In this document: in pieces, positions 1 through 41,544 of the stretch
How positions within the stretch are numbered: position 1 is the stretch's first letter
Layout: every line of letters starts with the position of its first letter
Source of the DNA: Planctomycetaceae bacterium
GTDB lineage: Bacteria; Planctomycetota; Planctomycetia; Pirellulales; Pirellulaceae
Direction: 5' to 3'
Assembly (NCBI GenBank): GCA_027487375.1
Contig: JAIYDQ010000313.1
Coordinates: forward strand, 1 to 41,544
DNA: 41,544 bases
Position numbers and translations under genes: made by a program
Notes under the pieces: generated by a model
What the model saw: only the letters and a program-made list of their open reading frames with translations
The model's database searches: none
What the model was told of the DNA's origin: nothing

Positions 1-2
1 AG

Positions 3-1931
3 GGCGACCCAAACGCCCCTGAGCCGATGGCGCTGGCCACGGATGACGCGATGGGCAAGATTTCAATAGATGGAACGAAACCCGCGGCTAGCGCCGACTG
101 CTCCGGCGAAAAGGAAGCCGCGATAATTGACCGGGCTCAGGTGATCGCTGACGCGGCTTACGAAGTTCGAAAGCCAACCGTATTCGGTGAATTAATCATC
201 GCGGTGGTCTTTGTTCCACTCTTGTTTCTGGAAGGTAGCGAAGGAAAACTATTTCGCCCGATGGCTTTGACATTGCTCCTTGCACTTGGCGGATCTCTCA
301 TCGTGTCGATGACGGTCATGCCAGCCCTATCAACACTTTTTCTCCCCAAAAACATTTCGGCTGATCCAAGTTGGTTGGTACGAATGCTTCTTTCGGTCTA
401 TCGCCCAACGCTCAAACTGGCGATGCGTTTACCGGCAGTGAGCATGGGATTAGCTTTGGCGATCACTCTTGCCGCAATACCTGTCGCAATGCGACTTGGT
501 GCCGAGTTCATGCCAAGACTCGAAGAGGGCGATTTGTTGATTGAAGCATTGCGACTTCCTAGCGCATCATTGGAAGGGTCCCAACCGATGACCAAAGCGA
601 TCGAAAAAATTGTTCTTGGCTACCCCGAGGTCCGAACGGTTTTTTGCAAGACAGGCCGCCCGGAGATTGCTAACGACATCATGGGCGTGCATCAAACAGA
701 CGTCTGGGTGATCTTGCATCCTAAAGACACATGGAAAAACGGGATGACTCGCGAGAAGCTAATTGAACAGCTCAACGATCAACTTACTGCAAGTATTCCA
801 GGTGTCGCCTTTGGATTTACTCAACCGATTGAAATGCGAGTCAATGAATTAGTTGCCGGTGTTAAATCCGACGTTGCTGCATTGATTTACGGTGAGGACA
901 TCGATGAGCTTTCACGACTATCGAAAGAAATTGCAACCGTTATTCAATCAGTACCTGGTTCAGCGGATGTAAAGCCGGACTCGCAAGCAAACCTTACTAC
1001 ACTACGAGTCGCGATCGACCACCAAGCAGTAGGAAGATACGGACTCGACGCCACAACAATCATGCAGAACATCGAAGCCATCGGTCAAATCGATGTAGGG
1101 GTCGCTTATGAAGGGCGTATCCGCCACCCGATTGTGATTCGGATGCCAGATGATTGGCGCGACGATGTTCAAAGAATTCGTATGATGCCTCTTCGTACCC
1201 GAAGCGGTAAAACAATCTTGATGCAGGATGTTGCTAAAATCGAACTCGGGAATACTCCACCGGCAATCGAACACGAAATGGGTCACCGAAGAACCTATGT
1301 CTCCGCAAATGTGCGAGGTCGCGACACGGCGAGCTTTGTTGCCGAGGCACAGAAACAAGTGGAGAGCCGAGTCAAGTTTCCGCCGGGATACGAAGTTCGA
1401 TGGGGAGGGACCTATGAAAATCTCCAGACAGCCTCACTACGATTGGCACTGATCACACCGCTCGTGCTGTTACTTGTGACGGTACTTATTCATGCAACGT
1501 TTCAGTCTTGGAAGCTCACAGCAATTATTTTCTTAGCGATACCGGTTGCTTTGTCCGGCGGAGTTTTCTCCTTAGCACTACGTGAGCTCCCCTTTAGCAT
1601 TTCTGCTGGCGTGGGCTTCATCGCCTTGCTAGGGATTGCCGTGCTTAACAGCCTGGTATGGGTGAGTGCCGCAGAGAATTTGCGAGCACTGGGCCTTTAC
1701 GACATTGAGACGATCACCTTTGAAACAGCGATGACACGAATGCGACCGATCCTGATGACTGCTTCGGTTGCCGCACTTGGCTTTTTGCCGATGGCAATAT
1801 CTCATGGCGATGGAGCAGAGATTCAGCGGCCGTTGGCAACCGTAGTCATTGGCGGCCTGATTACATCGACCATGCTCACGACATTGATCCTACCGCTTAT
1901 TTATCAGCGGTTGGGTCGGAGGCAGGACTGA
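3..1931 (+). CDS. CusA/CzcA-type heavy-metal RND efflux pump, C-terminal part (5' end cut by window)
   Basis: The frame is open to the left edge, so the ATG at 27 is probably internal; about 640 residues of an approximately 1050-residue family are present. RND pumps of this type form inner-membrane trimers that export cations by proton antiport. Visible features are a transmembrane block near residues 52-105, a second one near 130-155, a large periplasmic loop (about 160-480), and a last membrane bundle ending in the family's typical stretch MTRMRPILMTA followed by LGFLPMA and QRPLATVVIGG. That C-terminal signature is characteristic of the heavy-metal (HME) subfamily rather than of drug (HAE1) pumps. 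The metal specificity cannot be read. No outer-membrane or adaptor subunit follows; they may lie upstream of the window. Confidence 0.88.
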   Translation, partial: GDPNAPEPMALATDDAMGKISIDGTKPAASADCSGEKEAAIIDRAQVIADAAYEVRKPTVFGELIIAVVFVPLLFLEGSEGKLFRPMALTLLLALGGSLIVSMTVMPALSTLFLPKNISADPSWLVRMLLSVYRPTLKLAMRLPAVSMGLALAITLAAIPVAMRLGAEFMPRLEEGDLLIEALRLPSASLEGSQPMTKAIEKIVLGYPEVRTVFCKTGRPEIANDIMGVHQTDVWVILHPKDTWKNGMTREKLIEQLNDQLTASIPGVAFGFTQPIEMRVNELVAGVKSDVAALIYGEDIDELSRLSKEIATVIQSVPGSADVKPDSQANLTTLRVAIDHQAVGRYGLDATTIMQNIEAIGQIDVGVAYEGRIRHPIVIRMPDDWRDDVQRIRMMPLRTRSGKTILMQDVAKIELGNTPPAIEHEMGHRRTYVSANVRGRDTASFVAEAQKQVESRVKFPPGYEVRWGGTYENLQTASLRLALITPLVLLLVTVLIHATFQSWKLTAIIFLAIPVALSGGVFSLALRELPFSISAGVGFIALLGIAVLNSLVWVSAAENLRALGLYDIETITFETAMTRMRPILMTASVAALGFLPMAISHGDGAEIQRPLATVVIGGLITSTMLTTLILPLIYQRLGRRQD

Positions 1932-1949
1932 TGAAAGGCCTCTATTGGT

Positions 1950-2046
1950 GAGCCGTGGGCGCTAGTACTTGGTTCCCCCTGCTAAATCTTACGACAATTC
2001 AAACTATCAATCGCCGTGCGTCACCCGTGGCTAGCGCCATTGGCTC
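1950..2046. repeat. Inverted pair of GGCGCTAG palindromic repeats
   Basis: GAGCC-GTG-GGCGCTAG (1950-1965) is matched by CTAGCGCC-ATT-GGCTC (2031-2046), an interrupted inverted repeat of 8 plus 5 bp lying directly after the pump gene. Read on opposite strands, the two copies are diverged versions of the same 17-nt unit. It could work as a transcript-end structure, but there is no T-run. It is interpreted as an intergenic repeat pair. Confidence 0.5.
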
Positions 2047-2081
2047 AGGATCTATCGGTCGGGGATCGTAGATGTTTATGC

Positions 2082-2411
2082 TTAGAACACGTCCAAGATG
2101 AATTGGTGGCCCCAGTGGTAGCGCTGCTTCTCTGGGTAGTAGTTATGCCACTGACGATTGTATACAGGTATCTGCATTTCTTGCGGGTAACGATAGTACA
2201 AGCTGTCGCTGCTACGGAAGTATTCGCTTCCGTAGAAGTTTTGTGGATAGTAGACATACGGGTAATGCTGGAAGCGATTGAAATCGCGAGCTCCCTGGTT
2301 GTTTCCCCATGCTTGCCCGTAGGCTTGTGGTTGCTGTGCCGAGGCTGCTGAAATGTCGAATGACTGTGCTGCAACGACGCACAAGACCGAGAGCGCAAAT
2401 AACCGAAGCAT
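2082..2411 (-). CDS. Small secreted Tyr/Gln-rich protein of the planctomycete 'calmodulin-binding' family
   Basis: The protein has 109 residues. The ATG at 2411 is chosen because it is preceded by a purine-rich GGGGGGAAG ribosome-binding site and begins a signal peptide (MLRLFALSVLCVVAAQS, then an alanine-rich cleavage region). An upstream extension to 2504 has no such support. The mature part is rich in Tyr, His, Gln and Asn, with motifs such as HYPYVYYPQNFYG, SSDSLYYRYP and the C-terminal HQFILDVF. To my knowledge this pattern recurs in planctomycete proteins labelled 'calmodulin-binding'; the name is inherited and does not demonstrate a function. The protein is probably periplasmic or surface exposed. 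No operon partner is evident. Confidence 0.72.
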   Translation of the reverse strand: MLRLFALSVLCVVAAQSFDISAASAQQPQAYGQAWGNNQGARDFNRFQHYPYVYYPQNFYGSEYFRSSDSLYYRYPQEMQIPVYNRQWHNYYPEKQRYHWGHQFILDVF

Positions 2412-2644
2412 GAAAACTTCCCCCCAAAGCCACAGTGGGCCAGACTGAGAAAACAAAAACGGACGTATCTCAGTGTGTAGTATCGGAATCCGTACAACCT
2501 GCACTCAAGGAAAAATCGGCACCGATTTCAGGTTGTTGGTCGATTCGTCTTAGGCTCAATACATTGCAATCTGAGCCGACGGCGGTAGCCGCGTTAAAGG
2601 AAGTTCTTCCAAGTGCGGATGGCGAGTCGTTTGAACTCCGCTAA

Positions 2645-2746
2645 CGATTGAGCATGATGACCAGTCGTAGGCTAGGCTTCCAGCCTGTCGGTTTCGCTAT
2701 CGACAGGCTGGAAGCCTAGCCTACGGCAATCTGACTAGCTAAAGCT
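2645..2746. repeat. GTAG-headed palindromic repeat, family A, copy 1
   Basis: Perfect 25-bp arms lie at 2666-2690 and 2701-2725, with a 10-nt loop. Each arm begins CGTAG and contains the mini-hairpin GGCT-TCC-AGCC. The flanks (cgattgagcatgatgacc on the left, gcaatctgactagcta on the right) are shared, in reverse orientation, with the copy near 26.2 kb, so the repeated unit is about 100 bp long. The stretch 2412-2868 between two genes holds nothing else recognisable. Confidence 0.85.
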
Positions 2747-2868
2747 ACTTTAGAATTGCACCAAAAGTGTCCTGCTTCGAAACTTACGCATCGGGTTAAG
2801 AAAAACTCAGCGTTTTGCGGTTGGTTGGCGTGTACCAACTAGACCTTCCGAAAATCTACCGCGGCCGC

Positions 2869-3264
2869 CTATCGACCAGTCGGTGACCTGTGGAAGTGGA
2901 CGTGCTTCCAGGATCCACCCGAGCGTTGCCATACCCGAGTTTCTTCCATCGCAGCGGTGATTGGTGCTCCATCGCGAAGCTTTTGAGTCAACCTCACGTA
3001 AGCGATTACTGCTACGTCGCCCATGATTCGGATGTGTGGCGCAACAATCGTTGACTGAATTGGCGAATCTCCGCCACCAGGTAGCTTGAAGTAAAAATGA
3101 TGAAAATCGAGTCCATCGACCAAATTCCCGACCGCCTCTGGCTCAAATGCTGTGAGTGAAGGATCGCAAAGTTCAACATAGGTCTCCCAGTCGCCGCTGG
3201 TCGCCGCCATGAGAAGCTTCTGCGTCAATTCCAAAACCTGGTCACGATCTGAATCAATCGACAT
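2869..3264 (-). CDS. CaMKII association-domain / DUF4440-like (NTF2-fold) protein
   Basis: This 131-residue cytosolic protein has no signal peptide. The sequence follows the bacterial CaMKII-AD pattern: an N-terminal helix (LTQKLLMAATSGDWETY), then LCDPSLTAFEPEA, GLDFHHFYF, a central PHIRIMGDVAVIAYVRLTQ strand pair and the ending EETRVWQRSGGSWKHVHFHRS. Such cone-shaped cystatin/NTF2-fold proteins form dimers or higher oligomers. Members range from kinase hub domains to small-molecule binders, so the ligand is unknown. The ATG at 3264 follows AGGAAAAC. The gene stands alone between a repeat and a long intergenic region. Confidence 0.82.
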   Translation of the reverse strand: MSIDSDRDQVLELTQKLLMAATSGDWETYVELCDPSLTAFEPEAVGNLVDGLDFHHFYFKLPGGGDSPIQSTIVAPHIRIMGDVAVIAYVRLTQKLRDGAPITAAMEETRVWQRSGGSWKHVHFHRSPTGR

Positions 3265-3308
3265 TTTGATTACGTTTTCCTAATGATCTGAAATGAAAGG
3301 GAGTTGAT

Positions 3309-3343
3309 TTGACACGTTGTTCAATCGCCATTCTTCGTGTCAA
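3309..3343. promoter_or_regulatory. 8-bp inverted repeat upstream of the CaMKII-AD gene
   Basis: TTGACACG (3309-3316) and CGTGTCAA (3336-3343) form a perfect 8-bp inverted repeat with a 19-nt spacer, 45 nt upstream of the divergent start at 3264. A dimeric repressor operator is possible; this rests on symmetry alone. Confidence 0.3.
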
Positions 3344-3587
3344 CCAGTCAAAATCTTACCTTTACTTCCACCACATGGACAGCCAACCCCAAGTTACTCG
3401 TCGTTTTCCTTTGGATCAGTTCGATCAGATCCAGATAAATTGGGCAGATCAAGCAACTCGCGTAACGTGGTCAAGCCGCGATTTTATTAGCAATTTGAAG
3501 CACAATGCCGCTCGGAACATGAATGTTTTCCATGAAATCATCGCGTTTCGGATGTCATTATTGTCCTTATGTAGATGTCGGGGAACA

Positions 3588-3596
3588 TGGTATACT
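3588..3596 (+). promoter_or_regulatory. Extended -10 promoter upstream of the 3662 gene
   Basis: TGgTATACT matches the extended -10 consensus (TGnTATAAT) with one difference. No good -35 box lies at the usual distance, as expected for extended -10 promoters. Transcription would start near 3603, giving an approximately 60-nt leader. The rest of 3265-3661 has no supported gene. Confidence 0.5.
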
Positions 3597-3661
3597 CTGG
3601 GCGTTGTTTGAACGAATGAGTACGTTTACACGAAGAAATATTGCTATAAGGATTGCTCGAT

Positions 3662-5440
3662 ATGAGTTCGCGAAGAAGATGGATTTTGGGTAGTACATTG
3701 CTGTTCTGGATCGCAGGGGTATTGATCGCTCCTAGCACAGCGACCGTACACGCACAAGCAACTGCATTGGCACCAGCAACTTCTGCCGCTGGCTCTGATG
3801 ATTCGAGCGATTCGCCAACTCTAGTCGTATCTACCAGTAAGCTTGATCAATTGATGCCGCACGTAAGCTACTTGATGCGAGCAGTGAATCAGCCTGAGTT
3901 TAGTGGCTTGGCCAACATGATGGTCAATAGCTATACACAAGGAATGGACAAGACCCGTCCGATCGGTGTCGCGGTTAGCCTGAGCGATGTTGGAAATCCA
4001 ACGCCGGTGGTGATGCTGCCCGTGAACGATATCAAGCTATTTTTTAATGGGCTCGCGCAATTCGGCGAGCCGGATGACTTAGGTGATGGACTATACAGCC
4101 TGGAAGTTGGTCCGCAACCAGTATTCGCTCAATATGAAGAAGGCTGGCTGTATGTTGCGCCAGAAGAGAGCGCTGTTACCGAATTTGATCATGATCCTTC
4201 GGAACTGCTAAACAAGCTTGCCTCACGATACGATATCGGCCTCCGATTGGATCTGCAAAGTATACCCGAAGAGTTGCGGGAGACCTTGCTTGCTCAAATG
4301 CGTGACAGCTTTGAGCGTGGTGCTTCGCAAGGAATGGAGCAGGCCAAACGTGCTGCAGAAGAGGCTATCAAAGCGGCTAAGACAGACGAAGCTAGAGCAA
4401 TTGCCGAAGCGCAACTGGCCAACTTTGAGGCATCGATGGAAATGCAAGAGAGACAACTCGATCAACTAGAAGCGATGGTCAATGATATCTCGACCGTCGT
4501 GTTTGGCGTTACAGCCGACTCGGCCGCTAAACAGCTGTCGATGGAACTGGCAACTCAATTTGTCGAAGGGTCCGATTTGGACAAGCAAGTTGCCTTTAGC
4601 GCCACAGCTAAAACCGCTTTCTCTGGGCTAACCGGTGACCGCGAAGTCATTTCGATGCACAGTACCAATCGCACAATGCCAGAATACATCGAGGACGCAA
4701 AAGCGAACGTCGAAGTCTTATTCTCACAGTTGAATCAATTACTTGAGCAAGCCGATTCCAAAATGCCAGGTGCGACCGAGATTGCAGACGAATTCAAACA
4801 GCTCGTCTTGGAGACGGTTGAAGAAGGCATTAGCGATTCGGCTGTCTCACTGTCGCTCGGTGACCAGCTATCATTGGTCAGCGTTGGACACGTAGCCGAC
4901 GGAAGCAAATGGGCTTCATTCTTGGCATCGAATTATGAAAAGATTCGTAGCTACAGCGATGATTTTCCGTTAATCCAATTTAACAAAGGAAAGCACGCTG
5001 GAGTGACTTTGCATACGGGCGCGGTGACTCTGCCTCAAGATGCACCAGCAGAGTTGGTGCGGGTACTCGGGTCCCCAGTTGCCTTTGCGTTGGGAACGGC
5101 TGACAAGTCGATCTATTTGTGTGTTGGTCCTGATGCAGAGACGAAACTCAAGGCCGCCATTGATAAGGTCGCATCCAAATCGACTCCCGTGGCAGGCAAT
5201 CCATTCGACATGCGAATTCAATTGGTACCCATCCTTCAGTACATTCAAACCATCAAAGCCGAGCCTATCGTGGAAGCGATGATCGACGGAGCAAGCCAAT
5301 CCTCTGCGAAAGACTTCATCAGCATCAACACCAAGATCCTACCGCATGGAGTCTTGGGTCGCTTGTCGATCGATGAAGGTGTCTTGAAGGCGATCGGTTC
5401 TGCAGCGAAAGCAGGGCAAGGCGGCGGACGACGTCGATAG
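3662..5440 (+). CDS. Secreted hypothetical protein with central coiled coil (planctomycete type)
   Basis: The predicted protein has 592 residues. I choose the ATG at 3662 because AAGGA lies 9 nt upstream; a TTG at 3653 is the alternative. The N-terminus is a signal peptide (SSRRRWILGSTLLFWIAGVLIAPS, cleavage near VHAQA). A globular part follows, with strands such as RPIGVAVSLSD and TPVVMLPV. A charged Ala/Glu/Lys-rich helix (about residues 215-275) is probably a coiled coil. The C-terminal half repeats an LSLVSVGHV.../GVTLHTGAV... type of fold, and the tail is Gly/Arg rich (GQGGGRRR). I do not recognise a catalytic motif. An extended -10 promoter precedes it and the DUF1080 gene follows 65 nt later, so co-transcription is plausible. 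Confidence 0.75.
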   Translation: MSSRRRWILGSTLLFWIAGVLIAPSTATVHAQATALAPATSAAGSDDSSDSPTLVVSTSKLDQLMPHVSYLMRAVNQPEFSGLANMMVNSYTQGMDKTRPIGVAVSLSDVGNPTPVVMLPVNDIKLFFNGLAQFGEPDDLGDGLYSLEVGPQPVFAQYEEGWLYVAPEESAVTEFDHDPSELLNKLASRYDIGLRLDLQSIPEELRETLLAQMRDSFERGASQGMEQAKRAAEEAIKAAKTDEARAIAEAQLANFEASMEMQERQLDQLEAMVNDISTVVFGVTADSAAKQLSMELATQFVEGSDLDKQVAFSATAKTAFSGLTGDREVISMHSTNRTMPEYIEDAKANVEVLFSQLNQLLEQADSKMPGATEIADEFKQLVLETVEEGISDSAVSLSLGDQLSLVSVGHVADGSKWASFLASNYEKIRSYSDDFPLIQFNKGKHAGVTLHTGAVTLPQDAPAELVRVLGSPVAFALGTADKSIYLCVGPDAETKLKAAIDKVASKSTPVAGNPFDMRIQLVPILQYIQTIKAEPIVEAMIDGASQSSAKDFISINTKILPHGVLGRLSIDEGVLKAIGSAAKAGQGGGRRR

Positions 5441-5505
5441 GGAACTGTCGATAGAGTTTGTTGTTGAATCACAGCCAAAGTCCTTTTCCTCTAAGGGAAC
5501 GCAAC

Positions 5506-6480
5506 ATGCCAATTCAAAAATCACTTCTCCTGGTTGCGATTACGGTTGGCATGTTTTTCAACGCGAACCGGCTTTCAGCCGATACACACACATCACCAGA
5601 ATCTGCTGGTGATGTGTATAAGCTTCAAGGTGAATACACGGGAATTGTCGATCCGTGGGGAGGAGCTTGGGGAGCTCAAGTAGTCGCTTTAGGTAACTCT
5701 GAATTCTCAATCGTCTTGTACCCAGGCGGTCTTCCCGGTGACGGCTATCGAACAGATAGTCAACGTAAAACTCTGCGAGCTAAATCGGAGGGAAAATTGG
5801 CTGTCGGAAACGCAGATTCGTTTCGAGTTGAAATAACAGGTGACCAACTCTCAATCACTGATGGAGACCAGAAGAGTCTTGGCGAACTGACTAAGGTGAA
5901 TCGACAAAGTGTTACGCTGGGGGCTCCACCACCGGAAGGAAGTATCGTTCTCTTCGACGGTGAAAGCACTGACAAGTTTCGGGGTGGTTCGTTGATTGAC
6001 GGCAGGTTCTTGTCGGTCGACAGCGAGTCGATAGAAACATTCGGCGACCATCGATTACACGTAGAATTTAGTGTACCGTTTATGCCCAAGGATCGCGGGC
6101 AGGGTCGAGGCAACAGTGGTGTTTATGTCCAAGGAAGATACGAGGTTCAAATCCTCGATTCCTTCGGACTCGACAGCAAGAGCAATGGCTGTGGCGGGAT
6201 CTATCAAATTGCGAAACCATTGGTGAACGTCTGCTACCCGCCCCTCGCTTGGCAGACTTACGATATAGATTTTACCGCTGCGAAGTTCGACAAACAGGGC
6301 AATAAGACTTCGAACGCCTTGATAAGTGTTAGGCATAATGGCAAACTGATCCACGATTCGTTGGAGCTGCCCAATCACACCCCTGGCAAAAATGCCGAGT
6401 CGGATTCGCCTGGGCCGTTGTATCTCCAAGATCATGGTAACCCAGTCGTCTTCCAGAACATTTGGGTCGTGAAGAAGTAG
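5506..6480 (+). CDS. Secreted DUF1080 (3-keto-disaccharide hydrolase-like) protein
   Basis: The protein has 324 residues. The ATG at 5506 is preceded by AAGGGA and starts a signal peptide (MPIQKSLLLVAITVGMFF, cleavage near LSA). Residues about 25-125 form a small beta domain. The DUF1080 concanavalin-like jelly roll follows, from VLFDGES to NIWVVKK at the end. Diagnostic pieces are FGDHRLHVEFSVPF, GNSGVYVQGRYEVQILDS, CGGIYQIAKP and WQTYDIDF. DUF1080 proteins are very abundant in planctomycetes, and some cleave 3-keto-glycosides in the periplasm. The substrate here is unknown. A 12-bp perfect hairpin lies within the coding sequence just after the signal-peptide region. Confidence 0.88.
   Translation: MPIQKSLLLVAITVGMFFNANRLSADTHTSPESAGDVYKLQGEYTGIVDPWGGAWGAQVVALGNSEFSIVLYPGGLPGDGYRTDSQRKTLRAKSEGKLAVGNADSFRVEITGDQLSITDGDQKSLGELTKVNRQSVTLGAPPPEGSIVLFDGESTDKFRGGSLIDGRFLSVDSESIETFGDHRLHVEFSVPFMPKDRGQGRGNSGVYVQGRYEVQILDSFGLDSKSNGCGGIYQIAKPLVNVCYPPLAWQTYDIDFTAAKFDKQGNKTSNALISVRHNGKLIHDSLELPNHTPGKNAESDSPGPLYLQDHGNPVVFQNIWVVKK
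5588..5617 (+). other. Perfect 12-bp intragenic hairpin
   Basis: ACACATCACCAG (5588-5599) pairs perfectly with CTGGTGATGTGT (5606-5617) around a 6-nt loop, 82 nt into the DUF1080 coding sequence. A stem this long by chance in coding DNA is uncommon. It could affect translation or mRNA stability. Confidence 0.6.
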
Positions 6481-6508
6481 TTCGTTTAAAGTAAGGCATG
6501 GTATTGCG

Positions 6509-7126
6509 GTGAAAACGTTTTCGAGAGGTTACTTTCAACCTCAAGAACAGCAACCTGTTTTGGCATCCATGATCGAAAGCGATTCCCGAATCGAGCTAGA
6601 AGTGGGCTCGGGAAAAGGGCTGTTTATGATCGGAGCCGCAGCGGCCGCTCCGGATACCTTATTCATCGGGTTGGAACTGGCAGCAAAGTTCGCAGCCTTA
6701 GCTCAAAAGCGACTCGAAGAAGCGAACGTAACCAACGGGCGATTCTTTTGCTGCGATGCGATCGAGGTCATGTGCCGTGATATTCCAGCTGAGAGACTGG
6801 CTGCCGTCCACGTCTATTTCCCAGATCCGTGGTGGAAGGCGCGTCATAAGAAGCGACGCGTACTCAATGAACGAATGCTTGTCGCTATCGAACGAGCCTT
6901 GACTCCCGGTGGGACGCTCCATTTCTGGACCGATGTCGTAGACTACTATGAATCGACATTGGAACTGATTGCAGAAGTCACGAAGCTTCAAGGCCCCATG
7001 TTTGTCGAAGAGCCATCGTCAGAGCATGATATGGACTACCGGACTCACTTCGAACGCAGAACGCGACTGAACGGTCTTCCTGTTTATCGTTGCAAGTACA
7101 TCAAACCTGCAGAACTGCACGGTTAA
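6509..7126 (+). CDS. trmB: tRNA (guanine-N7-)-methyltransferase TrmB
   Basis: The 205-residue protein is of normal TrmB length. It transfers a methyl group from S-adenosylmethionine to N7 of G46 in the tRNA variable loop. The SAM-binding motif is IELEVGSGKGLFMIGAA (about residues 27-43), followed by FIGLEL. The family signature VYFPDPWWKARHKKRRV is complete, and the C-terminus has the conserved DMDYRTHFERR. The start is GTG at 6509, since no in-frame ATG is available, and AAGG lies upstream. It begins 28 nt after the DUF1080 stop, so it may be transcribed with that gene although the functions are unrelated. Confidence 0.95.
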   Translation: MKTFSRGYFQPQEQQPVLASMIESDSRIELEVGSGKGLFMIGAAAAAPDTLFIGLELAAKFAALAQKRLEEANVTNGRFFCCDAIEVMCRDIPAERLAAVHVYFPDPWWKARHKKRRVLNERMLVAIERALTPGGTLHFWTDVVDYYESTLELIAEVTKLQGPMFVEEPSSEHDMDYRTHFERRTRLNGLPVYRCKYIKPAELHG

Positions 7127-7239
7127 CATATCGCTTTTGAGATTGCGTCTATTGCGATCAGCCTATCGTAGTTAGTTTCTTCATGACATCTGCATTTACT
7201 TTCTGATTGCACCTTTTGAACTGATGAAGCGTTAGCAGC

Positions 7240-8139
7240 ATGGCTAATCAAAATGAACTTCTTCGAATCCTTCGGGCGATACCACCGAAGTGGGCACTCG
7301 GAATAATCGGTCTGTTGATTGGCTATTGGCTTTTACAGCCAGTTGCGAATCGCACCTTCGGCTGGAATCTTCCGACGCTTGTGCAAATCGTCAACAATGA
7401 AGTTGGAACAGTAGAGAATAAGCCAACGGTCAAAGCTGAGAAGAAGTCTGCTCCTGCGGTCGTTGCGAAGAACGATGGGAAAAGTACAACCGAGACATCG
7501 ACTGCCCAACCTAACTCCCAGCCTCCCCCCCAGCCAAAGTCTCAAGCCAAATCTCAGCCTCAAACAAAGCCACCAACCAATACTCAAACAAGTAGCAGCA
7601 CAACTGCGAAGTCTTCCGATGCTAAACAACCTTCGGCAAACGGGACGGTCACGAAAAAGCCTTCGACAACATCCGCGCAGGCAAGTAATGCAATCAAAAA
7701 ATCTCCGGACGCAAGCGAACCAGAGCTCAAATCCAATAAACCGGGTCCAACATTCGGTTACTTGAAGTCCGTTGGACGCGATCGCTTTGAATCGCCAGAG
7801 GGATTGGTCTACGCACCTGGAAGCGAGGAGGGCCATCGGCTCAAGCACATTGCACGACACATTGAAGACATACCCGATAGGCCTGGTTCGCATGGAGTCT
7901 TCGAAGGGAGTATGGCGGACTTTCTCGAGACCATAGATCAAGGTTATCAGAGGGCTTCATCGAAAGCGAAAGGAACTAAAACTCGCGACGAAGATGGGAT
8001 GACAATCATGGAGATTACATTTGATAAAAAAATCGGGTTCGTCGGAGGTTCTGAAGGTCGCAGAAAAGGCAATCCGTCGACGAAACGACTTCGAATTGTC
8101 CTGAACGGTGATCGGGTAATTACTGCGTTTCCTTTTTAG
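7240..8139 (+). CDS. Membrane-anchored protein with Pro/Gln/Ser-rich linker and possible BECR-type C-terminal domain
   Basis: The protein has 299 residues. One transmembrane helix is predicted at residues 17-33 (WALGIIGLLIGYWLL). It is followed by a low-complexity K/S/T/Q/P linker (about 58-168) and a compact C-terminal domain (about 172-299). The domain contains LVYAPGSEEGHRLKHIARH with histidines at 199, 203 and 207, PGSHGVF (H218), and the terminal strands LRIVLNGDRVITAFPF. A His-rich helix plus a final 'VITAFP'-type strand resembles BECR-fold (barnase/EndoU/colicin-like) nuclease domains. This assignment is an inference from pattern only. No immunity-like gene is evident; the next gene encodes a zinc-ribbon protein 31 nt downstream. 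Confidence 0.7.
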   Translation: MANQNELLRILRAIPPKWALGIIGLLIGYWLLQPVANRTFGWNLPTLVQIVNNEVGTVENKPTVKAEKKSAPAVVAKNDGKSTTETSTAQPNSQPPPQPKSQAKSQPQTKPPTNTQTSSSTTAKSSDAKQPSANGTVTKKPSTTSAQASNAIKKSPDASEPELKSNKPGPTFGYLKSVGRDRFESPEGLVYAPGSEEGHRLKHIARHIEDIPDRPGSHGVFEGSMADFLETIDQGYQRASSKAKGTKTRDEDGMTIMEITFDKKIGFVGGSEGRRKGNPSTKRLRIVLNGDRVITAFPF

Positions 8140-8170
8140 TTTGCGTCCATCAGCATCAGGGTATCCAACG

Positions 8171-8455
8171 TTGACAACAGAAATTCATTACGTCGAACAT
8201 TGTCCAGTCTGTGGGCAAGGGCTGGTACGGATTCGCGTCACCATCGACGATATGGGGCAAATGTTTGGTTGCGTTGTTTGCGATGAATGCGAATCGACTT
8301 GGACAGACCCGACCTTGAAAACTCGGTTTCCTCAGTCGAATCCCGAGGTTCCCGTTTGCCCCAATAGCGGAATCGCCATTTGGAGCGACGAGAGTCATTG
8401 GGCTGATAAGGCCGAAATGAGCTTGTTGGGTTGGTATAAACGCAGAAAACGGTAA
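8171..8455 (+). CDS. Zinc-ribbon hypothetical protein
   Basis: Two CxxC pairs (CPVCG and CDEC, the latter preceded by CVVC) form a probable zinc ribbon in the first half of this small protein. The second half ends in a basic GWYKRRKR. I prefer TTG at 8171 (94 residues), which has AGGG upstream; a TTG at 8141 would overlap the previous gene's end region more closely. The protein is probably cytosolic, with no signal peptide. The function is not recognised. It may be co-transcribed with the preceding gene, 31 nt away. Confidence 0.65.
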   Translation: MTTEIHYVEHCPVCGQGLVRIRVTIDDMGQMFGCVVCDECESTWTDPTLKTRFPQSNPEVPVCPNSGIAIWSDESHWADKAEMSLLGWYKRRKR

Positions 8456-8524
8456 CATCTCATCACTTCAAATCCTCGTCACATAAAATTTTCACCTACC
8501 GACTTTTACACCTAGATCTTCATC

Positions 8525-9253
8525 ATGCAGATATGGCCCGCAATTGATCTTCTGGACGGCAAATGTGTTCGGCTACAGCAGGGAGACTACCAACGTAATA
8601 CGGTCTTCAGCGACAGCCCCGGTGCGACGGCCGCAAAATGGTTTGCTCAGGGAGCTACTTGCCTGCATTGCGTCGATTTGGATGGTGCAAAATCGGGTTC
8701 GATTATCAACGCCGATGCAATCCGAGAAATAGTTGCAGCCGCAGGGACTTTTCCGGTTCAATTAGGGGGCGGCGTAAGAAACGAAGCCACCATCGAGCGG
8801 TTGCTCGGACTAGGATTGTCGCGACTTGTTGTCGGCACGGCTGCATTGAAAGATCCAGCTTGGTTTGCCGCGATGTGCGAGCGCTACAAAGGGCATCTCG
8901 TACTGGGCCTTGATGCGCGAAACGGCTTGGTCGCCACTGAAGGGTGGTTGGAGACGAGCAGTACACTTGCAACCGATCTCATCAAACGCATCGCTGAACA
9001 AACTAAAGATTGTGTCGCGGTTGTTTATACCGATATTGCCAAGGATGGGATGATGGCTGGACCGAATTTCGAAGCCTTGAAAGCGATGCAAGAAGCGAGC
9101 CCGTTTCCTGTTGTCGCTTCAGGAGGCGTAACCACGCTTCGAGACATCGACGATCTCGTTGCCATGAAGACTCATTCATGCATCATCGGTCGAACACTCT
9201 ATGAAGGGCACATCACTCTCAAGGACGCGCTCGAGCACGCAACCGCGCAGTAG
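8525..9253 (+). CDS. hisA: HisA, ProFAR isomerase of histidine biosynthesis
   Basis: The protein is a 242-residue (beta/alpha)8 barrel. It converts ProFAR to PRFAR, the fourth step of histidine biosynthesis. The first strand MQIWPAIDLLDGKCVRLQ carries the catalytic Asp8, and the second acid, Asp130, is in LVLGLDARNG. The phosphate-binding segments LGGGVRN and ASGGVTTLRDI are intact, and the end has GRTLYEGHITL. The ATG at 8525 gives the normal N-terminus. No other his gene is present in the window, so the pathway is dispersed. The stretch 9254-9467 after it holds no supported feature. Confidence 0.96.
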   Translation: MQIWPAIDLLDGKCVRLQQGDYQRNTVFSDSPGATAAKWFAQGATCLHCVDLDGAKSGSIINADAIREIVAAAGTFPVQLGGGVRNEATIERLLGLGLSRLVVGTAALKDPAWFAAMCERYKGHLVLGLDARNGLVATEGWLETSSTLATDLIKRIAEQTKDCVAVVYTDIAKDGMMAGPNFEALKAMQEASPFPVVASGGVTTLRDIDDLVAMKTHSCIIGRTLYEGHITLKDALEHATAQ

Positions 9254-9467
9254 TCCGGTGCCTCTTGTTGTGCCTCGTTGAAAAACTATTGCTTGAGCAA
9301 AACTTCATTGAGGAGCAGAAGAATTCGTTAGAGTTCCGACATCGCTGGAAACAATCGTAAAATCTGAGGCCTTCAGGTGTCTTACGAAATCTGCTGCGAA
9401 AGCGAAATCAATAATTGCGCCGCATCCAAAGGATGGGGCGTGAACACAGACATTTTATGTCGCGGTT

Positions 9468-10499
9468 CTACTTGCTCGGTTTGAGTCCGGAGATTGGAAC
9501 GTAGTACTTCAAGTAGCGTTTGTGGTTGCTGTACATCTCACCTTGAGGTGATTCAACCAAGACGGTCGCCCGACGAGTGATGCGATTGACAACTCCTTGG
9601 ACAGGATGCCCGTCATGCATAAAGTAGACTCGGCTGCCGACACGAATATCGAACAGTTTAGCCGCTCGTTCGCGTTGGGTTACGAGTTCGTGTCGATGTT
9701 CGGTGTGTCCGAAGAGCCGATTGGCGATTGCTTGAAAGCGGCCTGCCGCACAATCGCTATCGATCCAGACTAGCATCTCTGCTAGGTGGATTGCTTCATG
9801 TTCAACGATCCGCTGCATGGCTTCCAATCGGTGATGGCATGGTCTTCCACAGACCTTGATCGGACGCGAATCATCTTGAAAGGTCTGAAACAAAAGTGAC
9901 GACGAGAGCGTGATCTCGTAGTGAATCTCGGCGGCTCTTCTCAATGTTGCGCGTCGAACGGTGCGAGTCGTTTTACCACCCGCACGCGTCATCCGACTGC
10001 TCCATCGAAACGCCATACCATAATGCTTGGCCAGCGCAATACAGGACGAATCAAAGTAGATTGAATCGTAGAGCTCGGACATGAGTCGTAAGTCGGCAAC
10101 GCTGGTAGCCGAAAAGTTCTCGTCCGCCATTGCTCTGGAATGCTGCAACACGGTCGTTTGAATCAATCGACTTCGCGCGCTGTAGACTTCCGGTGCAATT
10201 TGTTGATGCCGCAAAATTTCTTCCAGCCGATCCTTCATGATGGCGATGCTTGGGGCGATTTTCGGCTTACTCTTTTGCGTGCTTTTCCGAGTCGTTATCA
10301 GGCTGGTCTTCTGGGAAGAGACTCGCGAGTTCGACTTCTCCGAGGCACTAGTGGTGCCACGTTTCGAAGCATCGCCCGCAACGCGAGATGTAGTGCCGCC
10401 AAGCAATCCTTCGAAAATACCTGGCAGCCATCCCGATTTGATAGCGCCGTTTGGTGTGCTTTTCTTCGAGCTTTTCTCAGCGTTTTTTTTGGGGGGCAT
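9468..10499 (-). CDS. SprT-like zinc metalloprotease-family protein
   Basis: The ATG at 10499 has AAGG 9 nt upstream and gives 343 residues; a TTG three codons earlier is the alternative. The first 85 residues are a disordered Lys/Ser/Thr-rich extension. The SprT-like domain follows (MKDRLEEILRH onward), with DSIYFDSSCIALAKHYGMAFRWSSR and the zinc-binding motif EHEAIHLAEM (H234, E235, H238). A basic C-terminal part includes VYFMHDGHPVQGVVNRITRRATV. SprT-like domains bind zinc and in some members cleave DNA-protein crosslinks. The exact role here is unknown; the basic N-terminus suggests nucleic-acid contact. It is divergent from the acyltransferase gene. Confidence 0.82.
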   Translation of the reverse strand: MPPKKNAEKSSKKSTPNGAIKSGWLPGIFEGLLGGTTSRVAGDASKRGTTSASEKSNSRVSSQKTSLITTRKSTQKSKPKIAPSIAIMKDRLEEILRHQQIAPEVYSARSRLIQTTVLQHSRAMADENFSATSVADLRLMSELYDSIYFDSSCIALAKHYGMAFRWSSRMTRAGGKTTRTVRRATLRRAAEIHYEITLSSSLLFQTFQDDSRPIKVCGRPCHHRLEAMQRIVEHEAIHLAEMLVWIDSDCAAGRFQAIANRLFGHTEHRHELVTQRERAAKLFDIRVGSRVYFMHDGHPVQGVVNRITRRATVLVESPQGEMYSNHKRYLKYYVPISGLKPSK

Positions 10500-10578
10500 G
10501 CCGTGCAACCTTAAGAACCCATCTTCCGTGAGGTACGATTTGCCAATAGGTTAAGCGATGGTTTTACCTGCGTCGAGT

Positions 10579-10587
10579 TGATATACT
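10579..10587 (+). promoter_or_regulatory. Extended -10 promoter for the acyltransferase gene
   Basis: TGaTATACT is the same extended -10 form as the element at 3588-3596. Initiation near 10594 would exclude a start at 10578 and favour GTG 10605 or ATG 10644. Confidence 0.45.
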
Positions 10588-10643
10588 GCGACCGAGTAAG
10601 ATTTGTGAACATCGAAGGAAAGTGTATCCAGGTTCAAACAAGG

Positions 10644-11609
10644 ATGTTGCCTCCGTGGCTTAAAGAACGGCTGACTCACGCAGTTGATTACTCAGCCTAT
10701 TTACTCGTTCGATTCATTGTTGCGACTATTCAAGCAACAACTCCGGAACGTTGCGATCGCTGGGCAAAAATGCTAGCAAACCTCCTCGATCGTGTTGCTG
10801 GGTCGCGTCAGCGGCTGATTCATCAAAATTTGTCGAGAGTCTTTCCGACTTGGAAGCAGCATCGTTCCAACGCGGTCGCACTCGCAATGTGGCACCACTT
10901 GTTGTTGATGGTTTGCGAGATCGCCCATGCGCCGCGGAAGATTCATCGCACGAATTGGTATGACTATTACCACATTGAAGACCGTCGAATGATCCTGAAA
11001 TTCATCTTCGATGTTCGTCCAAAAATTTTCGTAACAGGACACTTTGGGAATTTCGAACTTGCTGGGTACCTGACGGGGCTTTTTGGATTTCCTTCGACGA
11101 CGATTGCAAGGCCGCTGGATAATCGCTACTTGCATGACTTTATCATGCGATTCCGGTCGATGGGGGGCCAGCACTTCATCGCCAAAGATGGATCGGCTCA
11201 TTTGATCCAGGCCTTGCTGGAATCGGGAGGAACGCTCAGCTTGCTTGCCGACCAAGACGCGGGAACCAAAGGTTGCTGGGTTAACTTCTTAGGCTCGCCT
11301 GCTTCGTGCCATAAAGCACTCGCGGTCTTCACGCTTAGCAATCAGGCACCGATGTTGGTCTGTTTCAATCGTCGCACGCGTAAGGCATTCCACTTCGAAG
11401 TCGTCGTCACAGGGATTGCTGACCCACTGAAGCCGGCGCCTTACCTTGAAAGTGTCCAATCACTCACGCAGTGGTACAACGATCGGCTCGAACAAGGCAT
11501 CCGAGAGACACCCGAGCAATATTGGTGGGTTCACAATCGATGGCGCGACCCGCCTGCAAGACTTCGCCGCCAATCCGAATCCCAACAACAGCTCAAGCAA
11601 ACAGCTTAG
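10644..11609 (+). CDS. LpxL/HtrB-like lysophospholipid/lipid A acyltransferase
   Basis: The protein is about 321 residues from the ATG at 10644 (GTG at 10605 is possible). One membrane-associated helix lies near the N-terminus (YSAYLLVRFIVATI). The catalytic HxxxxE motif is in VTGHFGNFELAGY (H133, E138). Further family motifs are LADQDAG and the C-terminal YWWVHNRWR. Such enzymes transfer an acyl chain to a lipid A precursor at the inner membrane. Together with lpxK in this window it supports an LPS-type outer membrane. The start is uncertain because the candidate promoter at 10579-10587 excludes earlier starts but does not decide between the two. Confidence 0.85.
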   Translation: MLPPWLKERLTHAVDYSAYLLVRFIVATIQATTPERCDRWAKMLANLLDRVAGSRQRLIHQNLSRVFPTWKQHRSNAVALAMWHHLLLMVCEIAHAPRKIHRTNWYDYYHIEDRRMILKFIFDVRPKIFVTGHFGNFELAGYLTGLFGFPSTTIARPLDNRYLHDFIMRFRSMGGQHFIAKDGSAHLIQALLESGGTLSLLADQDAGTKGCWVNFLGSPASCHKALAVFTLSNQAPMLVCFNRRTRKAFHFEVVVTGIADPLKPAPYLESVQSLTQWYNDRLEQGIRETPEQYWWVHNRWRDPPARLRRQSESQQQLKQTA

Positions 11610-11692
11610 CGAACAGGTCGCTGGTGGCTATCGTTTTAAAGATTCAGACCTAGCCACATTCACGTTCTGCCCAATCGCCCTCGGTTCGGATT

Positions 11693-11791
11693 TTACTTCT
11701 GCTTGGGAAGCGGCTTTGGCCCCTTCTTTTTGTCCTGCTTAGGCTTCATCGCCTTCTTATCGTTTTTGCTGCTGTTATTTCCTTTTCCCAT
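11693..11791 (-). CDS. 32-residue Lys-rich protein with consensus Shine-Dalgarno
   Basis: The ATG at 11791 is preceded by AAGGAG with a 6-nt spacer, the best ribosome-binding site noted in the window. The product begins MGKGNNSSKNDKK and ends KKGPKPLPKQK, about 40 percent lysine, strongly basic, with no hydrophobic core. It resembles tiny basic ribosome- or RNA-associated proteins in composition (the MGKG start recalls bTHX), but it is not recognisable as bTHX. It sits alone in the 392-nt gap between the acyltransferase and the sugar isomerase, the rest of which (11792-12001) holds nothing clear. Confidence 0.65.
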   Translation of the reverse strand: MGKGNNSSKNDKKAMKPKQDKKKGPKPLPKQK

Positions 11792-12001
11792 GATGTTCTC
11801 CTTGACGAATCGGGCCTTAAACTGAATCCATCGCCCACGCGGGTTATCGACACCTTAAGGGTAGCAGACTCCCGCCGCAAGACCGTAAAAGAGTTAAGTA
11901 ATTTGATTCGAAGAGCACGCCAGACGGGCTGGCAACTTTGCCGTAACCAATCATAATTCAATACGCCCTCCCTCCAACCATTCTCTATAGGAACCCATCC
12001 G

Positions 12002-12883
12002 ATGACTCAGATTCTTGGACAGCTAATGCTACGACGACAATTGCTTCGAGCGGGTGCACTCGCGTTTGCAGTGCCTGCCGTACCCTCACTTTCGTTTTCG
12101 GCACAAGCATCAGCTCCCTCGGAAGAAGCCGATCCGTGGTTGGGATTAAAGGTGGGAGTCGCAACCTATACTCTACGAGAATTTCCCATTGAGGAAACAA
12201 TCAAAGCAGTACAACGCGTTGGACTGAAGTACGTCTCGATCAAGAACGTCAAAAATCACATCGATCTGTCGCATTCAAGCGAAGAACGAAAGCGCCGAGC
12301 TCAAATGTTTCGCGATGCTGGAATTACTCCACTGAGCGTCGGTAACATCCCGATGAAAAAGGGCGAAGAAGAAATCCGAGCGGCCTTTGAGTTCGCACGC
12401 GACGTTGGGGTCTCGACAATCGTTTGTGCACCTAGTCAAGACGCGATCCCAATACTGGATAAGATGGTCAAGGAATTCGATATCAAGGTTGCGATCCACA
12501 ATCACGGACCAGAGGATAAAGCAGGCTTTCCATCGCCATTCGATGCAATGAGAGCGATCGAAGGGGCCGACAAACGCGTCGGGCTTTGCATTGACGTTGG
12601 ACACACCGCCCGCGCAGGAGTCGATCCCGCAGATTCGATTATCAAGTGCCAAGACCGTCTTTATGATGTGCACGTCAAAGACATCTCCGCACTCGGTGAC
12701 AAGAATACCCCTATCGAAGCAGGTCGCGGAATACTCGACTCAAAATCCATCCTCGCAGCCCTTCTTAAGATCAAGTACCAAGGGCTAGTTGGCTTCGAGT
12801 ACGAGAAGGACGGCAAAGATCCTGTACCAGGACTGGCCGAGTCGGTTGGCTACAACAAAGGCCTGCTGGTTGGACTCAAGTAA
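12002..12883 (+). CDS. Exported sugar phosphate isomerase/epimerase-like TIM-barrel protein
   Basis: The protein has 293 residues and belongs to the AP-endonuclease-2/xylose isomerase-like family. The N-terminus carries a twin-arginine-type signal ([19 protein letters not shown], residues 10-28). The barrel contains [44 protein letters not shown] and [13 protein letters not shown], which hold the usual metal-binding His, Asp and Glu residues. Relatives act on keto-sugars and inositols in the periplasm of planctomycetes and Bacteroidetes. Some work with DUF1080 hydrolases in 3-keto-sugar metabolism, but the DUF1080 gene here is 5.5 kb away. AGGA precedes the start. The substrate is unknown. 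Confidence 0.83.
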
Positions 12884-12923
12884 CAATTGGTTCAGTGTTT
12901 GTACTTCAAGAAATGATTCGAAA

Positions 12924-13421
12924 ATGAATGAACCTATTGCCCTGTTTATCACTTGGCCTACCCATGGAACTTGGCTTATCGGTGACGATCGGGGATGGGT
13001 CGAACTTACCCACGGTTGGCAACTCCCGCCACCGTCGCGGGACCTGGAGTCGTTGTCTCGCATGAAAGATGATGTTTGCCTTCTTAGCACATCAGAATGC
13101 AGAATCGTTGAGAAGCAGATCGCCGAATCGTGCAATCATCGACGATGGACTTTACATGCCATCAGTTGCCGGAGCAACCACATGCATTTGGTCATTCGAG
13201 CAGTCAACACAAGCCCCAAGCAGATCCGAGAAGCACTTAAAGACTGGACAACGCGTCGGCTGAAAGAGCAATCCGATTCGAATCGAGACCAATGGTGGGC
13301 CGAGCGAGGGAGCATCCGCTGGATATCAGATCCGGATGAACTCAAGCTTGCAAAGCAATATGTAAATTCAACAAAAGAGTTCGAGAAAAAAGCCGACGGG
13401 CGTTCCGCAATGATCACCTAA
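12924..13421 (+). CDS. REP-associated tyrosine transposase (RAYT), Y1/HUH family
   Basis: The protein has 165 residues and starts at ATG 12924, which gives the typical N-terminus MNEPIALFITWPTHGTWL. The HUH metal-binding motif is CRSNHMHLVI (H86, H88). The helix DWTTRRLKEQ follows, then WWAERGSIRWI, and the probable catalytic tyrosine is Y146 in AKQYVNST. RAYTs are single-copy relatives of IS200/IS605 transposases. They nick single-stranded DNA at GTAG-headed REP hairpins. No terminal repeats of an insertion sequence surround it, but GTAG-headed hairpins occur elsewhere in the window. It converges on the next gene with 8 bp between the stops. Confidence 0.87.
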   Translation: MNEPIALFITWPTHGTWLIGDDRGWVELTHGWQLPPPSRDLESLSRMKDDVCLLSTSECRIVEKQIAESCNHRRWTLHAISCRSNHMHLVIRAVNTSPKQIREALKDWTTRRLKEQSDSNRDQWWAERGSIRWISDPDELKLAKQYVNSTKEFEKKADGRSAMIT

Positions 13422-13429
13422 GTCTCGAC

Positions 13430-14197
13430 TTATTTGGCTTTACCAAGCGTCGCCGCGGTATTCACAAAAAATGGTAATGAGAATCCACTACTAGTCTTAT
13501 TTGGGTTCGTGGGTTTTGTGATCGAGGATTCTATTTCGGATTTGATCTGTCTCAGATAATCGACTTCGACAATTGGATTCCACGGAGACAGAGCCATCAT
13601 CACGTAGCTCTTTTTTAACGCGGCCAATAGGTCAGAAACCTTCTCGATTGCGATCGATTGTGTTGCACTTGCATTAGCCAGTGACGGCGTGCTTTGAATA
13701 ACGCGTCGAGCTTGATCAATAGTCGGTTCAGCGGCTAGCAAAACCCAAAAGACCATGGCCGCGGATAAACTTGTACTCGCTAAGCCCATAAGAAATCCTG
13801 CTCGGTGATCGCACATCCTGAAAGCTTCGTTTCTGCGAAGTAAAGCACCGACAACGATAAGAACGAGCGTCACAACCGCACCTGCTACGAATCCAGAAAT
13901 CATCAGCCCTGTCGATCGATCTACCGTTTGCTTCCACTGACTCTCAATAAACGGAACTAAACTATCGGCGGTTTGGCCTGCAAGTGCGTACCCAGCATAG
14001 AATCCGACCGATGAAGCGAGTGTCCGCCACATGCCCCATAAGTAACCAGCGATTCCACCGACTAGGACTGCCACAATAGTCGACAAAGCAACCCAATCCT
14101 TTACCGCCCAGCAGTGAACTCCGACGAAGCCGACAGCAAATAGAAAGATGACCGACAAGAAGGTGGTGATCGGAGAGCTTGATTCTGAATCTTTCAT
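13430..14197 (-). CDS. CvpA-like integral membrane protein
   Basis: The protein has 255 residues with about four to five transmembrane helices (residues near 10-30, 37-53, 58-75, 95-119 and 133-155). The fourth segment, followed by a charged loop and a GxxxGLAS-type helix (HRAGFLMGLASTSLSAAMVFW), has the layout of CvpA/colicin V production proteins. The C-terminal 80 residues are soluble and end near LPFFVNTAATLGKAK. The assignment is by topology and sparse motifs, so it is moderate. The next gene upstream on the same strand ends 212 nt away, so an operon is possible but not tight. Confidence 0.6.
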   Translation of the reverse strand: MKDSESSSPITTFLSVIFLFAVGFVGVHCWAVKDWVALSTIVAVLVGGIAGYLWGMWRTLASSVGFYAGYALAGQTADSLVPFIESQWKQTVDRSTGLMISGFVAGAVVTLVLIVVGALLRRNEAFRMCDHRAGFLMGLASTSLSAAMVFWVLLAAEPTIDQARRVIQSTPSLANASATQSIAIEKVSDLLAALKKSYVMMALSPWNPIVEVDYLRQIKSEIESSITKPTNPNKTSSGFSLPFFVNTAATLGKAK

Positions 14198-14281
14198 GTT
14201 TGTTACGCCTTCGCAAGGCAGAAAATATAAGACGATTAAAAGAATCGATTCTTAGCGATTTACTCGCTCTGAAAACTTTAG

Positions 14282-14297
14282 GTCACGATTTCGTGAC
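14282..14297. other. 7-bp palindrome GTCACGA/TCGTGAC
   Basis: GTCACGA-TT-TCGTGAC lies between the CvpA-like gene and the upstream DUF4013-like gene. It could be an operator or a weak transcript-end hairpin; there is no clear T-run. Confidence 0.3.
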
Positions 14298-14409
14298 TGC
14301 GAGTTCCGTCTCAGAAATCTCACGACACGCGGATTAATCAGAATAATCCACCCAACCCGCGGTCCGCCGACTCCGGGGCCCCCAAGCAGCGTTCCTTGGC
14401 GGAGAAAAC

Positions 14410-15609
14410 TTACTGGCCAACAAAGGGGACTGGGGTGAGAAAGGCGTGTTGGAGAAATACAACCAACGGGCCGTCCCATGATGAGATCGATCCCAGGTAG
14501 AGAAACAGCATGTAGACGGGAACTATTGCGAGTTGAAGGAACCAAGCGGCATATCGATTCAGTAACCATCGATTGGGCTTATCTTGTTGCCCGCGATACA
14601 TGGCCCATCCAACACACAACTTGGCGGGTAATGTTAACAATACGAACGCTAGGCAAGGAAGGAACATGAGCTCTTTGGGAATCACTTCGATACGCAGCAG
14701 ATACAGCGGAAGGGCTAAAGCGAGTGTCACCAATGAACCAAAGAAAAAAGCCCAGGGCGCTTTTCGGAACGATTGACGAACCGTCGATAGTCGAAACATG
14801 CTTCGCAATCGATTCTCCTGAGCCATTTGGACTTGAAGAAACGGAAGATGCAGTAGGACCCACCACATAGCGATGAAGCCAATCACTCCGATTACGACGC
14901 GTCCCGGTTGCTGATACGACTGCATCCCGATGACCATCATCGTTGCGGGGACTGCTAACCAAATCAGTGCCCCAAGCCACGCTCGAAATCCTAGCCAAGC
15001 TAAACGGGGAACTTGAAGACCTGCCGTGACACTCCACAGGCGATCTTCTAGATCATGCCACGTTGAACGTCGCAAGATACGTGGAATAAACTCTCTCAAA
15101 AACCGAATTGGTGCCGGCCACAGAAAGTCTCGAATACGACCACCGCGAATGATTGCCCAGAGCCCATAAATCATCCAAAGAATTGCGGCAGTCCCGGCTG
15201 CGATCCGCCAACGGCTGGCAATTCGCGAGCCCGGTTCTATGAGCTCCGCTTGATAGGAATACTGTGTCGCAAGCCACACAGGGAGCCAAGTTATCGTGAG
15301 GCATAGCAGAACCAAGATAATTCTTCCCGCACGTTCTCGTCCGGGGAGTATCTCACGCCAAGATCTTCCGTTAGCGACACGCGAGGCTGCTTCGAGCAGG
15401 TATCCTAGTGATGCCCATTGGATGATTGGAATTGTTGCGGCTACCGCAAGAAGTACCAGGAGACATGTGATTTGCCAGACGCACACGGTTACATAAGCAA
15501 TCGATCGCCAAGGTAGCGACAGCCATGACTTTCCTCTTTCCTTCGAGCCCTGATCAGCTTCACTAAAAGCGATGTCTTCGAGAGGGAGACTTATGTTCGA
15601 GGAGGCCAT
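14410..15609 (-). CDS. DUF4013-like polytopic membrane protein
   Basis: The 399-residue protein has roughly seven to eight transmembrane segments (for example IAYVTVCVWQITCLLVLLAV, IILVLLCLTITWLPVWLAT and AAWFLQLAIVPVYMLFLYLG) and a cytosolic N-terminus of about 30 residues. The pattern GYLLEAASRVANGR followed by LPG.....RII is typical of planctomycete DUF4013-related proteins. The function is unknown; no enzymatic motif is visible. The ATG at 15609 is clear. It is followed on the same strand by the CvpA-like gene. Confidence 0.62.
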   Translation of the reverse strand: MASSNISLPLEDIAFSEADQGSKERGKSWLSLPWRSIAYVTVCVWQITCLLVLLAVAATIPIIQWASLGYLLEAASRVANGRSWREILPGRERAGRIILVLLCLTITWLPVWLATQYSYQAELIEPGSRIASRWRIAAGTAAILWMIYGLWAIIRGGRIRDFLWPAPIRFLREFIPRILRRSTWHDLEDRLWSVTAGLQVPRLAWLGFRAWLGALIWLAVPATMMVIGMQSYQQPGRVVIGVIGFIAMWWVLLHLPFLQVQMAQENRLRSMFRLSTVRQSFRKAPWAFFFGSLVTLALALPLYLLRIEVIPKELMFLPCLAFVLLTLPAKLCVGWAMYRGQQDKPNRWLLNRYAAWFLQLAIVPVYMLFLYLGSISSWDGPLVVFLQHAFLTPVPFVGQ

Positions 15610-15653
15610 AGTGAAAAAAGCTTTGCTTGACGGGCATTCATACTTGAATCCAC

Positions 15654-15737
15654 GTAGGTAAGTCTCTCCGAGACTTACGAACTCCGATACATCTCTCTGA
15701 AACTAAAAATCTAGGCGGCTCGGAGAGACGCCTCTAC
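15654..15737. repeat. GTAG-headed palindromic repeat, family B, inverted pair
   Basis: The left unit reads GTAG (15654-15657) followed by a 9-bp perfect hairpin, GTAAGTCTC-tcc-GAGACTTAC (15658-15678). The right unit, read on the minus strand, is GTAG (15737-15734) followed by a hairpin closed by AGGCG/CGCCT. The 11-nt stretch GTCTCTCCGAG of the left unit reappears inverted at 15719-15729. The whole fills most of the 176-nt gap between two minus-strand genes. Confidence 0.7.
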
Positions 15738-15785
15738 TTGCGTTCCTTAGCTTATTCGTTGGTTAAACTCAAATCTTGGAATTAA

Positions 15786-17036
15786 TTATTGACGAGCAAT
15801 AAACTTCAAGAACTCACGATCAAGCTTTGCAAGGTCTGCTCCAAAATGCTTTTGGAAATCACTGATCCTTTGCTTATCATCGTTGACTGTTGTCAGTGGC
15901 CTCGTAGCAAGGTCAGTCAAATAGGCGGTGAACTCTTTCGGTCGAGTTTTCGCCAAGAAATAGGAAAGGGCCCATGCCTCGCCGTATGCTGAATTGACCG
16001 TTTGTGCATTTTGAAATCGCGTATCGTCTTGAATCAAGGTGATAAGGCTATTGGACGGTCGATTGCTCAGATAATGGCGGAATAGAGCCAAGTTATATTT
16101 GTTGACGTTGCCAATACCATTCCAACCTGACGAGCTACGTAGGTCGGGTGATTCGAAATACATTGCAAGTCCTTCGCTTATGGCCACAGGATTGTGTAGA
16201 GCGAGTCGTTGCTGAAGTCCACTATTAAACGAGATTTGGTGCACTGCTTCATGAACGACTGTAGCCACGGATCGTTCGGCGGCGGGTTGGCGAAGAATCG
16301 CGTTGACCAGTTCCGTAGTAGATAGTCTTTGGCCATCTGGAATCATTCCCTCAACGCCAGTCAGGTCGTAAGTCGCAATCCGATTGGTTTGCATGCTGTA
16401 GAAGCCAATCATGTTTTCAGCGCCCTGCACCTTTTCCTCGGCGGCATACTTCAGATAGTCGTCTCGGGATTCAAAGATAAGAGACACCAATGGAAACTCA
16501 GGCTCGTGCAATTCCGCACCAAATCGTTTCCAGTAAGCATAAAAGGCTTTGTGCAGACGTTCGAAGAGCACTGCATTCCATTTGGCGTAGGCATCAGTTG
16601 TGTTGTAGACAATGACGAAGTGCTTACTGGAATGTGTTTTGAATCCTTGGGGAAATCGCTTCAGCAAATCCTCTGCAACTTGTTCTTTCGTCCAAGCTTG
16701 AAAGGGTTGACCTGTTGCTTGAATTCCACCTGAGGCGACGGCTGAGACTAGTTGTTGCTGTCCGCTTTGCTCTTCAATCAGATAAGATCCATCGTCATCC
16801 TCGGCAAGGATGCGTGCCAGATGAACAGCGGCCGGCCGGCCCGAAGGCTTGACAATGATTTTGTACAGCGTGTTTGTTTGGATATCTTCAGCCTGGGAAT
16901 GACTTGCGGCAAGGCTTGCCCATATGATTACAAGTATTCGTAACAGAGCCATACGTTTCGACACCGCAACCGTTACTGCTGTTGGACAGTAAACGGGCAA
17001 GCGAATTGCTTTCAAGAGAACGGTATTGGTACTCAT
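15786..17036 (-). CDS. Secreted DUF1570-type gluzincin metallopeptidase-like protein
   Basis: The start is taken at ATG 17036, whose ATGA overlaps the stop of the ABC permease gene, giving 416 residues. An ATG at 16952 would put a signal peptide (MALLRILVIIWASLAASHSQA) right at the N-terminus and is a serious alternative. The zinc motif is VVHEAVHQIS (H262, E263, H266 in the longer form). The third ligand is probably Glu288 in AISEGLAMYFES, the gluzincin arrangement. The C-terminal half, GEAWALSYFLAKTRPKEFTAYL, is typical of DUF1570. It is probably periplasmic; the substrate is unknown. Translational coupling to the permease gene suggests a shared transcript. Confidence 0.82.
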   Translation of the reverse strand: MSTNTVLLKAIRLPVYCPTAVTVAVSKRMALLRILVIIWASLAASHSQAEDIQTNTLYKIIVKPSGRPAAVHLARILAEDDDGSYLIEEQSGQQQLVSAVASGGIQATGQPFQAWTKEQVAEDLLKRFPQGFKTHSSKHFVIVYNTTDAYAKWNAVLFERLHKAFYAYWKRFGAELHEPEFPLVSLIFESRDDYLKYAAEEKVQGAENMIGFYSMQTNRIATYDLTGVEGMIPDGQRLSTTELVNAILRQPAAERSVATVVHEAVHQISFNSGLQQRLALHNPVAISEGLAMYFESPDLRSSSGWNGIGNVNKYNLALFRHYLSNRPSNSLITLIQDDTRFQNAQTVNSAYGEAWALSYFLAKTRPKEFTAYLTDLATRPLTTVNDDKQRISDFQKHFGADLAKLDREFLKFIARQ

Positions 17037-18592
17037 AGCCACGCGTCTTCCTCGCGAGTCTTGTTCATAAAGACATACAGGAGTGCGACTCCAAGGCCCA
17101 TTAACGCGACAAGCAAAAGAAGCCCCGCTTCTTGGAAGCGAACTCCATAATGGAGAAGTTCGAATACTCGCATCGAAATGGTGGTTACTCCCGGGGGCAG
17201 GCAGAGCATGTAGGTCGAAAGATCGCTGAATGAGACTAGTACTAATATAAGCCACAATCTCGCAACAGACCAACCGACAGGCCCTATCAATATCTGAAGT
17301 TTGAAACGAATCGGAAGCGCTTCGTCGATCGCCCAGGTGTGTTGGTATCGATCATGCCATCGAACGATAAACCAAAACGACCAAGCTACCACGATTGGAA
17401 TCAGCCGAAACTGCAGGCAGAAAATAGGAGCCAGCAATGTATGGTCGTTCCACCAAACCAGCCATTCCTGCTGCATCAAGGTAAGAACAATCTGATTTAC
17501 CGTAGGACCTGGAAGAAAAAAAAGAGCGGCGATCACGTAGAAGGTAATTCGACGGACGAAGACTTTAGAACGCTTCATGACAAAAGCGATCACTAACCCC
17601 GCAAGTATTGCAAAAATGGAAGCAGACATGGCGAGGCAGGCAGACCAATAGAATTCCTCAGAAAACCTCCCGGGCGCTTCGCCAACGCTTTGCATGGCTT
17701 GTATCAAGCTCCAGCGATGCTCGATGAGCTTATCATTTTGCATCGAGTCAACATTTTCAAGGATTGCACTTGTTCGAGTATCGATACGGGGTAACTCTCG
17801 GACCGCCCACCCGGCTTTGAGAACCAGATTGGTCCAGGGAACGATAGACACAATCCCAACGATCGTGAATAGGATCGCTAACGAAACTAATCGTGTTGCG
17901 AACGAAAGGTTGATTCGTGAAGTTTGAGGGACTTGATCAGTCGTGTCCGGGAGATTTTTGAGCTGCGACAAAAATCCTTGTTGCAGAAGAGCGACCAATG
18001 ACCACGCGAGAAGGGAACTACTAGCGATGGTGCCGATTGGATTTTGGCCAGAAATAAGGTCCTGATAGCTGCGTTCGGTAAGCGTGTTTACCTGGAACAA
18101 ATTGGTAACAAACATATCGGTGCTGATCAGTCCCGCTAATACTCCTACTGTCACCGCAATCCAAGAAGCGGCTGTAGGTAAAAAACCATAACAAACACCT
18201 GCCCAAAAGCCACCTTCCATTCTCGAAAGAGTCCAAGCCGACAAGTTGCTTGCCCGAAGTCCCAACTTGAGGATCACCAACGCCAGAGGCAGTAACGTAA
18301 TTGCATAAATCCAAATCACCACCAAAGCGCTCAAGAATGGTTTCCCAGCAACACTGACTGGCGAGAAACCAGGCAGCCAACTCGGCCACCAGCCTTGAAG
18401 GCCAAACCCCGCCGTCCAGGCCCCGGCGACGACAAAAGTCGGGATAAATAGCATCCCAATTAGCCAACTGTCCAAAATCCGTCGAATTCGAAAACTACAA
18501 TTTTCCGCCGTTAGAATAAAAACCACGGCCATGAAAACAGCCAACGAAGATCCACCAAAAGAAACAAAGAGCGAAGTAATCAAAGCGTGCAT
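17033..18592 (-). CDS. Two-domain ABC transporter permease (iron FbpB-like)
   Basis: The 519-residue protein has about twelve transmembrane helices in two halves. Each half has a binding-protein-dependent permease layout with a loop for the ATPase. The C-terminal half has LSTYMLCLPPGVTTISMRVFELLHYG, like the ferric-iron permease family (FbpB/ThiP-like). Neither an ATP-binding nor a substrate-binding protein is near it, so the substrate is inferred only from the family. The ATG at 18592 has no obvious ribosome-binding site. Its stop overlaps the following gene's ATG. Confidence 0.78.
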   Translation of the reverse strand: MHALITSLFVSFGGSSLAVFMAVVFILTAENCSFRIRRILDSWLIGMLFIPTFVVAGAWTAGFGLQGWWPSWLPGFSPVSVAGKPFLSALVVIWIYAITLLPLALVILKLGLRASNLSAWTLSRMEGGFWAGVCYGFLPTAASWIAVTVGVLAGLISTDMFVTNLFQVNTLTERSYQDLISGQNPIGTIASSSLLAWSLVALLQQGFLSQLKNLPDTTDQVPQTSRINLSFATRLVSLAILFTIVGIVSIVPWTNLVLKAGWAVRELPRIDTRTSAILENVDSMQNDKLIEHRWSLIQAMQSVGEAPGRFSEEFYWSACLAMSASIFAILAGLVIAFVMKRSKVFVRRITFYVIAALFFLPGPTVNQIVLTLMQQEWLVWWNDHTLLAPIFCLQFRLIPIVVAWSFWFIVRWHDRYQHTWAIDEALPIRFKLQILIGPVGWSVARLWLILVLVSFSDLSTYMLCLPPGVTTISMRVFELLHYGVRFQEAGLLLLVALMGLGVALLYVFMNKTREEDAWL

Positions 18593-18889
18593 AAATCTAA
18601 GCTCTGGAAAAACACTTTGTAACGTGGAGTCACCACGAGGATTGCAGCATGTGAATTAGCAATATCATGAGTCAATTACTTCGAAGGTTTTTGTCTTGAA
18701 AACGATCAAAACACAGCCCTGGAGAAATTGATGAACCATCCAATAATTCAAGCGGTTTTCGTAAAATCCCTTGAAACTCCTGTGCTCGGGCCTGGAATCG
18801 AGAGTTTGTGTGACTACTCTAGAATTAAGGGGTTGTGCACTAGATCCATCAATGACTTCCACGTCGGTCCATTTCGGAGTTTCATCAAC

Positions 18890-19585
18890 ATGCCTTGCAA
18901 AGCAAAATCTATTCTGATTGCCGGGCTTATTCTAGCAGTTACATGTTTTTCGGAGCCTGTGCGTGCGGGTATCAATGTGAGCGTGGACTGGGATGCGACA
19001 CTTGCTAACGGTATCCAGTCAACAATCGCCGCCAACCCAGGCGACACGGTTACAGCAACAATCGTTTTCACGATCACTGGTTCGTCGTCCATAAGCAGTT
19101 ACGAGATCAGCACAAGGTTCTCATCCAACGAACTCTTGTGGGTAAGTCGAACCGATACGGGGCCAAGCAACCTACAGAATACACCACCAAGCTCAGGAAA
19201 TACGGGACCCATCTATAATATTCAAAACGTTGGTTCCGGTGATCCGAATTTTGGTTCCTTCGGAGTAAACGAGTTCATCGCGGGAACGGTGCCAAATTTT
19301 GGTGATCCGGGTCCTACGTCTAGTTCTCCGCCTTTCGCGGTTTCGGCGATTACATTTACTGTTCGTCCAGGAGCCAGTGGATTGGTGATTCTTCCGGGGT
19401 TTTTCAATACGAGTCTGGACTCGTTCTTTGACAACAATAACACTCTTGTTCCGGAAAGCGAAGTCACTTTCAATGGCGGCAGCATCACGGCGATACCGGA
19501 ACCGTCCGCAGTTGCAATGGTATCCGTTACTTTGTTCGCTTTTGGGCTTCGCCAATATAGGAAGCGACGATCCAATCGCGTTTGA
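18890..19585 (+). CDS. PEP-CTERM-anchored exported protein
   Basis: The protein has 231 residues from ATG 18890, which has GGAG upstream and starts a signal peptide (MPCKAKSILIAGLILAVTCF, then EPVRAG). The body is a Ser/Thr/Gly/Asn-rich beta domain resembling a cohesin or bacterial Ig-like fold. The C-terminus is a textbook sorting signal: PEP (203-205), a hydrophobic stretch (AVAMVSVTLFAFGL) and a basic tail (RQYRKRRSNRV). Exosortases cleave this signal in EPS-producing bacteria, but no exosortase gene is in the window. The 297-nt region before it (18593-18889) has no supported feature. Confidence 0.86.
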   Translation: MPCKAKSILIAGLILAVTCFSEPVRAGINVSVDWDATLANGIQSTIAANPGDTVTATIVFTITGSSSISSYEISTRFSSNELLWVSRTDTGPSNLQNTPPSSGNTGPIYNIQNVGSGDPNFGSFGVNEFIAGTVPNFGDPGPTSSSPPFAVSAITFTVRPGASGLVILPGFFNTSLDSFFDNNNTLVPESEVTFNGGSITAIPEPSAVAMVSVTLFAFGLRQYRKRRSNRV

Positions 19586-19744
19586 TGCGTTTCCCTTGAT
19601 GATCGGTTTTGATATTCTTACCCGGCAGCGTTTTGTCGGAACTGTTAGCGGGGCACGCGTGGCATGCTCCGCTTTATTTTTTGATGCCAGCCAATACCGA
19701 TAAACGTTTAAAACTCGCTTAGCACTAGTACCAAACGGCCTAAT

Positions 19745-21913
19745 ATGTTCGCGAATATCATGCGTTCCCTTTTCCGGAATGATCCAACCGAACGAACACC
19801 CCACCGAAGATCTTCGAGGGGTTTGTGCTCACCAGAAACGTTAGAGAATCGTAACCTGATGGCAGCTGACTTTACGTTGCTTCAGGACATTAACCCTGGA
19901 GTGGCCGACACGGCAATCGCTCCCTACGGTATGGTTTCTATTGGTTCAACTGCGTTCTTTGCAGCATCCTCGGCAGCCAACGGTGTCGAGTTGTGGAAAT
20001 CCGATGGAACAACAGCAGGGACTGTGATGGTCAAGGATTTGATCAGTGGTCCAACGGATTCTTTTCCCAATGATCTCACGAATGTTAACGGTGTTCTTTA
20101 TTTCTCAGCGATCAATCCGATTGGCCAACGGGATCTCTGGAAATCGGATGGTACGGATGCGGGAACCGTGATCGTTGCGTCAGGAGTATTTCCTGACAGC
20201 TTATTAGTCGGGGAACCTCCGCTAATTGCTTCGATTGGAAATAACTTGTTTTTTCGCGGTACGGATTCCACTGGGGGCGGGGAGTTATGGATTTCCAATC
20301 TTACGACAGGAGCAACAGCTAGGCTGGTTGATATCAATCCTGGCGTCGGAAGCTCGGACCCTGGGTCTTTGACCGTCTTTAATGGCGACCTTTATTTTGC
20401 AGCCGATGATGGAGCGAGCGGCCGTGAACTTTGGAGAACCAATGGCTCTACGTTGGTTACCACACGTGTTGCAGACATTTGGCCTGGAGTGGATGGCTCA
20501 GAGCCAAACAACATGGAAGTATTCGGAAACAACTTGTATTTTGCAGCGATGCGACCGGCGGAAGGAATTGAGCTTTGGGCAACCAACGGCACTACCGTCA
20601 ACCTCATTCGTGACATTGTACCCGGCGTAGATGGCTCGCTCCCTTCGTACTTAACAGAAGTCAACGGCACATTGCTCTTTGCGACCCTATCGGCAGTCGG
20701 AGCACCGGAGCTCTGGAAAACGGATGGGACTAGCCTGGGAACCGTACGCGTTTTCAATGGGTTTACTGTCGAAGATTTTATCTACGAGTTTGGGAGTTTT
20801 ACGACGATTGGGAACTCCGCCTACTTCACCGTAATCACGGACTCTATAGCACCGATACCATCAACAGTTACGCGAGCTTGGAAAAGCGACGGAACCAACT
20901 TAGGGACCGTTGAAGCAACAGAATTGACGGCGGGGATTAGCGTTACCGGTCCACAAGAAATCACGCGAGTCGGTGCTTTAACCTATTTCGTCGGCACCTC
21001 ACCGACGTTTGGTAATGAACTATTCGTCACTAACCAAGCCCCCACCAATATTGTTCTGACATCCAACACCGTTGTTGAAAACTCACCTGTCGGCACCATT
21101 GTCGGAAGCTTTTCAACGATCGATCCTAACGCGTTTGATACTTTCAACTACTCATTAGTTGCCGGTACAGGTAGCGATCACAACTCTCTCTTCAGCATCG
21201 TTGGCAACCAGTTGAGAGTTAACGGACCAATTAACTTTGAAGCGATACCGACTCTGTCAGTACGCATTCGTACTACAGACAATCTTAATTCTGCATTGTT
21301 TTTTGAGCGTACATTTCTAATTACCGTAGTAGATTTACCAGAGGTACTGACTACAGTCGTCGCCGAAAGCAATGCCGTTGGTTCGCAACGATCTGCCGTT
21401 CGATCGATAACAATCACATTTGACGGACCGGTAGACATTACAGGTAATCCGTTTGAAGTACGTCAACGTGGAGGTGCAACTCCAATAGTGACTACAGCGT
21501 TTACTACCAGTACTAATAGCTCTGGGCAAACTGTTGCAACGGTTACTTTCAGTGGCGCATTGACTCGGGCAAACGGAGCATTGTTAGACGGAAACTATCA
21601 GTTGACAATCATCGCATCCGGCGTGAAGCGTTCCAATGTCGATCTAGATGGTGACAGTAACGGGGTTTCGGGGGGCAATTATCAATTCGGCACGCTTGCG
21701 ACCGACAGGTTCTTCGCCTTCTTTGGAGACGTAAACGGAGACCGAAATATCCGCGCTGCTGATATCAACGGATTTCGATTGACCACCGGGAGATCCGCGG
21801 GTGATCCGCTCTACAACGCAAATCTCGACTTCGATGGCAACAATTCCATACGAGCAGCAGACACCAATGCGTTCAGAATCAGAGTCGCAGCTCCGTTGTT
21901 AACGTTTGTATAA
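19745..21913 (+). CDS. ELWxxDGT-repeat, cadherin-like, dockerin-containing surface protein
   Basis: The protein has 722 residues. The N-terminus has the planctomycete motif LENRNLMAAD (residues 33-42) used by large exported proteins. ELWxxDGT-type units follow at about 81-89, 130-137, 180, 228-235, 276-283, 322-329 and 378-384, probably forming a beta-propeller-like array. A cadherin-like domain covers about 431-532 and a further beta domain about 535-640. The end (about 660-712) is a dockerin-like pair, GDVNGDRNIRAADINGFR and LDFDGNNSIRAADTNAFR, with two Ca-binding loops. No cohesin gene is recognised. The gap from the previous gene is 159 nt with no visible feature. Confidence 0.88.
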   Translation: MFANIMRSLFRNDPTERTPHRRSSRGLCSPETLENRNLMAADFTLLQDINPGVADTAIAPYGMVSIGSTAFFAASSAANGVELWKSDGTTAGTVMVKDLISGPTDSFPNDLTNVNGVLYFSAINPIGQRDLWKSDGTDAGTVIVASGVFPDSLLVGEPPLIASIGNNLFFRGTDSTGGGELWISNLTTGATARLVDINPGVGSSDPGSLTVFNGDLYFAADDGASGRELWRTNGSTLVTTRVADIWPGVDGSEPNNMEVFGNNLYFAAMRPAEGIELWATNGTTVNLIRDIVPGVDGSLPSYLTEVNGTLLFATLSAVGAPELWKTDGTSLGTVRVFNGFTVEDFIYEFGSFTTIGNSAYFTVITDSIAPIPSTVTRAWKSDGTNLGTVEATELTAGISVTGPQEITRVGALTYFVGTSPTFGNELFVTNQAPTNIVLTSNTVVENSPVGTIVGSFSTIDPNAFDTFNYSLVAGTGSDHNSLFSIVGNQLRVNGPINFEAIPTLSVRIRTTDNLNSALFFERTFLITVVDLPEVLTTVVAESNAVGSQRSAVRSITITFDGPVDITGNPFEVRQRGGATPIVTTAFTTSTNSSGQTVATVTFSGALTRANGALLDGNYQLTIIASGVKRSNVDLDGDSNGVSGGNYQFGTLATDRFFAFFGDVNGDRNIRAADINGFRLTTGRSAGDPLYNANLDFDGNNSIRAADTNAFRIRVAAPLLTFV

Positions 21914-21983
21914 GACTCTCTGCAAAGAACGATTCGGTTGCCATCTATTGCGGCAACACAAGTCCCCAACTGGTCGCACTCTT

Positions 21984-23702
21984 CTAAGTTGCGTTTGATG
22001 TGGTCGCCTTTTTGCCCTTGGACTTCTGTGCCGCAGCAAACAACGCGTTGATATCATCGATGCTAGCGACAAGTGACTCCTCGGCCACTTCTTCGGTTAC
22101 CTCTTTAGCCGCTTCCTTAACCGCTTCTTTTGCCGCAGGGGCTGAAGGCTGAGGCTCAGCAGCAGGTTTCTCTTCTGACTTCGTCGTTGTTGCCTTTTTG
22201 TTGCTTGCAAACAATGACGCAATATCATCGGCGGATACCTTCGAGTCAGGGCTCTCTGCTACTTTAGATTCGGTAGCAGACGTGCTCGATTCAGATGACG
22301 GTTGAGGGCTCGGTGTTTGTTCCGCAGGGGCTGTGGCAGGAGTTTTGGGTTTTGCCTTTTGGGCTGCAAAGAGTGCTGCGATGTCGTCGCCGGAGGCCTT
22401 TTCATCAGCAGCCGGCGCGGACGTTGTCGGCTTCGAATCTACAGCCGGCTCCGATGGAGCTACTTTGGGTTTGCTTTTCTGAGCCGCGAAAAGCGCTGCG
22501 ATATCATCACCGGAAGCTTTTCCATCGCTGGCCGGTTCCGGTGAATTGTTATTTGCCACAGGCGCCGCTTCGGTAGCGGCAGCCTTGGGTTTACTCTTTT
22601 GCGCAGCAAACATGGCTGCGATATCGTCACCAGAAGCTTTACCATCGCTGCTAGAATCAGGCGAAGCGTTTTGAGCATCTGATGGGGATTCAGCGGTCGT
22701 TGTCGTCGCTTTAGGCTTACTCTTTTGAGCAGCAAAAAGTGCAGCGATATCATCACTCGATGTTATCGCTTCTCCAGCAGCAGGTGCGACTTCGAAAGAC
22801 GGTGATTTTGCTTCTGAAGGAATCTCTGTTGGCGCGGTGTCAACCGCGCTTTCGATAGCAACTTCAGGGGCGGTTGTCGGTTGAACTTGCGTCGGCCCCA
22901 TTTCTCCGCGTGTCTGATTTCCGCCGCTGGTGATTGCAGCAGCGAGCAGCTCTTCCAACCGCTCCCAGACTCCCTCAACAAGTCGACTTTCCGGATCGAA
23001 ATCTTCAACAGCAACTTCGGTTGTTCCGATTGATACAGTTGTCGCGATTTCAGTTTCGCCCACAACAATCGGTTGGGCTGCGATCGAAAGCCGAGTCTCA
23101 TCGAGCAATTCACATGCGCTTCCCGAAGGAATTCCAAACAACACAACTGCGAAAGTGTGCTCGCTAAATCGGACAACAAGACCATGCACATTCAGTTGTT
23201 CATTAAGCTGATTCCCCACCTCGCGCAGTAGACGGTCACTGGTAATCGCACCGTGTTTACTCACCAACTCAGACCAGTTATCCACGGCTATCATCGACAT
23301 CTGAATCGATAACCCAAGCTGTACTTGAAGCGTACGCGTCGATTCTAGAAATCGGTTCAGTGAATCAACGATTGGCAGTCGCGTGATTGCATCTTGGTTC
23401 GGTTCGATAACCAGGGGTATGAGATCGGAAAGCGACGACGCAATTTGACAACGAGTATCGCTGAGTTTCCAACTGCTGATCGATGCATGATTAAAGAACT
23501 GCTTTGATGCTGCATCGAAGGCAAGCAATCGTAAGGTCTTCAATGAATCTTGAAATGGCTCGAGAGATTCAACAGCACCACAATGATTGGCATCCATTGA
23601 CTTCGAGACACCATTTTTACTGCTCTGTTTGCTTGGGTAGGCGATCGAAATGATCAGCAAAACAGCAGTCACTTCTGCGGCTAATGCTAAGTACTCGATC
23701 AT
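21984..23702 (-). CDS. Membrane-anchored degenerate GGDEF protein with six DDIxALFA repeats
   Basis: The protein has 572 residues. The N-terminal helix (MIEYLALAAEVTAVLLIISIAY) is a membrane anchor. Residues about 100-255 have a GGDEF-like fold, with DAITRLPIVDSLNRFLE at the start and VSIGTTEVAVED near the end. The signature site reads RFSEHTFAVVL (178-188) where an active enzyme has GGDEF, so diguanylate cyclase activity is very unlikely. The C-terminal 300 residues are Ala/Pro/Ser/Lys-rich linkers carrying six copies of a (S/G)DDIAALFAAQK motif. The motif resembles the N-terminal DEIDALL peptide of FliM/FliN, which binds CheY-type partners. A scaffold is inferred. Upstream on the same strand are lpxK and a sigma factor. 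Confidence 0.8.
   Translation of the reverse strand: MIEYLALAAEVTAVLLIISIAYPSKQSSKNGVSKSMDANHCGAVESLEPFQDSLKTLRLLAFDAASKQFFNHASISSWKLSDTRCQIASSLSDLIPLVIEPNQDAITRLPIVDSLNRFLESTRTLQVQLGLSIQMSMIAVDNWSELVSKHGAITSDRLLREVGNQLNEQLNVHGLVVRFSEHTFAVVLFGIPSGSACELLDETRLSIAAQPIVVGETEIATTVSIGTTEVAVEDFDPESRLVEGVWERLEELLAAAITSGGNQTRGEMGPTQVQPTTAPEVAIESAVDTAPTEIPSEAKSPSFEVAPAAGEAITSSDDIAALFAAQKSKPKATTTTAESPSDAQNASPDSSSDGKASGDDIAAMFAAQKSKPKAAATEAAPVANNNSPEPASDGKASGDDIAALFAAQKSKPKVAPSEPAVDSKPTTSAPAADEKASGDDIAALFAAQKAKPKTPATAPAEQTPSPQPSSESSTSATESKVAESPDSKVSADDIASLFASNKKATTTKSEEKPAAEPQPSAPAAKEAVKEAAKEVTEEVAEESLVASIDDINALFAAAQKSKGKKATTSNAT
22014..22760 (-). repeat. Six-copy DDIxALFA protein-repeat region
   Basis: DDI motifs occur at residues 317, 359, 399, 439, 492 and 549 of the protein above. 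The first four (about 22340-22760) are nearly identical, each about 16 residues ending KSKPK or KAKPK and spaced 40-42 residues. The last two are diverged and spaced 53-57. This suggests recent internal duplication of the first four. Confidence 0.8.
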
Positions 23703-23841
23703 AAGATAAAACCCTCGGGCAAAATTGACGACGACGAAGGTTAGTACATTAACATTTGCGAAAATGACAATCGCCTACAAAAGAAATTGTCAAACGACAA
23801 CACCAATACAGGTCGTAGCGACTGTGCCGATTAAAAGGCCG

Positions 23842-24906
23842 TCAATCGGCCTCGTCGAGCGTAATCTTGTCGACGACTCGTCGCAGTTGATCGTCGAGTG
23901 CGTCCGCTCCAAGAGAACAGCGTAAGTCAATCTGAACCGCCCACAACGGGACATTCCCAATTTGGTCGACCTCCAGCTTTGCAAGGTCCTTCCCTGTGCA
24001 GAGAAAGAGTTCGGGACGAGCGTGATTCTTACCAAGGATGCGTTCGATATCCGCGGAAGCATAGGCATGATGATCCGGGAATGCGATCGAATCGACAACC
24101 TCTGCTCCGCATTTACGAACGGTTTCAAAAAATGCTTCGGGGTTACCAATGCCGCAGAAGGCAAGGACTTTCTTACCAACTAGGCTTTCCGTAGGCATAA
24201 GCCCTCCCGATGCATTAATCAAGGTTGTAGCTTGGTGATTTGCTTCTACCCAAGTCGCCCGAGGCGCAAATCTCTGCACAGTAAGCCGAGTATCCGCGAC
24301 TTGCTGACGCGTTACCAAGTCGCTCCGAGTCAGGACCACTACATCCGCACGACGCAGCGATCGAACACTCTCGCGGAGCATCCCACGAGGCAGCATGTAT
24401 CCGAGTCCGAATGGTTGAGTCGCATCTAAGAGGACGATCTCTAAATCACGATGAAGTCGCCGATGCTGGAAGCCGTCGTCCATAATAAGGACTTGCATAT
24501 CGAGTTCTTCTTGAGCGACTCTCGCAGCTGCGTAGCGATTTGGATTTTGAAGATGAGGCACATCTGGAAGTCGCTTCTCGATCTCCTTGGCTTCATCGTT
24601 GACTCCATCACGCCCAGCACCGTAGCCCCGCGAGATGATTGCAACCCGGAAGTTACGATCGCGAAACCATCTCGCAAGTAACGCAACCGTCGGCGACTTC
24701 CCTGTCCCACCCACAGTTAAATTACCAACTGAGATGACTGGGATTTCTACACGATAGACTTTTTTCCAACCGCGATCATAGAGGTAATTGCGAGCGGTCA
24801 TCGCGAGCCTGTAGAATTGGCTCAGCAAAAACAGAAGAGCTCTCAATACATCCGTAACAATGCCGACACTTTCTTGTCGGACTAATTTACCCCACCGCTC
24901 AATCAT
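23842..24906 (-). CDS. lpxK: LpxK, tetraacyldisaccharide 4'-kinase
   Basis: The protein has about 354 residues from ATG 24906, preceded by GATGGA; a GTG at 24948 is less likely. It phosphorylates the 4' position of the lipid A disaccharide at the inner membrane. The N-terminal helix LRALLFLLSQFYRLAM is the membrane association segment. The P-loop is VGNLTVGGTGKSP (about residues 60-72) and the family motif IMDDGFQHRRLHRD lies at about 141-154. It is 65 nt downstream of the sigma-factor gene on the same strand and may be co-transcribed. With the LpxL-like gene it supports lipid A synthesis. Confidence 0.95.
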   Translation of the reverse strand: MIERWGKLVRQESVGIVTDVLRALLFLLSQFYRLAMTARNYLYDRGWKKVYRVEIPVISVGNLTVGGTGKSPTVALLARWFRDRNFRVAIISRGYGAGRDGVNDEAKEIEKRLPDVPHLQNPNRYAAARVAQEELDMQVLIMDDGFQHRRLHRDLEIVLLDATQPFGLGYMLPRGMLRESVRSLRRADVVVLTRSDLVTRQQVADTRLTVQRFAPRATWVEANHQATTLINASGGLMPTESLVGKKVLAFCGIGNPEAFFETVRKCGAEVVDSIAFPDHHAYASADIERILGKNHARPELFLCTGKDLAKLEVDQIGNVPLWAVQIDLRCSLGADALDDQLRRVVDKITLDEAD

Positions 24907-24971
24907 TTGCGTTCCATCTGTTCTGTACCTAGAGCGGTTATCCCACACGCGTGTCGCGTAATCTTCGCTCC

Positions 24972-25562
24972 TTACGAATTCGCAATTCGGCTCTGACGCA
25001 TCTTTTCCCTAGCCCGAGACAGATACGGCCCGATGCTATTCTCAGAGAGACCCGTCTTCGAACTAATATCGCGATAGTTCATCCCATCTAGATAGTACAT
25101 TCGAACCGCCGCCGCCTCATCGCCCGTCAAGGATGATAGTGCTGCTTCAATTTCTTCGCGACTCTCGATAGTTGATTGCCCAAGATCGCCCGAGCCGTTA
25201 GGGCTTCCTGCAAGCTGCTCCAAAGATTCCTTAACAACCAGCAACTCGCGGCGACGTGACTTTTTTGTCTGAGCCAATCTCCTTGTGATGATCCTTCTTG
25301 CAACAACTGTCAAATAAGTAGCCAACGAACTTTGTAGCCGAAAGCGACGAAGAACAGCGAAATCGTTGTCGACTATCTCAAAGAAAACATCAGAAACCAG
25401 CTCTTCAGCGACTTTTGCATCAATGGTGACCGATCGAGATCGAGCGGTATGATTTGCAACGCAGTAAACTAAGCTGGCAAACCTTTCAACGAAGTCTTCC
25501 CATCCGCCCGAAGAACGAGCCAAACAACGTTGCAGAAGTTCACGATCAACGTTCGATAACAC
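24972..25562 (-). CDS. ECF-type RNA polymerase sigma factor
   Basis: The protein has 196 residues with a GTG start. Region 2 is recognisable (residues about 20-95: ELVSDVFFEIVDN, the -10 recognition helix, then YLTVVARRIITRRL). Region 4 is LTGDEAAAVRMYYLDGMNYRDISSKTGLSENSIGPYLSRAREKMRQ. No anti-sigma gene is adjacent; lpxK follows 65 nt away. Sigma factors without a linked anti-sigma are common in planctomycetes and are often controlled by other means. The target genes cannot be inferred. It is divergent from the ferredoxin gene. Confidence 0.9.
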   Translation of the reverse strand: MLSNVDRELLQRCLARSSGGWEDFVERFASLVYCVANHTARSRSVTIDAKVAEELVSDVFFEIVDNDFAVLRRFRLQSSLATYLTVVARRIITRRLAQTKKSRRRELLVVKESLEQLAGSPNGSGDLGQSTIESREEIEAALSSLTGDEAAAVRMYYLDGMNYRDISSKTGLSENSIGPYLSRAREKMRQSRIANS

Positions 25563-25651
25563 GGGAGGAAGTTGCCTTGATGAGTCGCTAGAATTTGTCC
25601 CCTATCAATATTAGGTGCCAAAGCCGGGCACATCAAGCATATTCTCATCGC

Positions 25652-25680
25652 TTGACACCCTATCCTGCCCAGCCTAGATT
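25652..25680 (+). promoter_or_regulatory. Sigma-70-type promoter of the ferredoxin gene
   Basis: TTGACA (25652-25657) and TAGATT (25675-25680) are separated by 17 nt, close to the housekeeping consensus. Transcription near 25687 leaves an approximately 156-nt leader. Confidence 0.65.
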
Positions 25681-25686
25681 GCCATG

Positions 25687-25842
25687 TTGGAATTTGTGCG
25701 GTTTACGGAGGATAACCAAAGCGAAGTTAGGGTTCGAAAACGAATCCCCAAACGGACTTCCGATGACTGAAAATTGGAAACGGCACGGCGGCTGTCCGCC
25801 AAAGCGGTTTGTTTATAGGAAATTTTTTGAAAGGCAGATGAG
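25687..25842 (+). other. Structured 5' leader of the ferredoxin mRNA
   Basis: Two hairpins are visible: GGGTTCG/CGAATCC (25730-25747, one wobble pair, AAAA loop) and GGCGG-ctgt-CCGCC (25787-25800). No known riboswitch consensus was recognised. The start codon region has AAAGG upstream. Confidence 0.4.
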
Positions 25843-26118
25843 ATGACCCATGTCGTAACACAACCCTGTGTCGGTTGCCGATATACAGATTGCGTTGTGG
25901 TTTGTCCCGTGGAATGCTTCTACGAGGGCGAGAAAATGCTTTATATCCATCCTGAAGAGTGCATTGACTGCGAAGCATGCGTTCCAGAATGCCCGGTCGA
26001 AGCAATTTTCCACGAAGACAACGTGCCTGAAGAATGGAAGAGCTACGTCGAGCTCAACGCAGAAAAGGCTCCCGAATCGAAGGTAATTACCGAGAAAAAG
26101 AAGCCCCTGGCGGAGTAA
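25843..26118 (+). CDS. fdxA: 7Fe [3Fe-4S][4Fe-4S] ferredoxin, FdxA type
   Basis: The 91-residue electron carrier has cysteines at 9, 12, 17, 21, 25, 40, 43, 46 and 50. This reproduces, with one residue offset, the spacing of Azotobacter ferredoxin I. There one cluster is [3Fe-4S] (ligands equivalent to 9, 17 and 50) and the other [4Fe-4S] (21, 40, 43 and 46). The C-terminal extension is about 15 residues shorter than in that protein and ends KKKPLAE. The redox partner is unknown. A good promoter and a structured leader precede it and a perfect 12-bp hairpin follows at 26326. Confidence 0.93.
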
Positions 26119-26173
26119 TTCACCCGTATTCAACTCGGAAACGGGCGAATACTAGAGCAAATCTCAAGTATCT

Positions 26174-26279
26174 GTAGCTAGTCAGATTGCAGTAGGATAG
26201 GCTTCCAGCCTGTCGATAGTGAAACCGACAGGCTGGAAGCCTATCCTACTGCTGTTCATAATGCTGAATCGGTAGCTAC
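26174..26279. repeat. GTAG-headed palindromic repeat, family A, copy 2
   Basis: Perfect 25-bp arms lie at 26191-26215 and 26226-26250 around a 10-nt loop. The loop and both flanks match copy 1 in reverse complement, and short terminal repeats GTAGCTA/TAGCTAC close the unit. It lies between the ferredoxin gene and the terminator, in a 422-nt gap (26119-26540). Confidence 0.87.
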
Positions 26280-26325
26280 ATCAACCTAAGAATCGATCTA
26301 GTCCGACATCCGTTAGGAAATTCCG

Positions 26326-26353
26326 AAAACAGAACTCCTTCGAGTTCTGTTTT
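26326..26353. terminator. Probable bidirectional terminator between fdxA and rplU
   Basis: A 12-bp perfect stem, AAAACAGAACTC/GAGTTCTGTTTT, surrounds the loop CTTC. The A-run and T-run ends make it usable from both strands, which fits its place between two converging genes. It is close to a classical intrinsic terminator, although the stem has only moderate G+C. Confidence 0.7.
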
Positions 26354-26540
26354 AGACGGAGGAGTACCAAGATTGGCTCTGGAATAGTGCCACGGTCACA
26401 GAACCGTCCCACGCCTGCATTTTATTAGTCTTGCTAATACCAAAGCGAGACGGATTGCTCCAAGTACGTTTTCTCCACGTAGGAGAATGATTCGCTACAT
26501 TTCTGGCAGCGAAACTTAAGAGATGCAGTTCCACCCAGGA

Positions 26541-26855
26541 CTAAGCAACGATGTTTTGAATCGTGATTCGGGTGTACTTTTGGCGGTGACCCGTTCGCTT
26601 GTCGTAGTTCTTTCGACGGCGAAACTTCTGAATGTAGACTTTTTCACCCTTTTCTAGACCGACTACCGAAGCGGTGACTTTAGCTCCTGAAACCGTCGGA
26701 GCACCCAACTTCAACGAGCCTTCGTTGCTGATCGCCAAAACACGATCAAACTCAATACTGTCGCCAGTTTCCAGCGAATCGCGGAAATCAATATCGACAA
26801 CTTGGCCTTCTTGGACTTTGTATTGACGACCGCCGTCAGTGAATATCGCGTACAT
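26541..26855 (-). CDS. rplU: 50S ribosomal protein bL21
   Basis: The protein has 104 residues from ATG 26855 (MYAIFTDGGRQYKVQEGQ), the normal L21 length; an upstream extension to 26957 is not part of the family. The sequence keeps the L21 features DRVLAISNEG, KVTASVVG and the C-terminal FRRRKNYDKRTGHRQKYTRITI. It is a component of the large ribosomal subunit that binds 23S rRNA. In most bacteria rpmA (bL27) follows directly; here no rpmA is present and the next feature is a terminator. Regulation is not visible apart from a hairpin at 26972-26994. Confidence 0.96.
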   Translation of the reverse strand: MYAIFTDGGRQYKVQEGQVVDIDFRDSLETGDSIEFDRVLAISNEGSLKLGAPTVSGAKVTASVVGLEKGEKVYIQKFRRRKNYDKRTGHRQKYTRITIQNIVA

Positions 26856-26971
26856 GAGAACATCATCAAAATAAGGGTGGTTAAATTCAGGGAGGGAAAG
26901 TTTAGGCGTTCTCGCTCGGGTCGTCGAGTCCAAATCTGGGCTTTTGTAACGACCCACGCTCGCTAGTATTG

Positions 26972-26994
26972 AAACGCCGGAACTAGTGGCGTTT
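26972..26994. promoter_or_regulatory. Hairpin in the divergent rplU/uvrD intergenic region
   Basis: AAACGCC (26972-26978) and GGCGTTT (26988-26994) are perfect inverted 7-mers with a 9-nt loop. The position between divergent genes suggests a regulatory site; the role is unproven. Confidence 0.35.
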
Positions 26995-27057
26995 TCGGTC
27001 CAGGTTGTCTCGTGATCATAGAATTTCGTCCACTATTTATTCAAAACACGGTGAATT

Positions 27058-29193
27058 GTGGCCAATTTGAATCCTCCGCAAGCTGAAGCTGTGAATACCC
27101 TCTCTGGTCCGCTATTTGTCTTGGCGGGAGCTGGAACTGGAAAAACGCGTGTAGTTACCTACCGAGTCGCCAATCTAATTAAGCACGGAATTCGCCCAGA
27201 AAGAATTCTTGCCGTCACGTTCACCAACAAAGCCTCGCAAGAAATGCAGGAGCGAATCGGGCATCAGCTGAAAATTCCGAGTCGCCCTAAACGAGGCCAA
27301 CCCCCAGCCCCAAAGCCGCAAATCGGAACGTTCCATAGCACTTGCGTTCAAATCCTCAAACGGCACGCGCGAGTTTTAGGATACCCGGAAAAGTTTGCCA
27401 TTTACGATCGAGGCGACCAGGAAAGTGTCGCTCGCGGTGTACTGCGGGAGCTGAAAATTCACGACGCAGTCCTAAAGCCAGGTGACTTTTTGTCGATCGT
27501 GGGTCGCTGGAAGAATGCAGGTATCACCCCTTCGATGGCACTCGGGGAGGCGAAGACTGACAAAGAGCATTTGGCAACCAGCGGTTATTTGCGTTATCAA
27601 AAGGCTCTCAAGCTGTCCGGAGCGTTTGATTTTGACGACCTACTTCTGTGCACAGAACAATTGCTAACCGAACATCCAGAAGTCCGACTTGCCGAGTCGA
27701 AACGATTCGATCACGTCCTTGTGGATGAATACCAAGACACGAACGGTAGCCAATATCGAATCATCCGCGCTATCGCACAAGACCATCGCAATCTCTGCGT
27801 TGTGGGAGATGACGATCAGTCCATCTACGGTTGGCGTGGCGCTGAAGTCAAACACATTCTGAACTTCAAACACGACTGGCCCGACGCCAAGGTCGTCCGG
27901 CTCGAAGACAACTATCGTTCGACAGCGGCAATTCTTACAACGGCCAATAACTTAATTGTCTTCAATAAGCACCGACATGGGAAAGTGCTTCGGGCCGCTC
28001 GTCCCAACGGCGCGCCCCCGCGTGTGCTGCAGTTTCCTGGCGAGAACGAAGAAGCCCAAGAGGTGGTGCAAGAGATTGCTCGCAAGATCGGATCCCGATC
28101 AGGATCAGAACAAGGCGATGCACCTAAGGCTCAATTTGGCGACTTTGCAATTCTATTCCGCACCAACGAACAACCACGAGTCTTCGAAACCGAACTGCGG
28201 CGAGCGAAGCTTCCCTACACTCTCACCGGAGCCCAGTCTTTCTTCGATCGTAAAGAAGTCAGAGACCTTTTGGCTTACTTGAAATGGATCGATACGCCTC
28301 AAGATGAAGTCTCGCTACTGCGGATCATCAATACACCCGCGCGGGGCTTAGGCGCAAAGAGCGTCGAGGCTCTGATTGCGACCGCGGTCGAAGCGGGTAA
28401 GACCGTCTGGGATGTTCAAAAAGACGGCGTGGATCTCTCACAACTACCGCCGGCGGCTGTCAAAGGCGTTGAGAGCTTGCGAGCCCTTCACGCGACCTAC
28501 CAGTCGCTCTACGCCAATGGCTGCGACCTTTATCAAACAACACAACAATTGATCAAACACTTGCGATACGAGGAAGAAGTCTCGCGTTATTATCCAGATC
28601 CCGATGAACAATCGATGCGGCTAGCGACAATACAAGAGTTATTGAACGCGATCGCTGCTTATGCGCAAGAACATGGAGACGAAGCAACCCTCTCCGGTTT
28701 CCTCTCGGAAGTCACTTTGGGTGGTCGCGAATTTGGATCGCCTAAAGAAAAAGAAATGCAACGCAATGCAATTGCATTGATGACGCTTCACAGTGCCAAA
28801 GGTCTCGAATTTCCCTATGTTTACATGGTCGGCATGGAAGAAGGTTTACTGCCGCACAGAAGAAGCGTAGCCGATGCGGGGGATGCGATCGATGAAGAGC
28901 GAAGACTTTGCTATGTCGGAGTCACACGAGCTCAAGAGGAGCTTACCCTCACAATGGCACAAGCTCGATTCAAATGGGGTAAAGAGCGGCCAACTTTTCC
29001 TAGCCGCTTTCTCTATGAGCTTACCGGTCAAGCAGACCATCCAAACAAAGTAAAATCAATCCGCGGTTCAATGGCCGAATTCAGCAACGCAGGCTCTATG
29101 GCAAAAACGCCACCAGAAAAGAAAACCGCTCGTGCCAAGTCGATATCCAAGAAGCCAAGCACTCCAAGCAAACCAGCCAAAGGTCGCCGGTGA
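27058..29193 (+). CDS. UvrD/PcrA-type superfamily 1 DNA helicase
   Basis: The protein has 711 residues from GTG 27058 (no better start in frame). It is an ATP-driven 3'-5' helicase of replication and repair. Motif I is AGAGTGKT (23-30); further motifs are FTNKASQEM (Ia), LVDEYQDTNGSQ (II, Walker B), VVGDDDQSIYGWRGA (III), LEDNYRS (IV), LMTLHSAKGLEFPYVYMVG (V) and VGVTRAQEELTL (VI). The last 50 residues are Lys/Ser/Thr/Pro-rich and disordered. The length is typical of PcrA/UvrD. It is divergent from rplU. Confidence 0.94.
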   Translation: MANLNPPQAEAVNTLSGPLFVLAGAGTGKTRVVTYRVANLIKHGIRPERILAVTFTNKASQEMQERIGHQLKIPSRPKRGQPPAPKPQIGTFHSTCVQILKRHARVLGYPEKFAIYDRGDQESVARGVLRELKIHDAVLKPGDFLSIVGRWKNAGITPSMALGEAKTDKEHLATSGYLRYQKALKLSGAFDFDDLLLCTEQLLTEHPEVRLAESKRFDHVLVDEYQDTNGSQYRIIRAIAQDHRNLCVVGDDDQSIYGWRGAEVKHILNFKHDWPDAKVVRLEDNYRSTAAILTTANNLIVFNKHRHGKVLRAARPNGAPPRVLQFPGENEEAQEVVQEIARKIGSRSGSEQGDAPKAQFGDFAILFRTNEQPRVFETELRRAKLPYTLTGAQSFFDRKEVRDLLAYLKWIDTPQDEVSLLRIINTPARGLGAKSVEALIATAVEAGKTVWDVQKDGVDLSQLPPAAVKGVESLRALHATYQSLYANGCDLYQTTQQLIKHLRYEEEVSRYYPDPDEQSMRLATIQELLNAIAAYAQEHGDEATLSGFLSEVTLGGREFGSPKEKEMQRNAIALMTLHSAKGLEFPYVYMVGMEEGLLPHRRSVADAGDAIDEERRLCYVGVTRAQEELTLTMAQARFKWGKERPTFPSRFLYELTGQADHPNKVKSIRGSMAEFSNAGSMAKTPPEKKTARAKSISKKPSTPSKPAKGRR

Positions 29194-29251
29194 AAGCTTT
29201 GAATCTAACTCCACAGCATGGCTATTAGCTTAGGCAATCTCCAGGAATTGG

Positions 29252-29326
29252 TGTACCGACAGTAGCTTGGGACTATAGTCCCAAGCTACGATTTCGGACG
29301 GGACAATGGTCCCATCCTACGGTACA
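29252..29326. repeat. GTAG-headed palindromes, family C
   Basis: A 28-nt perfect palindrome fills 29262-29289: GTAGCTTGGGAC, TATA, then its complement. Next to it, GGGAC-aatg-GTCCC (29300-29313) is followed by CTAC, i.e. GTAG on the minus strand. Outer 7-mers TGTACCG and CGGTACA bound the unit. It lies after the helicase stop and before the end of the converging protease gene, so it may also end transcripts. Confidence 0.72.
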
Positions 29327-29361
29327 TTTTTTTCGGTCGATTGTCTAACTTCAGCTGTAAG

Positions 29362-30507
29362 TTACTTACTGCGAGTCGTCGGCTCGACCGAAACGGGGAT
29401 TGATTTGGCTGCAGAGAGCATGCTTCGGACTGCCGGGATGACCACATCGTTTGGCAAGGCGTAGGAGCTAACTCGTCCGGCACGGGCGATGTTCACGCCG
29501 ACTACTCTGCCACGAGTATCCACGAGTGGTCCACCGCATTGATGAGGCTCGAGGACCGTATCATGCTGAAAGACTTTCGCGAAGCCCGTCGATCTTGCGC
29601 TAAGATTACCGTTCACTTCAATCTCGGTTTCGTCCAAAAGTGATGGGTGCAGGTCCATCAACTGAGCTTCGACTTCCAAGGAGCGTTCGCCGCGTCGCAA
29701 ACCAATTCGGACGCGTTGACCGGCATGAAGCGTACCTATCTTGGAAAGGACCGCTTCCTGACTCTCCAGTCGTTGGTCGTCCATTGCAACGATCACGTCG
29801 CCATCCTCTATCCCAGCCTTCGCGGCACCACCCCCTGGAAGAACCATCTTGATCAGCGCGCCCTTCCGATCGTAACCAAGATCAATCCCGAGAATTGCTC
29901 GCTCTTGCCGGATCGTTCGCGGCAAAACACTTACGACACCGATCGATAGTGGTCGCTTTGTGCTACCCAACGTTGCAAGCCAACCTCCAACTTTCACGCT
30001 GTTTTCTTCGTGCCACGATATGGGCAACAAATCGCTTGCTTCAATTCGAACCAGAGCCAGGTCGATGTCTTGACGTACGCTTTTTCGGACAGCCTGAACG
30101 ACAGAACCGTCCGCAAGCCGACACTCCAAACCATCTCCCGTAAGCTGGCTGGCCTTCGTAAGAACCCAGCCGTCCTTGTCTACGACGACTCCCAGCGCGA
30201 CTTGTCGACCACCGGAAATGATTTGCACAGTGGAATCGGATGAACTTCCAACAACTTGCTCAAAGGTTCTCAATACAGGGGAATGAATCCGTTGATTGGG
30301 GCTCTGGCTGGGAAGAGTGTAATCGAGGCGGTAGCTGCTGTAAGAAGACGATGGTTCTTGCACTAAAACCGATGCAACATCGTGGTCATGCAGCGCTGAG
30401 CCAAAATCACCATTTACCGAGGAAAAATACTGAATCCAAGGAAAACAGAAACCGATTGTGACTGCTGCTAACCAAAGAGAAGCGCTGCAACATCGAATGA
30501 AGCTCAT
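29362..30507 (-). CDS. HtrA-related pseudoprotease with internal PDZ domain
   Basis: The protein has 381 residues with an N-terminal signal/anchor (SLWLAAVTIGFCFPW). The first protease half (residues about 90-200) has GVVVDKDGWVLTKASQL, where the catalytic histidine of HtrA (LTAAH) is replaced by KAS. The aspartate is kept (QDIDLALV, D149). A PDZ domain (206-285, GAAKAGIEDGDVIVAMDD) comes next. The second protease half (303-362) then appears, with PHQCGGPLVD carrying Cys324 in place of serine. Two of three catalytic residues are therefore changed and the PDZ interrupts the fold. It is probably periplasmic and non-proteolytic. It lies 150 nt downstream of an active-looking homologue. Confidence 0.83.
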   Translation of the reverse strand: MSFIRCCSASLWLAAVTIGFCFPWIQYFSSVNGDFGSALHDHDVASVLVQEPSSSYSSYRLDYTLPSQSPNQRIHSPVLRTFEQVVGSSSDSTVQIISGGRQVALGVVVDKDGWVLTKASQLTGDGLECRLADGSVVQAVRKSVRQDIDLALVRIEASDLLPISWHEENSVKVGGWLATLGSTKRPLSIGVVSVLPRTIRQERAILGIDLGYDRKGALIKMVLPGGGAAKAGIEDGDVIVAMDDQRLESQEAVLSKIGTLHAGQRVRIGLRRGERSLEVEAQLMDLHPSLLDETEIEVNGNLSARSTGFAKVFQHDTVLEPHQCGGPLVDTRGRVVGVNIARAGRVSSYALPNDVVIPAVRSMLSAAKSIPVSVEPTTRSK

Positions 30508-30657
30508 TCAATTCTTCTTTCTTTCTAGGTCCACTGATCTTCTATTTTGGTAATCTTGCATCTGGATGAATCGTTAAGTTTATTAAGCCGATAATCCTAC
30601 AGTTTTGGATTGCCGCATTTGCGGGAAACGCCTTTGGAAGCTCACATCGAAGACTCA

Positions 30658-32016
30658 CTACGAATCCTGACCGACGATGATTCGTAACCGAAGTCGTTGC
30701 CCTTGGCGCTCGATCTCCACGCTCACACGATCGCCTGGAGCGACCCCTTCGACGGCTCGTTGAAGCTCTTCAAAAGTCGCCACATTCGTATCATCAAATC
30801 GAACTATAACGTCACCCTCTTTCAACCCCGCCGCAGCCGCCGGGCTGCCCATCAACACCTTGACGATTTCAGCAGGAGGGTTAGCGTTCGTGCTTCCGCT
30901 GCGTTCTGGGCCAACGACACCAATCACTGGTTTGTAACCGGGAAGGGTTCCCCAAGCTTGCCCATCCGCTAAGCGATCCCAACTGTCTTGGTAAATGTCG
31001 ATAGGTACATGCATGTTGTCTGCCGTTTCGGTACCTATCCGGCTGTGAATACCGATCAATCGACCATTTAAGTCGAAAAGAGGGCCACCGCTATCGCCAC
31101 CGATCAACGCACAGTCGGACACAATCGTCGATCGCATAATGTTCAACAATCGTCCCGCTCTTACAACTGCAGGCCGATCAGGAATCCACCCACCGGGATG
31201 CCCGGCTGCAATGACCCATTGTCCCAAGCGAAGATCGTCGGACTTACCGAGCGTTGCATGGGGCCAAACATCGGCTGATGAGTTAGCGGACGCCTGAACC
31301 ACAGAGCTCTTGGTTACATATCCGCCAGCAACAGATCGTTCATCAATTGTTTTGCGTGATGGCAAATCGATAATCTGAATCAACCCCGCGTCCATGCCGC
31401 GATTCGTACCGAGGGTTCTCGCTCGCACGCGACGACCATCCGATAGAATTACGGTCGCTTCTCGTCCGGGTTTGCCTGCGACGTGAGCGGCGGTTAGTAC
31501 ATACCCGTCCGGAGTGATAATCACGCCGCTTCCCTGAGCAGAACCTTGCTGAACATTTACAGTCACCTCAATGATTTTCTGCGAAACCTTCGCTTGCTGG
31601 TCTTCGAGTAACTGAAGCTCTCGAATCGAACGAGGCTCAGCACCACGGGCCAGTCGGTCCAGGCCCTCTTCAAGTGCTACAAAAGTAATACCAGGAAAAA
31701 CACCCCGCGCCTTGGGTTGGAGCTGAGGAATCACCGGCTTGTTAACCGTCACTCGAACTGGTTCTTCGCCGTACAACTCATCGTGAATACCCGCGGTGCA
31801 AAACAAACCGGAAACGATGCAGAAGATCGATGAAAGGCGAACGCAAGCTAGTCGAGCATTCAATGCAAATAACCGGCTACAACCCAATGCAGCCCCATGC
31901 ACCCAATTTTGCCGCGTCGTCTCAGTTGTGAAATGCAATTCCAACGCTCCTCCCGAATTAGCCAAAAAACCTCGTGAACGAGATCTGCTAGCAATGCAGC
32001 TCCTGCGGAAATCCAT
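30658..32016 (-). CDS. HtrA/DegP-like serine protease with C-terminal PDZ
   Basis: The protein has 452 residues from ATG 32016. The first 85 residues are unusual for a signal peptide, with the hydrophobic segment only at about 58-78, so a later start is possible. The trypsin-like domain is intact: His178 (VLTAAHV), Asp209 (GMDAGLIQI) and Ser309 (IGGDSGGPLFD). One PDZ domain follows (about 355-448: AAAAGLKEGDVIVRFDD). It probably degrades misfolded envelope proteins. The next gene on the strand is a catalytically dead relative, suggesting they work as a pair or are regulated together. Confidence 0.88.
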   Translation of the reverse strand: MDFRRSCIASRSRSRGFLANSGGALELHFTTETTRQNWVHGAALGCSRLFALNARLACVRLSSIFCIVSGLFCTAGIHDELYGEEPVRVTVNKPVIPQLQPKARGVFPGITFVALEEGLDRLARGAEPRSIRELQLLEDQQAKVSQKIIEVTVNVQQGSAQGSGVIITPDGYVLTAAHVAGKPGREATVILSDGRRVRARTLGTNRGMDAGLIQIIDLPSRKTIDERSVAGGYVTKSSVVQASANSSADVWPHATLGKSDDLRLGQWVIAAGHPGGWIPDRPAVVRAGRLLNIMRSTIVSDCALIGGDSGGPLFDLNGRLIGIHSRIGTETADNMHVPIDIYQDSWDRLADGQAWGTLPGYKPVIGVVGPERSGSTNANPPAEIVKVLMGSPAAAAGLKEGDVIVRFDDTNVATFEELQRAVEGVAPGDRVSVEIERQGQRLRLRIIVGQDS

Positions 32017-32280
32017 TCCATGAATTCAATCCCTTTACCCCCTCGACTTGGAAGCACCAACGTCGGTCGGAGGAATCACTCGTGAAACGCCCAAGACGAA
32101 TCAAAGGATCAACCAAACCGAGCATCGATTATTCACGGTCGGAGACCAAATTACCACCCTTTGACTTGAGGAATTTTCAGAAATGATTTGACAAACATCA
32201 CCGGCGCGCACCGTCAGACTGCGGATTGTAGTGGTTCGGAAAGACATTCTGCCGGACAGCCTGTTTTGGATTCGCTCCGT

Positions 32281-32475
32281 CAGTGGGGCTGGCCGGGAAT
32301 GTGGGAGCCTCGCTGCAGAAACGGTTAGACCGGCGAGTGAATGGCCCGCTTAAACGGGCAGCCCCATTGGATTGAGCTTCTCGTTCTTCACGCAGCTGAA
32401 AAGCTGTCGTAAGTCATCTGGTAACGCCAGCGTTAGCCGCTGTTTTCACCGAGTTCTGAAGTCTTACGAACTCGG
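32281..32475. repeat. Cluster of hairpins (intergenic repeat island), family D
   Basis: The 488-nt gap 32017-32504 holds several hairpins: an outer pair CAGTGGGGCTG/CAGCCCCATTG (32281-32291, 32359-32369), an inner GCCCG/CGGGC (32344-32359), CAGCT-GAAA-AGCTG (32393-32406), and an 8-bp CCGAGTTC/GAACTCGG (32449-32475). The order and spacing suggest several repeat units side by side. No coding region is supported here. Confidence 0.55.
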
Positions 32476-32504
32476 CTATCCAAAAGTCTAATCAGCACAA
32501 AGCA

Positions 32505-33236
32505 CTAACTTGGCTTCTTCACTACGACCACGGTATTGAAAAAAAGCTCAGTGCTGCGTGGTGCCAAAGGAGTCAACAGAATTCCAAGAATCGTCATCGG
32601 ACTAATGAATATTGCAGTCAAGATAGTGTTTGCAATTTGGTTCTTTGTTTTAAAAAAACCAAACACGTAAAGCTCGAAGAGTTGCCAAAGCACCTCAACG
32701 TAATGCCCCGTCTTGGTAATGCTAACGATCTCAAAGCCGTGCGAGCGGAGCAAATGTTGGATACCAAACGACGTGTAGCGACCATAATCATAGGGAACCT
32801 CATGCTCTGGCCATCCAAACGGGACAGTTATCAATCCTACAGCCCCAGGTTTAAGGACACGGTATATCTCGGGCAAGATTTCGGATGGATTGAAGATGTG
32901 CTCCAAGACCTCGCTTGAAAACAATGAATCAAACGATTCGTCTTCAAACGGAAGGACCTTGCCATCATAGTAGACGTCCACCGGCGACTCAGCGTTGTCG
33001 TGACCACTGATCTCAATGTCTACGCCTATGTACTCGGAAACCTGGAATAACTCCCGATACGGCTTGCGACCACAACCAAAATCGAGCATTCGCCCATGCA
33101 GAACATGTCGATTGGCGTTGATTGCCCTCCAGATCCTTACACGCGTAAAGTACAGCGGGTTCAGAAAGATACTTAAGAAGTTTGGATGGAAACTTTGTTT
33201 CTTACCAAACTCCAATAGACCTTTAATGAATGCCAT
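32505..33236 (-). CDS. Class I SAM-dependent methyltransferase
   Basis: The protein has 243 residues from ATG 33236, which has AAGG 7 nt upstream; a GTG at 33275 is less likely. The SAM motif I is MLDFGCGRKPY (DFGCG at 52-56). The acidic motif is EYIGVDIEISG and the third motif is LFSSEVLEHIFNP. The last 60 residues contain a hydrophobic segment (NTILTAIFISPMTILGILLTPL), so the C-terminus may associate with the membrane. It is divergent from the EPS genes and likely modifies a sugar or lipid-linked intermediate there; this is inferred from position. Confidence 0.85.
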   Translation of the reverse strand: MAFIKGLLEFGKKQSFHPNFLSIFLNPLYFTRVRIWRAINANRHVLHGRMLDFGCGRKPYRELFQVSEYIGVDIEISGHDNAESPVDVYYDGKVLPFEDESFDSLFSSEVLEHIFNPSEILPEIYRVLKPGAVGLITVPFGWPEHEVPYDYGRYTSFGIQHLLRSHGFEIVSITKTGHYVEVLWQLFELYVFGFFKTKNQIANTILTAIFISPMTILGILLTPLAPRSTELFFNTVVVVKKPS

Positions 33237-33599
33237 CACGATACCTTGAACTTGACCGGGAACTCTCCGCCGCACCCATACAATAATAGTTGCTAATTAC
33301 CTAACTGAAGGGGGGTAAAGCTACAGATTTTCAACATTCCATGGCAACCAAATTGGGCGCACCGTTTCAGGAGTACATTTTAAATGGATCATGGACGTAT
33401 CGACGCACTTGGAAGCGAGCTCTCTTTATCGCGATTCTCGCTAGGTTACGATCGCGTTAAGTGTTGCAGATCGATGTAACCCATGAACCTGATGAACTAC
33501 CAGCCAATCCAATCGAACCCGACTTTACCGATTAAAGCGACTGCAAGGGCACTCACCGGTATGAACGGCTCGTAGACGAAGTGAAATAGGGAGATTTCA

Positions 33600-33641
33600 A
33601 TGAAACGTACTTTGATCACTTGCGCGGTCAAACTACGATAA
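33600..33641 (+). other. 13-codon ORF with Shine-Dalgarno (possible leader peptide)
   Basis: AGGGAG lies 6 nt before an ATG; the peptide reads MKRTLITCAVKLR and stops at 33641, 39 nt before the wzz-like gene. It overlaps a candidate promoter (33612-33639), so both may not be functional. The gap before it (33237-33599) holds no supported feature. Confidence 0.3.
33612..33639 (+). promoter_or_regulatory. Candidate promoter of the EPS operon
   Basis: TTGATC (33612-33617) and TACGAT (33634-33639) are 16 nt apart. Both boxes are weak matches. Transcription would begin about 35 nt before the wzz-like start. Confidence 0.35.
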
Positions 33642-33680
33642 AGGCTTGATTTTCGCTTACGGTTTCCCGAGGTTTACACG

Positions 33681-35219
33681 ATGTCCGTGACCAAGTCCGA
33701 AATAATTGAACTCGTTTTTCGACATAAACTTAAAATTGTTTCGATCCCCATAGTCGTTGGATGTTTAACAGTCGCCCTACTCCTGTTTTTACCCAGGACC
33801 TATCGCTCTGAAGTCAGACTGTTTCTTCAAGTTGGACGCGAAAGCATGGCAGTCGACCCGGTTGCCAATACCGGCGGACCAACTGTCGGGATCATTCAAA
33901 GCAATCGAGACGAAGAAGTGAAGTCGGCCATTCAAGTTGCGAGTAGCCGCGGTGTGGTTTCAAAAGTGGTAGATGAACTTGGCCCGGATTTCGTACTAAG
34001 TGGTGGTATCGGTGAGCCTCAGCCAAGCAACCCATGGCTACAACCAATCAAAGACGTAATTTCATCAGCCATCAAGGTCCTAAAGGATATCGATCCTATC
34101 GACGACCGCGAACAAGCCATCATTGCTATCGAGAAAAATCTTAGCGTTGAAGCCGAACGCAACTCAACCGTCTTGGCAATTTCTTTGGATTCCGACTCAG
34201 CGGAAGCAGCTCAAAAAATCCTTGAAAAGTTAATTGAAGTCTATAAGTCAGAGCACCTTCGTATCCACCGAAATCCAGACTCGAACGAGTTTCTTGCAGA
34301 GCAAACAGCAATGCTGCACCAACAATGGCTCCAAGCAAAAGACGAACTGTCGAGAGAGAGAACTAAATCCGGAATCTTGACCACTGCAGGACGCAGAGCG
34401 AGCCTTGAAACACAACTGCAAGCAATCGAACTGGACGCGTTAAAGAACTCCCAAGATCTTGGTAACGTGAAAGCAAAAATGCTCGAGATCGATACACAAC
34501 TCAGCAAGACGCCCGAGCGACAAATGGGTTCGATGAAGAGTGTTCCAAACAACGGCGCAGATTTAATGCGAGAAGAGCTGTATCAAAATCAGCTTCGCTA
34601 TCAGGATCTCAAGGCACGTTTGGAGGAAGGCCATCCGCTATTAACTACGACAACGCGTCAGATCGAAGAAGCCCAAAAGATCCTCGCCCTTCAATCTGAG
34701 AAGCGAGAAGAAAACAACGATGACATCAACCCTGTTTACCAAGAATTGAAAGCTGAGCGTGCTCGGCAGCAAACGCTCTTGGCTGGCCTCACCGCAAGCA
34801 AAACCAAATTGATGGAGCAAAAATCGGATCTTCAACGAGCGATGGAAAAATTCAATAACTTTGAGATTGAGATTGATCGACTCGAGCAAGCTGAGCAAAT
34901 CGCAAGGTTCAAGTTTACAGAATACAACAGCAGTCTTGAACAGTCTCGAATGAGTAAGGCTCTTGAAGAGAATCAAATATCCAGCATCAGTGTTGTTCAA
35001 GCTCCAACACTCGCAAGAAAACCGATAAGCCCGTCGAAGATACTGGTGCTTCTGGCTGGATTTGTTATCGCTCTTGCTAGCTTGGTCGCCTCAATCGTCC
35101 TGTCCGAGAAACTTAACGATCGGATTCGAAGTGAGTCAGAATTAGAGAACCTTATTGGTTTACCAGTACTGACGTCGATCTACGAAAATCCAGCTAACAA
35201 AAAACTACTCCTGCGTTAA
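33681..35219 (+). CDS. Wzz/GumC-type polysaccharide co-polymerase
   Basis: The protein has 512 residues; GAGG precedes the ATG. One transmembrane helix is near residues 17-37 and one near 454-474. Between them is a periplasmic part with a Wzz-type N-terminal domain (SEVRLFLQVGRESMAVDP) and long coiled coils rich in Glu/Gln/Lys (about 200-430). It controls chain length and assembles the export complex at the inner membrane. Unlike Wzc or Gram-negative autokinases, the cytosolic kinase is not fused; it is the next gene, as in Gram-positive capsule systems. Confidence 0.86.
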   Translation: MSVTKSEIIELVFRHKLKIVSIPIVVGCLTVALLLFLPRTYRSEVRLFLQVGRESMAVDPVANTGGPTVGIIQSNRDEEVKSAIQVASSRGVVSKVVDELGPDFVLSGGIGEPQPSNPWLQPIKDVISSAIKVLKDIDPIDDREQAIIAIEKNLSVEAERNSTVLAISLDSDSAEAAQKILEKLIEVYKSEHLRIHRNPDSNEFLAEQTAMLHQQWLQAKDELSRERTKSGILTTAGRRASLETQLQAIELDALKNSQDLGNVKAKMLEIDTQLSKTPERQMGSMKSVPNNGADLMREELYQNQLRYQDLKARLEEGHPLLTTTTRQIEEAQKILALQSEKREENNDDINPVYQELKAERARQQTLLAGLTASKTKLMEQKSDLQRAMEKFNNFEIEIDRLEQAEQIARFKFTEYNSSLEQSRMSKALEENQISSISVVQAPTLARKPISPSKILVLLAGFVIALASLVASIVLSEKLNDRIRSESELENLIGLPVLTSIYENPANKKLLLR

Positions 35220-35250
35220 TGACACCCGACTGCTTTTTGGTGCTCCTAAA

Positions 35251-35961
35251 ATGAACAATACGATGGACCTAACTAACGCTCCTAAGCCTGTCGAGTCAGC
35301 AATCCGACCCAAGCCGTCAATCAATCCTATAAGTAGTCTAGACTCAGATCTTGATATGCTGCTTTGGCGACTTCGGGCTCGAGTAGAAGCAAATACGACT
35401 GCCGCAACTTTGATCGGGTTGACTAGCTGCTCTCCCAAGAGTGGCGTTTCTACTTTGGCAACCAATTTGTCCGTTCGCGCCGCCAGTAATTATATGGGCC
35501 CCGTATTGATAATCGACGGAAATATGGGAGCTCCTTCGCTGCAGCGAATGTTTAAGATCAAGGGGACCAAAGGACTGGTTGATTTGCTCGTGGGGGCCGG
35601 TACACCCGAGGAGGCTATTCAATCGACACCCATCGATTCGCTCGACGTAATGCCAGTTGGATCGAAAGAATCTTTGCGAAGCGGGCGAATTATTCCAGAA
35701 AATTATGAGGAAATCATCACTTGGATTCGAGATCGTTATCGAACTGTTTTCATCGATCTTCCGACCATTGATAACATGCGGCATTCTTTGTTCTTGGCAA
35801 AGCTGTGCGATGCAACGATCATTGCGGTTCGATCTGATGCCGTCCGCCGTTCGCAAGCGCTCACCGCAATTCAGCGGCTCGCAGATGATGGCGTTAAAGT
35901 CACCGGGACTATTCTAACACGCCGTCGAATTTATACGCCGCGTTGGCTGCGCAATGCATAA
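35251..35961 (+). CDS. BY-kinase/CpsD-like ATPase with altered Walker A
   Basis: The protein has 236 residues. The Walker A equivalent reads TSCSPKSGVST (residues 58-68), where the family has a G-K-S/T; the catalytic lysine is replaced by Val66. Walker A' is LIIDGNMGAPSL (86-97), with Asn for the second Asp, and Walker B is VFIDLPTID (166-174). The C-terminus (RRRIYTPRWLRNA) has one tyrosine, not the tyrosine cluster of autokinases. It probably partners the wzz-like protein 31 nt upstream. ATP binding or phosphotransfer may be weakened. The next gene's start overlaps its last codons. Confidence 0.8.
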   Translation: MNNTMDLTNAPKPVESAIRPKPSINPISSLDSDLDMLLWRLRARVEANTTAATLIGLTSCSPKSGVSTLATNLSVRAASNYMGPVLIIDGNMGAPSLQRMFKIKGTKGLVDLLVGAGTPEEAIQSTPIDSLDVMPVGSKESLRSGRIIPENYEEIITWIRDRYRTVFIDLPTIDNMRHSLFLAKLCDATIIAVRSDAVRRSQALTAIQRLADDGVKVTGTILTRRRIYTPRWLRNA

Positions 35962-37264
35962 AGGCGTGACCGTGTCGACAACATCAAGCAACCCATGCGA
36001 ACCGCAAAAAGTATTAGCTGTCGACTTTGAGTTTTCTGGTCATCATCCGGCGTACATTGAAAACATTGCCAATGTCTGGTCGCAATCTAATCTCAATCAC
36101 CACATTGAATTCTTACTCTGCAATCGATTTAGAGAATTGCATGGTAACACAGTCAATAATATTGAACGTTTGTCCGACCCGAAAGTAAGTCTACGCTTTA
36201 TCTCCGAAGATGAAGAAAGACTTCTTGCTAATCCCAAAAGTAAATACTGGAATGCATGGAAGCTCTTTTGTAAGTATGCAACAGAGCGCAAGGCGAATCA
36301 TGGCCTTGTCATGTTCCTCGATATGTTTCAACTTTCGATTTGGTTAGGGCAAAAGTCGCCGATACCTTTTTCGGGAATTTACTTTCGCCCAACGTTTCAC
36401 TACGAGCTCTATCAAGGATTTCGCCCATCACTTCGCGAAAGATTAGTTGGATGGCGCAAAGCATTCCTTCTCCAGCGAGTCTTGAAGAAACCGCAGCTGT
36501 CTAATCTTCTATCGGTAGACGGTACAGCCGTACCGTATATCCGCGAGAACTTTTCGACATCCGCACGCGTAGCCCACTTTCCCGACTCCTTTTCCCGTCA
36601 ATCGCCGTCGGATCAACAAGCGAACGAACTGAGGGATACCCTTGGTATTGAACCTGGTCGAATGGTGTTTTGCTTGATCGGCGTTCTGGACAACCGCAAG
36701 GGTCCAATGCAGTTGTTGAATGCGATCCGACACCTCCCGGATGATGTAGCAGAGAAGACTTGCATTCTTTTAGCGGGTCGCATCTCCGATGGGCTTCGAG
36801 ATCAAGTTGTCGATGCGGTCCTCAAGGTAAAATCGTATTCGAAAGCGCAAGTTGTTTTGCACGACCAATACATTCCACCGTCTCAAATACTGACTTACTA
36901 CAAGATTTCTGACGTCATGCTCACAACCTACCAGTTTCACAAGGGGAGTTCTTCGGCGCTGATTCATGCAGCTCATGAGAATAAGCCGGTTCTTTCGTCC
37001 AACTATGGCTGGTTGGGCCATATGGTTCGAACCTACTCTCTTGGGATCGATATCGATTCAAGTGATTCTGTGGCTATTGCAAACGGGATCACGAGATTCG
37101 CTCATTCCGATCCAAGTAAACTTCTGAATCAATCTCACGCGAGTGATTTGCTAAGAGAAAACTCACAAGAAAAACTAGCTATGGAGCTTACCCGCCTGGT
37201 TAGCCCGACTCCATTCGTCACTGCACCTCTAGATGAGATTGAGATAATTGCCTCCGCAAGCTAG
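35954..37264 (+). CDS. Glycosyltransferase (GT-B fold, GT4-like)
   Basis: The protein has 436 residues and its ATG overlaps the preceding stop by 8 bp, so translation is likely coupled. The N-terminal half (KVLAVDFEFSGHHPAYIENIA) and the C-terminal half (FCLIGVLDNRKGPMQLLNAIRHLP) match the two Rossmann-type domains of GT-B enzymes. The position of the EX7E catalytic/nucleotide motif reads KGSSSALIHAAHENKPVLSS, so neither Glu is at its usual place. It may use an atypical site or be inactive. The sugar is unknown. Confidence 0.75.
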   Translation: MHKGVTVSTTSSNPCEPQKVLAVDFEFSGHHPAYIENIANVWSQSNLNHHIEFLLCNRFRELHGNTVNNIERLSDPKVSLRFISEDEERLLANPKSKYWNAWKLFCKYATERKANHGLVMFLDMFQLSIWLGQKSPIPFSGIYFRPTFHYELYQGFRPSLRERLVGWRKAFLLQRVLKKPQLSNLLSVDGTAVPYIRENFSTSARVAHFPDSFSRQSPSDQQANELRDTLGIEPGRMVFCLIGVLDNRKGPMQLLNAIRHLPDDVAEKTCILLAGRISDGLRDQVVDAVLKVKSYSKAQVVLHDQYIPPSQILTYYKISDVMLTTYQFHKGSSSALIHAAHENKPVLSSNYGWLGHMVRTYSLGIDIDSSDSVAIANGITRFAHSDPSKLLNQSHASDLLRENSQEKLAMELTRLVSPTPFVTAPLDEIEIIASAS

Positions 37265-37290
37265 CACTTGTGGACGAATTGGAATTCAAC

Positions 37291-38598
37291 ATGCCTGAGA
37301 TATCAAAAAACGTCAAACATGGTGTTCTAGCGCTCGGCGACCAAATGGTCGTAAGCGCTGGAACCTTTTTGACGGTGATGATGGTCTCTCGAAACTGCTC
37401 CGCATACGAAGTCGGGGTTTTCTCGTTGACGTGGACTGTCATTGCCGTACTGCGAACAGTGCAAGAACGATTGATAGCAGCCCCGTTTCTCGCGTTCACT
37501 TATCAGCCTCTTTTCAACAGAACAACCTATCGCGGCAGTTCGATTGCCCATCAGTTATGCTTCGCGGGAATTTCGTCCCTGATTATTGCGATTATTGCTG
37601 TGTGCTCGCCAATTTTTGGTGCTGGCAGTTATGCAACTGCATTGGGTTTGAGCCTTGCTGTTGCATTGTTTTTTAATTTAGCTCGGGATCAAATGCGGGC
37701 ACTATCTTATACCGACTTCTCTTTCTTTCGATTACTACTGTTAGACTCACTCGTAGTTGGATCCCAATTAATAGGTTTGTTGTTACTCAGTTGGTCACAA
37801 CGCTTCTCTCTAATCAGTACGAATATTATTTTAGGCATCGCGTGCATTGCGCCTCTGTGCATCTGGCTTCGGCAGACTTGGAGTACATTCGAGATTAATC
37901 GTGAATGGGTAGGTTCCGACTGGATTCATAACTGGAATTACGCTCGATGGTTAGTAGGCGGGCGGTTGATTGGAATCGCACCAATTGTCGCGATACCATG
38001 GCTGATTGCATATTTTCAAGGGGAAGAAGGGACTGGAATCTATGCGGTTTGCAGCAGCTTAGTTGGGCTGTCGATGATGTTTGTGACGGGTGTTAACAAT
38101 ATGTTTCAGCCACGCACGGTCCTTGAGTTTCAGAAAAATGGAGTGAGTGGAATGCTCGCTTCCCTTTTTAGCTCCATAACTCTGATGATCGGAGTTCTTT
38201 CGATTGTCTCCCTCTCGTTTTGGTTTGTGGGAGACCGGCTACTGGCAACCTATGGGCAAAGTTATGCTCAGTATAGCTTTCTCGCTTTTTTATTAAGCAT
38301 TTCTATTTTGATAGTAAGCATATCCTGTTTATTGAATAACGGTCTCGTTGCTTTAAATCAGTCGCGAGCGCAATTTTGGAGCGAGGTTTCGCACTGTATC
38401 GGAGCGGTGGCTTTTGCATTCTTTTTGATTCCAACTTACGGGCTCATCGGCGCCGCGTATGCATCGATCATAGGAAGCACTGCCGCAACCATCGTTTCAC
38501 TAATAACACTTGCCCTAGGTGTGCTGGCCCACAACCAAACATCTACGTTAAACCATTTGCCACACATCCAAGCAATTGATGATGTTAGAGGGATTTAA
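37291..38598 (+). CDS. Wzx-like polysaccharide flippase (MATE/MVF superfamily)
   Basis: The protein has about 435 residues from ATG 37291, which has GGA 7 nt upstream; GTG 37270 is an alternative. It is a polytopic membrane protein with about 12 helices, without a signal peptide, ending in a soluble tail (NQTSTLNHLPHIQAID). The pattern of paired helices, for example LALGDQMVVSAGTFLTVMMVSRN at the start and GLIGAAYASIIGSTAATIVS near the end, is typical of O-antigen/polysaccharide flippases. It would move lipid-linked repeat units across the membrane. Confidence 0.85.
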   Translation: MPEISKNVKHGVLALGDQMVVSAGTFLTVMMVSRNCSAYEVGVFSLTWTVIAVLRTVQERLIAAPFLAFTYQPLFNRTTYRGSSIAHQLCFAGISSLIIAIIAVCSPIFGAGSYATALGLSLAVALFFNLARDQMRALSYTDFSFFRLLLLDSLVVGSQLIGLLLLSWSQRFSLISTNIILGIACIAPLCIWLRQTWSTFEINREWVGSDWIHNWNYARWLVGGRLIGIAPIVAIPWLIAYFQGEEGTGIYAVCSSLVGLSMMFVTGVNNMFQPRTVLEFQKNGVSGMLASLFSSITLMIGVLSIVSLSFWFVGDRLLATYGQSYAQYSFLAFLLSISILIVSISCLLNNGLVALNQSRAQFWSEVSHCIGAVAFAFFLIPTYGLIGAAYASIIGSTAATIVSLITLALGVLAHNQTSTLNHLPHIQAIDDVRGI

Positions 38599-40026
38599 AT
38601 GATTGCGTCAAGTATTACAACCGTTGCAAGCAAAAGCGATTCGGCCGACGTCGTGACCAAGGATCGCTTCGTAAGCGGACTGTCACTTGCGACTGCCCTG
38701 TTCGTCTTCGTGACGTTCTGGTTTGTAGAACACTCTTGGGATGCGAGCTTGTTTGCTTATATGGCGCAGGAGTCGTACACGGGGAGTGAAAACATAACGG
38801 CCGATCGACTTAGCCAAGTAAACCCGATCTCAACCGTGATGCGATTAATACTTGCTGGCTGGGGGGTTCTTTGCTTTTGCTTCGCTCCAAAGTTTCTTAT
38901 TCGCTTTTCGTCACCATTATTTTGGGCTATGTCCGCCGCCGGTGTCTTTTATTTGTCGAGTGCTTTTTGGAGCGTGCAACCATCGCACACCGTTTTCAAG
39001 CTCATGGTGCTCGGAGCGATGGTTGTGGCCGCAGCTGGGATCGCGTCAGCCTTATCTATTCGCGAGTTTTTGACTGCAATCACTCTTGTTTGTCTTTCAT
39101 TCGTCTGCGTCGGGGTACTTTCGGAGTTATCCCAAGGTACATTTCGACTCGGTGGAGACTATCGATTCATTGGAACAACCCACCCAAACACCGAAGCGAT
39201 CTATGCTTCAATCTTATGTCTAACAGCGAGAATGTTCGCTACCGATTCCAATAAGCTTAACGCAGTCACGATATTCCTGTTCGTCATTGGAATGGGCGTT
39301 GTATGGATTACTAAATCTAGAACGACTCTGGCAGGATTATTAGTGAGTCTCGTATTCATTCAGATCCTCGCAGTCCGAGGAAGCAATCGATTGCTCCTTG
39401 TCTCTTCGATGATTGCCTTGGTCTGTTTGGGACTTGCTGGATTTACTATGATCAGTCAGAGCAGTTCGGGCGCATTAGGAGAATTCGTGACCATGGGCCG
39501 CAAGGATGACGTTTCCAGTCTCTCTGGTCGCCTTCCGCTTTGGGAGGAATTAGTCGACTCCATTTATAAGTCTCCACTTATTGGGTATGGATACCTAGCC
39601 TACTGGGATGCGAAACGCGTCGAGTACTTGAGCGAAACCTTTCGTTGGGAAATCCCGCACGGTCACAATCTTTATCTCGATACGATGCTCGACGTTGGTC
39701 TATTGGGATTTATCCTAGTTGTACTAATGATGTTTGCTGCACTTTGGCAAGCGATGAAGCTCTATGGGAAGACGAGTCAAATCGAGTATCCAATTGTGTT
39801 TGGATTGTTTACCTATGCTGCTTTCAATGGATTCGCGGAATCACTATTCAAACTCCCGAATTTTCCTCTTTTCGTGGTAGCAACTTGCTGCTTTTCCATG
39901 ATTCTTCAACGCGAAAAAGTAGATAACAACAAGCAACCAGATAGACATCGTGGTTTATCGCGGTCCCTCGAATTGAAACCCCGCCTAAACAGATCATCCA
40001 TCGATGGTTCGCAACCCGTGTCATAA
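38599..40026 (+). CDS. O-antigen polymerase/ligase (Wzy_C family)
   Basis: The protein has 475 residues; its ATG directly follows the previous stop (TAAATG). It has about ten transmembrane segments. The large periplasmic loop contains SGRLPLWEELVDSIYKSPLIGYGY and HGHNLYLDTMLDVGLLG, the conserved Wzy_C motif with catalytic-type Arg and His. It polymerises or ligates polysaccharide units. The C-terminal 40 residues are soluble and basic. It is part of a tight run of EPS genes. Confidence 0.87.
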   Translation: MIASSITTVASKSDSADVVTKDRFVSGLSLATALFVFVTFWFVEHSWDASLFAYMAQESYTGSENITADRLSQVNPISTVMRLILAGWGVLCFCFAPKFLIRFSSPLFWAMSAAGVFYLSSAFWSVQPSHTVFKLMVLGAMVVAAAGIASALSIREFLTAITLVCLSFVCVGVLSELSQGTFRLGGDYRFIGTTHPNTEAIYASILCLTARMFATDSNKLNAVTIFLFVIGMGVVWITKSRTTLAGLLVSLVFIQILAVRGSNRLLLVSSMIALVCLGLAGFTMISQSSSGALGEFVTMGRKDDVSSLSGRLPLWEELVDSIYKSPLIGYGYLAYWDAKRVEYLSETFRWEIPHGHNLYLDTMLDVGLLGFILVVLMMFAALWQAMKLYGKTSQIEYPIVFGLFTYAAFNGFAESLFKLPNFPLFVVATCCFSMILQREKVDNNKQPDRHRGLSRSLELKPRLNRSSIDGSQPVS

Positions 40027-40086
40027 CATGCAAACGCTCGCGTTGATTTGTATTCACTTCGCGAAACAGTACCTAAGATAATTCTC

Positions 40087-41274
40087 ATGAAGATTATTGC
40101 GGCGCACAACTACTACCAGCAGCGAGGCGGTGAAGACCAGTGCTTCGAGGATCAAGTCCGCGTGCTTCGAGCCAACGGACATGATGTAAAGGAACATGTT
40201 GTTCACAATGACTCCATTAATCAGGCGAGCAAATTAAAGGTCGCTGTCGATACGCTCTGGAATCGGACCGCTTACAACGCATTCAAAAAGGCTATTGATG
40301 ACTTTCAGCCTGACATAATTCACGCGATTAATACTTTTCCGCTCCTTTCGCCCTCTATCTTCTATGCTGCTAAAAAGGCTGGCGTTCCAGTTGTACATGA
40401 AGTCGCGAACTATCGACTTGCATGTGCTGGGACATATCTATTGCGCGATGGTAAAGTTTGCGAAAAATGCATAGGAGCATTGTTTCCTTTCGCTGCCATT
40501 CGGCATCGTTGTTACCGCGAGAGTATATCTGGCAGTGCTGTCCTGGCCTCCTCCATTGCGCTGCATCGTCTACTTAGAACCTGGCGCCGTGTTGTGGACG
40601 GTTTCATTTGCCCGTCGCAAATCACAAGACAGAAGTTGATTGAGATGGGCCTTCCTGGTGAAAAGATCTACGTAAAGCCCAACGCCCTGGACAACGACCC
40701 CGGTATCGGCGACGGTCCTTCGGGATTCGCCGTTTTTGTCGGGAGACTCTCACCAGAAAAAGGATTGTCTACGATTCTTCAAGCATGGAAATCCAACCCT
40801 AGTCTTCCAAAGCTGAAGATTATAGGAGATGGACCGTTGGCGGAATCCGTCCGTAGCGCTGCTGGTTCTGACGCGAGAATTGAATGGCTCGGACGCCTGC
40901 CCTTGTCAGAGTTGCTCGACGTTGTTGGACGGGCTAACTGCCTATTGATGCCATCGATTTGGTACGAAAGCTTTGGACGTACAACCGTGGAAGCGTTCGC
41001 CAAAGGAACACCGGTGATAGGATCACGAATTGGTGGTACTGCTGAGATTATCGACGAAGGGAGAACAGGTTGGCTATTTCAACCCGGTAACTCTCAAGAA
41101 CTCGAATCAAAAGTCACTACGGTAATGGGCCTCGCTCAAGAAGAAGCAAATCGTTTTCGACATGCGACTCGGCAAGAGTACCTCTTAAAATATACATCTC
41201 AGTCGAACTACACTCGATTAGTTGAAATCTACGACATTGTCATTCGAAACGTTGCTGCACATCAAACACGTTAG
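40087..41274 (+). CDS. Glycosyltransferase family 4
   Basis: The protein has 395 residues from ATG 40087; a TTG at 40048 is less likely. The N-terminal domain has HNYYQQRGGEDQCFEDQ and PDIIHAINTFPLLS. The C-terminal domain has FVGRLSPEKGLSTILQAW, KIIGDGPL and the complete nucleotide-sugar motif ESFGRTTVEAFAKGTPV (EX7E) followed by IGGTAEII. It is probably a cytosolic or membrane-associated transferase adding a sugar to the repeat unit. It ends the EPS cluster; no further gene is seen to the window end. Confidence 0.9.
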   Translation: MKIIAAHNYYQQRGGEDQCFEDQVRVLRANGHDVKEHVVHNDSINQASKLKVAVDTLWNRTAYNAFKKAIDDFQPDIIHAINTFPLLSPSIFYAAKKAGVPVVHEVANYRLACAGTYLLRDGKVCEKCIGALFPFAAIRHRCYRESISGSAVLASSIALHRLLRTWRRVVDGFICPSQITRQKLIEMGLPGEKIYVKPNALDNDPGIGDGPSGFAVFVGRLSPEKGLSTILQAWKSNPSLPKLKIIGDGPLAESVRSAAGSDARIEWLGRLPLSELLDVVGRANCLLMPSIWYESFGRTTVEAFAKGTPVIGSRIGGTAEIIDEGRTGWLFQPGNSQELESKVTTVMGLAQEEANRFRHATRQEYLLKYTSQSNYTRLVEIYDIVIRNVAAHQTR

Positions 41275-41284
41275 TGAATGCTTA

Positions 41285-41302
41285 AGTAACTTCGAAGTTA
41301 CT
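41285..41302. terminator. Palindrome after the EPS operon
   Basis: AGTAACTTCGAAGTTACT is a perfect 18-nt palindrome 11 nt after the last glycosyltransferase stop. It is a candidate transcript-end hairpin, although an A-rich stretch rather than a T-run follows. Confidence 0.45.
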
Positions 41303-41476
41303 ACAAAACAATTTGTGCGATCCTTCCCGAAATCTTGAGCATAAGGAAGGTGAGATATCCAGGGACAAGGCTCTAAGACTTTTAAGTAATTTTGCTTGGG
41401 CTGTTTACAACTATGGCACGGTCCAGGCTACATGCTTGAGTTGTTAAATTCGTGCTAGATCGACTCTTAGGTTGAA

Positions 41477-41544
41477 GTAGCTCAGGTTTGAGCACGATGG
41501 CCAGTCGTAGGATAGGCTTCCAGCCCTGTCGGTTTCGCAATCGA
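41477..41544. repeat. GTAG-headed palindromic repeat, family A, copy 3 (cut by window)
   Basis: The left arm (41506-41531) begins CGTAG and has the GGCT-TCC-AGCC core with one inserted C, followed by the same loop start (GTTTCG). The left flank, GAGCACGATGGCCAGT, matches copy 1. The right arm is lost at the window end. Confidence 0.8.

What the first reader, a model, noticed from the sequence alone, without database searches (positions are those of the whole stretch)
2645..2746. Family A: three near-identical GTAG-headed palindromes, possible substrates of the resident RAYT
Copies at 2645-2746, 26174-26279 and 41477-41544 share arms, loop and flanks. Copies 1 and 2 have perfect 25-bp arms, each arm with a GTAG tetranucleotide followed by a mini-hairpin (GGCT-TCC-AGCC), and the two arms face each other as in BIMEs. 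RAYT enzymes are known to act on GTAG/GGAG-headed hairpins. The link to the RAYT gene at 12924-13421 is inference.
Basis: partly seen in the sequence, partly recalled or inferred. Interest (0 to 1): 0.72.

Follow-up and report, generated by a model that had tools for sequence, protein, structure and literature searches.

The report
REP palindrome pair carried inside MITE
The three hairpins are copies of a 148-base hitch-hiking element found at 80 or more sites between genes in this planctomycete genome: a pair of REP palindromes belonging to one transposase type, sitting in the middle of a miniature transposon of another type, so that two different enzymes may act on one repeat.

Summary
The palindromes are real, but the unit is larger than described. 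Copies 1 and 2 have perfect 25-27 bp arms with GTAG at both outer ends; copy 3 is cut by the contig end. Genome-wide there are at least 84 loci, none inside a predicted gene. Most are one bounded 148-bp element, TAGAGCAATTCT...[GTAG palindrome]...AGAATCGATCTA, with TA termini, C|TA..TA|G targets, imperfect terminal inverted repeats matching an IS630 element of a relative, and sister-species sites that lack it and keep a single TA. The spreading unit is an IS630-type MITE whose centre is a head-to-head REP dimer. The RAYT idea is right in kind but names the wrong gene: the window RAYT (12924-13421) is a class-3 enzyme whose relatives lack GTAG pairs, and it persists in a sister species without the element. 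The likely cognate RAYT (contig C72, 234 aa) has the GTAG-contact residues and lies between copies of the same REP. In related genera another outer palindrome carries at least six unrelated REP dimers at one central point. REP dimers inside palindromes were reported before (PMC3733652); the IS630-type carrier and cargo exchange appear new. All movement steps are inferred.

The parts
26153..26300 (+). Copy 2, complete 148-bp element: left end 26153-26191, REP dimer 26192-26249, right end 26250-26300; flanked C|TA...TA|G
26192..26249 (+). Core head-to-head REP dimer GTAG-GATAGGCT-TCC-AGCCTGTC / loop / inverted copy
2618..2763 (-). Copy 1 of the element; left end nearly complete, outer part of the right end lost (homology stops near 2640)
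2667..2724 (-). Core REP dimer of copy 1 (GTAGGCTAGGCTTCCAGCC variant, changed identically in both arms)
41456..41544 (-). Copy 3: right end and first REP arm; cut by the contig end (assembly breaks at the repeat)
12924..13421 (+).

Best explanation
Each palindrome is a head-to-head REP dimer that has become cargo in the centre of a non-autonomous IS630-type element (MITE). Step 1 (inferred): a RAYT of the GTAG type, here the 234-aa protein on contig C72, recognises GTAG plus the hairpin on single-stranded DNA and has placed REP dimers in the chromosome; naked dimers remain beside its own gene and at C298 and C92. Step 2 (inferred): one dimer entered the centre of a MITE. Step 3 (supported by anatomy and empty sites): an IS630/Tc1-mariner transposase acting in trans moves the 148-bp composite by its TAGAGCA... 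and ...TCGATCTA ends into TA, preferably CTAG, duplicating TA. Copies survive between genes, then decay, often by loss of one end.
For: Bounded 148-bp unit with divergent DNA outside it. At least 84 loci in the own genome; 41 keep both ends and most others keep the right end by a strict test. TA at both termini in 33 of 73 full-span copies, with outside bases C 24/33 and G 22/33; CTAG 15/33 against 5.4% background, p=4e-11. Orthologous sister-species sites lack the element and keep one TA at two loci: GATT-TA-AAAAA (L051) and GGCAC-TA-ATGCT (L061). A complete IS630 element in relative G024 ends TAGAGCAGACCTCAAGTAGTTGTAGC with a C|TA..TA|G target; the MITE left end matches 20 of 26 (0 of 86,933 background TA 26-mers reach 20), its right end 17 of 26. 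An IS630 remnant in the own genome ends TAGAGCACCTTTAAG (13/17). IS630 elements target and duplicate TA (PMC2170065). REP side: C72 RAYT scores 92.1 bits on NF047646 and its only PDB match is 4ER8, TnpArep, across W-Q-D-H-R; it is flanked by the same REPs on both sides without MITE ends. Homologous RAYTs carry their own genome's REP variant (G014, G043).
Against: No complete IS630 with these exact ends was found in the own genome (the only DDE_3 hit is a fragment at a contig start). The sister species is about 80-86% identical, so intergenic alignments around the empty sites are imperfect; only two of about 12 show a clear single TA. No MITE without a dimer was found in the own genome, so the order of assembly is not shown. 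Excision, cleavage and transposition were not observed.
Confidence: 0.8

Rival explanations
1. The 102-106-bp palindromes are BIME-like substrates moved by the RAYT encoded in the window.
For: GTAG heads and hairpins fit REPs. Class-3 RAYT presence and detected dimers co-occur among family genomes.
Against: The repeat unit is 148 bp with TA ends. Class-3 loci lack GTAG pairs (1/30) and several carry other palindromes. G001 keeps the gene but not the element. The co-occurrence may only reflect overall mobile-element load, and G025 and G026 have dimers without a detected gene of this type. The window protein lacks the WQ..D-H..R GTAG-contact motif.
Confidence: 0.06
2. The whole 148-bp element, ends included, is moved by the C72 RAYT; the TA ends are only conserved flanking DNA of a BIME.
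For: The C72 RAYT lies among the same REPs. Some copies lack one end right at the core edge, for example L024, L069, L075 and L083.
Against: REPs beside the RAYT and at C298 and C92 lack the ends, so the ends are not needed for REP spread. Inverted termini, TA, CTAG preference and IS630 matches are not expected of a HUH enzyme.
Confidence: 0.1
3. The palindromes were selected in place as transcription terminators or RNA-stability hairpins and do not move.
For: All are intergenic, where terminators also lie.
Against: Near-identical bounded sequence at 84 or more unrelated sites, and orthologous sites in the sister species that lack it. A secondary use as terminator is not excluded.
Confidence: 0.04

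Closest known systems
GTAG-superfamily REP head-to-head dimers (Di Nocera 2013, PMC3733652)
   Same: GTAG tag, short stem-loop, head-to-head dimer, intergenic. The paper lists GTAG repeats in the PVC group and reports REP dimers nested in longer palindromes in Anabaena variabilis (outer palindrome TATAGGA...TCCTATA), H. neapolitanus and T. roseum.
   Different: Here the outer palindrome is identified as an IS630-type MITE with TA target and empty sites, and in other genera one outer palindrome carries several unrelated REP dimers.
RAYT/TnpAREP with flanking REPs (REPtron; PMC2817692, PMC6006769, PDB 4ER8)
   Same: C72 gene: HUH motif, WQ..D-H..R, YIENNP, NF047646 above cut-off, same REPs on both sides.
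   Different: Planctomycete member with SHHH at the HUH motif where most relatives read NHVH; most of the REP dimers in the genome now sit in MITEs rather than standing alone.
IS630-derived MITEs (Correia elements, RUP; named in PMC2817692)
   Same: Short, terminal inverted repeats, TA ends, intergenic, no coding capacity.
   Different: The centre is a complete REP dimer with its own cognate RAYT in the genome.
Class-3 HUH proteins of Planctomycetes (PMC6006769)
   Same: Window gene 12924-13421: NHxH, W-T, and homologues with Y....Q.
   Different: No palindromes beside it in this genome or in G001; the foot reported for class 3 is CnGA, not GTAG.

Membership tests
GTAG REP (head-to-head dimer) | GTAG/GTGG head directly before a short stem-loop | tested here: met
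   57/63 and 61/65 heads are GTAG; in relatives the stem varies with compensating changes, e.g. CATAGGCT..AGCCTGTG and GTCAGGCT..AGCCTGAC
GTAG REP (head-to-head dimer) | Many intergenic copies | tested here: met
GTAG REP (head-to-head dimer) | Cognate RAYT flanked by the same REP | tested here: met
   C72 RAYT; not the window RAYT
GTAG REP (head-to-head dimer) | Binding or cleavage by the RAYT | not testable with these tools
   needs purified protein
IS630-type MITE | Bounded short element with terminal inverted repeats and no coding capacity | tested here: met
   148 bp; 23 designated terminal pairs over 28 bp, 89% of cells paired
IS630-type MITE | TA target duplication | tested here: met
   TA at both ends; single TA at two empty orthologous sites; alignments there are imperfect
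IS630-type MITE | Ends shared with an autonomous IS630 | tested here: inconclusive
   20/26 and 17/26 to the G024 element, 13/17 to the own-genome remnant, well above background, but no exact partner was found
IS630-type MITE | Mobilisation in trans by the transposase | not testable with these tools
   experiment needed
Substrate of class-3 RAYT (window gene) | Palindromes of the same kind beside the RAYT gene | tested here: not met
   none beside the gene in G000 or G001; 1 of 30 loci of this type with a GTAG pair

The most novel reading that the evidence does not exclude
REP dimers are interchangeable cassettes that RAYTs insert repeatedly into the central loop of palindromic MITEs, giving elements served by two unrelated transposases: a single-strand HUH enzyme loads the cargo and a double-strand DDE enzyme spreads it. 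In G015, G017 and G025 one outer palindrome (TTAGGATCGTTCGAGAAATAA.TGTCCGATTT...) carries at least six unrelated REP dimers at the same point.
Probability: 0.4. Interest if true: 0.72.

Novelty: new variant of a known kind. Interest (0 to 1): 0.52.

Why it matters
How REPs spread is an open question, since RAYTs have not been caught moving them in most hosts (my own knowledge of the field). If REP dimers ride inside IS630 MITEs, part of REP amplification needs no RAYT mobility at all. It would also explain why REP dimers have been seen nested in longer palindromes in distant bacteria. It gives a concrete test: does a RAYT insert its dimer into a MITE hairpin loop?

Tried and rejected
Window RAYT as partner: rejected (see membership test). 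PF01797 to list all Y1 genes: it missed the likely RAYT at C72, found only with a RAYT profile. Synteny of the window itself with G001: only 11682-14246 aligns over any length, so empty sites were found by fetching about 1.2 Mb of G001 and aligning all copies. Empty MITE in the own genome: none; solitary right ends at C484 and C206 look truncated. Covariation in the within-genome alignment is uninformative: the copies are too similar. Alignment A3 held residues I had added by mistake; it was discarded and remade as A4, and nothing rests on it. IS200-like genes in relatives: no systematic link to the dimers, though some carry an end hairpin containing GGCTTCCAGCC. L092, L091 and L074 also lack the element in G001, but their junctions are too diverged to read a TA.

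Full report
Observation. The palindromes exist as described. Copy 3 stops at the contig end. The half unit GTAGGATAGGCTTCCAGCC occurs 94 and 91 times on the two strands with up to 3 mismatches in a 5.46-Mb, 529-contig, 87%-complete genome, against 0 for the reversed-pattern control. Counts are lower bounds, because several contigs end inside a copy.

The unit. Alignment of copies with flanks shows a sharply bounded 148-bp element: TAGAGCAATTCTAAGGTAGCTGTAGCTAGTCAGATTGCA - 58-bp palindrome - AACTGGTCATCATGCTCAATCGGTAGCTACATCAACCTAAGAATCGATCTA, with unrelated DNA outside. The first 28 and last 28 bases form an imperfect inverted repeat. Of 84 loci, 41 pass a strict test for both ends, about 30 more keep the right end, and a few are naked cores. 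None lies inside a predicted gene, against 71% of random positions (an interrupted gene would be called as two ORFs, so this may overstate the avoidance).

Ends and target. Copies with TA at both termini have C before (24/33) and G after (22/33); CTAG is 15/33 against 5.4% expected. At the orthologous sites examined in G001, a species of the same genus, the element is absent. Two sites read clearly: G000 GATT-TA[element]TA-GTTCG against G001 GATT-TA-AAAAA, and G000 GGCAC-TA[element]TA-AAGCT against G001 GGCAC-TA-ATGCT. Complete IS630 elements in relatives start TAG[AT]GC and often sit at C|TA..TA|G. The G024 element matches the MITE left end at 20 of 26 positions and the right end at 17 of 26. 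IS630 enzymes insert at TA and duplicate it (PMC2170065; the CTAG preference of IS630 is the title of a paper cited there). The own genome holds one IS630 fragment with a related end. Inference: IS630-type MITE.

The cargo. Each arm is GTAG plus an 8-bp stem with loop TCC. In other genera of the order the same design recurs with compensating stem changes: GTGG-GATAGGCT, GTAG-CATAGGCT..AGCCTGTG, GTAG-GATGGGCT..AGCCCGTC, GTAG-GTCAGGCT-TTCC-AGCCTGAC, GTGG-GACGGGCT-TC-AGCCTGTC. Close variants occur in MAGs labelled Verrucomicrobiota, Deltaproteobacteria, Omnitrophota and Elusimicrobia. These are REPs of the GTAG superfamily (PMC3733652).

The RAYT. Two distant loci, L358 and L349, carry a RAYT directly beside this REP. 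A profile of them finds one gene in the own genome, on C72 (L403 1240-1944, 234 aa). It scores 92.1 bits on NF047646 (cut-off 80). Its only PDB match is 4ER8, TnpArep, aligned over W-Q...D-H..R, the positions that PMC6006769 links to GTAG recognition. It has a REP dimer and a single REP upstream and a dimer downstream, its stop codon lying in the GTAG of the latter; these copies have no MITE ends. G001 has no hit to this gene and keeps only AAGCCTATCCTAC at the junction, a likely deletion scar. Loci of this RAYT type have inverted GTAG-type hairpin pairs in 16 of 30 cases, against 1 of 30 for window-type RAYT loci, 2 of 30 for IS200-like and 1 of 29 for IS630 loci. The window gene is therefore not the likely partner: it is class 3 by its motifs, stays at one locus in both species and has no REPs beside it.

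Wider pattern. In G015, G017 and G025 another outer palindrome, TTAGGATCGTTCGAGAAATAA.TGTCCGATTT, carries at least six different dimers at its centre: GTGGGATAGG, GTACGATGGCC, GTAGCGAAAGTC, GTAGCCGAAGTC, GTGGCGTAAGC and GTAGCTACGGTC. PMC3733652 reported REP dimers inside palindromes in three bacteria without naming the carrier. The proposal that REP dimers are exchangeable cargo of MITEs is inference; no empty carrier was found in the own genome.

Verdict. What is shown: anatomy, copy number, intergenic location, TA and CTAG ends, empty orthologous sites, the REP-flanked RAYT. What is inferred: which enzyme moves what, and the order of assembly.

Noticed in passing
L448, L450, L451, L455, L458, L467 (G015, G017, G025): One outer inverted repeat (TTAGGATCGTTCGAGAAATAA.TGTCCGATTT...) holds at least six unrelated GTAG/GTGG-type REP dimers at the same central point; the family of the carrier is not established.
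   Followed up: partly
L531, L487, L535, L502, L510 (G001), opposite G000 copies L091, L080, L027, L068, L100: At about five intergenic sites where G000 has this element or its core, sister species G001 has a different REP pair (such as GTAGCAGAAGTCGTAAGACTTCTG...GAATTCTTACGAATTC), as if intergenic gaps are shared landing sites.
   Followed up: no
window:12924-13421: Class-3 RAYT-like gene kept at the same locus in two species without flanking palindromes; looks domesticated or decaying.
   Followed up: partly
L479:300-380 (G000 C298) and L218 (G001 C59): A naked REP dimer after the same gene in both species; the head differs (GTAGCATAGG against GTGGCATAGG), so the dimer probably predates the split.
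   Followed up: partly
L336 and L301: Tandem runs of 7 and 6 single REPs in the same orientation at 25-31 bp spacing (Roseimaritima sediminicola and a Planctomycetaceae MAG).
   Followed up: no
L349:889-1657: Elusimicrobia RAYT gene with copies of its own REP inside the reading frame, read as GSTGFQPV.
   Followed up: no
L161, L163, L168: IS200-like elements of relatives have a hairpin near one end (CTACCGGCTTCCAGCCGGTAG in L163) that shares GGCTTCCAGCC with these REPs.
   Followed up: no
L482, flanks of L080 and L101 (own genome): Other GTAG REP families in the own genome (GTAG-CAGCGTCTC-TCC-GAGACGC and GTAGTCAAGTCTCTCCGCAGACTTG).
   Followed up: no
L039, L049, L051, L027: The loop of the palindrome is inverted relative to the element ends in some copies, as expected from flipping between near-perfect arms.
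   Followed up: no
window:22324-22756: Coding repeats of about 120 bp in the gene at 21984-23702 (repeated SGDDIAALFAAQKSKPK).
   Followed up: no
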